Of a stretch of 64,000 nt of DNA, positions 1 to 64,000 are shown in pieces. The notes beneath the pieces were generated by a model, which saw only the letters and a list, made by a program, of their open reading frames with translations, ran no database searches and was not told where the DNA came from. The first letter of the stretch is position 1; every line of letters starts with the position of its first letter. This DNA is from Gemmatimonadota bacterium (GTDB taxonomy: Bacteria > Gemmatimonadota > Gemmatimonadetes > Gemmatimonadales > Gemmatimonadaceae). A program made the translations under genes and the position numbers. The stretch covers positions 62,001-126,000 of the forward strand of contig DAHUXM010000016.1 of NCBI GenBank assembly GCA_027307165.1, given 5' to 3'.

Positions 1-28
1 CGAGTGACACCCTGCGCCCGATCCGGCT

Positions 29-110
29 GCGTATCATAGATTGCTTGACTTGCTACGCCCGCGTATCATATTCCACACCGCATGAGGCGTGATACTTCTA
101 ACCGTTAGAA
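29..110 (+). promoter_or_regulatory. Promoter and operator-like repeats upstream of the HTH gene
   Basis: A -35-like TTGACT (45-50) is followed 16 bases later by a weak -10-like CATATT (67-72). The 10-mer GCGTATCATA occurs twice, at 29-38 and 61-70, starting 32 bp apart (three helical turns). An inverted copy of its core, TGATAC, is at 90-95. Next to that is a perfect odd-centred palindrome, TTCTAAC-C-GTTAGAA (96-110). This layout is typical of an autoregulated HTH gene. The regulator role is inferred; the repeats are directly visible. Confidence 0.5.
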
Positions 111-133
111 ATGCAACGTATTGGTAGCCAAGA

Positions 134-370
134 ATGGCTATGACGCCACTCGAACGCAAGGCGGCGTTGAGGGCCGCCGTGACGCTGCGCGAGTTGACGA
201 TGGCGGAGGCCGCCGCCGAGCTTGGCGTCTCCTACAACCACCTCACCCTCGTCATCAGCGGTGAGCGGGTCGGCAGTGCGCGGCTGGAAGAGGCCATTTC
301 AGCGCTGATCGGCCGGCCGGTCGCGGAAGTCTTCGGACGCACCGCGCGACCTGCACGGAAAAAGCGCTAG
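134..370 (+). CDS. Small XRE/Cro-like HTH DNA-binding protein
   Basis: A 78-residue basic protein. Residues about 22-45 form a plausible helix-turn-helix (TMAEAAAELGVSYNHLTLVI), followed by an Arg/Lys-rich tail (residues 70-78). It resembles small Cro/C1-type regulators whose family is hard to fix from sequence alone. The start is ATG at 134; a second in-frame ATG at 140 is equally possible, as no good Shine-Dalgarno is visible. It stands alone between an operator-rich leader and a strong terminator, which fits a monocistronic, self-regulated gene. The target is unknown. Confidence 0.65.
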   Translation: MAMTPLERKAALRAAVTLRELTMAEAAAELGVSYNHLTLVISGERVGSARLEEAISALIGRPVAEVFGRTARPARKKR

Positions 371-388
371 CGCGAATCGCTCACGGAC

Positions 389-426
389 AAGAAAAGGGCG
401 GCCCCTGACAGGGTCGCCCTTTTCTT
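389..426. terminator. Bidirectional intrinsic terminator
   Basis: A perfect 12-bp inverted repeat: AAGAAAAGGGCG (389-400) pairs with CGCCCTTTTCTT (415-426) around a 14-base loop. The stem carries its own T-run on either strand, so it can end both the plus-strand HTH gene (stop at 370) and the minus-strand acidic-protein gene (stop at 471). Confidence 0.85.
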
Positions 427-470
427 GAATTGTCCAGCTGTGCGGAGCGCCGGCTCACGCCGGCACGACG

Positions 471-815
471 CTAGAGATCGGCATCCTCGCCGTCGTCCAC
501 ATCGTCGATGTCAGCGTCCTCGTCCAGATCGTCATCGAGGTCTTCATCGTCGTCTTCGTCATCATCGTCGAAGTCGTCGTCCACCTCGTCGTCTTCATCA
601 TCGTCGTCGATGTCGAGTTCGTCGTCGTCCTCTTCATCGTCGTCGTCATCCAGGTCGTCGTCGAAGTCGTCATCGTCTTCTTCGTCGTCGTCGTCGAACG
701 CGTTCGGCGGACCCTCGTCCTCCGGGTCTTCCTCGAACGGTCTCGCCAGGTCATAGCCGGCGAAATCGGTGCGCATGCCAATCGTGCCGGGCACGTCGAG
801 ATCATCCAACAGCAT
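471..815 (-). CDS. Extremely acidic Asp/Glu-rich low-complexity protein
   Basis: About 114 residues. A short ordinary N-terminus (residues 1-35) is followed by some 80 residues made almost only of Asp and Glu with scattered Phe, Leu, Ile and Val. I chose ATG at 815 because GGAG sits 6 bases before it; ATG at 827 and TTG at 881 are in-frame alternatives. It lies downstream of typA on the same strand and ends before the terminator at 389-426. The polyacidic tail recalls RNA polymerase delta subunits and nucleic-acid mimics, but the N-terminus shows no domain I recognise. Function unknown. Confidence 0.65.
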   Translation of the reverse strand: MLLDDLDVPGTIGMRTDFAGYDLARPFEEDPEDEGPPNAFDDDDEEDDDDFDDDLDDDDDEEDDDELDIDDDDEDDEVDDDFDDDDEDDDEDLDDDLDEDADIDDVDDGEDADL

Positions 816-955
816 TTCCTTCTCCATCTGAATTACACGGGGTTCACGGGAAGTTAATCGGGCAGCCACTCGCGAAGTCAATACCTGTCACACAGAAGCG
901 CAGCGGTCGTGCAACAAACGTGCAACCCTGAAAACGGGTGAGTTCCGCCGGTCGG

Positions 956-2803
956 TCAACCGGCGGCACGCTCACGTTTTGCCTCACGCGACATCTTCTT
1001 CCGATCGTTCGCGCTGAGGTGACGCTTACGCAAACGGATGGCCGCCGGCGTCACCTCGATCAGTTCGTCCTCCTCGATATATTCGAGCGCACTTTCCAGA
1101 GTCATTACCCGCGGTGGCTCCAGTTGGATGTTCTCATCGGTCGATTTGGATCGCATGTTGGACATCTTTTTTTCGCGCGTCGGGTTGACGTCCATGTCAC
1201 CCGGGCGTGAATTCTCGCCGATTATCATACCCTCGTACACCGGATCGGTCGGCGATACGAATAGTGTCGACCGCTCGGCGAGGTTAGCCAGAGCGAATGC
1301 AACGATCACGCCGGAGTCCATCGATACCAGCGTTCCGCGCGAGCGCCCCGACAGCGGACCGGCCCAGGGTCCGTACTCCAGAAACCGATGGTGCATGATT
1401 CCCGTGCCACGAGTATCGGTCAGAAATTCCGAGCGATAGCCGAACAGTCCGCGCGCCGGAATCCGGTACGTCAGACGGGTCATTCCCTGGCCCGGATTCT
1501 TCATCTCGATCATCTCGCCGCGGCGCGGACCGAGCTTCTCGATCACCGCACCCAGGAACTCCTCGGGCACGTCGATTGAAAGCTCTTCGTAAGGCTCCAG
1601 ACGCTCGCCGTCCGGCCCCTCACGCGTTATGACGCGCGGCCTCGAAACCTGGAACTCGTAGCCCTCACGCCGCATCGTCTCCATCAGAATCGTGAGATGC
1701 AGCTCGCCGCGTCCGGCCACGGTCCACGTATCGGTCGCCGACGTATCCTCCACCCGCAGGGCGACGTTGCGCTCAAGCTCCTTGTACAGCCGCTCACGCA
1801 GCTGGCGCGACGTCACGAACTTCCCTTCCTTGCCGGCGAAGGGCGAATTGTTGACGAGGAAGTCGACCGAGATGGTCGGCTCCTCGACCGAAATTCCTTC
1901 CAGTCGCTCGGGCGTGTTGACGTCGGTGATCGTGAGTCCGATCTCGACACCTTCGAGTCCCGCCAGCGCAACGATGTTACCGGCGGTCGAGCTGTTCACT
2001 TCGATGCGATCGAGTCCGTCGTACGTGAAGAGACGCGTGACGCGCGACGTGACCGGAGCCGCGGTCGTGTCCATCGCGAGCAGCGCGACATTGTCGCCGA
2101 CATTCACCGTGCCGCGCTCTATGCGACCGATCGCGAGGCGGCCCAGATACGGCGAGTGATCGATCGTCGAGACCAGCATCTGGAACGGACCATTCTCATC
2201 CGTGGCAGGTGCGGGAACGTTGTCGACGATGGTCTGGAACAAGGGCGCCAGATCGACGGGCGTCACATCCATGTCCATCGTCGCCACACCTTCGCGCGCC
2301 GACGCGTAAACCACCGGTGCGTCCAGCTGCGCCGAATCGGCTTCCAGTTCGATGAAGAGATCCAGGATCTCGTCGTGCACGCGCATCGGGTCAGCGCCCG
2401 GACGGTCGATCTTGTTGATGACGACGATCGGCGTGCGCTTGAGTGCGAGCGCCTTGCCGAGCACGAAACGCGTCTGCGGCATCGGCCCGTCGAATGCATC
2501 GACGACGAGCAGAACACCGTCCACCATGCGCAGAATGCGCTCGACTTCACCGCCGAAATCGGCGTGCCCCGGCGTATCGACGATGTTGATCTTGGTCCCG
2601 TGCCAGCTCACCGCGGTGTTCTTGGCAAGGATCGTAATTCCACGCTCTCTCTCGAGCGGGTTTGAATCCATCACGCGCTCCGCGACGACCTGATTATCGC
2701 GGAATGCGCCGGCCTGCCGGAGCATCTTGTCCACGAGGGTGGTCTTGCCGTGATCGACGTGCGCGATGATGGCGATATTTCGAATTTGCTGCTTCTCTGA
2801 CAT
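956..2803 (-). CDS. typA: Translational GTPase TypA/BipA
   Basis: 615 residues, the normal length for the family. The GTPase domain starts at once: G1 AHVDHGKT (residues 14-21), then DTPGHADF and NKID. Domains II, III (EF-G-like) and the TypA-specific C-terminal domain follow. TypA binds the ribosome and supports 50S assembly and growth under stress. The ATG at 2803 has no clear Shine-Dalgarno. A -10 box ends 8 bases before it, suggesting a near-leaderless transcript. It is divergent from the CorC-like gene, and the acidic-protein gene lies downstream on the same strand. Confidence 0.97.
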
Positions 2804-2811
2804 AGCCTTGA

Positions 2812-2817
2812 AATTTA
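2812..2817 (-). promoter_or_regulatory. -10 box of typA, near-leaderless
   Basis: On the minus strand TAAATT spans 2817-2812, with 8 bases between it and the typA ATG (2803). Transcription would begin about two bases before the start codon. No good -35 is seen. Confidence 0.45.
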
Positions 2818-2850
2818 ACGGGTCGCATGATCCAAACGTGGGTCGGGGAT

Positions 2851-2940
2851 CGACCGGCTGTCGGGGCGACGCATACGTCGTCCCTGTCGGGTATCGCGCG
2901 ACCGGCTGTCGGGGTGACGCATACGTCGCCCCGACCGGCT
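2851..2940. repeat. Duplicated palindromic intergenic repeat
   Basis: A 30-bp unit occurs at 2851-2880 and 2899-2928 with one difference. A third partial copy (CGACCGGCT) is at 2932-2940. In the second copy the arms GTCGGGGTGACG and CGTCGCCCCGAC flank CATA, a 12-bp stem with one G-T pair. The block lies in the divergent typA/corC spacer and ends against the corC -10 box. It looks like a REP-type mobile palindrome. Confidence 0.75.
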
Positions 2941-2945
2941 ATCTT
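2940..2945 (+). promoter_or_regulatory. -10 box of corC-like gene, leaderless spacing
   Basis: TATCTT (2940-2945) lies six bases before the GTG start at 2952, so the expected transcription start falls on the start codon. The same box with the same spacing precedes uvrA (47418-47423). Confidence 0.45.
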
Positions 2946-2951
2946 TCGAGG

Positions 2952-4301
2952 GTGTTGCTACGCATAGCGGCCGTTCTCGGGCTGGTCCTGATCAACGCTT
3001 TTTTCGTGGCCGCGGAGTTTGCTCTGGTCCGATCCCGAAAGACGCGCCTGGAGGCGATGGCGCGCGGCGGTGACGGGCTGGCCCGCGTTGCGCTCAAAGC
3101 CACCAACAATCTCTCCGCGGCACTCTCGGCGAGCCAGCTCGGCGTCACCCTCACGAGTCTCCTGCTCGGATGGATCGCCGAGTCGCTCCTGGTGCAGTCG
3201 TTCGCGGAGTCTTTCGCGCGCCTGCCACTCGGGATCGACGTCGCGACACGTGTGACCATCGCGACGGTCATCGCCCTCGCATTCGTGACGTACCTGACGG
3301 TCGTGTTCGGCGAGCTCACGCCAAAGACCTTCGCGCTCAATCAACCGGAGCGCTGGGCCCGCTATCTCACGCCGCCGCTGCTCGCGTTCGCGTGGATCAT
3401 GCGCCCTTTCACCTGGCTGCTCAACAAGTCCGCAGTTCGTGTGATGCGGATACTCGGCCAGCGTCCGGTTCCGACTGCTGAATCGGTGCACTCTCCCGAA
3501 GAGCTCCGCATGCTGGTCGAACAGAGCGAGGAGGGCGGCGCGATCGAGGAGCACGACGCGGCGCTGCTCGACGCAGTCTTTGAGTTCTCGGAGAAGAATG
3601 CGCGCGAGGTGATGACGCCGCGCACGGAGATCGTCGCGATCGACGCAACGGCGACGCTGGAGGACATCATCGAGCTCGTGAGCGAGAGCGGCCTGTCGCG
3701 CTACCCGGTTTACGAGGAGACGATCGACGACATCATCGGAATCATCCTTGCCAAGGACCTGATTCCGATCCTTGCACATCGCCCAGCCGAATTCACTCTG
3801 CGTCCACTGATGCGGCCGGTGTATTTCATACCGGGCTCGCGCGAGGTCGAAGATGTTCTCGCCGACTTCAAGCGTCGCAAGGAGCACATGGCGATCGTGC
3901 TGGACGAGTACGGCGGCACGGCCGGCATCGTGACGATGGAAGATCTTCTCGAAGAGATAGTCGGAGAGATTCTGGATGAGTACGACGTGGGCGAGGAAGT
4001 CGACGTGCGCACGACGAGCAACGGCGAGACGATCATCTCCGGCGCGACCAGCATCTCCGAGTTCAACGAGGAGTTCGGAACGTCGATCCCGGAAGAGGAT
4101 TACACGACTGTCGGAGGCTACGTGTTCGGCGCACTCGGTCGTCTGCCAGTTGCGGGCGACAGATTGGCCAGCGGCGACGTGACCTTCGTCGTGCGCGAGA
4201 TGGACGGACGGAAGATCGATTCGCTCGCGGTCGAGTTTACTGCCGCGAAGCTCGCCGCCGACGCTGAACTATCTCAGCACACAGCCGAGTCGCCGCGATA
4301 A
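2952..4301 (+). CDS. CNNM/CorC-family transporter (DUF21, CBS pair, CorC_HlyC)
   Basis: 449 residues from GTG 2952. The open frame runs further upstream, but that part crosses the repeats and typA and has no homology character. Residues 1-180 form a DUF21 membrane domain, opening with a hydrophobic helix and [11 protein letters not shown]. Two CBS motifs follow at about 200-330 ([29 protein letters not shown]), then a CorC_HlyC domain to the end. Members are linked to Mg2+/Co2+ efflux and are often annotated as hemolysins. The last 65 bp overlap convergent pdxA. Confidence 0.9.
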
Positions 4302-5154
4302 AACTGGAAGGATCGGCGATGCCGCGTCCGGCGATGTCGAGCGCGGTACCGTGATCCGGTGAAGTCCGCGGAAACGGAAGACCGAGCGTGACGTTGACTG
4401 CGCTTCCGAACGACGCGACCTTGATGGCGGTCATGCCAACGTCGTGATAGGGAGCAATCACAGCGTCGAACTCACCGCGAATTGCGCGAACGAAGACGGT
4501 GTCTGCAGGAAATGGCCCGAGCAGTCCGGATTCCCTTGCAGCGGGACCGAGGAGTACATCGTCCTCGTCGCCGAAGCGGCCGTGATCGCCGGCGTGGGGG
4601 TTCAACGCACAGAGCGCGATGCGCGGCGACGCAATTCCGAACCAGTCGCGCAATCCCTCCCGCGTAACCTCTGCCGCGGAGTCGATCGCCTGGCGCGTTA
4701 GCGCATGTGGGACGTCGCGCAGCGCGATGTGAGTAGTAGCGAGCACCACGCGGAGCCGGTCGGACGCTAGCATCATCGCCACACGCGAACCCGTCAACTC
4801 CGCGAGCATCTCCGTGTGACCGGGAAAATCGTAGCCGCCAGACAGAAGCGCGAACTTGTCGATCGGTGCGGTGACGATTCCATCGACCTCTCCGGCGAGC
4901 GCGAGCCTCACTGCGAGCGCGATTGCGTCGCCGCTGACCTTGCCGGCCACTGCGGGGTTGTCGCCAACGGTCCACGATCCGGCGGCGATGTCGACGGGCA
5001 CATCCGCCCCCTCCGCACCGACCACGACCATGTCACATACGTCACGCAGCGCCGGATCTTCCAGCGCTGCGCGGATTATTTCAGGGCCGATACCGCGCGG
5101 GTCGCCGACCGTTACCGCGAGGCGCGGTCGGCTGACGCCACCGCTCGCGGTCAC
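4237..5154 (-). CDS. pdxA: 4-hydroxythreonine-4-phosphate dehydrogenase PdxA
   Basis: 305 residues, slightly short for the family. It oxidises 4-phosphohydroxy-threonine in the DXP-dependent route to pyridoxal phosphate. Visible hallmarks are VGDPRGIGPE near the N-terminus and the metal-binding histidines in PGHTEM, NPHAGDHG and APYHDVGM. The GTG start (5154) overlaps the surA stop as GTGA, so translation is probably coupled. surA next to pdxA is a linkage known from other bacteria. The 3' end overlaps the convergent corC-like gene. Confidence 0.95.
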   Translation of the reverse strand: MTASGGVSRPRLAVTVGDPRGIGPEIIRAALEDPALRDVCDMVVVGAEGADVPVDIAAGSWTVGDNPAVAGKVSGDAIALAVRLALAGEVDGIVTAPIDKFALLSGGYDFPGHTEMLAELTGSRVAMMLASDRLRVVLATTHIALRDVPHALTRQAIDSAAEVTREGLRDWFGIASPRIALCALNPHAGDHGRFGDEDDVLLGPAARESGLLGPFPADTVFVRAIRGEFDAVIAPYHDVGMTAIKVASFGSAVNVTLGLPFPRTSPDHGTALDIAGRGIADPSSFIAATRLCAEIVQRRRRASRQ

Positions 5155-6500
5155 AGCCTCAGCGACACGTAGGTCTGCTTTCGCAGCTCGTCGAGCAATG
5201 CGCGCGCCTGCTTCTCATCAGCAAGCTGCCGCCGGATGTTCTCGCGCACTTCGGAAAGCGAGTACTCGCCCTCCGCCGTCTTGGCGACGACCTGTATGAT
5301 CGCATACTTGGTGCTCCCGGTCTGCGATACGAGTGCGAACGGCGCGCTGACGTCGTTCACCTTGAGATCGGCTACGGCAGCCTTGTACGATGCCGGTAGC
5401 GAATCCACCGGATACGGCTGCAGGATTCCCTTCTCTTCCGCGGGATCGTGATACTTCGCTACGAGCGTATCGAAGTTCGCACCCTTGCGCCACATGTTCG
5501 CAACGCTGTCGGCGCGAAGATATGCGAGATGCACGTCGTTCGAGTCAATCACGGGAGCGATGAGAATGTGGCGTGCCTTCACTTCGGCCGGCTGCACGCG
5601 ATCGACGCGGATGATGTGATATCCGAACGACGTCTTGACGATCGGGCTGAGCTCGCCAGGACGCAGCGAGAACATCACCGCCTCGAACTGTGGGACCAGA
5701 TCGGAGCCGCGACGATTCCAGCCAAGGTCACCACCAACGTTCTTGGTGCCGGGATCCATCGACTCGCGCTTCGCCATCTCCTCGAAGTTCGCGCCCTTCT
5801 TGAGCTGTACCAGCAACGATTCTGCTTTCGCGAGAGCGACCGAATCAGCGAACCTGGATGCGTGCGGCGCAATGACAATCTGGCGGAACGAAACCATCGC
5901 CGGCCGTTTCTTGAGCTGGTCCTTCACCTTCTCGAACGCCGCCGTAACCTCTTCTTCGGTCACGCTGGCGGGCTTGGCGCGCTTCTGCAGCTCGGCGAAC
6001 GTCTTCTGCTGAATCAGGCGACGGCGAAACTGGTCGAACAGTGTACGCCGATATTCTTCCGGCGAGCCGAAGCCGGCGTTCTTCAGCTCGTTGCGATACT
6101 CGATGTCACTCTGGAAGTGAGAGCGCACTTCCTTGATCTGTCGATCGACCTGAGGCGTGATCTCCGCATCGGTGACATCCACCTTCACATCCTTCGCCTT
6201 CTGAATCAGAATTTCCTGGTCGACGAGGTCGTTCAGGACGCCGCGCGCTACAGCAAGCTGTCCGGCGGGATCATCGGGAAGCTTGAGGCCTGCAGCGCGC
6301 TGCTCATTGACAGCCGCCGCGAGATCGCTCCAGGTGATGACAGAGCTACCGACGACCGCAACGACGCGATCGACTGTATCCACCATGTGGGTGTTCGGCG
6401 CCGAGCCCGCATTTGCAGCGGGCACCGGCACCACGCTCTGCGCCGCGCTAACTGCTGGCGCGACGGCGAGGAGAAACGCTACGACTGACTTCAACGACAT
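5151..6500 (-). CDS. surA: SurA-like periplasmic peptidyl-prolyl isomerase
   Basis: 449 residues with a cleavable signal peptide (hydrophobic residues 4-19, cleavage near AAQS). A SurA N-terminal chaperone region (about 35-170) comes before a complete parvulin domain (about 185-290; GGDLGWNRRG, GYHIIRVD) and a second, degenerate one (about 295-420). It is expected to fold outer-membrane proteins. It is the third gene of mfd - ppiC - surA - pdxA, five bases after the preceding lipoprotein gene and overlapping pdxA by 4 bp. Confidence 0.9.
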   Translation of the reverse strand: MSLKSVVAFLLAVAPAVSAAQSVVPVPAANAGSAPNTHMVDTVDRVVAVVGSSVITWSDLAAAVNEQRAAGLKLPDDPAGQLAVARGVLNDLVDQEILIQKAKDVKVDVTDAEITPQVDRQIKEVRSHFQSDIEYRNELKNAGFGSPEEYRRTLFDQFRRRLIQQKTFAELQKRAKPASVTEEEVTAAFEKVKDQLKKRPAMVSFRQIVIAPHASRFADSVALAKAESLLVQLKKGANFEEMAKRESMDPGTKNVGGDLGWNRRGSDLVPQFEAVMFSLRPGELSPIVKTSFGYHIIRVDRVQPAEVKARHILIAPVIDSNDVHLAYLRADSVANMWRKGANFDTLVAKYHDPAEEKGILQPYPVDSLPASYKAAVADLKVNDVSAPFALVSQTGSTKYAIIQVVAKTAEGEYSLSEVRENIRRQLADEKQARALLDELRKQTYVSLRL

Positions 6501-6505
6501 GATGA

Positions 6506-7993
6506 CTACGGCTTCTTCGGAGTTGGATTGGCTGGCTGTGCGGGCGGCGCGGCGTTTCCGGGCGCTGCGCCGTTAGGCATTGGCACGGCGGTCGCAGGCG
6601 TACTGGCGCGAGAAGCGGAATCCGCAGCCGCGTGTGCCTTGACGGCGCGCTCCACTGCGCGATCGATACCAGCTGAATTGACGCTGGATGTGGTCTGGTC
6701 ACGCAGCACGCGCGCAACCGGCTCCGGGATCTGAACGAACTGAGCCTGGCCACCGACGAGGGCGTCCATGTACTTGTCGACTCGTGACGATGCGAGCTTG
6801 ACGCGATCGGCTTCGGTCTTCGCGCTGTCCGCGAGCGACTTGGGATCGATTCCGAGCTGCGTCCACGCCGCGTCGCGCGACTGGAAGAACGCGTTGTGAA
6901 GCTGAGTCATCTCTTCCGGCGTCGGCCCGATCTTGGCGTTGTCCGCGGCGCGAAGCACGAGATCGTTGGTGATGAAATTCTTGACGAACATCACGACGAT
7001 CGAATCCGGAGCGTTCTGCAACTGTCCACGCTGCTGCGACTGCTGCATGGGCGGGAACGTCGCAATCCAGCGCGCGAGCTCACCAGCGGTGAACTTGCCC
7101 GCCGTTGACGTCGCGAGCGATGTCTTGTCGTTGCGATGTGCATCTGGATCTGCGACGACGACGCGTGCGGTCGTGGCGGCGTCCTTGTCCATGTCGATCT
7201 TGCCGTCAGACTGAAGCTTCGCGACGAACGTGCTCTCGGCGACCTGCATCGAGCGACCCTTGGACGCCTGAAGCAGCTCGTCCTTAACCTCATCGTACGT
7301 CGGGCGGCGAATGATGTGGTAGCCGTAATCGGTCTCGACCACCGGCGAGATCTCGCCAGGCTTGAGTGCGAGCAGTGCCTGCTCGAACTGCGGAACCATT
7401 GCACCCTTCTTGAACAAGCCCAGTGAGCCGCCGCGTGCGGCTGATGGCGTGTCCTGGCTGTTGGCCTTGGCGAGCGCGGCGAAGTTGGCCGACGTGGCCT
7501 GAGCACGAAGCGCGTCGATCTTCTTTTTCGCCGCTGCCTTCTGATCGGCCGACGCACCCTTTGTGAGGATCAGGATGTGCGATGCAGCGAGGATGTCGCC
7601 GTTCTCGAACATCTTGCGAGCGGCCGCGGTGTCAGCCGTACCCCAATCCTTCGAGACCATCTCGTAATACTTCTTCGCCTTGAGCGATGATATCGGTGCC
7701 CACAGCGCCGAGTCGAGCGCCTTGTCGGTGACGACGGTGTCGCCCTTCGCGGCGGTCTGCCCGAGGAGCTCGTAGTCGACCCACGCGTTGGCGATCGCCT
7801 GCGCGACGTCCTTGCGCGGCGGGACCGTTGCTTCACCGAGCAGCTTGGCGAGACGATCGACGGAGAGTTCCTGCGATCCGGCCTTTGCTGCCGTATCGAC
7901 GTGCGCACTCATCGCTTCCTTGAGGCCCGCACACGCTGTCGCGGTTACAACGAAAGCCGCGGCAGCGGCAAGGGCGAGCGAAGCTGGTTTCAT
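6506..7993 (-). CDS. PpiC/PrsA-like parvulin lipoprotein
   Basis: 495 residues. The N-terminal hydrophobic segment ends in TATAC, so Cys21 is a possible lipidation site, though Ala at -3 makes the lipobox weak. A parvulin domain lies at about 150-260 (SAARGGSLGLFKKGAMVPQF, GYHIIRRP). The flanking helices are of the SurA/PrsA kind, and the C-terminal 40 residues are Ala/Pro-rich and probably disordered. It overlaps mfd by 4 bp (ATGA) and is followed directly by surA. Likely role: a second membrane-tethered foldase for secreted proteins. Confidence 0.85.
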   Translation of the reverse strand: MKPASLALAAAAAFVVTATACAGLKEAMSAHVDTAAKAGSQELSVDRLAKLLGEATVPPRKDVAQAIANAWVDYELLGQTAAKGDTVVTDKALDSALWAPISSLKAKKYYEMVSKDWGTADTAAARKMFENGDILAASHILILTKGASADQKAAAKKKIDALRAQATSANFAALAKANSQDTPSAARGGSLGLFKKGAMVPQFEQALLALKPGEISPVVETDYGYHIIRRPTYDEVKDELLQASKGRSMQVAESTFVAKLQSDGKIDMDKDAATTARVVVADPDAHRNDKTSLATSTAGKFTAGELARWIATFPPMQQSQQRGQLQNAPDSIVVMFVKNFITNDLVLRAADNAKIGPTPEEMTQLHNAFFQSRDAAWTQLGIDPKSLADSAKTEADRVKLASSRVDKYMDALVGGQAQFVQIPEPVARVLRDQTTSSVNSAGIDRAVERAVKAHAAADSASRASTPATAVPMPNGAAPGNAAPPAQPANPTPKKP

Positions 7994-10900
7994 CTTGTTG
8001 TTGGAGTGGGTTTGATCAACGTGAGTGCGTGGACGAGCCCATCCAGCACGGACGCGCCGCCGAGCCGGGTGAGCTTGAGCGATAATGGGTGCGCGCGGCG
8101 CACCTCGGCCTGAAATTGTACCTCGTGGAACGCCGAAGAGATCCCCTTCATGGATGGGACCGCCGAGCCTCTAAAGGTAATACGGGCCTCGTTGCCCCGC
8201 ACTGAGAGAGTCTCGATCCCGATCCGGCCTCCCAGTACGCGCAGGGTCGCGGCCATGAAGAAATGAGCCGCCTCGGGGGGAAGCGTACCAAACCGGTCCC
8301 GGACTTCCGCACGCAAGCCGGCTATCTCTTCCGGCTCGGTCATCGACGTGAGACGACGATACACGTCGAGCTTCGCATCCTGTGACGGCATGTAGTCGTC
8401 GGGGATGTACGAGGCGACGTCGAGAGAGATGTCGGCGGGCTGGAGCCTGGGGCCGTCTCCGCCACGCATCACCCGCTGGACGGTCTCTTCGAGCATTTTG
8501 AGGTAGAGATCGAAGCCCACGGCGTGCACGAAGCCCGACTGCTCGGGACCGAGCAGGTTGCCCGCGCCGCGCAGCTCCATGTTCTTGAGCGCGATCCTGT
8601 AGCCCGATCCGAGTTCCGTGTGATGCTCCAGAATCTTGAGACGACGCTCCGAATCATCGTCCATTCCATCGGCGGCAAGCAGATAACAGTAGGCGCGCCT
8701 GTGCGAACGCCCCACCCGTCCGCGCAGCTGATACAGCTGCGCCAGGCCGAACATGTCGGCGCGATTCACGAACATTGTATTCGCATTGGGAACGTCGAGA
8801 CCCGACTCGACGATCATGGTCGAGACGAGCACGTCGACTTCGCCCTGAACGAAGCGACGCATCACTTCTTCCAGCTCGCGCTCGCGCATCTGACCGTGAC
8901 CCACTGCGATGCGCGCTCGCGGCACGAGCCTGCCGATGTGCTGCGCAATGGCGTCGATCGTCTCGATGCGATTGTGCACGAAGAACACCTGTCCGCCGCG
9001 GTCCAGCTCGCGCGAGATTCCTTCCTCTATCAACGCCTCGTCCCACGGCTCGACGTAGGTGAGAACCGGCGAGCGGTCGCGTGGCGGCGTCTGCATCAGC
9101 GTCATGTCGCGCAGTCCCGCCAGCGACTGATGCAGCGTGCGCGGGATCGGAGTCGCGGTGAGCGTGAGCACGTCGGTTTCCAGCCGCAGCTGCTTGAGCC
9201 GTTCCTTGTGCTTCACACCGAAGCGATGCTCTTCGTCGATGATGATGAGACCGAGATCGCCGAACTTCACATCGGGACTCAGCAGACGATGCGTGCCGAT
9301 CACGACGTCCACCTTCTTTGCCGCGACTTCCTTGAGGGTCTCGAGCTGTTCCTTGTGCGTCTGGAAGCGGCTCATCACCTTCACGTTGATCGGAAAATCG
9401 GCGAAGCGATCGCCGAAGGTACGCGCGTGCTGATCCGCGAGAATCGTCGTTGGAACGAGCACGGCGACCTGCCTGCCCGACTGCACCGCCTTGAATGCCG
9501 CGCGTACTGCGATCTCTGTCTTGCCGTAACCGACGTCACCGACGAGCAGGCGATCCATCGGACGCGGACGCTCCATGTCGCCCTTCACATCGACAGTCGC
9601 CTTGCGCTGATCGTTGGTGTCCTCGAACAGGAACGACGATTCGAGCTGGCGTTGCCACGTCGTGTCGGGAAGCGCGGGAGTGCGGGTCGCCACGCTGCGA
9701 CGCGCGTACAGATCCAGCAGTTCCACCGTCATCTCCTGGATCGCCGCGCGCGTACGATCGCGCTGTTGACCCCAGCGCCGTCCGCCGAGCTTGTGCAACC
9801 GCGGTGGCGGAACGTCGTCGCCGACGTCCGACGCGGCGCGGTAGCGCTCGATCTGATCTATACGATACAAGGGAACGTTGAGGCGGTCGCCGCCTTCGTA
9901 CTCGATCACCGCGACCTCGACAGTCGCTTCCTTGACGAAAAGCTGCTCGATGCCGCGATAGATGCCGATTCCGTGTTCCAGATGCACGACGTAATCACCG
10001 GGCGTGATCGCGCCGAGTGTGTCGATGCCGCCGCCGGTGATGTACTTGCGCGCGCGACGAATGCGTCGCTCGCGTCGGAATATTTCGTGGTCGGTGAGTA
10101 CGCGAAGACCAGGATCCGTTCCGCGCGGGGGGAGAAAGAAGCCGCCAGCGAGCACGCCGAGCACCAGTCCCGCTGGCATCGGATCGCGCGCGCTTGTCGT
10201 GAGCAATTCTTCCAGTCGTTCGATCTGACCCGCGTTGTCGCACAGGATCAGCGTCGGCACGCCGTCACGCACGATGCGATTCAATGATTTGAGATCGCGG
10301 TTGATCGTTTCCGGTGCGCGGAATGGAAATCCGATATCCGGCTCGCCTTCGCCGTCGAGTGCAATGGTGCCGAACGAGCCGAGCGTGCGCACGGCGGTGG
10401 CGGGAGCGACGTACAGCTCGTCGCGCGTCAGAACATCCTCACCGCGACGCATCGCGAGCAGCAGATGATGCTGCGCTTCGTCCCACGTGCGTCGCATCTC
10501 GGGCGCAACGTGCGACTCCGACGGTACGATGACGAGAGTGTCCGCGGCCCAGAGATCGGTTATCGCCACACGATCACCGGCGCGTTGCGCGGCCTTCACG
10601 TCGCGCTTGCGGCCGCTCGCGCGCTTGGCCGCAACTCCGTCCGCCGGAAGTATCAGCGCGACTTCCGCATCGCGCGTCGAGCGCTGCGTGGTGAGATCGA
10701 AATGTCGCAGCTCCGATATCTCGTCACCCCAGAATTCCATCCGGACGGGATTCGCCATTCCGAACCCGTACACGTCGAAGATTCCGCCGCGCACGCTGAA
10801 CTGTCCGACATCCTCGACCATGTCGACACGCTCGAACCCTATGGAATCGAGATGCTCGATCAGCTCGCCGAGCTTGCGTACGTCACCCTTCCTCAACTCG

Positions 10901-11322
10901 AGCCGGCCGTGCTGCAAAATTGCCGGGAGCCGGGTGCGCTCCATTATCGCGCGTGCAGTCGTGATGAGAATCCGCACGTCGCCGCGGGCCGCGCGCTCGA
11001 GTGTCTCCACGCGCTCGCCCGCGACCTCCGCGTGCGGCTCCGCTTCGCCAAAGCTCTCGCGCGGCGGATAGAACGCCACCGAGTCGCCTCCCTCCAACGA
11101 CTCGAGGTCGGCGAGCCATCGTTCGGCATCCCCGACATTCTCGGCGACGATCACGAAGAACCGTCGCTCCATCCTTCTGGCCAGCGCCGCGACCATCGCC
11201 GCAGCGCTCGAGCCGTGCAACCCAGCCACGGTAAGACGTTTTCCGGTACCCGGCACCGTGTTCGCCAACCGCGTGAACGCGGGAAGCGCTTCTACCGCGT
11301 CGATAATCGTTGGTAAGGCCAT
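7990..11322 (-). CDS. mfd: Transcription-repair coupling factor Mfd
   Basis: 1110 residues. It removes stalled RNA polymerase and recruits UvrA. A UvrB-homology region opens the protein. The RNA polymerase-interacting domain (GDYVVHLEHGIGIYRG) comes before the RecG-like motor: Walker A GDVGYGKT near residue 600, then DEEH and the motif VI region GRVGRSHRRAYCYL. The TRCF C-terminal domain closes it. I use ATG 11322; TTG at 11325 is directly adjacent. A -10-like TAAATA lies about 9 bases upstream. First gene of the operon ending in pdxA; the uvrA partner is at 47430. Confidence 0.97.
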   Translation of the reverse strand: MALPTIIDAVEALPAFTRLANTVPGTGKRLTVAGLHGSSAAAMVAALARRMERRFFVIVAENVGDAERWLADLESLEGGDSVAFYPPRESFGEAEPHAEVAGERVETLERAARGDVRILITTARAIMERTRLPAILQHGRLELRKGDVRKLGELIEHLDSIGFERVDMVEDVGQFSVRGGIFDVYGFGMANPVRMEFWGDEISELRHFDLTTQRSTRDAEVALILPADGVAAKRASGRKRDVKAAQRAGDRVAITDLWAADTLVIVPSESHVAPEMRRTWDEAQHHLLLAMRRGEDVLTRDELYVAPATAVRTLGSFGTIALDGEGEPDIGFPFRAPETINRDLKSLNRIVRDGVPTLILCDNAGQIERLEELLTTSARDPMPAGLVLGVLAGGFFLPPRGTDPGLRVLTDHEIFRRERRIRRARKYITGGGIDTLGAITPGDYVVHLEHGIGIYRGIEQLFVKEATVEVAVIEYEGGDRLNVPLYRIDQIERYRAASDVGDDVPPPRLHKLGGRRWGQQRDRTRAAIQEMTVELLDLYARRSVATRTPALPDTTWQRQLESSFLFEDTNDQRKATVDVKGDMERPRPMDRLLVGDVGYGKTEIAVRAAFKAVQSGRQVAVLVPTTILADQHARTFGDRFADFPINVKVMSRFQTHKEQLETLKEVAAKKVDVVIGTHRLLSPDVKFGDLGLIIIDEEHRFGVKHKERLKQLRLETDVLTLTATPIPRTLHQSLAGLRDMTLMQTPPRDRSPVLTYVEPWDEALIEEGISRELDRGGQVFFVHNRIETIDAIAQHIGRLVPRARIAVGHGQMRERELEEVMRRFVQGEVDVLVSTMIVESGLDVPNANTMFVNRADMFGLAQLYQLRGRVGRSHRRAYCYLLAADGMDDDSERRLKILEHHTELGSGYRIALKNMELRGAGNLLGPEQSGFVHAVGFDLYLKMLEETVQRVMRGGDGPRLQPADISLDVASYIPDDYMPSQDAKLDVYRRLTSMTEPEEIAGLRAEVRDRFGTLPPEAAHFFMAATLRVLGGRIGIETLSVRGNEARITFRGSAVPSMKGISSAFHEVQFQAEVRRAHPLSLKLTRLGGASVLDGLVHALTLIKPTPTTR

Positions 11323-11356
11323 CAACCCACTTATTTACAGGACCCCGCCCGGAAAC

Positions 11357-11386
11357 TTGATCCGCACCGGGAAACTGCAACATAAT
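11357..11386 (+). promoter_or_regulatory. Promoter of the DUF4384-like gene
   Basis: TTGATC (11357-11362), an 18-base spacer, then CATAAT (11381-11386). The gene follows with a strong Shine-Dalgarno GGAGGAGG at 11401-11408 before ATG 11415. It is divergent from mfd. Confidence 0.55.
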
Positions 11387-11414
11387 TTGGGGTAGTCTCT
11401 GGAGGAGGCATCAA

Positions 11415-12326
11415 ATGAACCTTCCGCAAGCCATCGCGTCGCGACTGCTGTTCCCGCTACTGATCGGCGCCTCCGCGGCGACGCCCGCGCTACTCGCCGC
11501 CCAGCGCGCGCCGAACGTGGACGTCTGGTTCGAACAGGGGAACGAATTCGATCGCGGCCAGCCGGGACGGGTGATGTATTCGGGCGATGCCGGCAGTTAC
11601 ATGACCGTCCTTCGAGTCGACACCGATGGCCGCCTCACCGTGCTGTCTCCACATCAACCGAACGAGCGTTCGAGATTCGGTGCGAGCCGATCGGGGATGG
11701 CCATTCCATTCCAGGCTGACCCGACCCAGGGCGTGGGGTACGTGTTCGCGGTGGCCTCCCGCACGCCATTCGACTTCAGAAATTACCGCGGACGCGGCAA
11801 CAGCTGGAACGTGGGGACCCTGGGCGCGAGGCCCGGGATCGACCCGTTCGAGATCGTCGATCGCTTCGCGCGCTCGAGCGTGGGCCCCCGAGGGGCATAC
11901 TCCATCGCGTACGCTCCGTACGAGATCGGCCGCGACGGCGGCGGACGCGCGTCCTATCAGCACGGAGTGCGGTACGACGACAGCTACGGCTACTATGGTG
12001 GCTACGAGGATCCCTGGGGCGCGTCGCCGTATCGCCGCGGCTACGACGACTTTCGATATCAGGGCGGCTACGGTTACAACGGTTACGGTCACGATCGCGG
12101 AAACGACAACCGTTACGGATATGGCGCCGACAGCCGGTACAGCCGAGATCCACGCACGCATTCGCTGAGACACTGCCCGGATGGGACTCTGGCGCCGTAC
12201 ACGACGCCGTGCGCGGCGTTTGCACGGCCGGGGTTGCCCGGACGCGGATTTCAACAGCGATCACACCAGCAGATCCGTCCAGGACCCCTGCCGCGACCGA
12301 CGCCGCAACCGCGGCCTTATCCCTGA
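11415..12326 (+). CDS. Secreted DUF4384-like protein with Gly/Tyr/Arg-rich tail
   Basis: 303 residues with a signal peptide (cleavage near LLAAQ, about residue 30). Residues 35-130 resemble DUF4384 (VDVWFEQGNEF, GDAGSYMTVLRVDTDGRLTV, GVGYVFAVAS). This domain often occurs in envelope proteins or beside Ser/Thr kinase domains. Residues 165-245 are low-complexity with repeated Gly-Tyr, Tyr-Arg and Asp, and the last 30 are Pro/Arg/Gln-rich. The start is well supported by GGAGGAGG. Function unknown; an extracytoplasmic place is likely. Confidence 0.75.
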   Translation: MNLPQAIASRLLFPLLIGASAATPALLAAQRAPNVDVWFEQGNEFDRGQPGRVMYSGDAGSYMTVLRVDTDGRLTVLSPHQPNERSRFGASRSGMAIPFQADPTQGVGYVFAVASRTPFDFRNYRGRGNSWNVGTLGARPGIDPFEIVDRFARSSVGPRGAYSIAYAPYEIGRDGGGRASYQHGVRYDDSYGYYGGYEDPWGASPYRRGYDDFRYQGGYGYNGYGHDRGNDNRYGYGADSRYSRDPRTHSLRHCPDGTLAPYTTPCAAFARPGLPGRGFQQRSHQQIRPGPLPRPTPQPRPYP

Positions 12327-12337
12327 CCGACGAGGCG

Positions 12338-12643
12338 CTACGCCGCCGCCCCGATCGTCATATCGACATGCATGCCGGCTGCGGCGAGCATTCCGACCAG
12401 CGTATCGATACTGAAGAGATCGATCTTTCCGCGCATCAGATCGCTGATACGAGGCTGCGTAACGCCCAATAGCTCCGCGGCATGGACTTGCGTCAACTGT
12501 CGCCGTTCGATCACCTGACGAATCGCCATCATCAATTGCGCGCGAAGCCGAAGGTGCTCCGCCTCTCCGGGGCAAAAGCCAATGTCGACAAAGACATTTC
12601 CGGTAGACTGGATCGCTGACTTACGAGTGCGTCGTTGCGTCAT
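12338..12643 (-). CDS. HigA-like antitoxin, XRE-family HTH
   Basis: 101 residues. The HTH lies at about 40-75 (LTQVHAAELLGVTQPRISDL) and is of the HTH_37/COG5606 type found in antitoxins of gp49-like toxins. It is the second gene of the pair; its ATG overlaps the toxin stop (ATGA at 12640-12643). It should neutralise the toxin and repress through the palindrome at 13009-13028. Family-level confidence is high; the exact subclass is inferred from character. Confidence 0.88.
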   Translation of the reverse strand: MTQRRTRKSAIQSTGNVFVDIGFCPGEAEHLRLRAQLMMAIRQVIERRQLTQVHAAELLGVTQPRISDLMRGKIDLFSIDTLVGMLAAAGMHVDMTIGAAA

Positions 12644-12999
12644 GTTGACGTGCCCTCAAATTTCGCTCCCGAATTTCGGTCCCCAACAATGTCGCGGTAA
12701 CGCTTCCTGGCTAGCTCGATATCGTGCCGACGCGTTCGCTGACTCCTCTTCTCAAACGCATGCAACACGTAGACTCCGTCTGCAAAGTTGGCAACGTAGA
12801 GAACGCGGTACTCACGTTCCGTGTGAACACGAATTTCGTAGACACCGCGAGCGACACCAGGGATTGCCTTCCAGTCTGAAGGCATCGCGCCAGATTGTAC
12901 CAGGGCGAGCTCAAATCCGGCGCGCTGTCGCGCCGCGTTCGGGAAATCTCTAATGTCTTCGAGCGACGATCCAACCCAGAAGATGGGTCGTTCGCTCAT
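12640..12999 (-). CDS. HigB-like toxin, phage gp49/RelE superfamily
   Basis: 119 residues. The stretch VARGVYEIRVHTEREYRVLYVANFAD... and LHAFEKRSQRT are typical of the gp49-like (COG4679) branch of the RelE/ParE fold, whose better-known members cut mRNA on ribosomes. Toxin-first order and the 4-bp overlap with the antitoxin fit HigBA systems. It appears intact. It sits between two ordinary housekeeping regions, so it is probably a chromosomal acquisition. Confidence 0.87.
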   Translation of the reverse strand: MSERPIFWVGSSLEDIRDFPNAARQRAGFELALVQSGAMPSDWKAIPGVARGVYEIRVHTEREYRVLYVANFADGVYVLHAFEKRSQRTRRHDIELARKRYRDIVGDRNSGAKFEGTST

Positions 13000-13008
13000 A
13001 GACAGTTA

Positions 13009-13028
13009 ATATACAACATTTTGTATAT
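13009..13028. promoter_or_regulatory. Palindromic operator of the HigBA-like operon
   Basis: A perfect inverted repeat: ATATACAA (13009-13016), spacer CATT, TTGTATAT (13021-13028). It begins nine bases upstream of the toxin ATG (12999). AT-rich in a GC-rich genome, it covers the likely promoter and is the expected site for antitoxin repression. Confidence 0.7.
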
Positions 13029-13346
13029 CCGGGTGCGAGGTTTCCCGACGACCGGTGGGCCGTGATCGACGTCACATTTTCGGTGGCAAGGGCTTTGCGA
13101 AATATTGGGCTGGCGCCCCGAACGCGTGGGGACCTATCCGCAGGCGTGGTAGCGGAACTGTGCCGAACAGCGCGACGCCTGCCCGAGAACGGGACTGGCG
13201 TTTGGGGAATTCTTCTCGTGCCCGTTCGCCCAAGTTCCAGCCGTCAGCGAAACCGGTACCCAGTCGCGCCGTTATGACGCACGCACGACTCGACGAAAAC
13301 GCGGCCCCGACCCATAGTCCATAGGGGAGATCACCCTCCTTCCCGG
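13029..13346. other. Intergenic stretch without a supported gene
   Basis: The spacer between the HigBA operon and lepA. Open frames exist on both strands (for example 13055-13324 plus and 13072-13380 minus), but their translations are Arg/Pro/Gly-rich with no domain and no start context. I see no RNA gene or convincing repeat. Confidence 0.6.
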
Positions 13347-13352
13347 TATATT
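13347..13352 (+). promoter_or_regulatory. Possible -10 box for lepA
   Basis: TATATT followed by TGAGGG, similar in composition to the corC and uvrA boxes. Here the ATG is at 13389, so a leader of about 30 bases is expected. No clear -35. Confidence 0.35.
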
Positions 13353-13388
13353 TGAGGGCTAGGCCTGAAAATCTCCCCAAAGCCCCGA

Positions 13389-15185
13389 ATGAAGCTCCAG
13401 CACATCCGCAATTTCTGTATCGTCGCCCATATCGATCATGGAAAATCCACGCTCGCAGACCGTCTGATCGAGGCGACGGGAACGCTTCAGCGGCGCGAAA
13501 TGAAGGCGCAGGTGCTCGACACGCTCGATCTGGAGCGGGAGCGAGGGATCACGATCAAGCTCAACGCCGTGCGGATGGGCTACACGGGTGCGGACGGCAA
13601 GAAGTACGAGCTCAACCTCATCGACACGCCAGGCCACGTCGACTTCACCTACGAAGTCTCGCGCTCGCTCGCGGCGTGCGAGGGGGCCATTCTGGTGGTC
13701 GATGCTTCGCAGGGGATCCAGGCGCAGACGCTCTCGAATCTGTTTCTCGCGATGGACGCCGGGCTCGAGATAATCCCGGTGCTCAACAAGATCGACCTCC
13801 CGGGCGCCGAGCCTGAGCGCCGTCGCCAGGAGCTGGTCGACCTTCTCGGCGTCACACCGGATCGCGTGTTGAGCGTGAGCGCGAAGGAAGGAATCGGCGT
13901 GCCTGCACTTCTTGAGGAAATTCTGCGCCGCGTGCCGCCACCGGAAGGCGACGCGGACGCTCCCCTTCGCGCGCTCATCTTCGATTCGATGTACGACCGC
14001 TACCGCGGCGCGATTCCGAGCGTGCGCGTGGTCGATGGCGAGCTCAAGGCCGGAATGAAGATCAAGTTCAGCGCCGTCGGCGAGATGTACGACGTGGAAG
14101 AGGTAGGTTACCACCAGCTTCGCCAGGTAAAGACAGACGTGCTGCGTCCAGGTGAAGTCGGGTATGTCGTGGCAAATGTTCGTCATGTAAAAGAGACGCG
14201 TGTCGGTGACACGGTCCTTGACGCAACGCGGCCTGAAGTCGAACCGCTGCCTGGATATCAGGACGTGCACTCGATGGTGTTCGCCGGCATCTATCCTACC
14301 GACACCACACAGTACGAGAACCTGCGCGACGCGCTGGACAAGCTGCAGCTCAACGACGCGTCGCTCAACTATCAGCCGGAAACTTCCACCGCGCTCGGCT
14401 TCGGCTTCCGCTGCGGATTTCTCGGACTGCTGCACATGGAGATCGTGCAGGAACGGCTCGAGCGCGAGTTCAATCTCGATCTCGTCACTACCGTGCCGAG
14501 CGTCGAGTACCGCGTGTTCAAGACCGACGGCACGATGGAGCTGATCGAGAATCCGTCGCTCATGCCGGTCGCAGGTGTCGTGCAGCACGTGGAAGAACCG
14601 TACGTCAAGGCGCGCATAGTCTCGCCCAGCGATTACATCGGACCGATCATGACGCTGTCGACCGAACGTCGCGGCATCTACAAGAACATGTCGTACATCG
14701 ACGCGGCGCGCGTGGAGTTCGACTTCGAGTTTCCGCTGGGCGAGATAATTCTGGATTTCTTCGACCGGCTCAAGACGATCAGCCGCGGATACGCGTCGCT
14801 CGACTACGAGATGCTCGAATACCGCCAGAGCGATCTCGTCAAGCTCGACATGCTGATCAACGGTGAGCCGGTGGATGCGTTCTCGGTGATCATCCATCGC
14901 GACAAGGCCTACGAGTGGGGCCGCAAGATCGCCGACAAGCTCAAGGATCTCATTCCGCGTCAGCTCTTCGAGGTGGCGATCCAGGCTGCACTCGGCGGCA
15001 AGATCATCGCGCGCACGAGTGTCAAGGCATTACGCAAGGACGTGCTCGCCAAGTGCTACGGTGGCGACATCTCGCGCAAGCGCAAACTCCTCGAGAAGCA
15101 GAAGGAAGGCAAGAAGCGCATGAAGCAGGTCGGGTCGGTCGAGATCCCGCAGGAGGCGTTCCTCGCAGTTCTGCAGGTAGACTGA
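13389..15185 (+). CDS. lepA: Elongation factor 4 (LepA)
   Basis: 598 residues, full length. The G1 motif AHIDHGKS is at residues 13-20, with DTPGHVDF and NKID following. The LepA-specific C-terminal domain is present ([20 protein letters not shown] near the end). LepA acts on the ribosome in translation quality control or 30S biogenesis. It heads a dense plus-strand gene run; the next gene starts 4 bases after its stop. Confidence 0.97.
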
Positions 15186-15188
15186 CCG

Positions 15189-16205
15189 TTGCGGTCGCTC
15201 GTTGTGCAGACGAGCTTCATCGGCGACGTCGTGCTGACGACGCCGCTCATCGCGCGGCTGGCGCAGGATGGTGAAGTGGACGTCGTCACGACGCCGCCTG
15301 GCGCCACACTGCTTGCATCACATCCCGCGGTCGCGCGACTGTTCGTCTACGACAAGCGCAGAGCCGACAGAGGAATCGCAGGCTTCCTGAGATCGGCGCG
15401 TGAAGCGCGCGGTGCGCGTCGCGCATTTCTCTGTCAGGGATCCGCGCGCAGCGGTTCACTCGCGTTCGCTGCGGGATGCAGGGAGCGGATCGGCTTCACG
15501 ACCTCGGATGGACGCTGGACATATACAGAGCGCGTGGAGTATCGCGACGACTGGCATCACGCGCGCCGTCTGCTCTCGCTCGGCGATCTTCCGCTTGCTG
15601 CGGCATCGAGTGAGTCAACCGATGCTGCGATCAGACCGCGGCTCTATCCCACCGACGACGACGTTCGTGCTGTGGACCAGTTGCTGGAGCATCGCAAGCG
15701 CCCGATGATCGCGCTCGCGCCAGGCAGCGCGTGGCAAACCAAGCAGTGGCCAGGATACGGCGAGCTCGCGGCGTTGTTCGCCGACCGATGCGACATCGCG
15801 ATAGCAGGTGGTCCCGGCGATCTGGCTGCGGCTGGTGAGATAGCGCAACGTGTGGATCGCGAGCACGTCATCGACGCGACTGGTAAATTGTCGCTGTTGG
15901 GCTCGGCGGAGCTGATCAGGCGCAGCCTGGTGCTGGTGAGCAACGATTCGTCGCCGCAACATCTCGCGTCGGCGATGGGCACTCCGACCGTGACCATCTT
16001 CGGACCGACGGTTCCCGAATTCGGCTTCGGGCCGCTGGCACCGGGCTCGCGCACTGTCGGCAACAGGTCGCTCGACTGCCGCCCGTGCGACCGACACGGT
16101 CCGCGCGTATGCCCACTGGGCCACTGGCGCTGCATGAATGAAATTACCCATGACGAGGTCGCCGCCGTCGTGCAATCCGTCATTTCCGAGGAGACCGTTA
16201 GATGA
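15189..16205 (+). CDS. Glycosyltransferase family 9, ADP-heptose:LPS heptosyltransferase-like
   Basis: 338 residues with a TTG start. The opening [20 protein letters not shown] is the classic GT9 N-terminus. Later blocks ([38 protein letters not shown]) form the donor-binding half. It probably transfers heptose to lipid A-core on the cytoplasmic side of the inner membrane. Four cysteines near residues 297-317 ([20 protein letters not shown]) are also seen in WaaF-like proteins. It overlaps the ROK kinase gene by 4 bp. Confidence 0.9.
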
Positions 16206-17194
16206 ATCGTGAGCAATACATCATTGGCGTCGATCTTGGCGGAACCAATCTCTCCGTTGGTGCGATGCCGCTCGATGGAAGCCGCGAGATCGGGTTGCGT
16301 ACGCTTCCGACGCGCGCGGATCTGGGCGCCGATGCAGTGTCCGACCGGATCGCAGCGATGATCGAAAGCGTCGTCATCGCTCTCAACTCGGAGACCGGCG
16401 CCGGCCGCGACGCCATACTCGGCGTCGGAATCGGATCGCCGGGTCCGCTCGATCGCGAGCGCGGCGTGGTGATATTCACACCCAATCTCGGATGGCGCGA
16501 CTATCCGCTGCGCGATGAGATCGCGACCCGGGTCAACATGCGCGCAACACTCGACAACGACGCCAACTGCGCGACGTTCGGTGAATTCTGGCGTGGCGCG
16601 GCGCGTGGAGGACGCGACGTGATAGGCATGACGCTCGGCACGGGAATCGGCGGCGGACTGGTGCTCGACGGGAGATTGTACCACGGCGTGTCCGACGCAG
16701 CCGGAGAGATCGGTCACACTTCCATCGAATCGAATGGACGGCGGTGCAAGTGCGGTAATTACGGGTGCCTGGAAGCGTACTGCTCCGGCCCCGCAATCGC
16801 CGAGCGCGCGCGCGAGGCTCTGGAGAGCGATCCGAGCCCGACGATCGATACGCTCGTGGATGGAGATCTTTCGCGACTGACGGCGCACATCGTGTACGAA
16901 GCAGCGCGCCGCGGTGACACGGTTGCAAGGGAAGTTGTGCGCGACACCGCGCGCTTTCTGGGCACCGGATTGTCGAACCTCATCAACATCTTCAATCCGG
17001 ATACGGTCGTGCTCGCCGGTGGCGTTACGCAGGCTGGCGAGGCGTTGATGCTGCCGTTGCAGGCCGAGGTGAAGCGTCGCGCATTCAAGACGGCGGTGGA
17101 TTCGTGCAGGATAGTGCTCGGCTCGCTTCCGATGTCGGCCGGCGTTGTCGGCGCGGTAGCGACGTTCAAGGAACGAGTGCTGGGCTCGCTCTGA
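16202..17194 (+). CDS. ROK-family sugar kinase (glucokinase-like)
   Basis: 330 residues. It shows the ROK ATP-binding motif GVDLGGTNLSVG (residues 9-20), the sugar-site LDNDANCATFGEFW, LGTGIGGG, and the zinc motif with GHTSIES then CKCGNYGCLE. Glucose is the likeliest substrate; other hexoses or amino sugars are possible. Start overlap ATGA with the GT9 gene and a one-base overlap with the PfkB gene point to one transcript. Confidence 0.88.
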   Translation: MNREQYIIGVDLGGTNLSVGAMPLDGSREIGLRTLPTRADLGADAVSDRIAAMIESVVIALNSETGAGRDAILGVGIGSPGPLDRERGVVIFTPNLGWRDYPLRDEIATRVNMRATLDNDANCATFGEFWRGAARGGRDVIGMTLGTGIGGGLVLDGRLYHGVSDAAGEIGHTSIESNGRRCKCGNYGCLEAYCSGPAIAERAREALESDPSPTIDTLVDGDLSRLTAHIVYEAARRGDTVAREVVRDTARFLGTGLSNLINIFNPDTVVLAGGVTQAGEALMLPLQAEVKRRAFKTAVDSCRIVLGSLPMSAGVVGAVATFKERVLGSL

Positions 17195-18180
17195 TGGGCG
17201 CGCGGCGCCGGCTTGGCGTCATCGGCACTTTCGTCTGGGACGAGATACACGGCCGGGATCCGTCGCAGGCGCCAGTGGAGGAGTGGGGCGGCATTACGTA
17301 CGCGCTCGCCGGACTCGATGCGGCGCTCGCCGAAGACTGGGAAATCGTACCGCTCATCAAGGTCGGTAGCGACCTGGCGCAGCGCGCGCGCGACTATCTC
17401 GCAACACTGCGGCATCTGGCGCCCGACGCGGCCGTGATCGAAGTGCCTTATCCCAACAACCGCGTAACGTTGCGCTACGAGAGCAGCGAGCGACGAACCG
17501 AACAGCTCACCGGCGGCATTCCCGGCTGGCACTGGCTCGGGCTCAAGCCTCTGCTTGCCGGACTGGACGCGTTGTACGTCAATTTGATCAGCGGATGGGA
17601 GCTGTCGCTCGAGACCGCTCAACTGACGCGGCAATATTTTGGCGGCGTCATCTACTGCGACATGCATTCGTTGCTTCTGGCAGTGGATCCGGAGGGATAT
17701 CGCGTGCCGCACGTGGTGCCGAACATTGCGGCCTGGCTGCAGTGTTTCGATGTGATTCAGGTGAACGAGGACGAGCTCGCGCTAATGGCGCCCGACGCGA
17801 TGGCGCTGGCTGCGACGGCAATGGCCGCCGGCGTATCCGTCATAAATGTGACCCTCGGTCCCAAAGGGGCTGTTTACTTCGCCGCGCCGAGATTCGAACG
17901 ACTGTCCGACATCAAACGAACGAAGCTTCCGGCATCCGCGGCACTCGGAGGCCCCATACGGACGGCACTGGTGCCGGCGGTTCCGGCAATCGTGACCGGA
18001 ACAGGTGATCCAACCGGATGTGGCGACGTCTGGGGCGCGACCCATTTCGCACGACTGCTCGCAGGTGATAAGTTAGGCGACGCGATCGACGCCGCGATGC
18101 TTGCGGCGTCTCGCAATCTTACCCACCGTGGGGCCACGAGCCTCGCGAGCTACCTGCGCGGAGAACTCTCGCTAACGTGA
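17194..18180 (+). CDS. PfkB-family carbohydrate kinase
   Basis: 328 residues from ATG 17194 (TGATG overlap with the ROK stop). The C-terminal signature GTGDPTGCGDVWGATHFARLL carries the catalytic Asp of the anion-hole motif; the usual Ala of GAGD is Cys here. The N-terminus (RLGVIGTFVWDEI) is the family's first strand. Substrate is unknown. Its place beside a heptosyltransferase-like gene and a ROK kinase suggests sugar metabolism tied to the envelope. Confidence 0.85.
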   Translation: MGARRRLGVIGTFVWDEIHGRDPSQAPVEEWGGITYALAGLDAALAEDWEIVPLIKVGSDLAQRARDYLATLRHLAPDAAVIEVPYPNNRVTLRYESSERRTEQLTGGIPGWHWLGLKPLLAGLDALYVNLISGWELSLETAQLTRQYFGGVIYCDMHSLLLAVDPEGYRVPHVVPNIAAWLQCFDVIQVNEDELALMAPDAMALAATAMAAGVSVINVTLGPKGAVYFAAPRFERLSDIKRTKLPASAALGGPIRTALVPAVPAIVTGTGDPTGCGDVWGATHFARLLAGDKLGDAIDAAMLAASRNLTHRGATSLASYLRGELSLT

Positions 18181-19061
18181 CGAACGTCATCACCGTTCCA
18201 CCATCTCTGGATGACGCCACGTTCGAGCAGATACTGGAGCCGTTGTCGCGACTCCAGCGCGATGACAGGGTTCTCATCGATGCGCGTCACGCACGGTGGG
18301 CGTCGCCTTATGGGCTCACTGCGTTGCTCGCGCTCGCACAGACGCGACTCGAGCGTCCGAGCCTGGCGGTGCCGGAGGCCGACGACGTCGCGTTGTACTG
18401 GGCGCGCGCCGGATTCTTTCGCTATGCAGCCGATCTGTACGACATAGTGGGATCGGTGCCGCGCGGGCGGCAGAGCGAGCCGGCCGTGCTGCTCGAGGTT
18501 ACGCCTGTAAACGCGAGCGAGGACGTCCATACCGTGGTGGACAAGGTGCAGCAGCGGGCACAGTCGATCCTCGTGAACGAGCTCAAGCTGGATGCGACGG
18601 CGACCATGCGATTCACGATGGCGCTTTCGGAGACCTGCCAGAACATCGTGGAGCACGCCGAGCACGGCGGCTGGGTCGCGGTGAACAGTTATCGCTGGCA
18701 GAAGCGGCTGGGCGGACGTCGCGTGCTGGTGATCGCGGTGTGCGACGCGGGGCGCGGGTTCAGGGCGTCGCTCGAATCAGCGCCGGGACGTCCGAGGTCC
18801 GACCGGTGGGACGACGGAATGGCGCTCGAAGAGGCTGTCATGCGTGGCGTGAGCCGGTTCCGGGACACGGGACGCGGCCAGGGCCTCGCCGGCGTCCGGA
18901 GATTCATAGGTAGGTGGGACGGCAAGTTCTCGGTGCGGAGTGGCACCGCGCGCCTGGCGATCGTCCCTACGTGGGACGATGACGTACCACTGAAGGAAAA
19001 CCTCCCGCCATTCCCGGGTGCCCAGATTCAGATCACCATTCCAGAGCGCGTTGACCGATGA
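18177..19061 (+). CDS. STAS-like domain fused to a HATPase (anti-sigma kinase-like)
   Basis: 294 residues with a GTG start (GTGA overlap). Residues 1-100 look like a STAS/MlaB-type domain; the usual D-S-S-G loop is replaced by A42-S-P-Y-G, so no Ser is at the normal phosphorylation place. Residues 120-290 are a HATPase_c domain with N-box ALSETCQNIVEHAEH, G1 DAGRGF and G2 GRGQGLAG. The architecture suggests a SpoIIAB/RsbW-like partner-switch kinase carrying its own STAS module. It is followed at once by a free STAS protein, a likely substrate. No sigma factor is nearby. Confidence 0.75.
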   Translation: MTNVITVPPSLDDATFEQILEPLSRLQRDDRVLIDARHARWASPYGLTALLALAQTRLERPSLAVPEADDVALYWARAGFFRYAADLYDIVGSVPRGRQSEPAVLLEVTPVNASEDVHTVVDKVQQRAQSILVNELKLDATATMRFTMALSETCQNIVEHAEHGGWVAVNSYRWQKRLGGRRVLVIAVCDAGRGFRASLESAPGRPRSDRWDDGMALEEAVMRGVSRFRDTGRGQGLAGVRRFIGRWDGKFSVRSGTARLAIVPTWDDDVPLKENLPPFPGAQIQITIPERVDR

Positions 19062-19423
19062 TGAAGAACCACATCGACGTGAGCAGCGTGCTGCGGCTTG
19101 CAGTTTCCGAGAGCTACTCCAATCTCGTCACGCGCCCGACCGGAGTGGCGGTTCGCGTGTATATAGAGGCGCAAATTCAGGCGGCGAGCGATTGCGAGGT
19201 CACCGTGATCGACTTCTCGCAGGTAGGGATGATGGATTTCTCGTGCGCGGACGAGATAGTTGCAAAGCTCGTCATGCAGCACGAAAGGGGAACGCCGACG
19301 TTCGTCTTCACCGGGCTCAGCGAGTCGCACATCGAAGCAATCGATGTCGTACTCGAGCGCCACGGGATGTCGCTCGTCTCGCATGAAGCTGACTCCAATT
19401 CTTATATAGCTGTCACACACTGA
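19058..19423 (+). CDS. STAS-domain protein, probable anti-sigma antagonist
   Basis: 121 residues. The core VTVIDFSQVGMMDFSCADEI matches the STAS strand-loop-helix that carries the regulatory Ser; Ser62 takes that place. It overlaps the STAS-HATPase gene (ATGA) and the next gene by one base. By analogy with SpoIIAA/RsbV it may be phosphorylated by the upstream HATPase. DUF4325-type STAS-like proteins are an alternative family assignment. Confidence 0.7.
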   Translation: MMKNHIDVSSVLRLAVSESYSNLVTRPTGVAVRVYIEAQIQAASDCEVTVIDFSQVGMMDFSCADEIVAKLVMQHERGTPTFVFTGLSESHIEAIDVVLERHGMSLVSHEADSNSYIAVTH

Positions 19424-19746
19424 TGAAGTTTTTTGGCTCGCGTCCGAAAGTGGACATAAAGGGTTTCCAACCGGAGCTGCGCGTGATCGACTACGTGGCT
19501 ACGCGGAAGGACGATCCCGAGCGCGGTCCACAGGTTAGACTGTCAGGCGTGGATGCGAGGTTCCGCATTCTGTCCAATGGCGAGCTGGCCTGGGTTCGTG
19601 GTGAGCGCGGACAACAGTTGGCAGAAGTGCTGATCGACGATTCGTTTCCACAACACACCTGTGGGCTGCGAGACATCCCCGGTGTGCTTCCCTCCGAGTC
19701 CGTGACGGTAGTGAAGCCGGACCTGGATACTCCAGACAGAACGTAA
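19423..19746 (+). CDS. Conserved-looking hypothetical protein in the STAS operon
   Basis: 107 residues, not recognised. It has no signal peptide or membrane segment, a basic start (MKFFGSRPKVDIKGF), and a region around PQVRLSGVDARFRILSNGELAWV that looks like folded beta structure. The one-base overlap with the STAS gene and the 2-base gap to the PLP enzyme argue for a real, co-translated gene. It may work with the partner-switch pair, but this rests on position alone. Confidence 0.6.
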   Translation: MKFFGSRPKVDIKGFQPELRVIDYVATRKDDPERGPQVRLSGVDARFRILSNGELAWVRGERGQQLAEVLIDDSFPQHTCGLRDIPGVLPSESVTVVKPDLDTPDRT

Positions 19747-19748
19747 GA

Positions 19749-20885
19749 ATGCGACGGTCAACCATTCCGCTTCATGGCGGTTCGACACATCTGCCTCCCG
19801 GCTCGCCGGTGGTCACGCCGATCACGCAGTCGGTAAGCTTCATTCAGGAGCTCGGTACCGCCGAAGGTCTCAAGTACGGTCGATACGGCAACACTCCGAA
19901 CGTGGAGCTCGTCGAACGAAGGCTCGCGATGCTGGATGGCGGCGAGGCAGCGGTCGCCCTGTCGAGCGGCATGGGCGCGACGGGCTGCGCGATGCTGGCC
20001 CTGCTGCGACCGGGCGATCACCTGCTCTCCAGCTCGTGGATCTATGGTGGCACGCACAAGCTGTTCACGCAGGAACTGACCGGGATGGGGATCGAAGTCA
20101 CGCTGATCGATCCGCTGGCACCACGCATGTGGCGCAAGGCGTTGCGCCAGACGACGCGCGCGATATTCGTCGAGTCACCGGTCAACCCGACCTGTCGCGT
20201 GCTCGACCTGAGCTCGCTCGCCAATCTCGCCAAGGCGGAAGGCGTCGCGCTCGCGGTCGACTCCACCTTTGCGAGCCCGATCAACTTCCGCCCGCTGGAA
20301 CAGGGCGCGGACATAGTCATTCATTCCACCACCAAGTACCTCAACGGCCACCACGACGTGCTGGGCGGCGCGGTGATCGGCACTGCGTCGTACGTCGAAG
20401 AGGTCCGCAGGAAGATGATCGTCTGGGGACAGTCGCCGGATCCGTTTTCCGTGTGGCTGCTCGAACGCGGAATGAAGACGCTGGACGTGCGCGTTCGGCG
20501 CCAGAACGAGAACGCGATGAAGCTGGCGCAGTGGTGCGAAACACGCCCCGAGTTCGCAAAGGTCCTGTATCCCGGCCTCGAATCACATCCGGATCACGAG
20601 ATCGCACAGCAGTGTCTCGACGGCTTCGGCGGAATGATGGCTCTCGTGCTCGCCGGTGGCGGCGACGCGGCCACGCGTTTCCTTGAAAAGCTCGAGATCG
20701 TGATGCACGCGCCGAGTCTGGGTGGCGTCGACACGCTGGTGAGCGAGCCGCGATACACTTCGCACGCCGCGATGACGCCGGAAGGACGTGCCGAGATCGG
20801 GATTCCTGACGGGTTCCTGCGCTTCAGCGTGGGACTCGAGGATGCGGGCGACCTGATCGCGGATTTTGAGCAGGCATTGAGGTAG
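19749..20885 (+). CDS. Cys/Met-metabolism PLP enzyme (cystathionine gamma-synthase/lyase-like)
   Basis: 378 residues. The Cys/Met metabolism PLP family signature is present: Lys196 in HSTTKYLNGHHDVLGG should carry PLP. GRYGNTPN and SSGMGA contact the cofactor. Candidates are cystathionine gamma-synthase, gamma-lyase or O-succinylhomoserine sulfhydrylase; these cannot be separated by eye. No other sulfur gene is nearby, so context does not settle the substrate. Confidence 0.88.
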   Translation: MRRSTIPLHGGSTHLPPGSPVVTPITQSVSFIQELGTAEGLKYGRYGNTPNVELVERRLAMLDGGEAAVALSSGMGATGCAMLALLRPGDHLLSSSWIYGGTHKLFTQELTGMGIEVTLIDPLAPRMWRKALRQTTRAIFVESPVNPTCRVLDLSSLANLAKAEGVALAVDSTFASPINFRPLEQGADIVIHSTTKYLNGHHDVLGGAVIGTASYVEEVRRKMIVWGQSPDPFSVWLLERGMKTLDVRVRRQNENAMKLAQWCETRPEFAKVLYPGLESHPDHEIAQQCLDGFGGMMALVLAGGGDAATRFLEKLEIVMHAPSLGGVDTLVSEPRYTSHAAMTPEGRAEIGIPDGFLRFSVGLEDAGDLIADFEQALR

Positions 20886-20892
20886 CTGAAGG

Positions 20893-21627
20893 TTGAGTCT
20901 GGTAAGGTTTCTCAACGTCGCGAAGGAATACCCGCGCGGCGGCGTCGCGTTGAGCCACGCATCGTTTCAGTTGCACAAGGGCGAGTTCGCGTTCCTCACG
21001 GGCCCGAGCGGGTCGGGCAAGTCCACGATCCTCAAGCTGATCTACATGGAGGAGCGCCCAACCGCGGGCGACGTGTGGGTCAGCGGTGTGAGCGCTCGCG
21101 ACGCGTCCAGGAAGGAAGTGTCGATGGTGCGCCGCCATCTCGGGATCGTGTTCCAGGATTTCCGTCTGCTGGAAGACAGATCGGCCGAAGCGAATATCGC
21201 CTTCGCGCTCGAAGTGACCGGAACACCCGCCGACATGATACGGCAGCGAGTGGGCCGCGTACTTACGCAGGTCGGACTGGCGTCCAAGGGAACCGCTCTG
21301 CCGCGCGAGCTTTCAGGCGGCGAGCAGCAGCGTATCGCAATCGCCCGCGCACTCGTGAACGATCCGTTCGTGCTCATCGCGGACGAGCCGACCGGCAATC
21401 TGGACGAGCGCGCGACACGCGGAGTGTTTCAGCTTCTGCGCGACATCAACACCGCTGGCACCGCCGTCATCATGGCGACGCACGATCTCGATCTGATCCG
21501 CCGCACCGAATATCGCACGATCGAGCTGAACCACGGGCGTCTCGTCTACGACAGCGCCGAAGCGCCACCGGTCGAGAAGGCACCGAGCGCCGTATCGCCG
21601 AGCCATCACGACGAGAATCCGATATGA
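20893..21627 (+). CDS. ftsE: Cell-division ATP-binding protein FtsE
   Basis: 244 residues with a TTG start. Walker A GPSGSGKS is at residues 37-44, signature LSGGEQQR near 140, Walker B VLIADEPTGNLD. FtsE powers the FtsEX complex, which activates periplasmic murein hydrolysis through EnvC-type proteins during division. ftsX follows, then an EnvC-like gene, so the whole activation chain is encoded together. The C-terminal extension past residue 225 is Pro/Ser-rich. Confidence 0.93.
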   Translation: MSLVRFLNVAKEYPRGGVALSHASFQLHKGEFAFLTGPSGSGKSTILKLIYMEERPTAGDVWVSGVSARDASRKEVSMVRRHLGIVFQDFRLLEDRSAEANIAFALEVTGTPADMIRQRVGRVLTQVGLASKGTALPRELSGGEQQRIAIARALVNDPFVLIADEPTGNLDERATRGVFQLLRDINTAGTAVIMATHDLDLIRRTEYRTIELNHGRLVYDSAEAPPVEKAPSAVSPSHHDENPI

Positions 21628-21640
21628 TCCGGGGTACGGC

Positions 21641-22486
21641 ATGATGGTGATCCGCGAAGCTTTCTCGGCGTTCAGACGCGCACCGCTCCTCAGTGTACTC
21701 GGCGTCGTCACCATCGCGTTCTCACTGTTCGCGTTCGGGCTGTTCGGACTCGTGGCCGTGAATATCCGCGACGCGTTGCAGACGATCGAGAATCGCGTCG
21801 AGATAAGAGCGTTCATCGCCGACGGCACGCCGGTCGAGGCCTCCAGCGCCGCGATGGGTGACATCCACGCATTCCCTGAAGTGTTGTCGGTGACGTACGT
21901 GTCACAGGACGACGCATACGCGCGCGCACGCAAGGAGCTGGGCGAGTTCAGCGACGTTTTCGAGCCGGGCGTGTTGCCTGCGTCGCTGGACATCAAGCTG
22001 AAGCCGGGCTATCGCGATCCAACCACGGTCCAGGCCGTTGCGAACCGTCTCAAGTCGTACGACTTCGTGGACGACGTTCGCTACGGCGAGGACTGGGTGG
22101 CGAAGCTGTACCGGCTGCGCACCATTGCTACGCTCGTCGGCACCGGGCTGGGCGTCGCGTTCGCGGCGGTTGCCGTGATCATCATCGGAGCTACGATTCG
22201 GATCATGGTGATGGCGCGTGCCAGAGAGATCGAGATCATGCGGCTCGTGGGCGCGACCAACGGATTCATTCGAATGCCGTTCGTGCTGGAAGGATTCATC
22301 CAGGGCGTGATGGGCGGCTTGCTCGCGCTAGGTCTCACGTGGGCGACGAGTACGGCCATCAGTCACTCGTTCATGCGAACTGAATTCTTCGATCCGGCAC
22401 TTGCTACGGCTGGAGTGATTGGCGGCGCGGTAATCGGTCTGCTGGGAAGCACGTTCGCCGTGGGACGGCAGCTTCGCCGGCTGTGA
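21641..22486 (+). CDS. ftsX: Cell-division permease FtsX
   Basis: 281 residues. Four membrane segments at about 18-42, 165-195, 222-245 and 255-278 surround a periplasmic domain (45-160), the usual FtsX plan. ARAREIEIMRLVGAT is the conserved cytoplasmic loop. Tandem ATGs (MM) mark the start at 21641; the stop overlaps the next gene as GTGA. Confidence 0.93.
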   Translation: MMVIREAFSAFRRAPLLSVLGVVTIAFSLFAFGLFGLVAVNIRDALQTIENRVEIRAFIADGTPVEASSAAMGDIHAFPEVLSVTYVSQDDAYARARKELGEFSDVFEPGVLPASLDIKLKPGYRDPTTVQAVANRLKSYDFVDDVRYGEDWVAKLYRLRTIATLVGTGLGVAFAAVAVIIIGATIRIMVMARAREIEIMRLVGATNGFIRMPFVLEGFIQGVMGGLLALGLTWATSTAISHSFMRTEFFDPALATAGVIGGAVIGLLGSTFAVGRQLRRL

Positions 22487-23667
22487 GGTACAGGGCGATC
22501 GCGCTTGGCGCGATGCTGTTGCTCGGTGTGTTGCCGATGGCGCTCACCGCACAGGACACCGATGCGCGTCTCAAGAGCAATCGCGAGGAGCTCGACCGCA
22601 TCAGGCGCGAGCGCGCCGAGCTTCAGCAGCGCATGAACAAGCTGCAGTCCAGCGCTCACTCGCTGAACGACGAGCTTAAGAACATCAACAAGCAGCACGA
22701 CGCGACAAAGCGCGTGGTATCTTCGCTCGATCAACAGCTCGGGCTGATCACGGACGAGGTCAAGGGAACGACGTCGAGCCTCGTCCGCGCCGAGGACGAG
22801 GCGGAGGCGAAGCGCGCGATACTGAATCACCGACTCGTCGAGATCTACAAGCGCGGACCGTTATTCGATTTTCAGGCGTTGTTATCGGCGGATTCCTTCG
22901 GCGAACTCATCGCGCGATATAAATATCTGCACGAGATCGCCGTGCACGACCGCGCGCTCGTGAAGCGAATGGACGATCTTCGGACAACTATCCGCGGCCG
23001 CAGAAGGCAGCTCGTGAGCCTGCAGAGCGACGTGCAGCAGAACCGGTTGGAGAAGGCGCAGGAAGAGTCACGGCTCCAGGCGCTCGAGAGCCAGCGGCAG
23101 AAGAGTCTGGTGCGCGTACAGGCCGATTCGCGCAAGACGCAGGAGCGCCTGGCCCAGGTCAAGCGCAGTGAGTCCAGGCTGAACGACATCATCTCGTCAA
23201 TCGAGGCCGCACGCCGGCGCGGAAGCAGCAAGGCGAGCGCCATCGCTCGCGGCGCAAGCTCGATCAAGACGTCGGATTACGGCAAGCTGGACTGGCCCGT
23301 GGACGGCAACATCCTTTACAACTTTGGCCGCGTCGTCCGCCCGGACAACACGACGCTGCGCTGGAATGGGATCGGCATCGCGGCGGCGCCTGGGACTCCG
23401 GTGCGCGCGGTCGCAGCCGGCGACGTGGTGCTCGCAGGACAACTGGGCACTTACGGGCAAACCGTCATCGTCGAGCATGGCGGAGGCGACTATTCGGTGT
23501 ACGGGTCGCTGAGCAGGATCAGCGTGGCAAAGGGCGCACACATTTCCAAGGGACAGGTAATTGGCGAGGTCGGTACGTCCGACCCCGACCTTCCTCCGCA
23601 CCTGCATTTCGAGATCAGGCACGGCGGGCCGGCAGTCGATCCCGCCACGTGGCTGCGCGGTCACTGA
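22483..23667 (+). CDS. EnvC-like murein hydrolase activator (coiled coil plus LytM)
   Basis: 394 residues: a signal peptide (to about 22), a long coiled coil (25-260; LKSNREELDRIRRERAELQQ and similar heptads) and a C-terminal M23/LytM domain (275-394). The zinc site looks incomplete. The first H-x3-D motif is replaced by WNGIGI, while HLHFEIR is kept. This fits EnvC-type activators that stimulate amidases rather than cut peptidoglycan. It overlaps ftsX by 4 bp. Confidence 0.88.
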   Translation: MRYRAIALGAMLLLGVLPMALTAQDTDARLKSNREELDRIRRERAELQQRMNKLQSSAHSLNDELKNINKQHDATKRVVSSLDQQLGLITDEVKGTTSSLVRAEDEAEAKRAILNHRLVEIYKRGPLFDFQALLSADSFGELIARYKYLHEIAVHDRALVKRMDDLRTTIRGRRRQLVSLQSDVQQNRLEKAQEESRLQALESQRQKSLVRVQADSRKTQERLAQVKRSESRLNDIISSIEAARRRGSSKASAIARGASSIKTSDYGKLDWPVDGNILYNFGRVVRPDNTTLRWNGIGIAAAPGTPVRAVAAGDVVLAGQLGTYGQTVIVEHGGGDYSVYGSLSRISVAKGAHISKGQVIGEVGTSDPDLPPHLHFEIRHGGPAVDPATWLRGH

Positions 23668-23703
23668 CAGCACCTCATGCTCCCGTCTTCACCGGAGGCC
23701 GGT

Positions 23704-24561
23704 GTGAATAACGATGCACTTCTGCTCGGCGCACACATATCCACCGCCGGCGGCGTCCCTGCGTCGCCTGGACGCGCAAAGGCGGTCGGCGCGACTGCGA
23801 TGCAGATCTTTACCAAGATGGCCAACCAGTGGCGCGAGCGCGAATGCGAGCCCGAAGAATGCGCTGCGTTCCGCGAGGGAATCGCTGAGACCGAAGTGCG
23901 CGCGATAAGTGCACACGACAGCTACCTCATCAACCTTGCATCGCCCAAGGACGACCTGCGAGCGCGCTCGCTCGAGTCGTTCATCGCCGAGCTCCGGCGC
24001 TGCAACGCGCTCGGACTGCACTACCTGGTATCTCATCCGGGCAACTACATGGACGATCGTGAATCAGGAATCGCGCGCAATGCCGATGCGATAAGCGCGG
24101 GCCTTGCCGCGGCGCCCGGCGACACTCTTCTTCTGCTCGAGACGACGGCGGGAAGCGGCACCGCGCTCGGCGCGACGTTCGAGGAGTTGAGTACCATAAT
24201 CGAGCGGATTGACCCCGGGGTGCGGAGCCGCGTCGGAGTGTGCATGGATACGTGCCACGTATACGCGGCCGGGTACGACATCGTCCGCGACTACGAAGGC
24301 GTCATGCAGAGGTTCTCTGACACACTCGATATCAGTCGCCTGCACATGATGCATCTCAATGACTCCAAATTCGGACTCGGCACGCACAAGGACCGTCATG
24401 CGTTGATCGCGGAGGGCGAGCTTGGCGAGATTCCGTTCCGCCACGTGATGAACGATCCACGTCTGGCGCGCGTAGCCAAGGTGATCGAGACTCCAAAGGG
24501 CAACGACGCCGAGACTACTGACAGAATGATGCTGGAGCGTCTGCGCAGCTACATCGAGTAG
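23704..24561 (+). CDS. nfo: Endonuclease IV (deoxyribonuclease IV)
   Basis: 285 residues from GTG 23704, chosen because GGAGG (23694-23698) sits 5 bases before it; ATG at 23677 lacks such a site. It is an AP endonuclease of base-excision repair. Motifs with metal ligands are LLLETTAGSG, GVCMDTCHVYAAGYD, MHLNDSK and HKDRHALIAEGELG. It ends the plus-strand gene run that starts at lepA. Confidence 0.94.
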   Translation: MNNDALLLGAHISTAGGVPASPGRAKAVGATAMQIFTKMANQWRERECEPEECAAFREGIAETEVRAISAHDSYLINLASPKDDLRARSLESFIAELRRCNALGLHYLVSHPGNYMDDRESGIARNADAISAGLAAAPGDTLLLLETTAGSGTALGATFEELSTIIERIDPGVRSRVGVCMDTCHVYAAGYDIVRDYEGVMQRFSDTLDISRLHMMHLNDSKFGLGTHKDRHALIAEGELGEIPFRHVMNDPRLARVAKVIETPKGNDAETTDRMMLERLRSYIE

Positions 24562-24620
24562 TCGTTGGCATTCACGATACCATGGGGGCGCGACGTGCCC
24601 CTGAATGAGATAGAGATGTA

Positions 24621-26198
24621 ATGGCAAATTGTTTCGTTTCGCTCCTTCGCAAGGTGGCGGTTCCAGTCGCATTCTTCGCCGCCGCTGCAACCTCGGCAGC
24701 GCAACCTCCCAGCGCACGTCGGGACGGCTTGCCGCCGGCAATATCGCGCGAGTTTCGTGGTGTGTGGATCGCGACGGTCAACAACATGGACTGGCCTTCG
24801 CGCGCTGGTCTCAGCACGTGGCAGCAGCAGGCCGAGCTGATCGAGCTGCTCAATCGCGCGGTGGAAATGCACCTGAATGCTGTGATCTTCCAGGTGCGGC
24901 CGGAAGCCGATGCGCTGTACCAGTCCGACCACGAGCCATGGTCACCGTTCCTGAGCGGACGCATGGGACGCGCGCCGGAACCCTACTACGATCCGCTCGC
25001 TTTCGTCGTGCGGGAAGCACACGCGCGTGGACTCGAGGTACATGCGTGGTTCAATCCGTACCGCGCGTTGCAACCCGCGAGTCCCGGTGACGTTGCACCG
25101 TCGCACGTGGCGCGTACCGAGCCCCAGGCGATTCGCCGCTACGGATCGCAGCTCTGGCTGGATCCGAGCGATCCGGCCGTCGTGGCTCGCACTGTTCGCG
25201 CCATCGTTGACGTAACCAGACGATACGATGTCGACGCGATTCACGTCGACGACTACTTCTATCCGTATCGCGAGACCGACCGGGCTGGGCGCACGATTCC
25301 CTTCCCCGACGCGGCGGCTTACAAGCGCTACACACGCGGCGGCGGCACGATGTCGCTGAGCGATTGGCGGCGCGGCAACGTCGACGCTCTCGTGCAACGC
25401 CTCGGCGCCGAGATCCATGCAGTGAAGCCCTGGGTGCGTTTTGGTATCAGTCCGTTCGGGATCTGGAGACCGGGATATCCGCCATCCGTACGCGGGCTCG
25501 ACTCGTACGAGGAAATCTTCGCGGACTCCCGCAAGTGGCTGAACAATGGCTGGGTGGATTATCTCGTACCGCAGTTGTACTGGCCCGTTGGCAGACCGCA
25601 ACAGGATTTCTCACAGCTGCTCGCGTGGTGGGTCTCACAGAACAGCTACCGGCGTCACATCTGGGCCGGTCTCAATGCCGGGCTGGCGAAGGATACGGAG
25701 CCCAAGGGGCGCGGCGCGCGCGAAATTCTGGATCAGATCCGCCTCACACGCGCCCAGACCGGTGCAAGTGGTGACGTTCTGTTCAGCATGAAGGTGCTGA
25801 TGCAGGATCCGGACAGTCTGGACGAGAGACTCATGCGTGATACCTATGCACAACCCGCGCTCGTGCCGGCGTCACCGTGGCTCGACTCGATCGCCCCCGG
25901 ACGCCCCGTCGTGCAGCCGAGACTCGACGCTGCATCGGGCGAGATGGTGATCGACCTGGATCCAGCCAACGGAGAAAAGGCCCCGTGGCTGTGGGTCGTT
26001 CAGGCACACACATCTTCCGGCTGGACTACACAGATAATTCCTGGCTCGGAGCAGACGCACTTCCTTGCCGGACGAGGCGAGAAGTCGCCACGCGAAGTAT
26101 GGGTTTACGCTGTGGGCCGAACGGGCAACCTGTCGCCGCCCGCGCGCGCTTATCCGGACGAAGATCCGATTCCAGAGCTCAGAACCGGCGGCCGGTGA
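24621..26198 (+). CDS. Secreted glycoside hydrolase-like 10 (GHL10/DUF187) protein
   Basis: 525 residues with a signal peptide (cleavage near TSAAQP). The domain begins at REFRGVWIATVNNMDWPS, the hallmark of the GHL10 family, and runs to about 400 with ALYQSDHEPWS, HAWFNPYRAL, VDAIHVDDYFYPYRE and VDYLVPQLYWPVG. Family members are TIM-barrel enzymes acting on cell-wall or polysaccharide glycans; the substrate here is unknown. The tail (about 430-525) may be an Fn3-like module. Its last 20 bases overlap the remnant on the other strand. Confidence 0.85.
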   Translation: MANCFVSLLRKVAVPVAFFAAAATSAAQPPSARRDGLPPAISREFRGVWIATVNNMDWPSRAGLSTWQQQAELIELLNRAVEMHLNAVIFQVRPEADALYQSDHEPWSPFLSGRMGRAPEPYYDPLAFVVREAHARGLEVHAWFNPYRALQPASPGDVAPSHVARTEPQAIRRYGSQLWLDPSDPAVVARTVRAIVDVTRRYDVDAIHVDDYFYPYRETDRAGRTIPFPDAAAYKRYTRGGGTMSLSDWRRGNVDALVQRLGAEIHAVKPWVRFGISPFGIWRPGYPPSVRGLDSYEEIFADSRKWLNNGWVDYLVPQLYWPVGRPQQDFSQLLAWWVSQNSYRRHIWAGLNAGLAKDTEPKGRGAREILDQIRLTRAQTGASGDVLFSMKVLMQDPDSLDERLMRDTYAQPALVPASPWLDSIAPGRPVVQPRLDAASGEMVIDLDPANGEKAPWLWVVQAHTSSGWTTQIIPGSEQTHFLAGRGEKSPREVWVYAVGRTGNLSPPARAYPDEDPIPELRTGGR

Positions 26199-26286
26199 AG
26201 AGCTGGATGACGTGCCGGTCTCCAAGGGCGTTGAAGACCGGCACGCTCACGCCGAAATTGACTTCCCAGTCAGGGCCGAGATTCAG
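26179..26286 (-). pseudogene. C-terminal remnant of an outer-membrane beta-barrel protein gene
   Basis: Reading the minus strand from 26286 to the TGA at 26179-26181 gives 35 residues that look like a real barrel end: GPDWEVNFGVSVPVF, then FTGRRF with a terminal Phe. Transporter-type outer-membrane proteins often end with the pattern DWE-N-G-G and a final aromatic. Upstream of 26286 the frame loses this character and runs into the czcA stop (26328), with no start codon of merit. The N-terminal part is missing, so a gene downstream of czcA seems to have been deleted. Confidence 0.55.
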
Positions 26287-26327
26287 GCGGTGGCACGGTT
26301 GAGCCGGTCGCAAGGACGTGCCGCACG

Positions 26328-29300
26328 CTAAACGTGCAGCTCGTCATGCTCGCGCGATACCATCAGATACAACACCGGCATCAGAAACACACTCAGGAGC
26401 AATCGTGAAAAGAGGCCGCCCACGATCACCATCGCGAATGGGCGTTGGGAATCGGATCCCACTCCGGTAGAAAAGGCTGCAGGAAGCAGGCCCAGCGCGG
26501 CAACGAGCGCGGTCATCATGATCGGTCGCAATCGCAGCAACGCAGCGTCCAGCGTCGCTTCGGATATCCCGAGCCCGCCAAGCCTCAGCTCATTGGCGTA
26601 TGAGATGTAGACCACCGCCGTCTGCACCGATACACCGAACAAAGCGAGGAAGCCGATTCCGGACGATACCGAGAACGGTGTTCCCGATATCCACAATGCG
26701 ACCAACCCACCCAGCGGTGCGGACAACAGCACTCCGACGACTGTGATGAATGGAAACTTGAAATTCCGATACAACGCGAAGAGCAGAATGAAGATCACGG
26801 CGAGCGTCAGCGGCAGGACTATCTGCAGCTGACGACGTGAAGCGGTGTATTCCTCGAACTCCCCACCCCAGACTATGGAATATCCGGGCGGCAGCTTCAC
26901 CTTGCGCTCAACCTGCGCGCGCGCGTCATCCACTGCGCCGGCCAGATCTCGACCGGTCACCGAATACTGCAGACCGATGTAGCGCGAGTTGTCCTGCCGG
27001 TAGATGAACGACGCACCGTTGTCGATCTTGAGCGTAGTCACCTCACGAAGCGGGATCTGCGCGCCACTCGGCGTCGCAATGAGAATGTTGCCGATCTCGT
27101 CCGCTGTCTCGCGGAACTGTGGTTGCAAACGCACTACGAGATCGTACAACTGCTCGCCCTGCACGACCTGAGTCGCCGCTGAGCCGCCGACAGCAGCCTC
27201 GATCAGCCCGTTCACGTCCGAAACGTTGAGGCCGTAGCGCGCCATCTTTGCGCGATCCGCCGTTACCGTCAGCGAAGGCTGGCCCAGTTCCTGGACAAGC
27301 GTAACCTGAGTGATGCCGCGCACCTGATCGAGGACCTTCTTGATCTCCGTTCCGCGCTCCTGCAGAACTTTCAGATCGGTCCCGAATATCTTCGCGTCCA
27401 GCGAGCTCTTGAGGCCCGTTTCGGCTTCGTCCACGGCATCTTCAGCCGGCTGAGTGTAGTTGAACGTGATTCCGGGATAAACGCGCAACTTCTTGTCGAT
27501 CGCCGCGATCAGCTCGGGTTTCGTGTGATACTTGCCGTGCCACTCTCCATACGGTTTGAGCCCCACGTAGAATTCAGCGTTGAAGAATCCCGTTGCGTCG
27601 GTTCCGTCGTCCGGACGGCCGTGCTCGGACGCTACCAGCGTGACTTCGGGGAACGACTTGATGATCGCCCTTATCTGCGGGACGATCTTCGATGACTCCT
27701 CGAACGAGATCGTGTACGGCATCGTCGCGCGCACCCAGAGCGCGCCCTCGTCCAGTTTGGGCATGAACTCGCCGCCGATGCGCGTGATCAGCAGGAGGCA
27801 AGCGACGCCGATCGCAATCGATCCCCAGAGCACGATCTTCGCGTGCTGGAGACTCCATTCCAGGCCGCGCCTGTACTGCAGGAGAATCCATTCGAAGGTC
27901 GCATTCCGGCGTTCCTTCACACCGCCGCGCAGCACCACCGCGCACACCACCGGAAGCAGCGTGATCGTCACAAGCAGCGATCCGATCAGTGCAAATATCG
28001 TGGTATCCGCCATCGGCTTGAACAACCTGCCCGACGGTCCGGTGAGGACGTAGATTGGCGAGAAGCCTGCGATGATTACGGCTATCGCGTACACGATTGG
28101 ACGATCCACTTCCGCGGCAGCGTCGGTTATCACCGTCTTTATGTCATAAGCCGTGCCGTGTCGCCGTGCCAGTTGCCGGTGGATGTTCTCGACCATCACC
28201 ACGGCGCCATCGACCAGAATTCCAAAGTCGATCGCACCGATCGAGAGCAGGTTCGCCGGGATCCCCTTGAGATCCAGACAGATGAACGCGAACATCAACG
28301 CCAGCGGTATCGACACCGCGACGATGAGCCCCGAGCGGATGTCGTACAGGAAGAAGATCAGGATCACCACCACCAGAACGATGCCGCGAAGGAGATTGTC
28401 CTCCACCGTCTTGGTCGTGAGCTGTATGAGATCGCTGCGGTCGTAGAACGGGACGACCTTGACGTCCTTGGGAAGGATTCTTGTATTGAGCTCGTTCGTC
28501 TTCTGTTCGACGCGCTTGAGCACCGTCTGCGCCTGCTCGCCGGTGCGCATCAGGATCACGCCTTCCACGGCGTCGTTCTGGTCATTGAAGCCGAACTGAC
28601 CGAGCCGCGGCGCATAACCGATCTCGACAGAGCCGACGTCCTTCACCAGTACCGGCGTTCCGTTCTGCACGGAGACTACGGTGTTTGCGATATCCTCCAG
28701 AGTGTTGATTCGACCGAGTCCGCGAACATAGTAGAACTGCCCGCCCTCGGAGTAGAAACCGCCGCCCGCGTTCCCGTTGTTGTTGCCAAGCGCGTTCGCC
28801 AGAGTGGATACGTTCAGTCCGGCTCCTGCAAGCTTGGTGGGGTCGACCAGCACCTGGTACTGCATCGTCTGGCCGCCGAGCGACGACATGTCGGCAACAC
28901 CAGGTACAGCCTTGTACTGTTTCTGGAGGATCCAGTCCTGAATGTTCTTGAGCTGCATCGGTGTGCGGTCCGGACTCTGGACGACGTATCGATACACCAA
29001 CCCGGATGGCGACGACATCGGCGCGACGGACGAGGACACACCGGCAGGCAGGCTCAGATCCGGTATGCGCTCGAACACCTGCTGCCGTGCGAAATACGTG
29101 TCGGTCCGATCGTCGAATGTCATCGTCACATCGGACAGGCCGTACAGCGAGATCGATCGCATGACTTTCAGATTCGGCGTGCCGTTCATGCCCGCCTCGA
29201 CTGGTACCGTGATCAGTCGCTCCACTTCTTCAGCGGCATGGCCCGGCCACTGAGATATGATCTCGACCATCGGAGGCGAGACGTCGGGATACGCATCGAC

Positions 29301-29516
29301 CGGCAGTCGGGAAAAGGACCACGCACCCACTCCGATCAACACGATCGCGAGAATCCCGGTCAACAGCGGCTGCGCCAGTGAGGCAGCTACGACGCGATTC
29401 ACGAACGATTGCGCCGCGCCCTCCATCGAGCCGGGCTCCTCTATCTGTGGCAGTGCGCTGTGCGGGTAGTCTGCGCCGGACCCCTCGGATGGTCCAGTGG
29501 AATCGGGAGGGGTCAC
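26328..29516 (-). CDS. czcA: Heavy-metal efflux RND transporter, CzcA-like
   Basis: 1062 residues, about 12 membrane segments and two large periplasmic loops. In the fourth helix (near residue 430) the signature DFGILVDGAVVMVEN fits the DFG-x3-DGA-x3-VEN pattern of HME-RND pumps for divalent cations (Zn, Co, Cd, Ni), rather than the Cu/Ag branch. The first 30 residues are Pro/Ser-rich; MEGAAQSF further on could be the true start. It overlaps czcB by 4 bp. Metal specificity is inferred from the signature only. Confidence 0.93.
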   Translation of the reverse strand: MTPPDSTGPSEGSGADYPHSALPQIEEPGSMEGAAQSFVNRVVAASLAQPLLTGILAIVLIGVGAWSFSRLPVDAYPDVSPPMVEIISQWPGHAAEEVERLITVPVEAGMNGTPNLKVMRSISLYGLSDVTMTFDDRTDTYFARQQVFERIPDLSLPAGVSSSVAPMSSPSGLVYRYVVQSPDRTPMQLKNIQDWILQKQYKAVPGVADMSSLGGQTMQYQVLVDPTKLAGAGLNVSTLANALGNNNGNAGGGFYSEGGQFYYVRGLGRINTLEDIANTVVSVQNGTPVLVKDVGSVEIGYAPRLGQFGFNDQNDAVEGVILMRTGEQAQTVLKRVEQKTNELNTRILPKDVKVVPFYDRSDLIQLTTKTVEDNLLRGIVLVVVILIFFLYDIRSGLIVAVSIPLALMFAFICLDLKGIPANLLSIGAIDFGILVDGAVVMVENIHRQLARRHGTAYDIKTVITDAAAEVDRPIVYAIAVIIAGFSPIYVLTGPSGRLFKPMADTTIFALIGSLLVTITLLPVVCAVVLRGGVKERRNATFEWILLQYRRGLEWSLQHAKIVLWGSIAIGVACLLLITRIGGEFMPKLDEGALWVRATMPYTISFEESSKIVPQIRAIIKSFPEVTLVASEHGRPDDGTDATGFFNAEFYVGLKPYGEWHGKYHTKPELIAAIDKKLRVYPGITFNYTQPAEDAVDEAETGLKSSLDAKIFGTDLKVLQERGTEIKKVLDQVRGITQVTLVQELGQPSLTVTADRAKMARYGLNVSDVNGLIEAAVGGSAATQVVQGEQLYDLVVRLQPQFRETADEIGNILIATPSGAQIPLREVTTLKIDNGASFIYRQDNSRYIGLQYSVTGRDLAGAVDDARAQVERKVKLPPGYSIVWGGEFEEYTASRRQLQIVLPLTLAVIFILLFALYRNFKFPFITVVGVLLSAPLGGLVALWISGTPFSVSSGIGFLALFGVSVQTAVVYISYANELRLGGLGISEATLDAALLRLRPIMMTALVAALGLLPAAFSTGVGSDSQRPFAMVIVGGLFSRLLLSVFLMPVLYLMVSREHDELHV

Positions 29517-30661
29517 AGGCTCTCCGCGAACTGCAGGAACAACGCGCCCTCTGCAACCACCCGATCGCCGGCATTCAGGCCGGACGGTATCTCGTAGTCA
29601 TCGCCGACACGCGCGCCAAGTGTGACGCTGCGCCGCGCATACTGCACGTTGGGCGAATTGCCGGTTGCGACAAAGACGAAAGGAAGGTTCTGATCGTCGC
29701 GAAGCACGGCGCTTACAGGTGCCAGGATCCCCGACTTCTGGTGATCCGCCCTGATCGAGACGTTCACGTACATGTCACGTTTGAGCAGATCGTCGCGGTT
29801 GCGCACCACGAGACGCACGGATGTCGCACGTGTGGAGGAATCGACCAGCGCGCCAACGTAGTCGACAGTGCCGTCGAATGGCGTCGGACTCACGGCGCTC
29901 GTCACGGTCACGTGCTCCCCCTTGTGCACGCTCGCGAGGTCGGACTCGAACACGTTCGCCATTACCCACACCGTCGACAGGTCCGCAATGGTGAACGCTG
30001 GCGTCGCCCCTGCCTGCAGCAGTTGTCCTGGTGTGATGAGCCGCTCGACGACCGTTCCGGCAATTGGTGCACGAATTACACCCGGTATCGCTCCGGTACT
30101 GCCACCGTTCGTCGCGTTCGCGATCACAGCGGGATCGATGCCGAGCGACCTTATCTGCTCGAGCGCCGCCTCCCGGTCAGCGATCGCAGACGCGGCGTCG
30201 GTCTGAGCCTGCTCGAGATCCCGACGCGACAACGCATCGGTCTTGAAGAGTTGCGCGTCCTGGTCGGCAATTCGCTGAAGGTTCGTCGCCGTTGCAACGG
30301 CCTTGCGATAGGTACCGACGGCCGCCGCGAAGTCCGGAGACGAAACCGTTGCCAGCGCGGCGCCGCGCGCGACTACCGTGCCAGGCTGCACGAGCAGTCT
30401 GGTCACGGGTCCCGAAACAGGTGACAGCACCTGCGTCGATCTGTCACCATTGAACGCGACTGTACCGGTTGTCGAAACGCTGGAATAGAACCTGGACGGA
30501 GCAATGGTATCAAGATGAATACGCGTCTGTTGCTCGGCCGTGAGCGTGAGGTTGGACGGGTTCGCTGATGCCGGCGTCACGGTATTGGCTGACTCGTCCG
30601 ACCCGCCGCAAGCCGACAGGAGAACGAGGCCGGCAATCAAACAGGATGACTTCATGCTCAT
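29513..30661 (-). CDS. czcB: RND membrane-fusion protein, CzcB-like lipoprotein
   Basis: 382 residues. The lipoprotein signal ends LLSAC (Cys18). A barrel-sandwich half-motif (VSTTGTVAFNGD, VLSPVSGPVTRLLVQPGTVV), a helical hairpin (about 120-190) and the second half (GVIRAPIAGTVVERLITPGQ) make the HlyD/CzcB plan. It should join the inner pump to the outer channel. The genes on either side each overlap it by 4 bp. No His-rich metal-binding N-terminus is visible. Confidence 0.92.
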   Translation of the reverse strand: MSMKSSCLIAGLVLLSACGGSDESANTVTPASANPSNLTLTAEQQTRIHLDTIAPSRFYSSVSTTGTVAFNGDRSTQVLSPVSGPVTRLLVQPGTVVARGAALATVSSPDFAAAVGTYRKAVATATNLQRIADQDAQLFKTDALSRRDLEQAQTDAASAIADREAALEQIRSLGIDPAVIANATNGGSTGAIPGVIRAPIAGTVVERLITPGQLLQAGATPAFTIADLSTVWVMANVFESDLASVHKGEHVTVTSAVSPTPFDGTVDYVGALVDSSTRATSVRLVVRNRDDLLKRDMYVNVSIRADHQKSGILAPVSAVLRDDQNLPFVFVATGNSPNVQYARRSVTLGARVGDDYEIPSGLNAGDRVVAEGALFLQFAESL

Positions 30662-31929
30662 TGGTTCGGTCCGGAAGCGATGGTTTCGAGTGGCACACTT
30701 ACAGCTCGTTCCAGATCGGATCTGGACGTGTTGGCCGCGGCCAGGGCGTCGGAATACTGACCCTCAGCGGCGAGCAGAGTGCGGCGTGCGTCGATGACTT
30801 CAAACGCCGACGATCCGCCAATTGCGTAGCTCGCGGCGGTCGATCGGTACGCTTCACGTGCTGCCGGAAGCAGCTCATCACGTATGTAGATCGCCTGCCG
30901 TAGCGACGTGCTCGCCGCGGTATATGCGTTTCGCACGTCCTGGCCAACCTCCGCTTCGAGATCGCGGTACGACGCGGCCAACTCTCGCTCGAAGTGCAGC
31001 GACTGGCTCACCTCACCCTTCGTGTGCTGCCAGAACAGCAACGGAAGCGGAAATGCGAGCCCGGTAGAGAAGACGCCCGGCCCGCTGTTACCCGACACAT
31101 CGCGCGAAACGCCAAGGGTGAGATCGGGAAGCCAGAATTCACGCGCGAGAGTGGTGGCGGAGTGGGCTCCCTTGCGCTGCGCCATGAGACCGGCGAGCTC
31201 TGGCCGCGCATTCAACGCCTCGCGCTCGAGCACGTCGACCGACGGGAGCGACGGAGGGACCGTCAGCGAATCCGTCGCGACGATTGGAGCGCCAAGCCTC
31301 CGTCCCATGAAGCGATTCAATCCCGACGATGCATTCGCGATCGCGCGCTCGTTCGATATCAGATCGTTGGTCGCCGCGGCAACGTCCACCTGCGCCTTGA
31401 TGACGTCCAGCCGCGGTGCTGTCCCGGCATCGAACCGCGCCTGCGTGCGTTTGAGAAAGTCGTTCGCGAGCGTCTGTGCTTCGGTAAAATCCGCTCGATG
31501 TCGCAGCGCGACCAACAGCGAATCGTATTGCTCGGCGGTCAGCGCAGCGATCTGACGCTGTAGCGCAGCGTAGTTCGCCTGCGCGTTGCGTATGCCGGCA
31601 CCCGCGACGTCGCCGCGCAGGCGGAACTTGTCAGGAAACGGAACTTGCAGCGTTGCACCGACATTCTTCTGGCCGGTAGCCGAGGACCGGAACAAACCGG
31701 GTTGCCCATCCAGCGAAGCCGTGACAGCCGGATCGGGAATGGCGACCGCCTGCACCTTGGCTGCGCGAAGCTCGGCGATCTGCTCGCGCGCAACGTCGAG
31801 CTGCGGGTTGCGTTCGAGCGCCAGCTGGACCGCGGACGCGCGAGTCAGTAGAAGTGTATCAGGAGGTTGTTGGGCAGACGCGCCGCTTGCACACAGTGCG
31901 AGCAGCGCAGTCCAGCGTGCTGGGGACAT
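30658..31929 (-). CDS. czcC: TolC-like outer-membrane channel, CzcC-like
   Basis: 423 residues with a signal peptide (cleavage near ASAQQP). Two OEP repeats are seen in the paired blocks of long helices: ALERNPQLDVAREQI near the start and DVRNAYTAASTSLRQ in the second half. It is the first gene of czcCBA, preceded on the same strand by a small cysteine-containing membrane protein gene. It provides the exit duct for the pump. Confidence 0.9.
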   Translation of the reverse strand: MSPARWTALLALCASGASAQQPPDTLLLTRASAVQLALERNPQLDVAREQIAELRAAKVQAVAIPDPAVTASLDGQPGLFRSSATGQKNVGATLQVPFPDKFRLRGDVAGAGIRNAQANYAALQRQIAALTAEQYDSLLVALRHRADFTEAQTLANDFLKRTQARFDAGTAPRLDVIKAQVDVAAATNDLISNERAIANASSGLNRFMGRRLGAPIVATDSLTVPPSLPSVDVLEREALNARPELAGLMAQRKGAHSATTLAREFWLPDLTLGVSRDVSGNSGPGVFSTGLAFPLPLLFWQHTKGEVSQSLHFERELAASYRDLEAEVGQDVRNAYTAASTSLRQAIYIRDELLPAAREAYRSTAASYAIGGSSAFEVIDARRTLLAAEGQYSDALAAANTSRSDLERAVSVPLETIASGPNQ

Positions 31930-32003
31930 GCGATCTCTCTCGTTGTGTTGACACGCCGGCCTGCGCGCGGGTGCGGAAATGCACCCGGGCTACCGGACGT
32001 GGA

Positions 32004-32363
32004 CTACACAGACGCGGGAGGCGCCCTGGGCTGGACCGATTTGAGCTGAAGGGCTTCGATCCACCCTGCAGCGGTAGTGACCGGCCTGAAGATGGGCTGG
32101 CCTGGCGGCGCGGGGACCGCCGCCGGATGCGAGCTCAACGCGTGGAGCGACAGCACCGAGCACGCGGCGCACGACGCAGCGTCGTGCGTGAAATGACCCC
32201 GATGGTTTCCCGCCGCCTCGACGTGCGCGGACAGCCCAAAGCCGCGGCTCTCGGAGAGAGGAGCCACCGCTATCCAGCATTGGGCAAGAATGGCCAGCAC
32301 AGCTGCCAGCCGCCATCCCCACCGGCCGCTACTACGTCGTACGCTTTGGGTCGGTCTGAGCAT
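32004..32363 (-). CDS. Small secreted or membrane protein with Cys pair, upstream of czcCBA
   Basis: 119 residues from ATG 32363; the open frame extends to 32621 but that part is Arg/Pro-rich. A basic N-terminus and one hydrophobic segment (about 16-31) precede HDAASCAACSVLSLHALSSH, with a CxxC pair flanked by His. It is reminiscent of DUF2946-like small proteins found with copper or other metal genes. Its place 75 bp before czcC suggests a metal-related role; this is inference. Confidence 0.6.
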   Translation of the reverse strand: MLRPTQSVRRSSGRWGWRLAAVLAILAQCWIAVAPLSESRGFGLSAHVEAAGNHRGHFTHDAASCAACSVLSLHALSSHPAAVPAPPGQPIFRPVTTAAGWIEALQLKSVQPRAPPASV

Positions 32364-32473
32364 CCGGTCTAATCGTATACCAGCACACGTATTACGCACC
32401 AGTGGGCAAAACGCTACGGCACGCCGCCCACTCAGGATGCGTCGCGCCGGGCTCTTGCCCGTGGGACGCCCGG

Positions 32474-32521
32474 GCGGCCAGCCCCGTCGCGGGGCGCAAA
32501 ATGGCCGCAGGGTGGCGCCAC
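32474..32521 (+). promoter_or_regulatory. GC-rich structured leader before malic enzyme
   Basis: GCGGCCA (32474-32480) pairs with TGGCCGC (32502-32508) and encloses a second hairpin, GCCCCG-TCG-CGGGGC (32481-32495). A 10-bp palindrome GTGGCGCCAC follows at 32512-32521. It lies 34 bases before the ATG. I do not recognise a riboswitch class. Confidence 0.35.
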
Positions 32522-32554
32522 GACCCCCCGGAGTGCGATCTTTGGAAGCCTTAG

Positions 32555-34828
<2,274 letters not shown>

Positions 34829-34859
34829 CCACATTCACATTCAATTGAAGAGAACATAG

Positions 34860-36437
34860 ATGTCCGCAAATTCACTCAAGGATCAGGGCCTCGCACCCAC
34901 CGGCACTGTTCATTTCAACATGGTGCCGCCGGAGCTCTTCGACGCAGCTGCTCGGCGTCAGGAAGGCCAGTTCGCCGACATGGGACCGTACGCTGCCGTC
35001 ACCGCACCGCACACCGGCCGCTCGCCCAAGGACAAGTTCCTGGTCAGCAACCCTTCCACTGACGGCGATGTCGATTGGGGCGATGTGAATCGCAAGATGG
35101 ACCCAGCGCACTTCGCCGCTCTCCTTGCGGACGTCCAGGCGTACCTCGACAAGCAGCCGGAGCTCTTCGTTCAGGATCTGTATTGCGGAGCAGATCCCAA
35201 CTACCAGCTCTCGGTTCGCTACGTCTCGCCAAACGCATGGCAGATGGCATTCGTGCGGAACATGTTCATTCGTCCCGATCGCAAGACGCTCGAGACGTTC
35301 GTGCCCAACTTCACGGTGCTCCACGCACCCGAGATGCAGGCCGATCCTGCGAAACACGGCACGCGTACCGGCACCTTCGTAGTATTGAACCTCGCCAAGC
35401 GCATGATCCTCATCGGCGGCACACGCTACGCCGGCGAGCTCAAGAAGGCGATGTTCACGGTGATGAACTACATGCTCCCCAAGCAGGGCGTTCTCTCAAT
35501 GCACTGCTCCGCGAACATCGGCAAGGCCGGCGACACCGCTCTCTTCTTCGGGCTTTCAGGGACGGGAAAAACCACGCTTTCGGCCGATCCATCGCGCGAC
35601 CTCATCGGTGACGACGAGCACGGCTGGTCCAAAGAGGGCGTGTTCAATTTCGAGGGCGGATGCTACGCCAAGGTGATCAATCTGTCGCCGGACACCGAGC
35701 CTGACATCTACCGCACCACGCAGATGTTCGGCACCATCCTCGAGAACGTCGTACTCGACGATCAGAAGCGCATCAAGTTCGCCGATCAGTCGATCACGGA
35801 AAACACGCGCGCTTCCTATCCGCTCACATACATCCCGAACCACGTGCCGAGCGGCCGCGGTGGACATCCAAGGAACGTAGTCCTGCTCACCGCCGACGCA
35901 TTCGGCGTGCTGCCGCCAATCTCCAAGCTCACCCCCGAGCAGGCGATGTACTACTTCCTGTCCGGCTACACCGCCAAGGTCGCGGGCACCGAGCGCGGTG
36001 TGACCGAGCCGCAGGCGACCTTCAGCGCTGCATTCGGCGCGGTGTTCCTGGTCTGGCCAGCAGCGAAATACGCGGACATGCTCGGCGAGCTGCTGCGCGA
36101 GCACGGCTCCAACGTCTGGCTCCTCAATACCGGCTGGAGCGGCGGCCCGTACGGCGTCGGCAAGCGCATGAAGCTGAGCTACACGCGAGCCATGGTCAAC
36201 GCGTTGCTGAGCGGGGCGCTCGACAAGGTACCGACCACCACCGATCCGATCTTCGGCCTCAACGTACCGCAGTCGGTGCCGGACGTCCCCAAGGAGATCC
36301 TGAATGCGCGTGGCACCTGGGACGACAAGGACGCATACGACAAGCAGGCACGCAAGCTCGCCGGCATGTTCCGCGATAACTTCGCGCAGTTCAAGGGTGC
36401 CTCGGACGCGATCAAGGCCGCGGGACCAAAGGGATAA
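34860..36437 (+). CDS. pckA: Phosphoenolpyruvate carboxykinase (ATP)
   Basis: 525 residues, full length. The P-loop GLSGTGKTTLSADPSRDLIGDDEHGW (near 232-258) holds the ATP and metal sites. HTGRSPKDKF (near 50) binds substrate. It converts oxaloacetate and ATP to PEP, CO2 and ADP in gluconeogenesis. Start ATG 34860 follows a purine-rich GAAGAG. It lies directly after maeB. Confidence 0.96.
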   Translation: MSANSLKDQGLAPTGTVHFNMVPPELFDAAARRQEGQFADMGPYAAVTAPHTGRSPKDKFLVSNPSTDGDVDWGDVNRKMDPAHFAALLADVQAYLDKQPELFVQDLYCGADPNYQLSVRYVSPNAWQMAFVRNMFIRPDRKTLETFVPNFTVLHAPEMQADPAKHGTRTGTFVVLNLAKRMILIGGTRYAGELKKAMFTVMNYMLPKQGVLSMHCSANIGKAGDTALFFGLSGTGKTTLSADPSRDLIGDDEHGWSKEGVFNFEGGCYAKVINLSPDTEPDIYRTTQMFGTILENVVLDDQKRIKFADQSITENTRASYPLTYIPNHVPSGRGGHPRNVVLLTADAFGVLPPISKLTPEQAMYYFLSGYTAKVAGTERGVTEPQATFSAAFGAVFLVWPAAKYADMLGELLREHGSNVWLLNTGWSGGPYGVGKRMKLSYTRAMVNALLSGALDKVPTTTDPIFGLNVPQSVPDVPKEILNARGTWDDKDAYDKQARKLAGMFRDNFAQFKGASDAIKAAGPKG

Positions 36438-36492
36438 CGAACGCTCAGCCCGGCTAACACCGCGCAGCGCCGGCGGCGTTAGCTTTCGGGTC

Positions 36493-37713
36493 ATGGAAAT
36501 CATCCGCGACCCGATCTGGAACAACATTCGCGTCGACTCGTTGGCGCTGGAACTGGTGGACACACCGGTATTCCAGCGCCTTCGTTACGTCCGGCAGTTG
36601 GGGCTCGCGTATCTCGTATATCCCGGCGCGACTCACACGCGCTTCGAGCATGCGCTCGGCGCATATCACCTGTGCCGGATTGCGATCGGCCTGCTGCGCG
36701 AGCGGGGGATCGCCGATGTTCCGGAAGAAGAGTGCACGGTAACGACGATTGCGGCGCTGCTGCACGACGTCGGCCACTACCCGTTCTCGCACGCTCTGGA
36801 AGAGATTGGCGCGACCAACCACGAGGAGGTGGCGACTGCGCTCGTGACGACCGGCCCCGTGGCATCGATTCTTCGCTCCCGGATCGGAGAGAACGCACCC
36901 GAGCGAATCATCGCGCTGATTCGCGGCGAGGCGGATTCCCCGCTTCAGGGACTGGTATCCGGATCGCTCGATCTCGACAAGATCGAATACCTCAAGCGCG
37001 ATGCACACATGTGCGGAGTCGCATACGGCGAGATCGATGTGGATCGGCTGATCAACTCGATGGTGCTCGTCGGCGATCCAGTCACGGGACTCCAGACTGT
37101 CGGCGTCGCCGAGAAGGGATTGTCCGCGCTGGAATCACTTCTGTTCGCGAAGTACCAGATGTACCGCAATGTGTACTGGCATCACGCAGTGCGTAGCGCT
37201 ACGGCGATGTACAAGCGCGTTGTGGAAGACGCGTGCGATAGCGGAACACTGACGCAGGGGAAGCTCGTCAGCTTCACCGATGAGGGATTGCTCTACTTCT
37301 TGCAGGATCGTGCACCATCGCCGTTGCTGGCCGCACTTCGCTCACGTCATCTCTTCAAGCGCGTCGCGGAATGGCCGGCGTCCGAGCTCGATGACGGATT
37401 CGGCGACTGGATCGGCAACGATCGCAAGCGCACGCGTGCCGCGGAGAACGCACTGGGCTCGATGCTCGGCTTGAAGAGCGGCGAGCTGTTGCTGGACTAT
37501 CCCGAGAAGACGCAGATGCTCGGGCTGGACATAGCAGTATTGCGACGCGATGCAACCGTCGAGACACTCACCAATCGCGGCATCTCGGGCGCGATAAATC
37601 TTCCGCGACTGTCGGAAGAACTGTATCGCTCCGCGCGCTGGCTGCGCGTGTTCACCGCGCGTCGGCTGGAAGCGCCAGCGGATGAGATAATGCGGAGCAT
37701 CGCGGCTTCCTGA
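36493..37713 (+). CDS. HD-superfamily phosphohydrolase
   Basis: 406 residues from ATG 36493; upstream extension to 36304 lies inside pckA in another frame and is rejected. THTRFEHALGAYHL and LLHDVGHYPFSHALE carry the HD metal ligands in the arrangement of dGTPase/SAMHD1-like and YdhJ-like proteins (COG1078). Substrate unknown; a nucleotide or dNTP is likely for the family. 55 bases after pckA, possibly same transcript. Confidence 0.88.
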   Translation: MEIIRDPIWNNIRVDSLALELVDTPVFQRLRYVRQLGLAYLVYPGATHTRFEHALGAYHLCRIAIGLLRERGIADVPEEECTVTTIAALLHDVGHYPFSHALEEIGATNHEEVATALVTTGPVASILRSRIGENAPERIIALIRGEADSPLQGLVSGSLDLDKIEYLKRDAHMCGVAYGEIDVDRLINSMVLVGDPVTGLQTVGVAEKGLSALESLLFAKYQMYRNVYWHHAVRSATAMYKRVVEDACDSGTLTQGKLVSFTDEGLLYFLQDRAPSPLLAALRSRHLFKRVAEWPASELDDGFGDWIGNDRKRTRAAENALGSMLGLKSGELLLDYPEKTQMLGLDIAVLRRDATVETLTNRGISGAINLPRLSEELYRSARWLRVFTARRLEAPADEIMRSIAAS

Positions 37714-37737
37714 GCCCTTTGCGGCAGGTGGAACAAT

Positions 37738-37756
37738 TAGTTGACTTAGTCAACTA
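37738..37756. promoter_or_regulatory. 19-bp perfect palindrome, operator-like
   Basis: TAGTTGACT, one central T, AGTCAACTA. It lies 25 bases after the HD gene and about 195 bases before the lipoprotein gene. It is AT-rich with no T-run, so a terminator is unlikely. Length and symmetry fit a dimeric regulator of MarR type. It includes a TTGACT that could serve as a -35. No regulator gene is nearby. Confidence 0.5.
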
Positions 37757-37951
37757 TCTTGCGGGCGGGGTATCGCAAGCCCCACCGCCGTAAACGTTAG
37801 CGCTTCCTTAATGCGCTATCACCGCAGAGCTCTTAACACAGCGCCGAGACTTGGCGTCATAGATGGCGAAGTCGGTAAACGCCGACGGCGCGCAAGACAC
37901 CGTTTTATGCGCGGATTGTGAACCTGGCCCTCGTGGCACGGAGCTTATACG

Positions 37952-38851
37952 ATGAAAACACGTTCCCTGTTATCAACGCTGACAGCGGCGCTAGTGATAG
38001 CCGCGGGCGTAGCATGCAGCGACTCGACTGCACCCGGCGCATCGTCGCCATCATCCTCAGCATCATTCGAGGCGGCGGTGACGCCGGACCTGGCGCCGAG
38101 CGCAGGTGAGGATGTGGCGACTGATTATTCATTCATGTCCGGCGCCGATCTCACCGGATCTGGTGCGTCGTTCTCCGTAAACGCTCCCGGCGCAACGATC
38201 GCGGGCGCAGGCGTTTCCCCGATAGTCAATGCGCCCCCGTCGGGCGGCGCGGCGGCGTGGATCAGTCCGTCGTGCGTATTCAATGCTGCGACCGGACGAT
38301 TCAACTGCCCGCCAATGAAGCGCGGTAGTCAGACATATACCGTCAGCTACGCATTGTTCGACGCGAACGGCACCACTCAGTCTGCGTTTGACAAGTCCAC
38401 GACGGCATCGATCAACTTCATCGTCGCCGATACCGGTCAGACGAGCTTCAGCGCGAACCAGAATACGTTCTCCGACACCACATACCGGTTGCACAACCGG
38501 ACCGTCTCCACGCTCCTCGGCGATACGGTGCATACCTGGAATGGCAGCGGCACCGGTTCAGTCCACTCCACTCGCACGGGCCAGATAACGAAGGACTACA
38601 CCTTCACATCGACAGATACGGCGTCCGCGATCAAGTTCCGTCAGCCGCGCGACATCAACCCGTATCCGCTGAGCGGGACGTTCGTGAAGAACTACACCGT
38701 GGTACGGACTCGCGAAGCGAGTGATACCACGACGCACACGACGACGCGACAGGTGGTGGTAACGTTCAACGGAACCGCGAACGTGCCAATGACCATCAAC
38801 GGCACCGCCTACACACTCAACCTCGACACGCACAAGGTTACCAAGCAGTAG
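37952..38851 (+). CDS. Probable secreted lipoprotein of unknown function
   Basis: 299 residues. The signal sequence ends AAGVAC (Cys22), a plausible but imperfect lipobox. A Ser/Ala/Pro-rich linker follows, then a Thr/Ser-rich beta-type region with two Cys (SPSCVF, FNCPP near 105-120). Repeated short strands (TYTVSYALF, KNYTVVRT, RQVVVTFNGTANV) suggest a beta-sandwich. No domain recognised. It is followed by a strong hairpin at 38869-38912. Confidence 0.65.
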   Translation: MKTRSLLSTLTAALVIAAGVACSDSTAPGASSPSSSASFEAAVTPDLAPSAGEDVATDYSFMSGADLTGSGASFSVNAPGATIAGAGVSPIVNAPPSGGAAAWISPSCVFNAATGRFNCPPMKRGSQTYTVSYALFDANGTTQSAFDKSTTASINFIVADTGQTSFSANQNTFSDTTYRLHNRTVSTLLGDTVHTWNGSGTGSVHSTRTGQITKDYTFTSTDTASAIKFRQPRDINPYPLSGTFVKNYTVVRTREASDTTTHTTTRQVVVTFNGTANVPMTINGTAYTLNLDTHKVTKQ

Positions 38852-38868
38852 CGGCGCGGATGGATAGA

Positions 38869-38912
38869 AGCAAGGAGGGCGCGGATCGAGTGAGATCTGC
38901 GCCCTCCTTGCT
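38869..38912. terminator. Bidirectional terminator hairpin
   Basis: A perfect 14-bp stem, AGCAAGGAGGGCGC (38869-38882) with GCGCCCTCCTTGCT (38899-38912), around a 16-base loop. It lies between two convergent genes. There is no T-run, so it may act as a barrier or 3'-end stabiliser as well. Confidence 0.65.
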
Positions 38913-38930
38913 GCAGTTATAACGGTTGTG

Positions 38931-39428
38931 TCAGTGCCCTATCGCATCCAGTGCCTTGTTCACGTCGGACGTCAGCTGCATGACCTTGTCCTTTGTCAGC
39001 GCCAGCGCGATCTGCTGATCGCTGACCGCGTCGCCGACATAGAATCCGAATGCCGTCTCACCGGTTGTCGTCGTGGTGACGTTGAGGGTGAGAGCGAGGC
39101 CAAGGCCGCGCATCTCGCCCATCTTCGGTGTTGCACTGGAAGCAAGCTCAGCCGCTGAAGCGGTCCAGGTGCGGACCGAGTCAGGGGTGAAGTCCGAGGT
39201 CGTGACGGCGGTGGCGCCGGTGCGGCCACCAGCTACGAAGCGGACGCGGCCGTTCAGGGTCTCGGTGGTGAAGAGCAGATCGCCGATCGTATCGGCGCGT
39301 ACCGCGTGCCAGGCCGGCTCCGTGTCGGCAACGGCAACTGGGGCACTCTGCATCGCCGGCTGCTTGACCGGAGACGGGCTCGCGACGGCCATTGTGGCGG
39401 AGGCGAACAAGGCGATGAAAATTGGCAT
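38931..39428 (-). CDS. Secreted protein of unknown function
   Basis: 165 residues with a signal peptide (cleavage near AVASPS, about residue 16). After a Pro/Ala linker the rest is mostly beta and small residues (WHAVRADTIGDLLFTTETL, TTTTTGETAFGFYVGDAV) with a final helix. No motif recognised. A GAGG lies about 9 bases before ATG 39428. It is last on the minus strand before the terminator and 46 bases after the acetoacetyl-CoA synthetase gene. Confidence 0.6.
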   Translation of the reverse strand: MPIFIALFASATMAVASPSPVKQPAMQSAPVAVADTEPAWHAVRADTIGDLLFTTETLNGRVRFVAGGRTGATAVTTSDFTPDSVRTWTASAAELASSATPKMGEMRGLGLALTLNVTTTTTGETAFGFYVGDAVSDQQIALALTKDKVMQLTSDVNKALDAIGH

Positions 39429-39474
39429 CCGGGTAACCTCGCGAAGGAGGGGCGGAATCGCAACTGGCAGACGC

Positions 39475-41490
39475 CTACGATTCCATCAGGACAAGCTCCG
39501 CGAGATCTCGATACAGCTCCAACGCCCCCGGATTCGCGAGCGCCTCGACGTTCTTCACCGGCCGCCCGTGAATCACCTCGCGGACCGCGATCTCGCTGAT
39601 CTTCCCGCTCACCGTTCGTGGTATGTCGTCGATCTGAATCACTACCTTCGGCACGTGCAGCGGCGTCGTATTGCTCCGAATCTGCGTCTTGATCCGCGTC
39701 ACGAGATCGTCCGAAAGCGTCACCCCGTCCCGCAACCGCACGAACAGCACGATCCTCACATCCCCGTGCGCACCGTTCCCGATCTCCTGCCCCACCGCAA
39801 CGCTCTCGATCACTTCCGGAAGCTGTTCGACCTGGCGATATATCTCAGCCGTTCCTATCCGTACTCCGCCCGGATTCAAAGTCGCGTCGCTGCGTCCGTA
39901 GATGATCATCCCGTCATGTTCGGTGAGCTCGGCCCAGTCGCCGTGACGCCATACGCGCTCGTAGAAGTCGAAGTACGCCGCGCGATACTTGGCGCCGTCC
40001 GCATCATTCCAGAATGCCACGGGCATGCTCGGGAACGGTCGCGTGCACACCAGCTCGCCGGGCGATCCCGCGATGCTGTTGCCGGCGGCGTCGAACACAT
40101 CGACCGCCATTCCCAGTCCGCGACACTGGAGCTCGCCGCGATACACGGGAGCGGTCGGATTGCCGAGGGCGAAGCATGAGATGATGTCGGTGCCGCCGCT
40201 GATGCTGGCGAGATGCACCTCGCTGCCGACTTGCTGATACACGTAATCGTAGCTGTGATCAGCAAGCGGGCTGCCCGTAGACAGAATCGCACGCAGCGAC
40301 GCGATGTTGTGGCTCGTCTTCGGGACCAGATCTGCCTTCTCCGCCAGCGCGAGATACTTCGCGCTCGTTCCGAACACAGTCACGCGCTCACGCTCTATGA
40401 CATCCCACAGAATATCCACGCGCGGCTGCAGCGGAGCACCGTCATACAGCACGACCGTCGCGCCGACGGCGAGCGAGCTCAGCATCCAGTTCCACATCAT
40501 CCAGCCACACGTGGTGAAGTAGAACATCCGGTCGTCGCGCGTGAGGTTGGTGTGCAACACCAGTTCCTTGAGATGCTGCAACAACGTTCCACCCGCGCCG
40601 TGCACCATGCACTTTGGAAGTCCCGTCGTTCCGGACGAATACATGACGTACACGGGATGATCGAACGGCAATCTCTCGAAGGCTGGCGACCGTCCGATGC
40701 GTCGCAATGAATCCCACCGCACTGCACGCGGAACCGTCGCGGCGTCCACGCGATCGTTGAGGTATGGAACGATGATGACGTCGGTAATCGAAGGAATACG
40801 AGCTGCGATCTCGCGTACGCGCTCGAGGCAGTCGATCTCCTTTCCGGCGTAACGGTAGCCGTCGGCGCAGATCAGCACCTTGGGCTCGATCTGACCGAAT
40901 CTGTCCAGCACACCCTGCACTCCGAAATCCGGCGAGCACGAGCTCCATACCGCACCGAGCGTCGTCGCCGCGAGCATCGAGATGATCGTCTCAGGGAGAT
41001 TCGGCAGGAACCCCGCGACACGATCACCCACTCCGACACCCATGTCGCGCAACGCAGTCGCGATGCGGCTCACCTCACCGCCCAGCTCCGCGAACGTCAG
41101 CTGATGCTGTCGCCCCTTCTCATTCCACGAGATGATCGCGGGCCGGTCGTCTCTGAACCGCAACAGGTTCTCTGCGAAGTTGAGCTTCGTTCCGTCGAAC
41201 CATTTCGGTCCCAGCTCCGCATCCGGCGGCGCCATCCGATCCAGTCCGATGCACTTGCTCGAATCGAAACCGTCCGCGATCAGCCCGCAGAAATCTGCGA
41301 CCGCACGCCAGAATTCCTCACGATTGAGGACCGACCACTCGTGCAGCACGCCATACGGCAAAGGGACACCGCTCTCAACTGCCGCGAGCTCGCCGCGGGA
41401 GCGCAGCGAAGCGACGAAGCGAGTGAGGTTCGCGTCGCGCACCTGCTCCGGCGACGGACGCCAGATGGGCTGCACTGCTTCGGTATCCAT
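39475..41490 (-). CDS. Acetoacetyl-CoA synthetase
   Basis: 671 residues from ATG 41490. An ATG at 41511 is in frame but lies within the first 29-bp repeat unit, so the later start is preferred. AMP-forming ligase motifs are clear: MYSSGTTGLPKCMVHGAGG, TTCGWMMWNWMLSSL, YGRSDATLNPGGVRIG and a C-terminal VPKVVIQIDDIPRTVSGKISE with the catalytic Lys. W-R-P-S near the N-terminus and overall length fit acetoacetate-CoA ligase. It would activate the acetoacetate made by tyrosine breakdown, encoded just upstream. Confidence 0.88.
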   Translation of the reverse strand: MDTEAVQPIWRPSPEQVRDANLTRFVASLRSRGELAAVESGVPLPYGVLHEWSVLNREEFWRAVADFCGLIADGFDSSKCIGLDRMAPPDAELGPKWFDGTKLNFAENLLRFRDDRPAIISWNEKGRQHQLTFAELGGEVSRIATALRDMGVGVGDRVAGFLPNLPETIISMLAATTLGAVWSSCSPDFGVQGVLDRFGQIEPKVLICADGYRYAGKEIDCLERVREIAARIPSITDVIIVPYLNDRVDAATVPRAVRWDSLRRIGRSPAFERLPFDHPVYVMYSSGTTGLPKCMVHGAGGTLLQHLKELVLHTNLTRDDRMFYFTTCGWMMWNWMLSSLAVGATVVLYDGAPLQPRVDILWDVIERERVTVFGTSAKYLALAEKADLVPKTSHNIASLRAILSTGSPLADHSYDYVYQQVGSEVHLASISGGTDIISCFALGNPTAPVYRGELQCRGLGMAVDVFDAAGNSIAGSPGELVCTRPFPSMPVAFWNDADGAKYRAAYFDFYERVWRHGDWAELTEHDGMIIYGRSDATLNPGGVRIGTAEIYRQVEQLPEVIESVAVGQEIGNGAHGDVRIVLFVRLRDGVTLSDDLVTRIKTQIRSNTTPLHVPKVVIQIDDIPRTVSGKISEIAVREVIHGRPVKNVEALANPGALELYRDLAELVLMES

Positions 41491-41505
41491 TTTTGGGCTG
41501 AGTCT

Positions 41506-41621
41506 CGTCATTACCGCGAAAGGTGCCAGGGACTCGTCATTCCGGCCAAAGCAGCCAGAGATTCGTCATGCCGGCCAAAGTCGCCAGAGATTCGTCATTC
41601 CCGCGAAAGCGGGAATCCATG
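41506..41621. repeat. Four tandem 29-bp repeat units
   Basis: Units start at 41506, 41535, 41564 and 41593, each opening CGTCAT and sharing CCG-C-AAAG. Units 2 and 3 differ at only three positions. Unit 4 holds a perfect palindrome, ATTCCCGC-GAAA-GCGGGAAT (41597-41616). There are no unique spacers, so it is not CRISPR. The first unit overlaps an alternative start of the acetoacetyl-CoA synthetase gene. Confidence 0.8.
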
Positions 41622-41670
41622 TTATCGATCTTCAAGTCTGGTGATAGAGCGAAGATGGTCGGCAACAGGT

Positions 41671-41729
41671 GGATTCCCGCTTTCGCGGGAATGACGAGGC
41701 CTGGCCTTCCCGCTTTCGCGGGAACGACG
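41671..41729. repeat. Two inverted copies of the ATTCCCGC palindrome repeat
   Basis: 41671-41696 is an exact reverse complement of 41593-41618 (26 bp). 41705-41729 is a further copy with a few changes. The core resembles widespread REP and Neisseria dRS3-like repeats (ATTCCC...GGGAAT). It lies just past the 3' end of the homogentisate dioxygenase gene, where it could act as a terminator. Confidence 0.8.
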
Positions 41730-41760
41730 AGGTTCAGCGAGGCCTCCCGCCAAACGAAAC

Positions 41761-42960
41761 TTAGGACGTCGGCGGTGAGAACGCTGTCTGCTCGTGCTGC
41801 GCCGAGATCCACGACTTGTGGTAGTTCGGATCTTCGATGTCGAGCGCCTGCTTCGCGACCTTGAGCGGACGGAACGTGTCCATCATCACCGCTAGCTCGT
41901 CGGTGTACTTGGCACCGATCGATGCCTCCGCGCGACCTGGATGCGGCCCGTGCGGCAGACCATCCGGGTGATGCGTGATCGAACCGAACTCGATTCCCTT
42001 GCGCGACATGAATTCGCTCGACGCGTAGTACAACACCTCGTCCGAATCCACGTTGGAGTGGTTGTACGGAGCAGGTATTGCTTCCGGATGGAAGTCATAA
42101 GGACGCGGACAGAACGAGCAGACCACGAAACCGTCGCCCTGGAACGTCTGATGCACCGGAGGTGGCTGGTGCACGCGTCCAACGATCGGCTCGAAGTCCA
42201 TGATGTTGAACGCCCACGGATAGAAATATCCGTCCCATCCGACAACGTCGAACGGATGGTGATCCAGAACCAGCTCGTTGATGCCGTCGTACTGCTTCAC
42301 GTAGATCGGAAAGTCACCCATCTCATCGTGCGGCGGAACGAATACGGGACGCCGGATGTCGCGCTCCGAATACGGCGCGCCCTCCACAAGCTGGCCGAAC
42401 TCGTTGCGATACCGCTTTGGCCAGCGTATGTGTCCCCTGCTCTCCATGATGAGAAGCTTGGGCTGTTCCGCCTTCTTGTCGAAGCGATACTTGTGCATGA
42501 TGCCGCGATGGATGACGAGATAGTCACCCTCGCCAAAGGGCAGCTCGCCAAAAATTGACTCGAGCACGCCCTTCCCCTTGCTCACGTACACCAGCTCGTC
42601 GGCCTGCGCGTTCCTGTAGAAGTGCTTGTCTTCCACATTCGGCTCGACGTACAGCATCGCCACGTCCTGATTGAACAGCAGCGGAATTCGATCCATCGTC
42701 GGACTACCGCCCTTCTTGATGCGCGACGTGAGGAAGTGGCGGTGACGAAGCGTCACGTCCTTGTCTTCCTCGAACTTCATTTCCTTGACGCGTCGCACCG
42801 ACTTCACCGTCGTCGGAGGGTACATGTGATACAGCAGCGAAGAAGTTCCCGTGAACCCTTCGTGTCCCATCAGCTCTTCAGCGTATATCCCGCCGTCCGG
42901 CTTGCGGAACGCGATGTGTCGCTTCCGCGGGATCGCGCCCAGCGTGTGATAGATAGGCAT
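41761..42960 (-). CDS. hmgA: Homogentisate 1,2-dioxygenase
   Basis: 399 residues. It opens the homogentisate ring to maleylacetoacetate. The C-terminal Fe(II)-site region GSITHHPDGLPHGPHPGRAEA is clear, as are MHKYRF and FYPWAFNIMDFEPIVGRVHQP. The gene starts 3 bases after the HPPD stop, so they are co-transcribed. The later enzymes, maleylacetoacetate isomerase and fumarylacetoacetase, are not in the window. Confidence 0.93.
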   Translation of the reverse strand: MPIYHTLGAIPRKRHIAFRKPDGGIYAEELMGHEGFTGTSSLLYHMYPPTTVKSVRRVKEMKFEEDKDVTLRHRHFLTSRIKKGGSPTMDRIPLLFNQDVAMLYVEPNVEDKHFYRNAQADELVYVSKGKGVLESIFGELPFGEGDYLVIHRGIMHKYRFDKKAEQPKLLIMESRGHIRWPKRYRNEFGQLVEGAPYSERDIRRPVFVPPHDEMGDFPIYVKQYDGINELVLDHHPFDVVGWDGYFYPWAFNIMDFEPIVGRVHQPPPVHQTFQGDGFVVCSFCPRPYDFHPEAIPAPYNHSNVDSDEVLYYASSEFMSRKGIEFGSITHHPDGLPHGPHPGRAEASIGAKYTDELAVMMDTFRPLKVAKQALDIEDPNYHKSWISAQHEQTAFSPPTS

Positions 42961-42963
42961 GGC

Positions 42964-44106
42964 TTACGTATTCCCGCGCAATTCCTGCTCTCGCTCTATC
43001 GCTTCGAACAGCGCCTTGAAGTTGCCAGCGCCGAAGCTCTTGGCTCCCTTGCGCTGAATGATCTCGTAGAACACCGTGGGCCGATCCTCGACCGGCTTGG
43101 TGAATATCTGCAGCAGATATCCGTCCGGATCCCGATCGACCAGAATGCCGAGCCTCGCAAGCTCGTCGATCGGCTCGTCGATCTTGCCGATGCGGTCCTT
43201 GAGGTCGGCGTAGTATGTGCCAGGCACGCCGCTCAGGAACTGAACTCCGCGAGCGACAAGCTGCTTCACGGTTCCGATGATGTCGTCGGTCGCAAGCGCC
43301 ATGTGCTGTACGCCGGGCCCCTTGTAGAACTCCAGGTACTCGTCGATCTGCGACTTCTTCTTGCCTGCCGCCGGCTCGTTGATCGGGAACTTGATGCGGT
43401 CGTTGCCGTTCGCCATCACCTTCGACATCAGCGACGAGTATTCAGTGCTGATCGTCTTGTCGTCGAACGTGAGGAGATTGCGGAAACCCATCACCGTCGC
43501 ATAGAAGTCGACCCATACATTCATCTTGCCGAGCTCGACGTTGCCTACGCAGTGGTCCACGTACTTGAGACCAACTGACGGCGGCTGATACGCCTGCGTC
43601 ACCGGACGGAAGCCGGGCATGAACAGTCCCTTGTAGTTCTTTCGCTCCACCAGCGAGTGAATCGTCTCACCGTACGTCTTGATCGCCGCGATGACAATCT
43701 CGCCGTTGTCATCACGCATCACACGCGGCTCGTGCACCGACTCGGCGCCCCGCTCGACAGCCTTCGCGTAAGCGTCGCGCGCGTCGTCCACCCAGAGTGC
43801 AAGGTCGCGTACTCCGTCACCATGCCGATAGACGTGATCCGCAATGACCCTGGCCTCGTCGCTCAGATCGGGACGAATCGCAGTCGTGAGAACGAAACGG
43901 ATCTTGTCCTGCTGCAGCAGATAGCTCGCCCGGTCGCGAACACCAGTCTCCGGACCGCGGTACGCAACCATGTGAAAGCCGAATGCGCTCACGTAATAGT
44001 GGGCCGCCTGCTTCGCGTTCCCCACATAGAACTCGATGTAATCGGTTCCGTTGATTGGGAACGTGTCTCCCGTCGCAGCCTGCTCTGGTAATGTCGCCGT
44101 TGCCAT
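42964..44106 (-). CDS. hppD: 4-hydroxyphenylpyruvate dioxygenase
   Basis: 380 residues. It converts 4-hydroxyphenylpyruvate to homogentisate. Two vicinal-oxygen-chelate halves are present. The iron ligands appear in DHCVGNVELGKMN (His), QHMALATDD (His) and FYEIIQRKGAKSFGAGNFKA (Glu). Shine-Dalgarno CGGAGGT precedes ATG 44106. Directly upstream of hmgA. Confidence 0.95.
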   Translation of the reverse strand: MATATLPEQAATGDTFPINGTDYIEFYVGNAKQAAHYYVSAFGFHMVAYRGPETGVRDRASYLLQQDKIRFVLTTAIRPDLSDEARVIADHVYRHGDGVRDLALWVDDARDAYAKAVERGAESVHEPRVMRDDNGEIVIAAIKTYGETIHSLVERKNYKGLFMPGFRPVTQAYQPPSVGLKYVDHCVGNVELGKMNVWVDFYATVMGFRNLLTFDDKTISTEYSSLMSKVMANGNDRIKFPINEPAAGKKKSQIDEYLEFYKGPGVQHMALATDDIIGTVKQLVARGVQFLSGVPGTYYADLKDRIGKIDEPIDELARLGILVDRDPDGYLLQIFTKPVEDRPTVFYEIIQRKGAKSFGAGNFKALFEAIEREQELRGNT

Positions 44107-44143
44107 TTAGTACCTCCGTTGTGTTACATGCCGATCCCGGGCG

Positions 44144-44347
44144 TCAACCCCTTCTGGAAGCTCCGTGCGCCTCTGCCAGCTTCCGGGCTATACCGCGATA
44201 GAACTGCGCGTCGGGACCCTTTCCCTGTTCTTCCAGCGAGAGAGAGGCCAGTTCGAGCGCATATAGAATATTTCCAAGATAGAGTCGCGCCAACTCGCCA
44301 ACATCCTGCTCCGATTCGGACGGTTGTTCGAAAGGCTCTTCAACCAA
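44144..44347 (-). CDS. Small hypothetical protein after PP2C
   Basis: About 67 residues from TTG 44347, which overlaps the PP2C stop by 8 bp and has GGAG about 10 bases upstream. A GTG-type upstream extension to 44422 would overlap PP2C by 83 bp. The sequence is helical and acidic in its first half (ESEQDVGELARLYLGNILYA) with DAQFYRGIARKLAEAHG near the end; it resembles DUF1844-like small proteins, but not securely. Confidence 0.5.
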   Translation of the reverse strand: MVEEPFEQPSESEQDVGELARLYLGNILYALELASLSLEEQGKGPDAQFYRGIARKLAEAHGASRRG

Positions 44348-45131
44348 TTGAGCCCGCTCCGGGATTTGTCGGATGCGCCCCGGTCGCCATGGCAGATGAC
44401 GAGTGCACGCGCACGACGACAACAGTGATATTGTCTACACCTCCGCGCGCATTTGCTTCCGAAATCATCGCGTCCACCAGGCGGTCGGGGGTGGCGCGTG
44501 AGCCGAGGAGCTGCTGCAAACGCCAGTCGTCCACCATGCCGGTGAGACCGTCGCTGGCCAGCAGGAAGACATCACCTTGACGAACTTCACCGTCGGTTAT
44601 GTCGGGCTCGACGTCCCAGCCCATGCCGACGCAGCGCGTTATCACATTGCTCTGCTTGTGATTCTTGGCTGCATCGCGCGTGATGAGGCCGGCGTCGATC
44701 TGCTCCTGCACCACCGAATGGTCGTGCGTGATCTGGCGCAGCTCGCCATCGCGGAACAGATAGATACGGGAGTCGCCCAGGTGACCGATGATGAACCGCT
44801 CGTCGCCCAGTACCAGCACCGATGCGGTGCTTCCCATCCCCATCTTGTCCCGTTCGGCGGCGCTCCGCTCGAAGACCGCCCGGTTGGCGTGGCGTAGCGC
44901 AAGCGACACCATCTCGAGCGCGTCAGCACTCTCGAGGTCCTTGAGCCTCTCCAGGTCCACCGACACCACTTCGACGGCCATCTGGCTCGCGACCTCGCCG
45001 GCCGCATGCCCGCCCATCCCGTCCGCGACCATGAAAAGGCCGCGATACTCGTTGGCGTCCGCAAAGAAGCTGTCCTCGTTCCCTTTCCGAACTCGTCCGA
45101 CGTCCGAGCCGGCGGCTACTGCAAAATGCAC
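44340..45131 (-). CDS. PP2C-type Ser/Thr protein phosphatase
   Basis: 263 residues with a GTG start. PP2C metal motifs: GRVRKGNEDSF (residues 12-22), MVADGMGGHAAGEVAS, GDSRIYLFRDGEL, LLASDGLTG and GGVDNITVVVV. It is of the PrpC/Stp1 kind that reverses Hanks-type kinase phosphorylation. No such kinase is in the window. An 11-bp tandem repeat (45131-45152) covers its start codon. Confidence 0.93.
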   Translation of the reverse strand: MHFAVAAGSDVGRVRKGNEDSFFADANEYRGLFMVADGMGGHAAGEVASQMAVEVVSVDLERLKDLESADALEMVSLALRHANRAVFERSAAERDKMGMGSTASVLVLGDERFIIGHLGDSRIYLFRDGELRQITHDHSVVQEQIDAGLITRDAAKNHKQSNVITRCVGMGWDVEPDITDGEVRQGDVFLLASDGLTGMVDDWRLQQLLGSRATPDRLVDAMISEANARGGVDNITVVVVRVHSSSAMATGAHPTNPGAGSIG

Positions 45132-45179
45132 TAGAGGCTCACTAGAGGCTCACAAGCGTGATGGTTTCAAAGGTGATTC

Positions 45180-46988
45180 TTAAATCTGCAAGCGCCACAG
45201 GCGTGCGTACAGGCCATCCAGCGCAAGAAGTGCGTCATGTCTTCCGTGTTCCACCACCTCGCCGTGGTGCATCACGATAATATCGTCCGCGTCTACAATG
45301 GTACTGAGCCGGTGTGCGATGGCGATTGTTGTCCGTCCCGCCAGAAGGACGCTCAGCGCCTGCTGGATCTCGGCCTCGACTTCGCTGTCGACAGCGCTCG
45401 TCGCCTCGTCCAGGATCAACAAGGCCGGATCGGCTGCGACCGCCCGTGCGAACGATAACAACTGGCGCTCGCCCACGCTTATCGACGCGCCGCGCTCGCC
45501 CAGCACCTGATGATAGCCATTTGCAAGGCGCCGGATGATTCTGTCCGCCCCTACCTGCTCCGCGGCCGCCTGGACCTGCGCATCCGTGAGCGGCGCCGAC
45601 AGGCGGATGTTCGACGCGACGTCGCCAGCGAACAGGAAGATGTCCTGCTGCACGTAGCCGATCAGCTCGCGAAGCTGCTCCACCGGCATGTCGCGCACAT
45701 CCCTTCCATTGACGAGGATCCGCCCCTTCTGCGGATCGTAGAATCGCATCAGCAGACTGACGATCGTCGTCTTTCCGGCGCCGGTGTGCCCGACGATTGC
45801 CAGCGTCTGCCCGGGCCGCGCAGTGAAGCTGACGTTGCGAAGCACCCATTCGGGCTCGGTGGCCGCCCGCGACGCCGCCGAGTGCGGGCGGTCATACGCA
45901 AACCAGACGTTCTGGAATTCAACTAGGACGGTCTTCGGCCGCTCTCGCCGCAGGTGCGCGTCACCTGAAACGTCCACCCAGGGCTCGGTGTCCAGCAGAT
46001 GAAAGATCCGCTCCGAGCTGGCCATCGCGGTCTGGAGAGTGTTGTATTTATCCGACAGGTCCTGTAGCGGCTGAAAGAAGCGCCGCACCAGCTGCAGAAA
46101 GGCCGCCACGGTTCCGACCGTCAGCGTAGCAGCCTCGACGCGTGCGGCGCCCGCGACGAGGAGACTTGCCAGCGCTACCGACGTGAGGATCTCGATCGCG
46201 GGGAAGTACAGCGCATAGACCGTGATCGAGCGCAGGTGCGCATCGAGGTGGCTCTTGTTCAGCTCATCGAAGCGCCGAGCCTCGTCGCGCTCTCTTCCGA
46301 ACAGTTGAACGACTCGCATTCCGGCCAGCCTTTCCTGCAGGAAGGCATTGATTCGGGCCAGACGAGTGCGGATGTCGCGATACGCTTCGCGAACCTTGAC
46401 GCGAAACACATGCGAGACGAGAACGACGAGCGGAATCACGCCGAACGCCGCCAGCGCCAGCCGCCAGTCGGTCACGAGCATCGCGACGCTGATCGCGAGC
46501 AGTGTGAAGAGGTCGCCCATTCCGCTCACCACACCCGCCGTGAACAGCTCGTTCAGCGTCTCGACGTCGGACGTCACGCGCGTGATGAGGCGGCCAGCGG
46601 GATTTCGGTCGAAGAAGGCGATCGGCAGCCGCTGCAGGTGACTGAACAGCTGCAGCCGGAGGTCGCGCATCACGTTCTGGCCAAGCAGCGCCGTGAACCA
46701 GGTCTGGCCGTACGACGTTCCCAGCTCCAGAACGAGCGACAGTCCGTACAGTATGACCGCCAGCTTTATCGTCGCGTAATCGTGCCGGGGAATCGCGACA
46801 TCGATCACGCGTTGCGTCAAAAACGGCCCTACGAGCTGCAGGGCGCCTTCGATCATGAGGAAGAACAGCGCGATGGCGATCAGGGCTCGGTACGGCGCGG
46901 CGAAGGCCAGGAGCCTCCGCATCAACCGGCTGTCGTAAGCTTTGCCGAGCGCCTCTTCTTCGTGGAATGACAGGGCGGGCGCGGTCAT
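45180..46988 (-). CDS. ABC exporter with fused membrane and ATPase domains (MsbA-like)
   Basis: 602 residues. Six membrane segments lie in 30-310. The ATPase domain has Walker A GHTGAGKT (near 399), signature SVGERQLLSFARA (near 503) and Walker B LLILDEATSAVDSE. Such half-transporters export lipids, drugs or peptides as dimers. Substrate cannot be told; lipid A or lipids is one option. It is the first of a same-strand series leading to PP2C, HPPD and HmgA, but the 48-base gap to PP2C leaves operon membership open. Confidence 0.9.
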   Translation of the reverse strand: MTAPALSFHEEEALGKAYDSRLMRRLLAFAAPYRALIAIALFFLMIEGALQLVGPFLTQRVIDVAIPRHDYATIKLAVILYGLSLVLELGTSYGQTWFTALLGQNVMRDLRLQLFSHLQRLPIAFFDRNPAGRLITRVTSDVETLNELFTAGVVSGMGDLFTLLAISVAMLVTDWRLALAAFGVIPLVVLVSHVFRVKVREAYRDIRTRLARINAFLQERLAGMRVVQLFGRERDEARRFDELNKSHLDAHLRSITVYALYFPAIEILTSVALASLLVAGAARVEAATLTVGTVAAFLQLVRRFFQPLQDLSDKYNTLQTAMASSERIFHLLDTEPWVDVSGDAHLRRERPKTVLVEFQNVWFAYDRPHSAASRAATEPEWVLRNVSFTARPGQTLAIVGHTGAGKTTIVSLLMRFYDPQKGRILVNGRDVRDMPVEQLRELIGYVQQDIFLFAGDVASNIRLSAPLTDAQVQAAAEQVGADRIIRRLANGYHQVLGERGASISVGERQLLSFARAVAADPALLILDEATSAVDSEVEAEIQQALSVLLAGRTTIAIAHRLSTIVDADDIIVMHHGEVVEHGRHDALLALDGLYARLWRLQI

Positions 46989-47073
46989 GCGGCCTTCAAT
47001 CTAACCGCGCGCAATTGTGGTACGGTGGTTGCCATGATGATATGTGTCCTCTTTCCACCATATCGGAGGTTGT

Positions 47074-47340
47074 ATGAGCATCATTGCCTGGATCGTGCTC
47101 GGCTTGCTGGCGGGTGCCATCGCAAAGGCCATTTCGCCGGGGACCGACCCTGGTGGGATAGTCGTAACGATGATCATCGGAATCATTGGCGCCTTCATCG
47201 GCGGCTGGATTGGCGGTATGATCACCGGCGTAGGCCTCACAGGTTTCTCGCTGTGGAGCCTCGTCCTGGCCATCGTCGGCGCGCTGATCCTGCTCTGGAT
47301 CTATCGTATGAGCGTCCGCGGGCGTACCACCACGGTCTGA
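47074..47340 (+). CDS. GlsB/YeaQ/YmgE-family stress membrane protein
   Basis: 88 residues from ATG 47074, with GGAGGT just before it; the frame opens earlier at 47044 without a Shine-Dalgarno. Three hydrophobic segments and Gly-rich turns (GLLAGAIAKAISPG, GIIGAFIGGWIGG) match the transglycosylase-associated protein family, small inner-membrane proteins of unknown mechanism often induced by stress. Confidence 0.85.
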   Translation: MSIIAWIVLGLLAGAIAKAISPGTDPGGIVVTMIIGIIGAFIGGWIGGMITGVGLTGFSLWSLVLAIVGALILLWIYRMSVRGRTTTV

Positions 47341-47417
47341 CCTGACCGGAGGGTGCGTGGGAGGCGGATCGACCGGCCTTCCACGCCTTCCTACGGCCTT
47401 TCTTCGCCCCTACTCGC

Positions 47418-47423
47418 TATCTT
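47418..47423 (+). promoter_or_regulatory. -10 box of uvrA, leaderless spacing
   Basis: TATCTT lies six bases before the GTG start of uvrA (47430), so the expected start of transcription is the G of GTG. The block TATCTTTC-N-AGGGTG is identical to that before the corC-like gene except for one base. I see no LexA-type palindrome here. Confidence 0.45.
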
Positions 47424-47429
47424 TCAAGG

Positions 47430-50327
47430 GTGAAGGATCATCTGGTCGTCCGTGGGGCTCGGCAACATAATCTGAAAGGATTCGACCTCGAGATACCGAG
47501 GCGAAGCTATACGGTCATCACGGGGCCTTCAGGCTCCGGGAAGTCATCGCTCGCGTTCGATACGATCTACGCCGAAGGGCAGCGCCGCTACGTCGAGTCG
47601 CTGTCGGCCTATGCGCGCCAGTTCCTGGAGCGCATGGAAAAGCCGGACGTCGATTCGATCGACGGGCTGTCGCCGGCGGTGGCTATCGAGCAGAAGAATC
47701 CGACCAAGACGTCGCGCTCCACCGTCGGAACCGCAACGGAGATCTACGACTATCTGCGACTGATGTGGGCCCGGATCGGCCGCACGTTCTGCCCCAGATG
47801 CGGCCGCGAGATGCGCCCCGATTCGGTTACATCGGTCACGGATACTGTGCTGTCGCTTGCGCCGGACACGCGCTTTGCGGTGGCGTTTCCGCTCAAACTC
47901 TCGGCACGCGTTACCACACCCGTCGTGATCGAGAATCTGCGCGCCCAGGGATTCCTGCGGGTATCGGTCGATGGTGCCATCAAGTCGCTGGATGAGATCG
48001 GCGCGGACGACGACCTCACGCGTGCGAAGGAACTTCTCGTCGTCGTGGACCGACTGTCGGTGAAACCCGACGCGAGCAGTCGCCTCACGGAATCGATCGG
48101 CACATCCTTCCGCGAAGGTGACGGCGACGTGGTGATAATGTTCACCGCGCCGGTCCGTTCTCCGTTGAATGGTGAGATGGTCACGCGGCTCAGATTCACG
48201 GATCGCTTCGAGTGTGCCAACGACGGCACGCGCCTCCCCGCTCCGACTCCGCAGCTGTTCTCGTTCAACAATCCGCGCGGCGCGTGTCCGCGTTGCAATG
48301 GATTCGGCGCGATTCTCGAATACGACGAATCGCTCGTGATTCCGTATCCCGAGAGAACGCTTCGTGATGGTGCGATCGAGCCGTGGACCAAGCCGCGTTA
48401 CGACAACAAGCGCAGAACGCTGGCGGAATTCGCGAAGAAGAACGGCATTCCGATGGATGTGCCGTGGCTTGATCTGTCGTCCACGCATCGCGACGTGCTT
48501 CTGAACACGGAAGCGCGTCGTGGCTACGTCGGGATTTTCCCCTTTCTTCGCGCGCTCGAAGAGAAGCGGTACAAACAGTACATACGCGTCTTTCTCAGAC
48601 AGTACCAGACAGCGCAGGAATGCCCTGCGTGTCATGGCGCCAAACTGCAGCCCGAGGCGCTGAACGTGCTGGTCGGCGGCCGCAACATCGCGCAGGTCGC
48701 AGAGCTTCCGATAGACCGGCTGAGCGAGTGGCTCGAGACGCTGGAGTTGAGCGACTACGAGATCGCGATCGCCGAGATGATTCTGCGCGAGTCGCGTGAC
48801 CGGGTGCGTTTTCTGCGCGACGTGGGGCTGGACTATCTCACGCTCAACCGGTCGACGCGTACACTTTCGGGCGGCGAAGCGCAGCGCATCGGGCTCGCGA
48901 ACTCACTGGGCTCGCGCCTCGTCGATACGCTGTACGTGCTGGATGAGCCGTCGGTCGGATTGCATCCGCGCGACATGAACAGGCTGCTGTCATTGCTGCG
49001 CAGATTGCGCGACGCAGGCAACACGGTGATCGTCGTCGAGCACGATCCAGCGGCGATGGAAGTCGCTGATTACATGGTGGAACTGGGACCAGGCAGCGGT
49101 GCGCACGGCGGGTCGGTGATGTTCGCCGGACCGATGTCGCGCATCTCGGAGAGTCCACTCACCGGGAAGTATCTGAGCGGCGAGCTGTCCGTCCCACTCC
49201 CTGAGGAGCGCCGTCGCGTGGGGCCGCGCTGGATCGCGCTAAACGGAGCGCGCGAGCACAACCTGCACGGCGTGGATGTGAAGATTCCGGTCGGCGCGAT
49301 GACTGTGGTCACCGGTGTATCGGGATCTGGAAAGAGCACGCTCGTGCACGACGTATTGTACCACGCGTTGGAGACCCACACGCAGGGTGAGCATTCGGCC
49401 AAGCGACACCTCGGTGAAGCCGTCGGTGCATACGAGAGCATCAGCGGCGTCGAGGCGATCGACGACGTAGTGATGATCGATCAGAGTCCGATCGGACGCT
49501 CCCCGCGGTCGAATCCCGTGACGTACATCAAGGCGATGGACGAGATTCGCTCGATATTCGCGGATGCACCGCTGTCGCGTCAACGCAAGTACACGCCCGG
49601 CACGTTCAGCTTCAACGTCGAGGGTGGCCGTTGCAGCAAGTGCGAGGGCGCGGGTTACACGGAAGTCGAGATGGTGTTCATGGCCGACGTCTTCGTTCCA
49701 TGCGACGAATGCGGAGGGCGACGCTTCAAGGCACCGGTTCTCGAAGTGCGCGTCAACGGAAAGAACATCGACGACGTGCTGCAGCTTACGGTCGATCAGG
49801 CGATACGGTTCTTCGCGCGCGAAGAAAAGCTGGGTCAGGCGCTCTGGCATCTGCAACAAGTCGGACTCGGCTATCTCCGACTGGGCCAACCCGCAACGAC
49901 ATTATCGGGCGGTGAAGCTCAACGCATCAAGATTGCCCGCGAGCTCGCGCTGGCGAGCAAGAAGGGCGGCCGCAAGCTGTACATCATGGACGAGCCGACC
50001 ACAGGTCTGCATCTGGACGACATTCGCAAGCTCGTGCTCGTGCTGGATCGTCTCGTCTCCGGAGGCCACACGATGGTGCTTATCGAGCACAATCTCGACG
50101 TGATCAAGCTGGCGGACTGGGTCATCGACATGGGCCCGGAAGGCGGCGATGGTGGTGGCCAGCTGGTGGCAATGGGCCGGCCCGAGGAGATCGTCAAGGT
50201 GGCGGGGTCCCATACCGGCCGCTGGCTCGCGCCCCTGCTTGCGGCAGGCGCGCCAATTCGTGAAGCACCGCCCGAGTCCGAGAGGGGTAAGGCACGTGGC
50301 GGGTCGAAGACACTGCGGGTCGGATAA
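47430..50327 (+). CDS. uvrA: Excinuclease ABC subunit A
   Basis: 965 residues with a GTG start. Two ABC modules: Walker A GPSGSGKS at 32-39 and GVSGSGKS near 630; signatures TLSGGEAQRIGLANSL and TLSGGEAQRIKIAREL. Zinc modules are seen in CPRCGREM, CPRCNGFG and CSKCEGAGYT...CDECGG. UvrA finds DNA lesions and loads UvrB. mfd is in the same window but far away. Confidence 0.97.
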   Translation: MKDHLVVRGARQHNLKGFDLEIPRRSYTVITGPSGSGKSSLAFDTIYAEGQRRYVESLSAYARQFLERMEKPDVDSIDGLSPAVAIEQKNPTKTSRSTVGTATEIYDYLRLMWARIGRTFCPRCGREMRPDSVTSVTDTVLSLAPDTRFAVAFPLKLSARVTTPVVIENLRAQGFLRVSVDGAIKSLDEIGADDDLTRAKELLVVVDRLSVKPDASSRLTESIGTSFREGDGDVVIMFTAPVRSPLNGEMVTRLRFTDRFECANDGTRLPAPTPQLFSFNNPRGACPRCNGFGAILEYDESLVIPYPERTLRDGAIEPWTKPRYDNKRRTLAEFAKKNGIPMDVPWLDLSSTHRDVLLNTEARRGYVGIFPFLRALEEKRYKQYIRVFLRQYQTAQECPACHGAKLQPEALNVLVGGRNIAQVAELPIDRLSEWLETLELSDYEIAIAEMILRESRDRVRFLRDVGLDYLTLNRSTRTLSGGEAQRIGLANSLGSRLVDTLYVLDEPSVGLHPRDMNRLLSLLRRLRDAGNTVIVVEHDPAAMEVADYMVELGPGSGAHGGSVMFAGPMSRISESPLTGKYLSGELSVPLPEERRRVGPRWIALNGAREHNLHGVDVKIPVGAMTVVTGVSGSGKSTLVHDVLYHALETHTQGEHSAKRHLGEAVGAYESISGVEAIDDVVMIDQSPIGRSPRSNPVTYIKAMDEIRSIFADAPLSRQRKYTPGTFSFNVEGGRCSKCEGAGYTEVEMVFMADVFVPCDECGGRRFKAPVLEVRVNGKNIDDVLQLTVDQAIRFFAREEKLGQALWHLQQVGLGYLRLGQPATTLSGGEAQRIKIARELALASKKGGRKLYIMDEPTTGLHLDDIRKLVLVLDRLVSGGHTMVLIEHNLDVIKLADWVIDMGPEGGDGGGQLVAMGRPEEIVKVAGSHTGRWLAPLLAAGAPIREAPPESERGKARGGSKTLRVG

Positions 50328-50344
50328 CTCGATCGCGTCTGCAG

Positions 50345-50373
50345 TTGAGCTTGACAGGTTTGCGCGCTAAATT
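50345..50373 (+). promoter_or_regulatory. Promoter for tRNA-Asn
   Basis: TTGAGC (50345-50350), 17 bases, then TAAATT (50368-50373). Transcription would start near 50380, about 30 bases before the tRNA. Confidence 0.5.
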
Positions 50374-50408
50374 GGTAGGTCTCCCCCGGAACAGATCCCG
50401 TGGGACAT

Positions 50409-50482
50409 TCCCCAGTAGCTCAGTTGGTTAGAGCATTCGACTGTTAATCGAAGGGTCGTAGGTTCAAGTCCTACCTGGGGAG
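50409..50482 (+). tRNA. tRNA-Asn (anticodon GTT)
   Basis: A 74-base cloverleaf. The acceptor arms TCCCCAG (50409-50415) and CTGGGGA (50475-50481) pair fully. The D stem is GCTC/GAGC, the anticodon stem TTCGA/TCGAA with loop CTGTTAA (GTT at 50443-50445), and the T stem GTAGG/CCTAC with TTCAAGT. CCA is not encoded. Confidence 0.97.
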
Positions 50483-50634
50483 CTGAGCAGGTCCGGTTGT
50501 GTTTTCCCTTTTTGAAGTAGTGAAGTAGTGGAGTGCGGCTTTCAACGGGCTCGTGCCAGCGTTGAGTAATCGCGCCCGCGGTGATCACGGTGGCTCGCCG
50601 CCGAGAGTACGGGAACGTTGAGCGCAGAAAAACG

Positions 50635-51075
50635 CTAGCGCGTGACGACATTCACGCGGCACCATTCAGCGAGTCCCACTTCGTTTATCGTTCCTGCCGC
50701 AACATCGACCATCAGCGCTACCACGGCAGGCTCCGACGCAACAATCCGATAGCCGTTGAGTCCAAGAAAGACATACATCACCTGAAATGCCGTTCGCTTG
50801 TTGCCATCGATGAATGCATGGTTCGTCGCGATGCCAACCGAGTATGCCGCGGCCAGATCGGCGAGGTCAGCATCTGGATCGTGCAGGTGACGATTCCGCG
50901 GAAGGTCGAGCGCTGATTCGAGCAGCGGTACATCGCGCACGCCGCGAGAGCCACCATGCTTCTGGATGAGATCGGAGTGAATCGCGTCGACTACGGCGCG
51001 CGAGACCCAGCGCGGCGCTCCGGACAACCCAAGTCTCGCCCGCCCCGCTTCTATGTCTCGCTCTTCGCCTTCCAT
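50635..51075 (-). CDS. doc: Doc/Fic-family toxin (death-on-curing type)
   Basis: 146 residues. The Fic motif appears as HAFIDGNKRTAFQV, the Doc form (HxFx-D/N-x-NKR). Doc proteins phosphorylate EF-Tu and stop translation. The first 20 residues look non-conserved, so a start further in is possible. The antitoxin gene ends 12 bases upstream. The toxin appears intact. Confidence 0.88.
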   Translation of the reverse strand: MEGEERDIEAGRARLGLSGAPRWVSRAVVDAIHSDLIQKHGGSRGVRDVPLLESALDLPRNRHLHDPDADLADLAAAYSVGIATNHAFIDGNKRTAFQVMYVFLGLNGYRIVASEPAVVALMVDVAAGTINEVGLAEWCRVNVVTR

Positions 51076-51087
51076 GAACTCTGTGAC

Positions 51088-51321
51088 TCAGCGATCGGAC
51101 AGTTCGTGCATCGCATTACGATATGCCCGCGCGCCCTCTTCATAGATCGCCATCGCATCCTTGAATTCGGGATCATACGGAGTGATCAACATTCCCTCCT
51201 CCGTTTCGACAATGAATACAGCGTCGCCCTCGGCGAGTTTGAAGCGGTCCAGGATCGCCTTCGGGATCGTCAGGCCGGCAGAGTTACCAAACGGGCGAAT
51301 CACGGTTTCACGCACTACCAT
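51088..51321 (-). CDS. AbrB/SpoVT-type antitoxin of the Doc pair
   Basis: 77 residues from ATG 51321, preceded by AGGAG at 8 bases; the frame extends upstream to 51534 without coding character. VVRETVIRPFGNSAGLTIPKAILDRFKL is a swapped-hairpin AbrB DNA-binding fold. The C-terminal helix (DPEFKDAMAIYEEGARAYRNAM) should block the toxin. An 8-4-8 palindrome lies 19 bases upstream. Confidence 0.87.
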   Translation of the reverse strand: MVVRETVIRPFGNSAGLTIPKAILDRFKLAEGDAVFIVETEEGMLITPYDPEFKDAMAIYEEGARAYRNAMHELSDR

Positions 51322-51340
51322 ACGACGCACTCCTCTCGAT

Positions 51341-51360
51341 GTTATTACGAATGTAATAAC
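51341..51360. promoter_or_regulatory. Palindromic operator of the AbrB/Doc operon
   Basis: GTTATTAC (51341-51348), spacer GAAT, GTAATAAC (51353-51360). A perfect inverted repeat starting 19 bases before the antitoxin ATG, with -10-like TA-rich sequence within it. It has the same 8-4-8 geometry as the HigBA operator at 13009-13028. Confidence 0.7.
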
Positions 51361-51591
51361 GCGCTGCAACGCTCGCAACTTTCTCCATGTTCCCTCACGA
51401 TTGCACCGCGCCGGAACAAACCATCGCGGGATCGACGTGATCGCGCACGGACTGAAGGCATCCTTGCATATTGAACAGCTGACGCCAAAGGACCGAACAA
51501 CGCTGGCGATATGCGCGAATCCTTCTAAGATCACCGACGTTGCAATGCGCGACGTGGCACACGTGCCTCACCCGTTCCCGGTTACGCAAAC

Positions 51592-52389
51592 ATGCCCAGA
51601 AGCCACAGCCGTTTCTCAAGCTGCCCTTTCATAGTTGGCCTGCTATTTACCATAGCGACGTCTGCATCCGCTCCACTGTTCAGCTTCGCGGTGGCAAGCG
51701 CCCAGACCTCGGCGAGCCCCCCATCCTCGGGCGTCGAGCTTCTCCAGCGCATGCACGATCGCTACGCCAAAACGTGGTACCGCTCGCTCAGTTTCACGCA
51801 ATCGACCGAAATCCATCTACCCAACGATTCAGTGGTGCACCAGACGTGGTGGGAGACGGCGTCCGTGCCTGGCTATCTGCGCATCCGCCGTCTCACGAAC
51901 GACGACAGGAACGTCAGCATCTATCGCAAGGATTCGCTCTACACGCGCCGCAACGGTGGGCCGTGGCAGGGACGCAAGCTGCGCAACGATCTCATGGTCC
52001 TGGGCTTCGACGTGTATCGGCAGCCCGTGGATACGTCCGTACAGATCCTGCGTGAAGAGGGATACAACCTCGACGTCGTGTCTGACGGAACGTGGGATGG
52101 GCGCCCGGTATGGGTCGTCGGCGCACAAAATGGCGACAGCACGACGCCGCAGTTCTGGATCGACAAGGAGCGGCTCGTTTACGTCCATTCGATCATGCGC
52201 GGGATTCGCGACACGACCAAAACAGCCACGGTTACGTTCGGCGATTACGCGCCGCTCGCCGGAGGCTGGATCTCGCGCGACGTGTCGATCGAGGAAGGCG
52301 GCAAGCTCCTCCAGCGCGAAGTCTACCGGGACATCAAGGCCAACGTCGACGCACCGCCAGCGATATTCGATCCGGCGCAGATACCATAG
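51592..52389 (+). CDS. Secreted LolA/LolB-like protein
   Basis: 265 residues with a signal peptide (cleavage near ASAQTS, about residue 38). The rest is a string of beta strands with a core pattern of outer-membrane lipoprotein-sorting folds: a helix LLQRMHDRYAKTWYRSLSFTQ, DGRPVWVVGAQNG, TPQFWIDKERLVYVHS, GGWISRDVSI. It probably binds a lipid or lipoprotein in the periplasm. LolA proper cannot be claimed. Confidence 0.65.
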   Translation: MPRSHSRFSSCPFIVGLLFTIATSASAPLFSFAVASAQTSASPPSSGVELLQRMHDRYAKTWYRSLSFTQSTEIHLPNDSVVHQTWWETASVPGYLRIRRLTNDDRNVSIYRKDSLYTRRNGGPWQGRKLRNDLMVLGFDVYRQPVDTSVQILREEGYNLDVVSDGTWDGRPVWVVGAQNGDSTTPQFWIDKERLVYVHSIMRGIRDTTKTATVTFGDYAPLAGGWISRDVSIEEGGKLLQREVYRDIKANVDAPPAIFDPAQIP

Positions 52390-52458
52390 CACGATTGCAG
52401 GGAAGCAAGACGTCGCATCTTCCGAGACCGATCACGATTGCTCATCTGACGTGCGCGC

Positions 52459-54846
52459 ATGAACCCTGAGAGGGACGAGTGGCTCTGGGGCTGGGACGCA
52501 ACACCGGGGATCGTATCCGTTCATGCGGACCATGACGGACGCGCAACGGTGTGGCGCCGCATCGCCGAGACGGGGGAACTCGTGCGCGAGCAGGAGCGCT
52601 TTCGCCCATGGTTGCTGCTCGCGCACATCGAAGACCTGAATCATCTCGGAAGCAGGCTCGATCATGGTAACAGCCCATCGGCTGCATTTCATCATCGCGA
52701 GCTGGAAGGACCGGGCGCGCTCCGTCATCTCGTCAGTGCGACTGACGGTCGCGCCCTCACCGCAGCCGTCCTTCGGGGTGCGTCGGAAAGAATTGGGCAG
52801 CGTATGAATCACGTCAGCGAGCTTGGCCAGCAGAACGTGCTGTCCCTGCCGCCCGAAGAGCAGTATCTCGTCGCAACCGGACGCAATTATTTTCGCGATC
52901 TCCCGTTCGACGCACTGCACCGCATGCAGTTCGACCTCGAAACCACGGGCCTCGACCCGCAGCAGGATCGAATCTTCATGATCTCGATTCGCTATCACTC
53001 GGGCGACACGGAAGTGCTCGAAGCGGCGAGCGATGACGACGCTGCCGAAGCGGATCTGATCCGTCGTCTCGTCCACTCAGTGCACGCGGCCGACCCTGAC
53101 GTGATAGAGAATCACAACCTGCACGGCTTCGATCTTCCATTCCTGGACCAACGCTCCCGCACGCTCGGCGTCCCACTCTCACTCGGCAGGATCAGGACCG
53201 CGGGATTGCGACAGCGCGCAGCACGACGCGGTATCCGATCCGCCGACCTCAACGACAGGAGACGCGTAAGATTCGTCGCGCCAGGTAGAGAGCTGATAGA
53301 CACTCTCGATGCGGTACGGCGCTACGACTTCTCGACGCGTGAATTGCCGAGCTACGGGCTCAAGGCGGTCGCAAAGCATCTCGGAATCGCGGCCCCGGAT
53401 CGCGAGTACGTACGCGGCGACCAGATCTACACGACATTCCGCACGGATCCGGAACGCGTCCGCCGTTACGCGACGGACGACGTCGAGGAGGTGGCGCAGC
53501 TGTCGCGTCTCCTCGGCGGCGCGGCGTACGCGCTCGCGCAGATGGTCCCGAGACGCTACGAGCGACTCGCGGATGCCGGCGCCGCGACTGGCGTCATCGA
53601 CCCCCTGATCGTGCGCGCGTACATACGCTCCGGCGCGGCGCTGCCTGCACATCAACCTGGCGACGGAACTTCACATAGTGGCGCAGCGCTACATCTCTTC
53701 GCGGCCGGTGTCGCACATCGCGTCGTCAAGGCCGATGTGGCAAGCCTGTATCCGTCGCTGATGCGCACGTATCGCATTGGACCGAAGCGCGATCGGCTCG
53801 GCGTTCTTCTCGCCCTCGTCGATGGTCTGGTCGAGCGACGGCTGGAGGCCAAGGCGCGCGCGCGCATCTCCGTGCCGGGATCGGCTGAACGACACGGCAA
53901 CGAAGCGATGTCAGCGGCACTCAAGATAGTCGTGAACTCCGCGTACGGTTATCTCGGCGCGGGCGGCCTCACGCGATTCGCCGACATACACGCGGCGAAC
54001 GAAGTCACACGGCGCGGACGCGAAGTGCTTGGACTGCTATGCAGGGAGCTCGCCGCTCGCGGCGTGACGCTGCTCGAAGCCGATACCGACGGCGTCTATT
54101 TCGCGGTGCCTGCAAACTGGAGTGAAGCGGATGAACGCCGCGTCGTCGCCGATGTCGCAACGCTGCTCCCGCCACTGGTCCAGCTCGAATTCGAGGGACG
54201 CTACGCAGCCATGCTGTCACACGAGCCCAAGAATTATGCGCTGCTCGGCTACGATGGAACGCTGTTGCTCAGAGGCGTCGCCTTCAGATCGAGCCGCTCG
54301 GAGCCGTTTGGCGAGGCGTTCCTGCGCCAGGCGATTGCGCGGCTGCTCGCCGGCGATGTGCCGGGAGTTCGGCGTGCATATCTTGCGACTGTCACCGCGC
54401 TTCAAACGCGGATCCTCTCGACGCATGATGTCTCTGCGCGACTCCGTCTCTCCAAACCGCCACAGGACTATCTCGCGACGAGGGCGAAACGCCGCGAGAT
54501 TCCATACGAGGCACTGTTGAGTGCAGGGCGCACGACGTGGAGCGTCGGTGATCGCATTCGCGTGTATCGCAAGCAGAACGGCGAGTACGGACTCCTCACT
54601 TCGCACGAGGACGAGAGCGCCGATCGGGATCCGCGCGATTATTCCGTGGACCATTATGTCCGGCTGCTCCACACTACCTACGCACAGCGAATGGCGCGCG
54701 CGTTCACCCCGCTGGACTTTACCACCGTATTCGCGGACGCGGACCAGTTCTCCATCTTCCAGCCATCCATCGAATCAGTACGCACGGTTCTTACGACCAG
54801 CACCGCGACCATGATCCTGTCGACTGATTCACCGTCCTATACGTAG
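52459..54846 (+). CDS. Family B DNA polymerase with 3'-5' exonuclease
   Basis: 795 residues. Exonuclease motifs: FDLETTGLD (near 158), ENHNLHGFDLPFL and YATDD. Polymerase motifs: A, DVASLYPSL (near 424); B, KIVVNSAYGYLG (near 488); C, EADTDGVYF (near 541). All catalytic acids are kept, so it should be active and proofreading. Motif C reads DTDG as in archaeal family B enzymes, not the DTDS of E. coli Pol II. Likely an accessory repair or bypass polymerase. No clear Shine-Dalgarno at ATG 52459. Its end overlaps the convergent histidine kinase by 18 bp. Confidence 0.92.
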   Translation: MNPERDEWLWGWDATPGIVSVHADHDGRATVWRRIAETGELVREQERFRPWLLLAHIEDLNHLGSRLDHGNSPSAAFHHRELEGPGALRHLVSATDGRALTAAVLRGASERIGQRMNHVSELGQQNVLSLPPEEQYLVATGRNYFRDLPFDALHRMQFDLETTGLDPQQDRIFMISIRYHSGDTEVLEAASDDDAAEADLIRRLVHSVHAADPDVIENHNLHGFDLPFLDQRSRTLGVPLSLGRIRTAGLRQRAARRGIRSADLNDRRRVRFVAPGRELIDTLDAVRRYDFSTRELPSYGLKAVAKHLGIAAPDREYVRGDQIYTTFRTDPERVRRYATDDVEEVAQLSRLLGGAAYALAQMVPRRYERLADAGAATGVIDPLIVRAYIRSGAALPAHQPGDGTSHSGAALHLFAAGVAHRVVKADVASLYPSLMRTYRIGPKRDRLGVLLALVDGLVERRLEAKARARISVPGSAERHGNEAMSAALKIVVNSAYGYLGAGGLTRFADIHAANEVTRRGREVLGLLCRELAARGVTLLEADTDGVYFAVPANWSEADERRVVADVATLLPPLVQLEFEGRYAAMLSHEPKNYALLGYDGTLLLRGVAFRSSRSEPFGEAFLRQAIARLLAGDVPGVRRAYLATVTALQTRILSTHDVSARLRLSKPPQDYLATRAKRREIPYEALLSAGRTTWSVGDRIRVYRKQNGEYGLLTSHEDESADRDPRDYSVDHYVRLLHTTYAQRMARAFTPLDFTTVFADADQFSIFQPSIESVRTVLTTSTATMILSTDSPSYT

Positions 54847-56127
54847 CACGGGCAGCGTGAGCGTGAACTCCGACCCGCGACCCAGCTCGCTCGTGACACT
54901 CAACTCGCCACCAAGCCGTCGCGCGAGATCGCGGCTGATCGCCAGACCCAGGCCGACACCCTCGCTTGGACGATTGAGTCGGCGCCCTACCTGAACGAAT
55001 GGCTGCCATATGCCATCGATCTGATCGGGTGGTATGCCCCGCCCTGTATCCCGTACCGAGACGCGCACACGCTTCTCTCCAATTGATCCGTCGCCCACGA
55101 GCCCGCACGTCATGCGTATTTCTCCGCCCGGCTCGGTGAACTTGATAGCATTGGTGAGAAGGTTGAGCGCGATCTGTTGCAGCCGATGCGGATCGGCACG
55201 CACGATGACACGACAGTCGAGCGGCTCGTATACGTACGCGATTCCCCGCGCTCTCGCCTGCGGCATGGTCATCATTTCGGCTTCTCGCAGGGTCTGGTGC
55301 AGATCGACGTCATCGAAATGCAGCTCGGTATGGCCGGAGCCCAGTCGCGCGAAATCGAGCACCTCCGTTATCAGGCGCAACAGGTGAGCCTGGCTCGCCT
55401 TGATGCGCCTCAGGTCGTCGGCCTGCTCGACCGTGATCGGACCTCGCAGCCCCATCTCCAGCAGCTCGACGTAGCCGCCGATTGCGTTCAGCGGAGTACG
55501 CAGCTCGTGACTCATGGCGGCGAGGAACGAGGTCTTGCTGGTGTCGGCCTGCAACGCTGCGTCACGGGCTGATTCGGCTTCGCGAAGCGCAACCTCGGCG
55601 AGCAGGCGCGCTTCGTGTTCCGCCTCGTAAAGGCGCACGTTTTCGGCGAGCAGCGCAGAGCTCTCCAGTTGTTTCGCGAGGCGCGCGTTTTCGAGCGGAG
55701 CGGCAATCTGGTCCGCGAGCGCGGCGAGCAACCACTCGTCATCTTCCGACACCGGGAGTCCATCCGGCCGCACCGTGGCCAGAAGTCCGACGACATTTCC
55801 ATGCGACACCAGCGGAACACCGACGAAACCACTGGCCAGGTTGGCACCCAGCAAGCCACGCAACCGACTCACCAACGCCTCGTTCGCCGGCTGCCTGAAA
55901 CGCTCGACGGTTTCCGCATCCACTCCTATCGCCGCACGTACGCGGAGCAGTCCGTCGTCATCGGTGAGCAACAACACCGCCTTCTCGGACCGCATCAGAT
56001 GCGCCGACTGTGACACCGCCAGATCGAGAATGTCATCGAGCGATCGCGCGTACGTGAATTCCCGACTGAGTCGAGTCAGCTGGTGAAGGTCTTCCACGCG
56101 GCCGGGCCGTTCCATGTCGTCCATCAT
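54829..56127 (-). CDS. Soluble GAF-domain sensor histidine kinase
   Basis: 432 residues and no membrane segment. A GAF domain (about 20-150) and a coiled coil (150-200) lead to HisKA with MSHELRTPLNAIGG (His207). The HATPase domain has NLLTNAIKFTEPGG, DTGRGIPP and GVGLGLAISRDLA. It lies 54 bases after a KaiC-like gene on the same strand and is the last gene of a receiver - KaiC-like - kinase set. GAF may bind a small ligand, haem or chromophore; no sign which. Confidence 0.9.
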   Translation of the reverse strand: MMDDMERPGRVEDLHQLTRLSREFTYARSLDDILDLAVSQSAHLMRSEKAVLLLTDDDGLLRVRAAIGVDAETVERFRQPANEALVSRLRGLLGANLASGFVGVPLVSHGNVVGLLATVRPDGLPVSEDDEWLLAALADQIAAPLENARLAKQLESSALLAENVRLYEAEHEARLLAEVALREAESARDAALQADTSKTSFLAAMSHELRTPLNAIGGYVELLEMGLRGPITVEQADDLRRIKASQAHLLRLITEVLDFARLGSGHTELHFDDVDLHQTLREAEMMTMPQARARGIAYVYEPLDCRVIVRADPHRLQQIALNLLTNAIKFTEPGGEIRMTCGLVGDGSIGEKRVRVSVRDTGRGIPPDQIDGIWQPFVQVGRRLNRPSEGVGLGLAISRDLARRLGGELSVTSELGRGSEFTLTLPVLRIGR

Positions 56128-56181
56128 TTCATCGGGACCCGGGAGTCTTCCGCAGAGTCACACCCACGCTCGCTCATCGAG

Positions 56182-57597
56182 TCAGAGGACGTGAACGCCA
56201 TCACGACGGATTTCCACGCGGTGTGGCAACGGGTCGTGATCGCTGTTGCGTGTCTTCACTACTCGTATTGTGCGCTCCCCAGCCAAACCTTCGGTTCGCT
56301 CGAGGACCAACACGTTGTCGGACATGTAGCTCCACCGTTGCTCTTCCTCTCGTTTCCCTGTCACACCAGGCGCCGACTCGAGATTGAGCAGTGTGGTCAC
56401 GTTACGCACCACGAAGTGCTGGACCAGCGAATATAGAAAGTCATTCAGTCGATGCGGATCGCTCGCGGCTGTCGACAGGTCACCAACGGCATCGATGACG
56501 ACACGCCGCACGTTCGCCGTCTCGATGAAGTCGAAGATCTCCACGATTACGCTGTCGATCTGCAACTCCACGGGGGACCTGTAGAGGTGATAAAAGCCCG
56601 TTGCGTAGGCGATTTCCGGATCGGTCCCGAGCGCTCTGATCATCCGCTGCACCTGAGCAGGGTTTTCCTGGAAGTTCACGAAAAGCACTGCCTCACCCTG
56701 GCGATGCGCCTCCAGAGCGAACTGAAGCCCGATGGTCGACTTTCCAGAACCGGTGGGGCCGGCTACGAGCGTGGTGCTGCCACGCCACACGCCGCCGCCC
56801 ATGATCTCATCCAGTCCGTCGATGCCGGTGGCCGTTCGCTCGAGAAGCGGCACATAGCTCTCGAACTTTGGCGTCACCAGACGCGGAAAGATCGCGAGAC
56901 CGTTGGACGTGATGCGAAACGCGTGCCTGCCCTCGCTGTAACCGCTTCCCCGCAGCTTCAGCACCCGGAGGTATCGCTCATCCCGAGCCCCGAGCGTGTT
57001 GCGTTCCAGCTGCACGATGGAATCCGCGACCGCAAATTCCGGATATTGCTCGATGTCGTCCTGCGTGTATTCACCCAGCAGAAACACAGTCATGTCGTAA
57101 GCCGACACGACTCCCGCGAGCTGCGATACGAGCCGCCGTATCTCCCAGGTGGATTGAGCGATGTCGTGTATGGCCTTGAACGAGTCGATCACCACGACTG
57201 ATGGCGACAGACTCTTTATGGATTCCAGAAGGTGTGGTACCAGTGCGGCCGGCCCGTCAGCGATAAGCTTGGCGCCGAGATCGTCATACAGGATTCCCGT
57301 GCCGACCTGGTCGATGTCGAAAAAGCCGAGCCGTTGTGCATAACTCACGACCTTTGACATCGGTTCTGACAGAGTGGTCAGATAGAGTAGAGGCCTGGCC
57401 GGATTCGCGTTGTGAAAGAGCAGCTGCTCGGCGAAGATCGTCTTTCCCGTGCCGGGCTGCCCCATGATGATGTTGATCGAATGTGCGGGAAATCCGCCGC
57501 AGAGAATCGCGTCGGCCTGCGGGTTCCCCGTACTGATGCGGGGAAACACGACGGAGTCGTCCGTGACGCCCGATTCGTCCATCAGTGCATCAGTCAT
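56182..57597 (-). CDS. Double-domain KaiC-like ATPase
   Basis: 471 residues with two RecA-fold halves. First: Walker A GQPGTGKT (46-53) and Walker B VVVIDSF (134-140). Second: Walker A GPTGSGKS (280-287) and RRVVIDAVGDL (364-374). It matches KaiC in plan but is shorter. Cyanobacterial EE catalytic pairs read SE and QE here. The phosphosite segment reads W-S423-Y-M-S-D, so Ser is kept at the S431 place and Tyr replaces T432. No KaiA or KaiB is in the window. It overlaps the receiver gene by 4 bp. A signalling switch is more likely than a full clock. Confidence 0.88.
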   Translation of the reverse strand: MTDALMDESGVTDDSVVFPRISTGNPQADAILCGGFPAHSINIIMGQPGTGKTIFAEQLLFHNANPARPLLYLTTLSEPMSKVVSYAQRLGFFDIDQVGTGILYDDLGAKLIADGPAALVPHLLESIKSLSPSVVVIDSFKAIHDIAQSTWEIRRLVSQLAGVVSAYDMTVFLLGEYTQDDIEQYPEFAVADSIVQLERNTLGARDERYLRVLKLRGSGYSEGRHAFRITSNGLAIFPRLVTPKFESYVPLLERTATGIDGLDEIMGGGVWRGSTTLVAGPTGSGKSTIGLQFALEAHRQGEAVLFVNFQENPAQVQRMIRALGTDPEIAYATGFYHLYRSPVELQIDSVIVEIFDFIETANVRRVVIDAVGDLSTAASDPHRLNDFLYSLVQHFVVRNVTTLLNLESAPGVTGKREEEQRWSYMSDNVLVLERTEGLAGERTIRVVKTRNSDHDPLPHRVEIRRDGVHVL

Positions 57598-58022
57598 GGA
57601 AGCTGTCCCGGTTGCGTCCCTGCTGCGGTATGAGGCGATGTTGCAGCTCTCCTCTCCAGCAGCTCACGAACAGTTTGAACCAGCCGTTGCTCGGCCAGCG
57701 GTTTGATCAGGAACGCATCGGCACCAGCGTCGCGTGCGCGCCCATGCGCCGCCAGGATGCTGAATATCAGCACGACGGTGTCGGCGAGTTCCGGGTCCTG
57801 CTTCACCGCCCGGCACAACGCCAGGCCATCCAGCTTGGGAACCATGATCTCGGTAACGATGATCGCGGGGCGCCTCTCACGTGCGAGCTGCAACGCGGCG
57901 ATGCCGTCCTCGGCAAAGTCCACCGCGAACCCGGCTTCGTTGAGGAAAAAGGACTCGAGTTCACGAACGTGAGGGTCGCGTTCGACAACAAGGACCAACG
58001 CGCTTGCTTCGTCTGTATTCAC
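57594..58022 (-). CDS. Atypical receiver-domain protein with Glu at the phospho site
   Basis: 142 residues from GTG 58022; the longer frame to 58124 adds a non-conserved stretch. A single receiver fold: LVLVVERDPHVREL, AIIVTEIMVPKLDG, VLIFSIL, AGADAFLIKPL. The expected phospho-accepting Asp is Glu58 and the second acidic-pocket residue is Arg15. Ser88 and Lys107 are kept. It may therefore be locked in one state or switch without phosphate. No output domain. The 4-bp overlap with the KaiC-like gene suggests direct partnership. Confidence 0.85.
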   Translation of the reverse strand: MNTDEASALVLVVERDPHVRELESFFLNEAGFAVDFAEDGIAALQLARERRPAIIVTEIMVPKLDGLALCRAVKQDPELADTVVLIFSILAAHGRARDAGADAFLIKPLAEQRLVQTVRELLERRAATSPHTAAGTQPGQLP

Positions 58023-58315
58023 GGATTCGCAATTACGGCAAGGCCAGACAACGGCGTTGAGGCGCAGGCGCACATGCCACACACGCAGGATCACGAGAAA
58101 GACCGTCCGGTGCACGACCGACACGAACCAGTGATCCCGGGCGTTCGCCAGGCGACGCGAGCAATCATAAGATAATCATCTGAAGTCAGGCCGCTCGGCG
58201 CCCCCCAAGTGCGCCGCTCGACGCCCGCCGGCTCCAGCGAGCCGCCGGGACGAGGACCTGAAATTCCGGCGTTGCTACCTATAGTCCCCATACGGGAAGC
58301 CGAGCCTTAAGGGCA

Positions 58316-59746
58316 ATGTCCTCGACGACGACGTCTACCGCGGCCGCCGGTCCGACGCTCTCCCCTCCCCGCTCCGACAGCGACGAGCTGACCTTCCTGC
58401 TCGCCGCCGAGCGGGCACGGGCCGAGGGGCTGCTGAACGTCCTGCGGCTGGTGATCGTCGTCGTTCTGACTGTAGCGGCCCTGGCCTACTCCACGGCCTT
58501 GCCACGCCCTCTGCGGGCCGCCAATGCGGCGGTTCTCGCTCCGATGCTGCTCTGGTCAGTGGCGCTCGCATCGCTCGTCCGCAGCCGCGACGGTGCGTAT
58601 CCTCGCTGGCTGTCCGCCGTCGCACCGATAGTCGACGCGACGGCCGTCACCGCGATCATCCTGTGCTATGGTCTGCTCGGCTCCCCGTCGGTCGCGCTAA
58701 AGGCGCCGATCACACTCGTCTACTTCGCGATATTGGCGGCACGCCCGATCATGGGATCGGCGCGGTCCACGGGACTTACCGCCGCCTGCATTACCGCTGA
58801 ATATCTCGCGGCGCTGTTGATACTGGTTCAGGTTGCGCACGTGACGCTATGGTCGGATCCGATCACGGCTGCCGCATCAGCCAATGTGGCGATTCTGGAC
58901 GAAGGGATGAAGCTGGTGCTCCTCGCGGCAGCCGGTGTAGTCGCGACTTATGTAAGTGCGTGGCACGAACGAGTGCTGCGGCGTGCGCTGGCCGCACAGA
59001 TCGTGCGAAACACTGAACAACGCGATCTCTCGATTCGCCTTCAGGAAGCAGACAAGCTCGCAGCGCTTGGCACACTCGCCGCCTGCGTAGCGCACGAGGT
59101 GAACAGCCCCCTCACCGCGATCGCGCTGTCCGCGGAGATGCTCGGCCGCGGTCTCACGCATCCAGCCGATCGCGAGGAAGCCAACGCGATCGCCAGTGAC
59201 GCGCGGCGCACCGCAACCGCGCTGCACGATCTTCTCGCCTTCGCGCGACAGGGCCAGACGGAGCCCGCTACAGTACTGCTCGGCGACGTCGTTACGAAAA
59301 GCATCGGGACTCTCCGGTCTCTCCTGCGTGAGCGCAGAGTGGTCGTCGAGCGTGATGCCGAGAGTGGCGCGGTTCCGGTGAACGGCGACGCCAGCGCGCT
59401 CGAGCGCGTAGTCATCAATCTGATCATCAACGCAACTCAGGCGATGGAATCGCAGAGCACCGAGCGCATCATTCGGATTCGTGTGAGCGGCGACGGCGAC
59501 ACTGCAATGCTCTCAGTCGAAGACAACGGACCCGGTTTCTCTCCCGGCGCGGTCGAGCACGTGTTCGAGCGATTCTTCACTACCAAACCGGCCGGCAAGG
59601 GTACGGGCCTTGGGCTGTGGATGGTGGCCGACATCGTGGCCAGACATGGCGGTACGATCTCCGCCACGGATACCGGTCACGGTGCACGCTTCACCGTGAA
59701 ACTGCCGGTGATTGGCTACAGCGAAAACGCAGAGGCCGCTGCGTAA
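58316..59746 (+). CDS. Membrane sensor histidine kinase
   Basis: 476 residues. About six hydrophobic segments between 40 and 215 form an integral sensor with only short loops. HisKA follows with CVAHEVNSPLTAI (His260), then HATPase with NLIINATQAM, DNGPGFSP and GKGTGLGLWMV. It is divergent from the receiver-KaiC-kinase set by 293 bases. No partner regulator is adjacent on its own strand. A large hairpin covers its stop codon. Confidence 0.88.
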   Translation: MSSTTTSTAAAGPTLSPPRSDSDELTFLLAAERARAEGLLNVLRLVIVVVLTVAALAYSTALPRPLRAANAAVLAPMLLWSVALASLVRSRDGAYPRWLSAVAPIVDATAVTAIILCYGLLGSPSVALKAPITLVYFAILAARPIMGSARSTGLTAACITAEYLAALLILVQVAHVTLWSDPITAAASANVAILDEGMKLVLLAAAGVVATYVSAWHERVLRRALAAQIVRNTEQRDLSIRLQEADKLAALGTLAACVAHEVNSPLTAIALSAEMLGRGLTHPADREEANAIASDARRTATALHDLLAFARQGQTEPATVLLGDVVTKSIGTLRSLLRERRVVVERDAESGAVPVNGDASALERVVINLIINATQAMESQSTERIIRIRVSGDGDTAMLSVEDNGPGFSPGAVEHVFERFFTTKPAGKGTGLGLWMVADIVARHGGTISATDTGHGARFTVKLPVIGYSENAEAAA

Positions 59747-59785
59747 CGACCTGATCACGAGTGATCACGTCGCGCGCAGCGGCCT
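59733..59785. terminator. Long hairpin between convergent genes
   Basis: AGGCCGCTGCG (59733-59743) pairs with CGCAGCGGCCT (59775-59785). Inside, TGATCAC-GA-GTGATCA forms a further arm. It overlaps the stop of the membrane kinase. There is no T-run. It may stop transcription in both directions or protect 3' ends. Confidence 0.5.
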
Positions 59786-59835
59786 GGGTCGAGACGACCT
59801 CGCTCCTACGGCGTATGTCGCATGGGTGAAATCTT

Positions 59836-61725
59836 CTATCTGCTGCCGCCACACCCCGGCATGCGGAACGCGCCGATCTTCGTGGAGTAGCGCGTCTCAC
59901 CCTTCCTGAGATAGTCGCCGACGTACCAGATCGTGCAGTCATCGCTCGGATCGACTGCCGTCTGGGTGTAGTCCTCCCAGCGTAAGGTCGATTCCTGCGC
60001 GGCCTCGCCGTCCACGAGCGTCGTCTCGCGCAACGTCAGTTGTCCCTTTGGATCGCCTGCCAGCCGTCCCGCGAAGCGCTGACCGACGAAGTCCGTCTTG
60101 CCGCCGAACGAATATCCGATCCCGATGTTGCCGTACTTGTCCATCGCCGGACTCGGCATCCATCTGTACAGCGAATCGGGAGCGAACGTGCCCTGCTGAT
60201 ACAGACTCACGTTGCGCGCCTTGTCCAGACGGAATTCGTACCAGCGTACACCGCCGCCGCCGAGCGCTGTGTTGATTGAATGAACGCCGACGATCGATTC
60301 CTGGTTGCCAATGCGCCGATACACGAGGCGCGTCATGAGCTTGTCACCCTGGGAATCGATGCGACGCTCAGTTCCGGGCTGTGGAACACAATTCGTCAGC
60401 TGTCCGTTGCACAGAAAGTGATACGGAGCGACAGTGATCTTCTCCGGTCCGGTGAGCGTTGTACGTGATGGATCATTCCAGTCCACGTGATACTTCCAGA
60501 CGTAAATCCCGTCGTCCTCGAAGATCTTTCTGAGTTGAGTTCCGCCGGTGGCCATCACGATATTCGGCGCGCCAGCCGGCGGAAGTTGCGTTCCATCCAC
60601 GTCTGCGTTGTTGAGGAAGCTCACGTTATCCACGATCATGCACTGCTCGGTTGCATCCTCGCCCTTCAACATCCGGGCCCGATCGGCGACACAGGCGTGC
60701 TTCTGGATTACGGCATCGCCGGTGCTCGTGGGGACGTAGTATCCGTCCGGCCAGATCGCAGGACGCGGATAATCTGGAAAGAGTGGACGCGCGAATTCGT
60801 ATCGATAGTAGGGACCGAACGGACTCGACGTGGTGCTCACGGCGTAACACATCGCATAACCGCCGCTGTCCGCCGGCGGCCGCGTGCCTGGGCGACGTCC
60901 CTGCGGGTTTTCTGCAGGAAGCTGGGTCGGGTGTGCCTGCGGCGGCTGATAGAGCTCTACAGCCTTGCCAGGCTGTCCTGGCTGTCCCTTCTGGCTCAGA
61001 TTCGCCGGATCTCCCGCCTTGGGAGCCACCGGTTCCACGGGTCGGCGCGGCAACCGGGTGAAGATGGGCATGACCACGAGCCAGCGATCTGCGAGCTGAT
61101 CGTAGCGTACGACGGCATCGCCGTTATTGTGCGACTCGCACGCACCACCAAATCCCTTGAAGATGTTGTTCGTCTCCACCGGGCCGTACAGCACCTTGCC
61201 CGTCGTGTCGAACAGTGCGCCCTTCTTGGTGTAGATCGCCATCCGCGAATTGACGAGCTGAACGATGTAATCGCGCCCAACTGCGAGACTGTTGTCGGCG
61301 GGACTCCGCATCACGGCATTTCCCTGCGGTCCAACGAAGTCGGCGCCCAAGCCGCCGAAGCTTGCGAAGAGCACCGGTGCCGATCGCGATCCCTGGCGAT
61401 GTTGCTCCACCTTCTCACCACCTTTCGGAATCACGATCGGCGCCACCACTATCGTTGTGTCAGCCATCTCACGCACGCCGTCCGGGTCGGGCGCCAGCGC
61501 GTTGTGCGGAATGTCATCCGGATCGCCGCTCGCTTCCAGTCCCGACGGCCGGTAGTTCTCGGCGCTCAACACACCAGAGACGTCGTGCGCCACGGCACGA
61601 TGTACCGTTGCATGCGTGTCAGGGCTGGCCGGCGCATCCGGCTTCTGACGGCGCAGGACAGTGGTCGCAACGACCGCACCCAGCAGTCCTGCCGTCACGA
61701 CAGAAATGGTGATTCGATTCAACAT
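59836..61725 (-). CDS. Large secreted protein of an uncharacterised family
   Basis: 629 residues from ATG 61725 (TTG 61743 adds six). One N-terminal hydrophobic segment is a signal peptide or anchor. The body has the look of secreted proteins known from Acidobacteria and relatives: SLAVGRDYIVQLVNSRMAIY, GFGGACESHNNGDAVVRYDQLADRWLV, MCYAVSTTSSPFGPYYRYEF, FHVDWNDPSRTTLTGP, WYEFRLDKARNVSLYQQG. A Pro/Gln-rich insert sits near 260-300. Repeats of beta strands suggest a propeller. No catalytic motif seen; function unknown. Confidence 0.75.
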   Translation of the reverse strand: MLNRITISVVTAGLLGAVVATTVLRRQKPDAPASPDTHATVHRAVAHDVSGVLSAENYRPSGLEASGDPDDIPHNALAPDPDGVREMADTTIVVAPIVIPKGGEKVEQHRQGSRSAPVLFASFGGLGADFVGPQGNAVMRSPADNSLAVGRDYIVQLVNSRMAIYTKKGALFDTTGKVLYGPVETNNIFKGFGGACESHNNGDAVVRYDQLADRWLVVMPIFTRLPRRPVEPVAPKAGDPANLSQKGQPGQPGKAVELYQPPQAHPTQLPAENPQGRRPGTRPPADSGGYAMCYAVSTTSSPFGPYYRYEFARPLFPDYPRPAIWPDGYYVPTSTGDAVIQKHACVADRARMLKGEDATEQCMIVDNVSFLNNADVDGTQLPPAGAPNIVMATGGTQLRKIFEDDGIYVWKYHVDWNDPSRTTLTGPEKITVAPYHFLCNGQLTNCVPQPGTERRIDSQGDKLMTRLVYRRIGNQESIVGVHSINTALGGGGVRWYEFRLDKARNVSLYQQGTFAPDSLYRWMPSPAMDKYGNIGIGYSFGGKTDFVGQRFAGRLAGDPKGQLTLRETTLVDGEAAQESTLRWEDYTQTAVDPSDDCTIWYVGDYLRKGETRYSTKIGAFRMPGCGGSR

Positions 61726-61802
61726 GTTTTTGATGAGCGTCAAGGCTTACTCGATATTTGAAGTGAGTTCATGAAAGTACCAGACTGTCCGATGCTGCCG
61801 TT

Positions 61803-63287
61803 CTACTTTGCCGCTGGGAGCTTGAGCGCGGCATCGCTCAGGCCGCGCTGCGCCATCAGCTTCTCGATGTCGGCAACTTCGACGGGCACGAATCCGGACA
61901 TGTTCACATATCCCGTCTTCGTGATCAGCAGCATGTCCTCAAGCCGAAATCCGAGATGTTCGTCGGGAATCCGCATCTCGGGCTCGATGGTGAAGATCTC
62001 ACCCGGCTGAAGAGTCGCGGCAGCATAGGGTGTGTCGTGAACCGACATTCCGACAGTATGACCGAGGGCACGGACTGTCTTACCACGGTAGAGATCGATG
62101 AACGAATTTGCTGCATCCTTGATCTTGCTGTCGCTGAACTTGTAGTTGGCAACGATCTTTTCCATCTTCCCGACCGCTTCCTGCGCAATGTCGTTGGCAG
62201 ACACATAGGGCTTGATCGACGTCATCAGCGCCTGATACAACCGGAGGTAGATGTTGTACATCTCCTTTTGCCGGGCTGTGAACTTTCCGTTTGCGGGAAA
62301 GATGCGCGTGACGTCCGACGTGTAATAGTTGTAATCGGGCGCGTAGTCGAACTGCACCAGATCGCCGTCCTGCAATATGGCGGTATCCTTGTGGTAGTGC
62401 GTGTAGTACGTGTTCTTTCCCGTCGCTATGAGTGCAAAATAGGCGGGGCCATACGACCCGTGCTTCTTGAACACGAACTCCGCATCCGCCTGTAGCTCGT
62501 ACTCGCGCATGCCAGGTTTCGCGTCACGCATCGCTTCCATGATGCCGAGGCCGGCGATGTTGGTCGCCTCGCGAATGATTTCGATCTCGCGTGGACTCTT
62601 GATCGCGCGGAGAGTGTCGATGATCGGATCGAGGTTTCTGATCTCGATCGCGGGTGCTGCCGCCTTCATCTTCTGCTGGAATGCTTCCTCGCGCGATTCG
62701 CGGCCGTCCCACGGATCGGCCTTGGTTGCGCGAGCCAGCGCGACCGGATCGGCGGCCGACGCACTTCCAAGCACCTCCGCACGGAACGGAGTGAAGATCT
62801 GTCGTCCCGCAGTGCCGGCTGCGATGAGCGTGGGCCCGAACTTGTCCCGCTCCACAACTGACTCGATGCCGGTATCCTTCTCCGCAGAATCGCCCGGTAT
62901 GAGCGAAGGCCCGAACATGGAAAGCTCGCGCTTTTCGTTGGTCGGACTCAGGAACAGCGTCGACTTTCGTGTGCGCCCATCGATCATGAGGATCGCACGA
63001 GGCTCGATGACACCGGTCAGATAATAGAATTCGTTGTTCTGACGCAGGGGCTGCTCGCCGGGACGCTCTGTGGTGCCCTGAATGATCGCGACACCGTCGC
63101 CGATCGACTTCATGACAGCGGCGCGGCGCGCGGCAAACTCACTCGCGGGAAAGATGCGGCCGATTACCGGCTGCGCCTGCAAACCCGACGACAGGCAGAG
63201 CAAGCCGAGTGTTGCGACTGCCAGGTTGCTGCACACTTCCCGCATACGCTCGAATCCATGCGTCCCAGATATCATGCGAATCTCCAT
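61803..63287 (-). CDS. Secreted Xaa-Pro aminopeptidase (M24B)
   Basis: 494 residues. A signal peptide (hydrophobic 22-35, cleavage near LQAQP) shows export. The creatinase-type N-domain is followed by the pita-bread domain, whose five metal ligands appear in DYAPDYNYYTSDVTR (two Asp), ALGHTVGMSVHD (His), FTIEPEM (Glu) and RLEDMLLIT (Glu). It removes N-terminal residues before Pro. It lies 40 bases after the DUF885 gene; both suggest peptide use outside the cytoplasm. Confidence 0.92.
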   Translation of the reverse strand: MEIRMISGTHGFERMREVCSNLAVATLGLLCLSSGLQAQPVIGRIFPASEFAARRAAVMKSIGDGVAIIQGTTERPGEQPLRQNNEFYYLTGVIEPRAILMIDGRTRKSTLFLSPTNEKRELSMFGPSLIPGDSAEKDTGIESVVERDKFGPTLIAAGTAGRQIFTPFRAEVLGSASAADPVALARATKADPWDGRESREEAFQQKMKAAAPAIEIRNLDPIIDTLRAIKSPREIEIIREATNIAGLGIMEAMRDAKPGMREYELQADAEFVFKKHGSYGPAYFALIATGKNTYYTHYHKDTAILQDGDLVQFDYAPDYNYYTSDVTRIFPANGKFTARQKEMYNIYLRLYQALMTSIKPYVSANDIAQEAVGKMEKIVANYKFSDSKIKDAANSFIDLYRGKTVRALGHTVGMSVHDTPYAAATLQPGEIFTIEPEMRIPDEHLGFRLEDMLLITKTGYVNMSGFVPVEVADIEKLMAQRGLSDAALKLPAAK

Positions 63288-63327
63288 TCTGTGGGGATAT
63301 TGCGTTGCTGCCAGGCGACTCGGCGCG

Positions 63328-64000
63328 CTAATGCGACCGCGCCGAGTCGGGCCGCGTCATTGCCCTGATCTGATCGGCGTTGCCGGTAAGCTCCCAGCGG
63401 ATCAGCGACATCGGTATCAATCCGGCATCGAGGAACTCGTCCATGAAGCGTTTGGTCGAGTAGGCATCGCCAAGCTGTTTCGCGCGTTCATCGAGCAGCT
63501 CGTCGAACTGGATCTTCCCCATGATGTAACTCGTGCCATACGCCGGTTGCTGCAGATACAGGTGCTGTTCACCGGTCACCGTTTCACCATCCACTCGCAG
63601 CCAGTCCCGGGGCGTCCACTCGGATGCGAACTTTTTGGCCTGATCCATTGTGAAGTCGTTGCTCTGCAGATGCAGGTCGCCCAGTGCGCGCGCTGCACGC
63701 TCGGCCACCAGCACATAGATGAGCTCGTTCGACCGCGGATGGGTGTCCACGAACCCTTCTCGCATCATCATCTCCTCGAACGCCGTGGCGAACCCCTCGG
63801 TGCGTGTAACAAACGTGTTGTAGAGCAACGCATCGCGTCTTATCGGATCCGGATGCGGCTGGACCGCCATTCTCGCGAGATCGAACCAGTGGAAGTCATG
63901 CGTGAGCATGATCATCGGATCGCGGTAGGAAACCTCGTCGAAGAACTCGCGCGGCTTGTCCGCCGGACGATAACGACCGATTCTCGCGCGCAGCGCGGGA
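63328..64000 (-). CDS. DUF885-family protein, C-terminal part, cut by window edge
   Basis: The frame is open from the stop at 63328 to the window end, so the gene continues past 64000; internal Met at 63915 is not the start. The visible 220 or so residues include GEQHLYLQQPAYGTSYIMGKIQFDEL and TKRFMDEFLDAGLIPMSLIRWEL, typical of the helical C-terminus of DUF885 proteins. These resemble metallopeptidases and are often secreted lipoproteins. It precedes the Xaa-Pro aminopeptidase gene on the same strand. Confidence 0.8.
   Translation of the reverse strand, partial: PALRARIGRYRPADKPREFFDEVSYRDPMIMLTHDFHWFDLARMAVQPHPDPIRRDALLYNTFVTRTEGFATAFEEMMMREGFVDTHPRSNELIYVLVAERAARALGDLHLQSNDFTMDQAKKFASEWTPRDWLRVDGETVTGEQHLYLQQPAYGTSYIMGKIQFDELLDERAKQLGDAYSTKRFMDEFLDAGLIPMSLIRWELTGNADQIRAMTRPDSARSH

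Follow-up and report, generated by a model that had tools for sequence, protein, structure and literature searches.

Among receiver domains that lack the phospho-accepting aspartate, glutamate is the commonest replacement, found in 26% of them (PMC4395418). A glutamate in this place is not always activating, as the activity of ChxR survived its replacement (PMC4395418). Pseudo-receivers may come in several types, each with its own conserved residues, according to a review that also counts the switching of bacterial pseudo-receivers among the open questions (PMC12632262). The receiver analysed here is like the aspartate-less receivers ChxR, RitR, HP1043 and FrzS in that it has the PF00072 fold, lacks the phospho-Asp and keeps the first acidic residue and the Lys, and it is like RitR in particular (Lys10) in having a basic residue at the second acidic position (PMC4395418, PMC12632262). 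Unlike the members of this class, it stands alone, is linked both to a KaiC-like ATPase and to a GAF kinase, and keeps one residue set across three phyla.

The second body of relevant work concerns KaiC. The earlier note on this DNA had called a KaiC-like ATPase an unusual partner for a receiver, which overstates the case: the portion of De Luca et al. (2011) drawn on here already reports that bacterial KaiC genes adjoin single-domain receivers and/or histidine kinases (PMC3164672), and Methanosarcinaceae have KaiC-REC fusions (PMC5847659). The gene-context groups in that portion of De Luca et al. (e.g. Ramlibacter Rta_04330/04340) share with the present locus the receiver or histidine kinase neighbours and an S-Y type phosphosite, but that portion does not take up the active site of the receiver, and there the receiver usually follows kaiC whereas here it precedes the KaiC gene and overlaps it by ATGA (PMC3164672). 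The methanosarcinal proteins likewise link a KaiC-family ATPase to a receiver, but they are archaeal and fused, whereas here the genes are separate and the receiver is Asp-less (PMC5847659). The KaiA and CikA domains of the cyanobacterial clock are also pseudo-receivers in a KaiC system; they are, however, parts of larger proteins, while ours is a stand-alone protein in a genome without KaiB and beside a KaiC without the C-terminal tail. In the open-access papers we searched, no description was found of a receiver, KaiC and kinase trio with a conserved E/R pocket. Judged against that literature, pseudo-receivers are known, as are KaiC genes beside receivers and kinases, and what is apparently new is their combination with the E/R pocket.

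Pocket and predicted fold of the receiver

The locus lies in a window of 64,000 nucleotides from a 3.7 Mb assembly whose close relatives, by receiver protein, are Gemmatimonadetes MAGs (Table 1). Response_reg (PF00072; residues 10–119, 66 bits) is the sole Pfam domain in the receiver. The earlier note had placed Glu58 at the phosphosite and Arg15 in the acidic pocket, with Ser88 and Lys107 kept, and our alignment with CheY and with receivers of the same genome agrees: DD1 is E14, DD2 is R15, D is E58, T is S88 and K is K107, so that the protein departs from D/D/D at all three acidic positions. The Glu at DD1 is unremarkable, being present in 22 of 55 alignment rows. Asp occupies D in 53 of the 54 same-genome comparison receivers and DD2 likewise in 53 of 54, the lone exception among them being a different pseudo-receiver. 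With E14, R15 and E58 the protein does not have the Asp at D and the acidic DD1 and DD2 of a canonical phosphorylatable response regulator; it combines a receiver-domain fold with a missing phospho-Asp, as pseudo-receivers (aspartate-less receivers) do. An alignment slip, with the Asp elsewhere, was ruled out by the alignments with CheY, with same-genome receivers and with homologues. Besides the receiver analysed here, the genome encodes the pseudo-receiver L191 (G000:C26:23073-23393), with a Glu-Cys pair, Asn at the phosphosite and Met at the Lys position.

Table 1. Features of the receiver operon and its flanks in the window
Feature	Position	Strand	Remarks
Single-domain pseudo-receiver	57594..58022	(-)	142 aa, GTG start; E14 and R15 at the acidic pair, E58 in the phospho-Asp position, S88 and K107; translation contains LVLVVERDPHVREL, IIVTEIMVPKLDGL and IFSILAAHGRARDAGADAFLIKPL, in that order
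Arg15 codon CGC, second acidic-pocket position	57978..57980	(-)	From sequence and alignment
Glu58 codon GAG, phospho-acceptor position	57849..57851	(-)	From sequence and alignment
ATGA overlap, receiver stop and KaiC start	57594..57597	(-)	KaiC ATG 57597-57595, receiver TGA 57596-57594
KaiC-like double-domain ATPase	56182..57597	(-)	471 aa
GAF-HisKA-HATPase histidine kinase	54829..56127	(-)	54 bp after kaiC; H (His207), N, G1 and G2 boxes intact
Second HisKA histidine kinase	58316-59746	(+)	Divergent from receiver operon
Large ORF, family B DNA polymerase-like by eye	52459-54846	(+)	Convergent with operon

AlphaFold, with 25 family sequences, predicts a confident receiver fold (pLDDT 91, and about 97 within the domain) in which helix 4 is short (residues 93–99), and the spacing from T to K is 19 residues as against 22 in CheY. 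The short helix 4 was considered as a hallmark of the family and rejected, since the genome also encodes an Asp-containing receiver with equal spacing; this is the receiver of a hybrid kinase (L166), whose Asp residues are normal. Shortening of helix 4 would therefore predate the loss of the Asp or have arisen more than once. The best Foldseek matches are ordinary receivers, such as RpaA (E 3e-11), VicR and DivK. These matches, and the lack of a known ligand, speak against a ligand-binding pseudo-receiver that would report redox or a metabolite to KaiC in the manner of the KaiA and CikA domains. Those domains are indeed quinone-binding and exert their effect on the KaiC system (PMC12632262), and the pocket of the present receiver is both remodelled and fully conserved, but on balance we regard such a role as quite improbable.

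Conservation across operons and association with one KaiC clade

To collect homologues we scanned 84,980 species genomes for a pattern, ran a protein search on 200 Gemmatimonadota genomes and a KaiC profile search on 395 genomes of that phylum, and searched around the myxococcotal and gammaproteobacterial members. The de-duplicated set comprises 26 operons (20 from Gemmatimonadota, four from Myxococcota and two from Gammaproteobacteria), and their receivers form one clade (support 0.98) apart from the other receivers of the source genome. Glu stands at the phosphosite in all 26, as do Ser at T and Lys at K. The DD2 column has Arg in 24 members, Gly in one and Lys in one, and is thus basic in 25 of 26, while DD1 has Glu in 25 and Asp in one. 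At T+1 there are 22 Ile, two Leu, one Met and one Val; the Y/T position has Phe in 24 and Tyr in two, and K+2 is mostly Leu. The single Gly at position 15 indicates that R15 is not an absolute requirement. Even the most diverged member (G614, L133), whose acidic pair is Asp-Lys, has Glu at the phosphosite.

The codons at E58 (GAG in 23 operons, GAA in three) show that synonymous change happens there. Asp was seen at this position in none of the 26 operons, although it lies one third-position base change away from the Glu codon, and acidic columns 21, 35, 76, 98 and 111 of the same receivers swap D and E. The proposal of a specialised receiver, predicted from its residues to be non-phosphorylatable, is borne out by these columns; the further idea of the earlier note, a receiver locked or switched by binding, is a hypothesis. 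E58 and R15 proved to be conserved together beside a KaiC-like gene, as the earlier note had suggested examining, and the homologues with normal Asp that it named as contrary evidence were sought among the 26 operons and not found.

Two other explanations meet the same data. The altered residues could be harmless in an ordinary receiver that is still phosphorylated, on Glu58 or on another residue, and the retention of Ser88 and Lys107 throughout the family would fit this. However, the phosphosite lacks Asp in every member, Arg occupies the place of a metal ligand, and signalling by Glu phosphorylation is not known in bacteria (PMC4395418), all of which makes an ordinary receiver very doubtful. 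An artefact, whether from sequencing error, a wrong frame or misalignment, is practically negligible as an explanation, given that identical residues recur in 26 operons from separate assemblies and that a second genome of the genus encodes a 96% identical protein.

All 26 receiver genes lie directly upstream of one clade of double-domain KaiC-like ATPase genes. The ATGA overlap is kept in most homologues, and it suggests that receiver and KaiC are translationally coupled. In the 395-genome profile search the linked clade and its sister clade were separated by score (E below 1e-190 versus 1e-115 and weaker, one fragment aside). All 18 fetched Gemmatimonadota loci of the linked clade have the receiver, and none of the 12 fetched Gemmatimonadota loci of the sister clade has it within 1.5 kb; many sister-clade loci have a histidine kinase nearby. 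The split is the same in Myxococcota and Gammaproteobacteria. As far as we searched, then, the receiver occurs with one KaiC clade only.

Some loci differ in their surroundings. One sister-clade KaiC gene of Myxococcota (L201, G549) has a different receiver upstream, with normal Asp residues and a degenerate C-terminal part, which indicates that other receivers can neighbour such KaiC genes. Genome G143 carries the operon twice, with the KaiC reading frame broken in one copy (L118); plasmid copies of the operon were looked for and none was found. In a close relative (L119), the place of the divergent HisKA kinase gene before the operon is taken by a GAF-PAS kinase gene that runs in the direction of the operon.

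The KaiC-like ATPase and the operon kinase

The ATPase belongs to the KaiC family (PF06745, 222 bits in two stretches), with tandem RecA/KaiC domains whose Walker A motifs are both intact, and it matches KaiC in the PDB with E 1.6e-78. The catalytic Glu pair of CI is replaced (TTLSEP), and CII reads FQEN, the first catalytic Glu having become Gln, as it has in nearly all proteins of the linked clade. Ser423, which corresponds to KaiC Ser431, is kept, the Thr432 position is Tyr, and the C-terminal tail is absent. No KaiB was found in the source genome; among the 24 operon-bearing genomes, 11 have one elsewhere in the genome. The loss of Thr432, the replaced CI pair, the Gln in CII and the lack of KaiB set this system apart from a circadian KaiABC oscillator, and by its sequence features the ATPase is KaiC-like, as distinct from a clock KaiC.

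A GAF histidine kinase follows KaiC in 23 of the 26 operons; of the other three, one ends at a contig edge (G345b), one has the broken KaiC (G143b) and in one no kinase was seen (G614). The earlier note was right that a kinase is near, but the GAF histidine kinase is more than a neighbour, since it belongs to the receiver operon itself. The H and N boxes are kept in the kinases of all 23 operons in the alignment, and the Asp of G1 reads Asn in four. A pattern scan had missed boxes in several kinases; degeneracy was discarded as an explanation once the alignment showed that the H and N boxes are present. The operon kinase thus looks catalytically intact from its motifs. Two of these kinases (G008 and G232) carry a receiver of their own with a normal Asp, which suggests that the operon kinases have other phosphate acceptors. 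The kinase core type varies by operon (HELRTP, HDIRSP, HDLRNP, HEVNN). A receiver fused to a sister-clade kinase, which could have served as a Rosetta stone, was sought and none was found.

Because the kinase is so regularly present, the receiver could be a non-phosphorylatable competitor of, or brake on, this kinase, acting at the dimerisation and phosphotransfer site or at the GAF domain, with KaiC as a separate input. Receiver distances track those of the GAF domain (partial r 0.41) and of the kinase core (partial r 0.26) better than those of KaiC (partial r −0.25), although the points are not independent and the correlations carry little weight. Against a brake, the kinase core type changes among operons while the receiver pocket stays fixed, and the sister KaiC clade has kinases without such a receiver. 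We consider this explanation unlikely.

A candidate docking module

The explanation we favour, and think probable from the sequences, is that the receiver is a phosphorylation-independent pseudo-receiver serving as the constitutive docking part of a module made up of pseudo-receiver, KaiC-like ATPase and GAF kinase. The retained Ser and Lys indicate that the pocket is still built, and a built pocket in which metal ligand and acceptor are replaced by an apparent charge pair points to a docking receiver with one conformation. R15 at a metal-ligand position and E58 at that of the Asp would form a fixed charge arrangement (E58 against R15 and K107, with S88) that stands in for Mg2+ and phosphate. 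The receiver would thereby be held in one conformation, in which it may bind KaiC, the GAF kinase or both; the nucleotide state of KaiC could then set the activity of the kinase through the docked receiver, and the kinase would hand its phosphate to another, Asp-containing receiver. In CheY the active form is favoured when K+2 is Leu (PMC12632262), and the Leu found there in most family members agrees with an active-like bias. As to the docking partner, the argument for KaiC is the exclusive tie to a single clade of it, together with the gene overlap, while the distance correlations, at the little weight they carry, favour the GAF domain of the kinase.

More specifically, the receiver could be the regulatory subunit of a KaiC-based timer or energy sensor that is non-circadian and works independently of KaiB, in which it would bind the KaiC ring in a nucleotide-dependent manner and pass its state to the GAF kinase. 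We hold this to be rather improbable; if true, the receiver would take the part played by KaiA/KaiB and SasA in cyanobacteria.

With one residue set, one gene context, a spread over three phyla and built-in candidate partners, the receiver family is a clean candidate for a pseudo-receiver type of its own, and its operon offers a testable handle on the roles of KaiC-like ATPases outside cyanobacteria.
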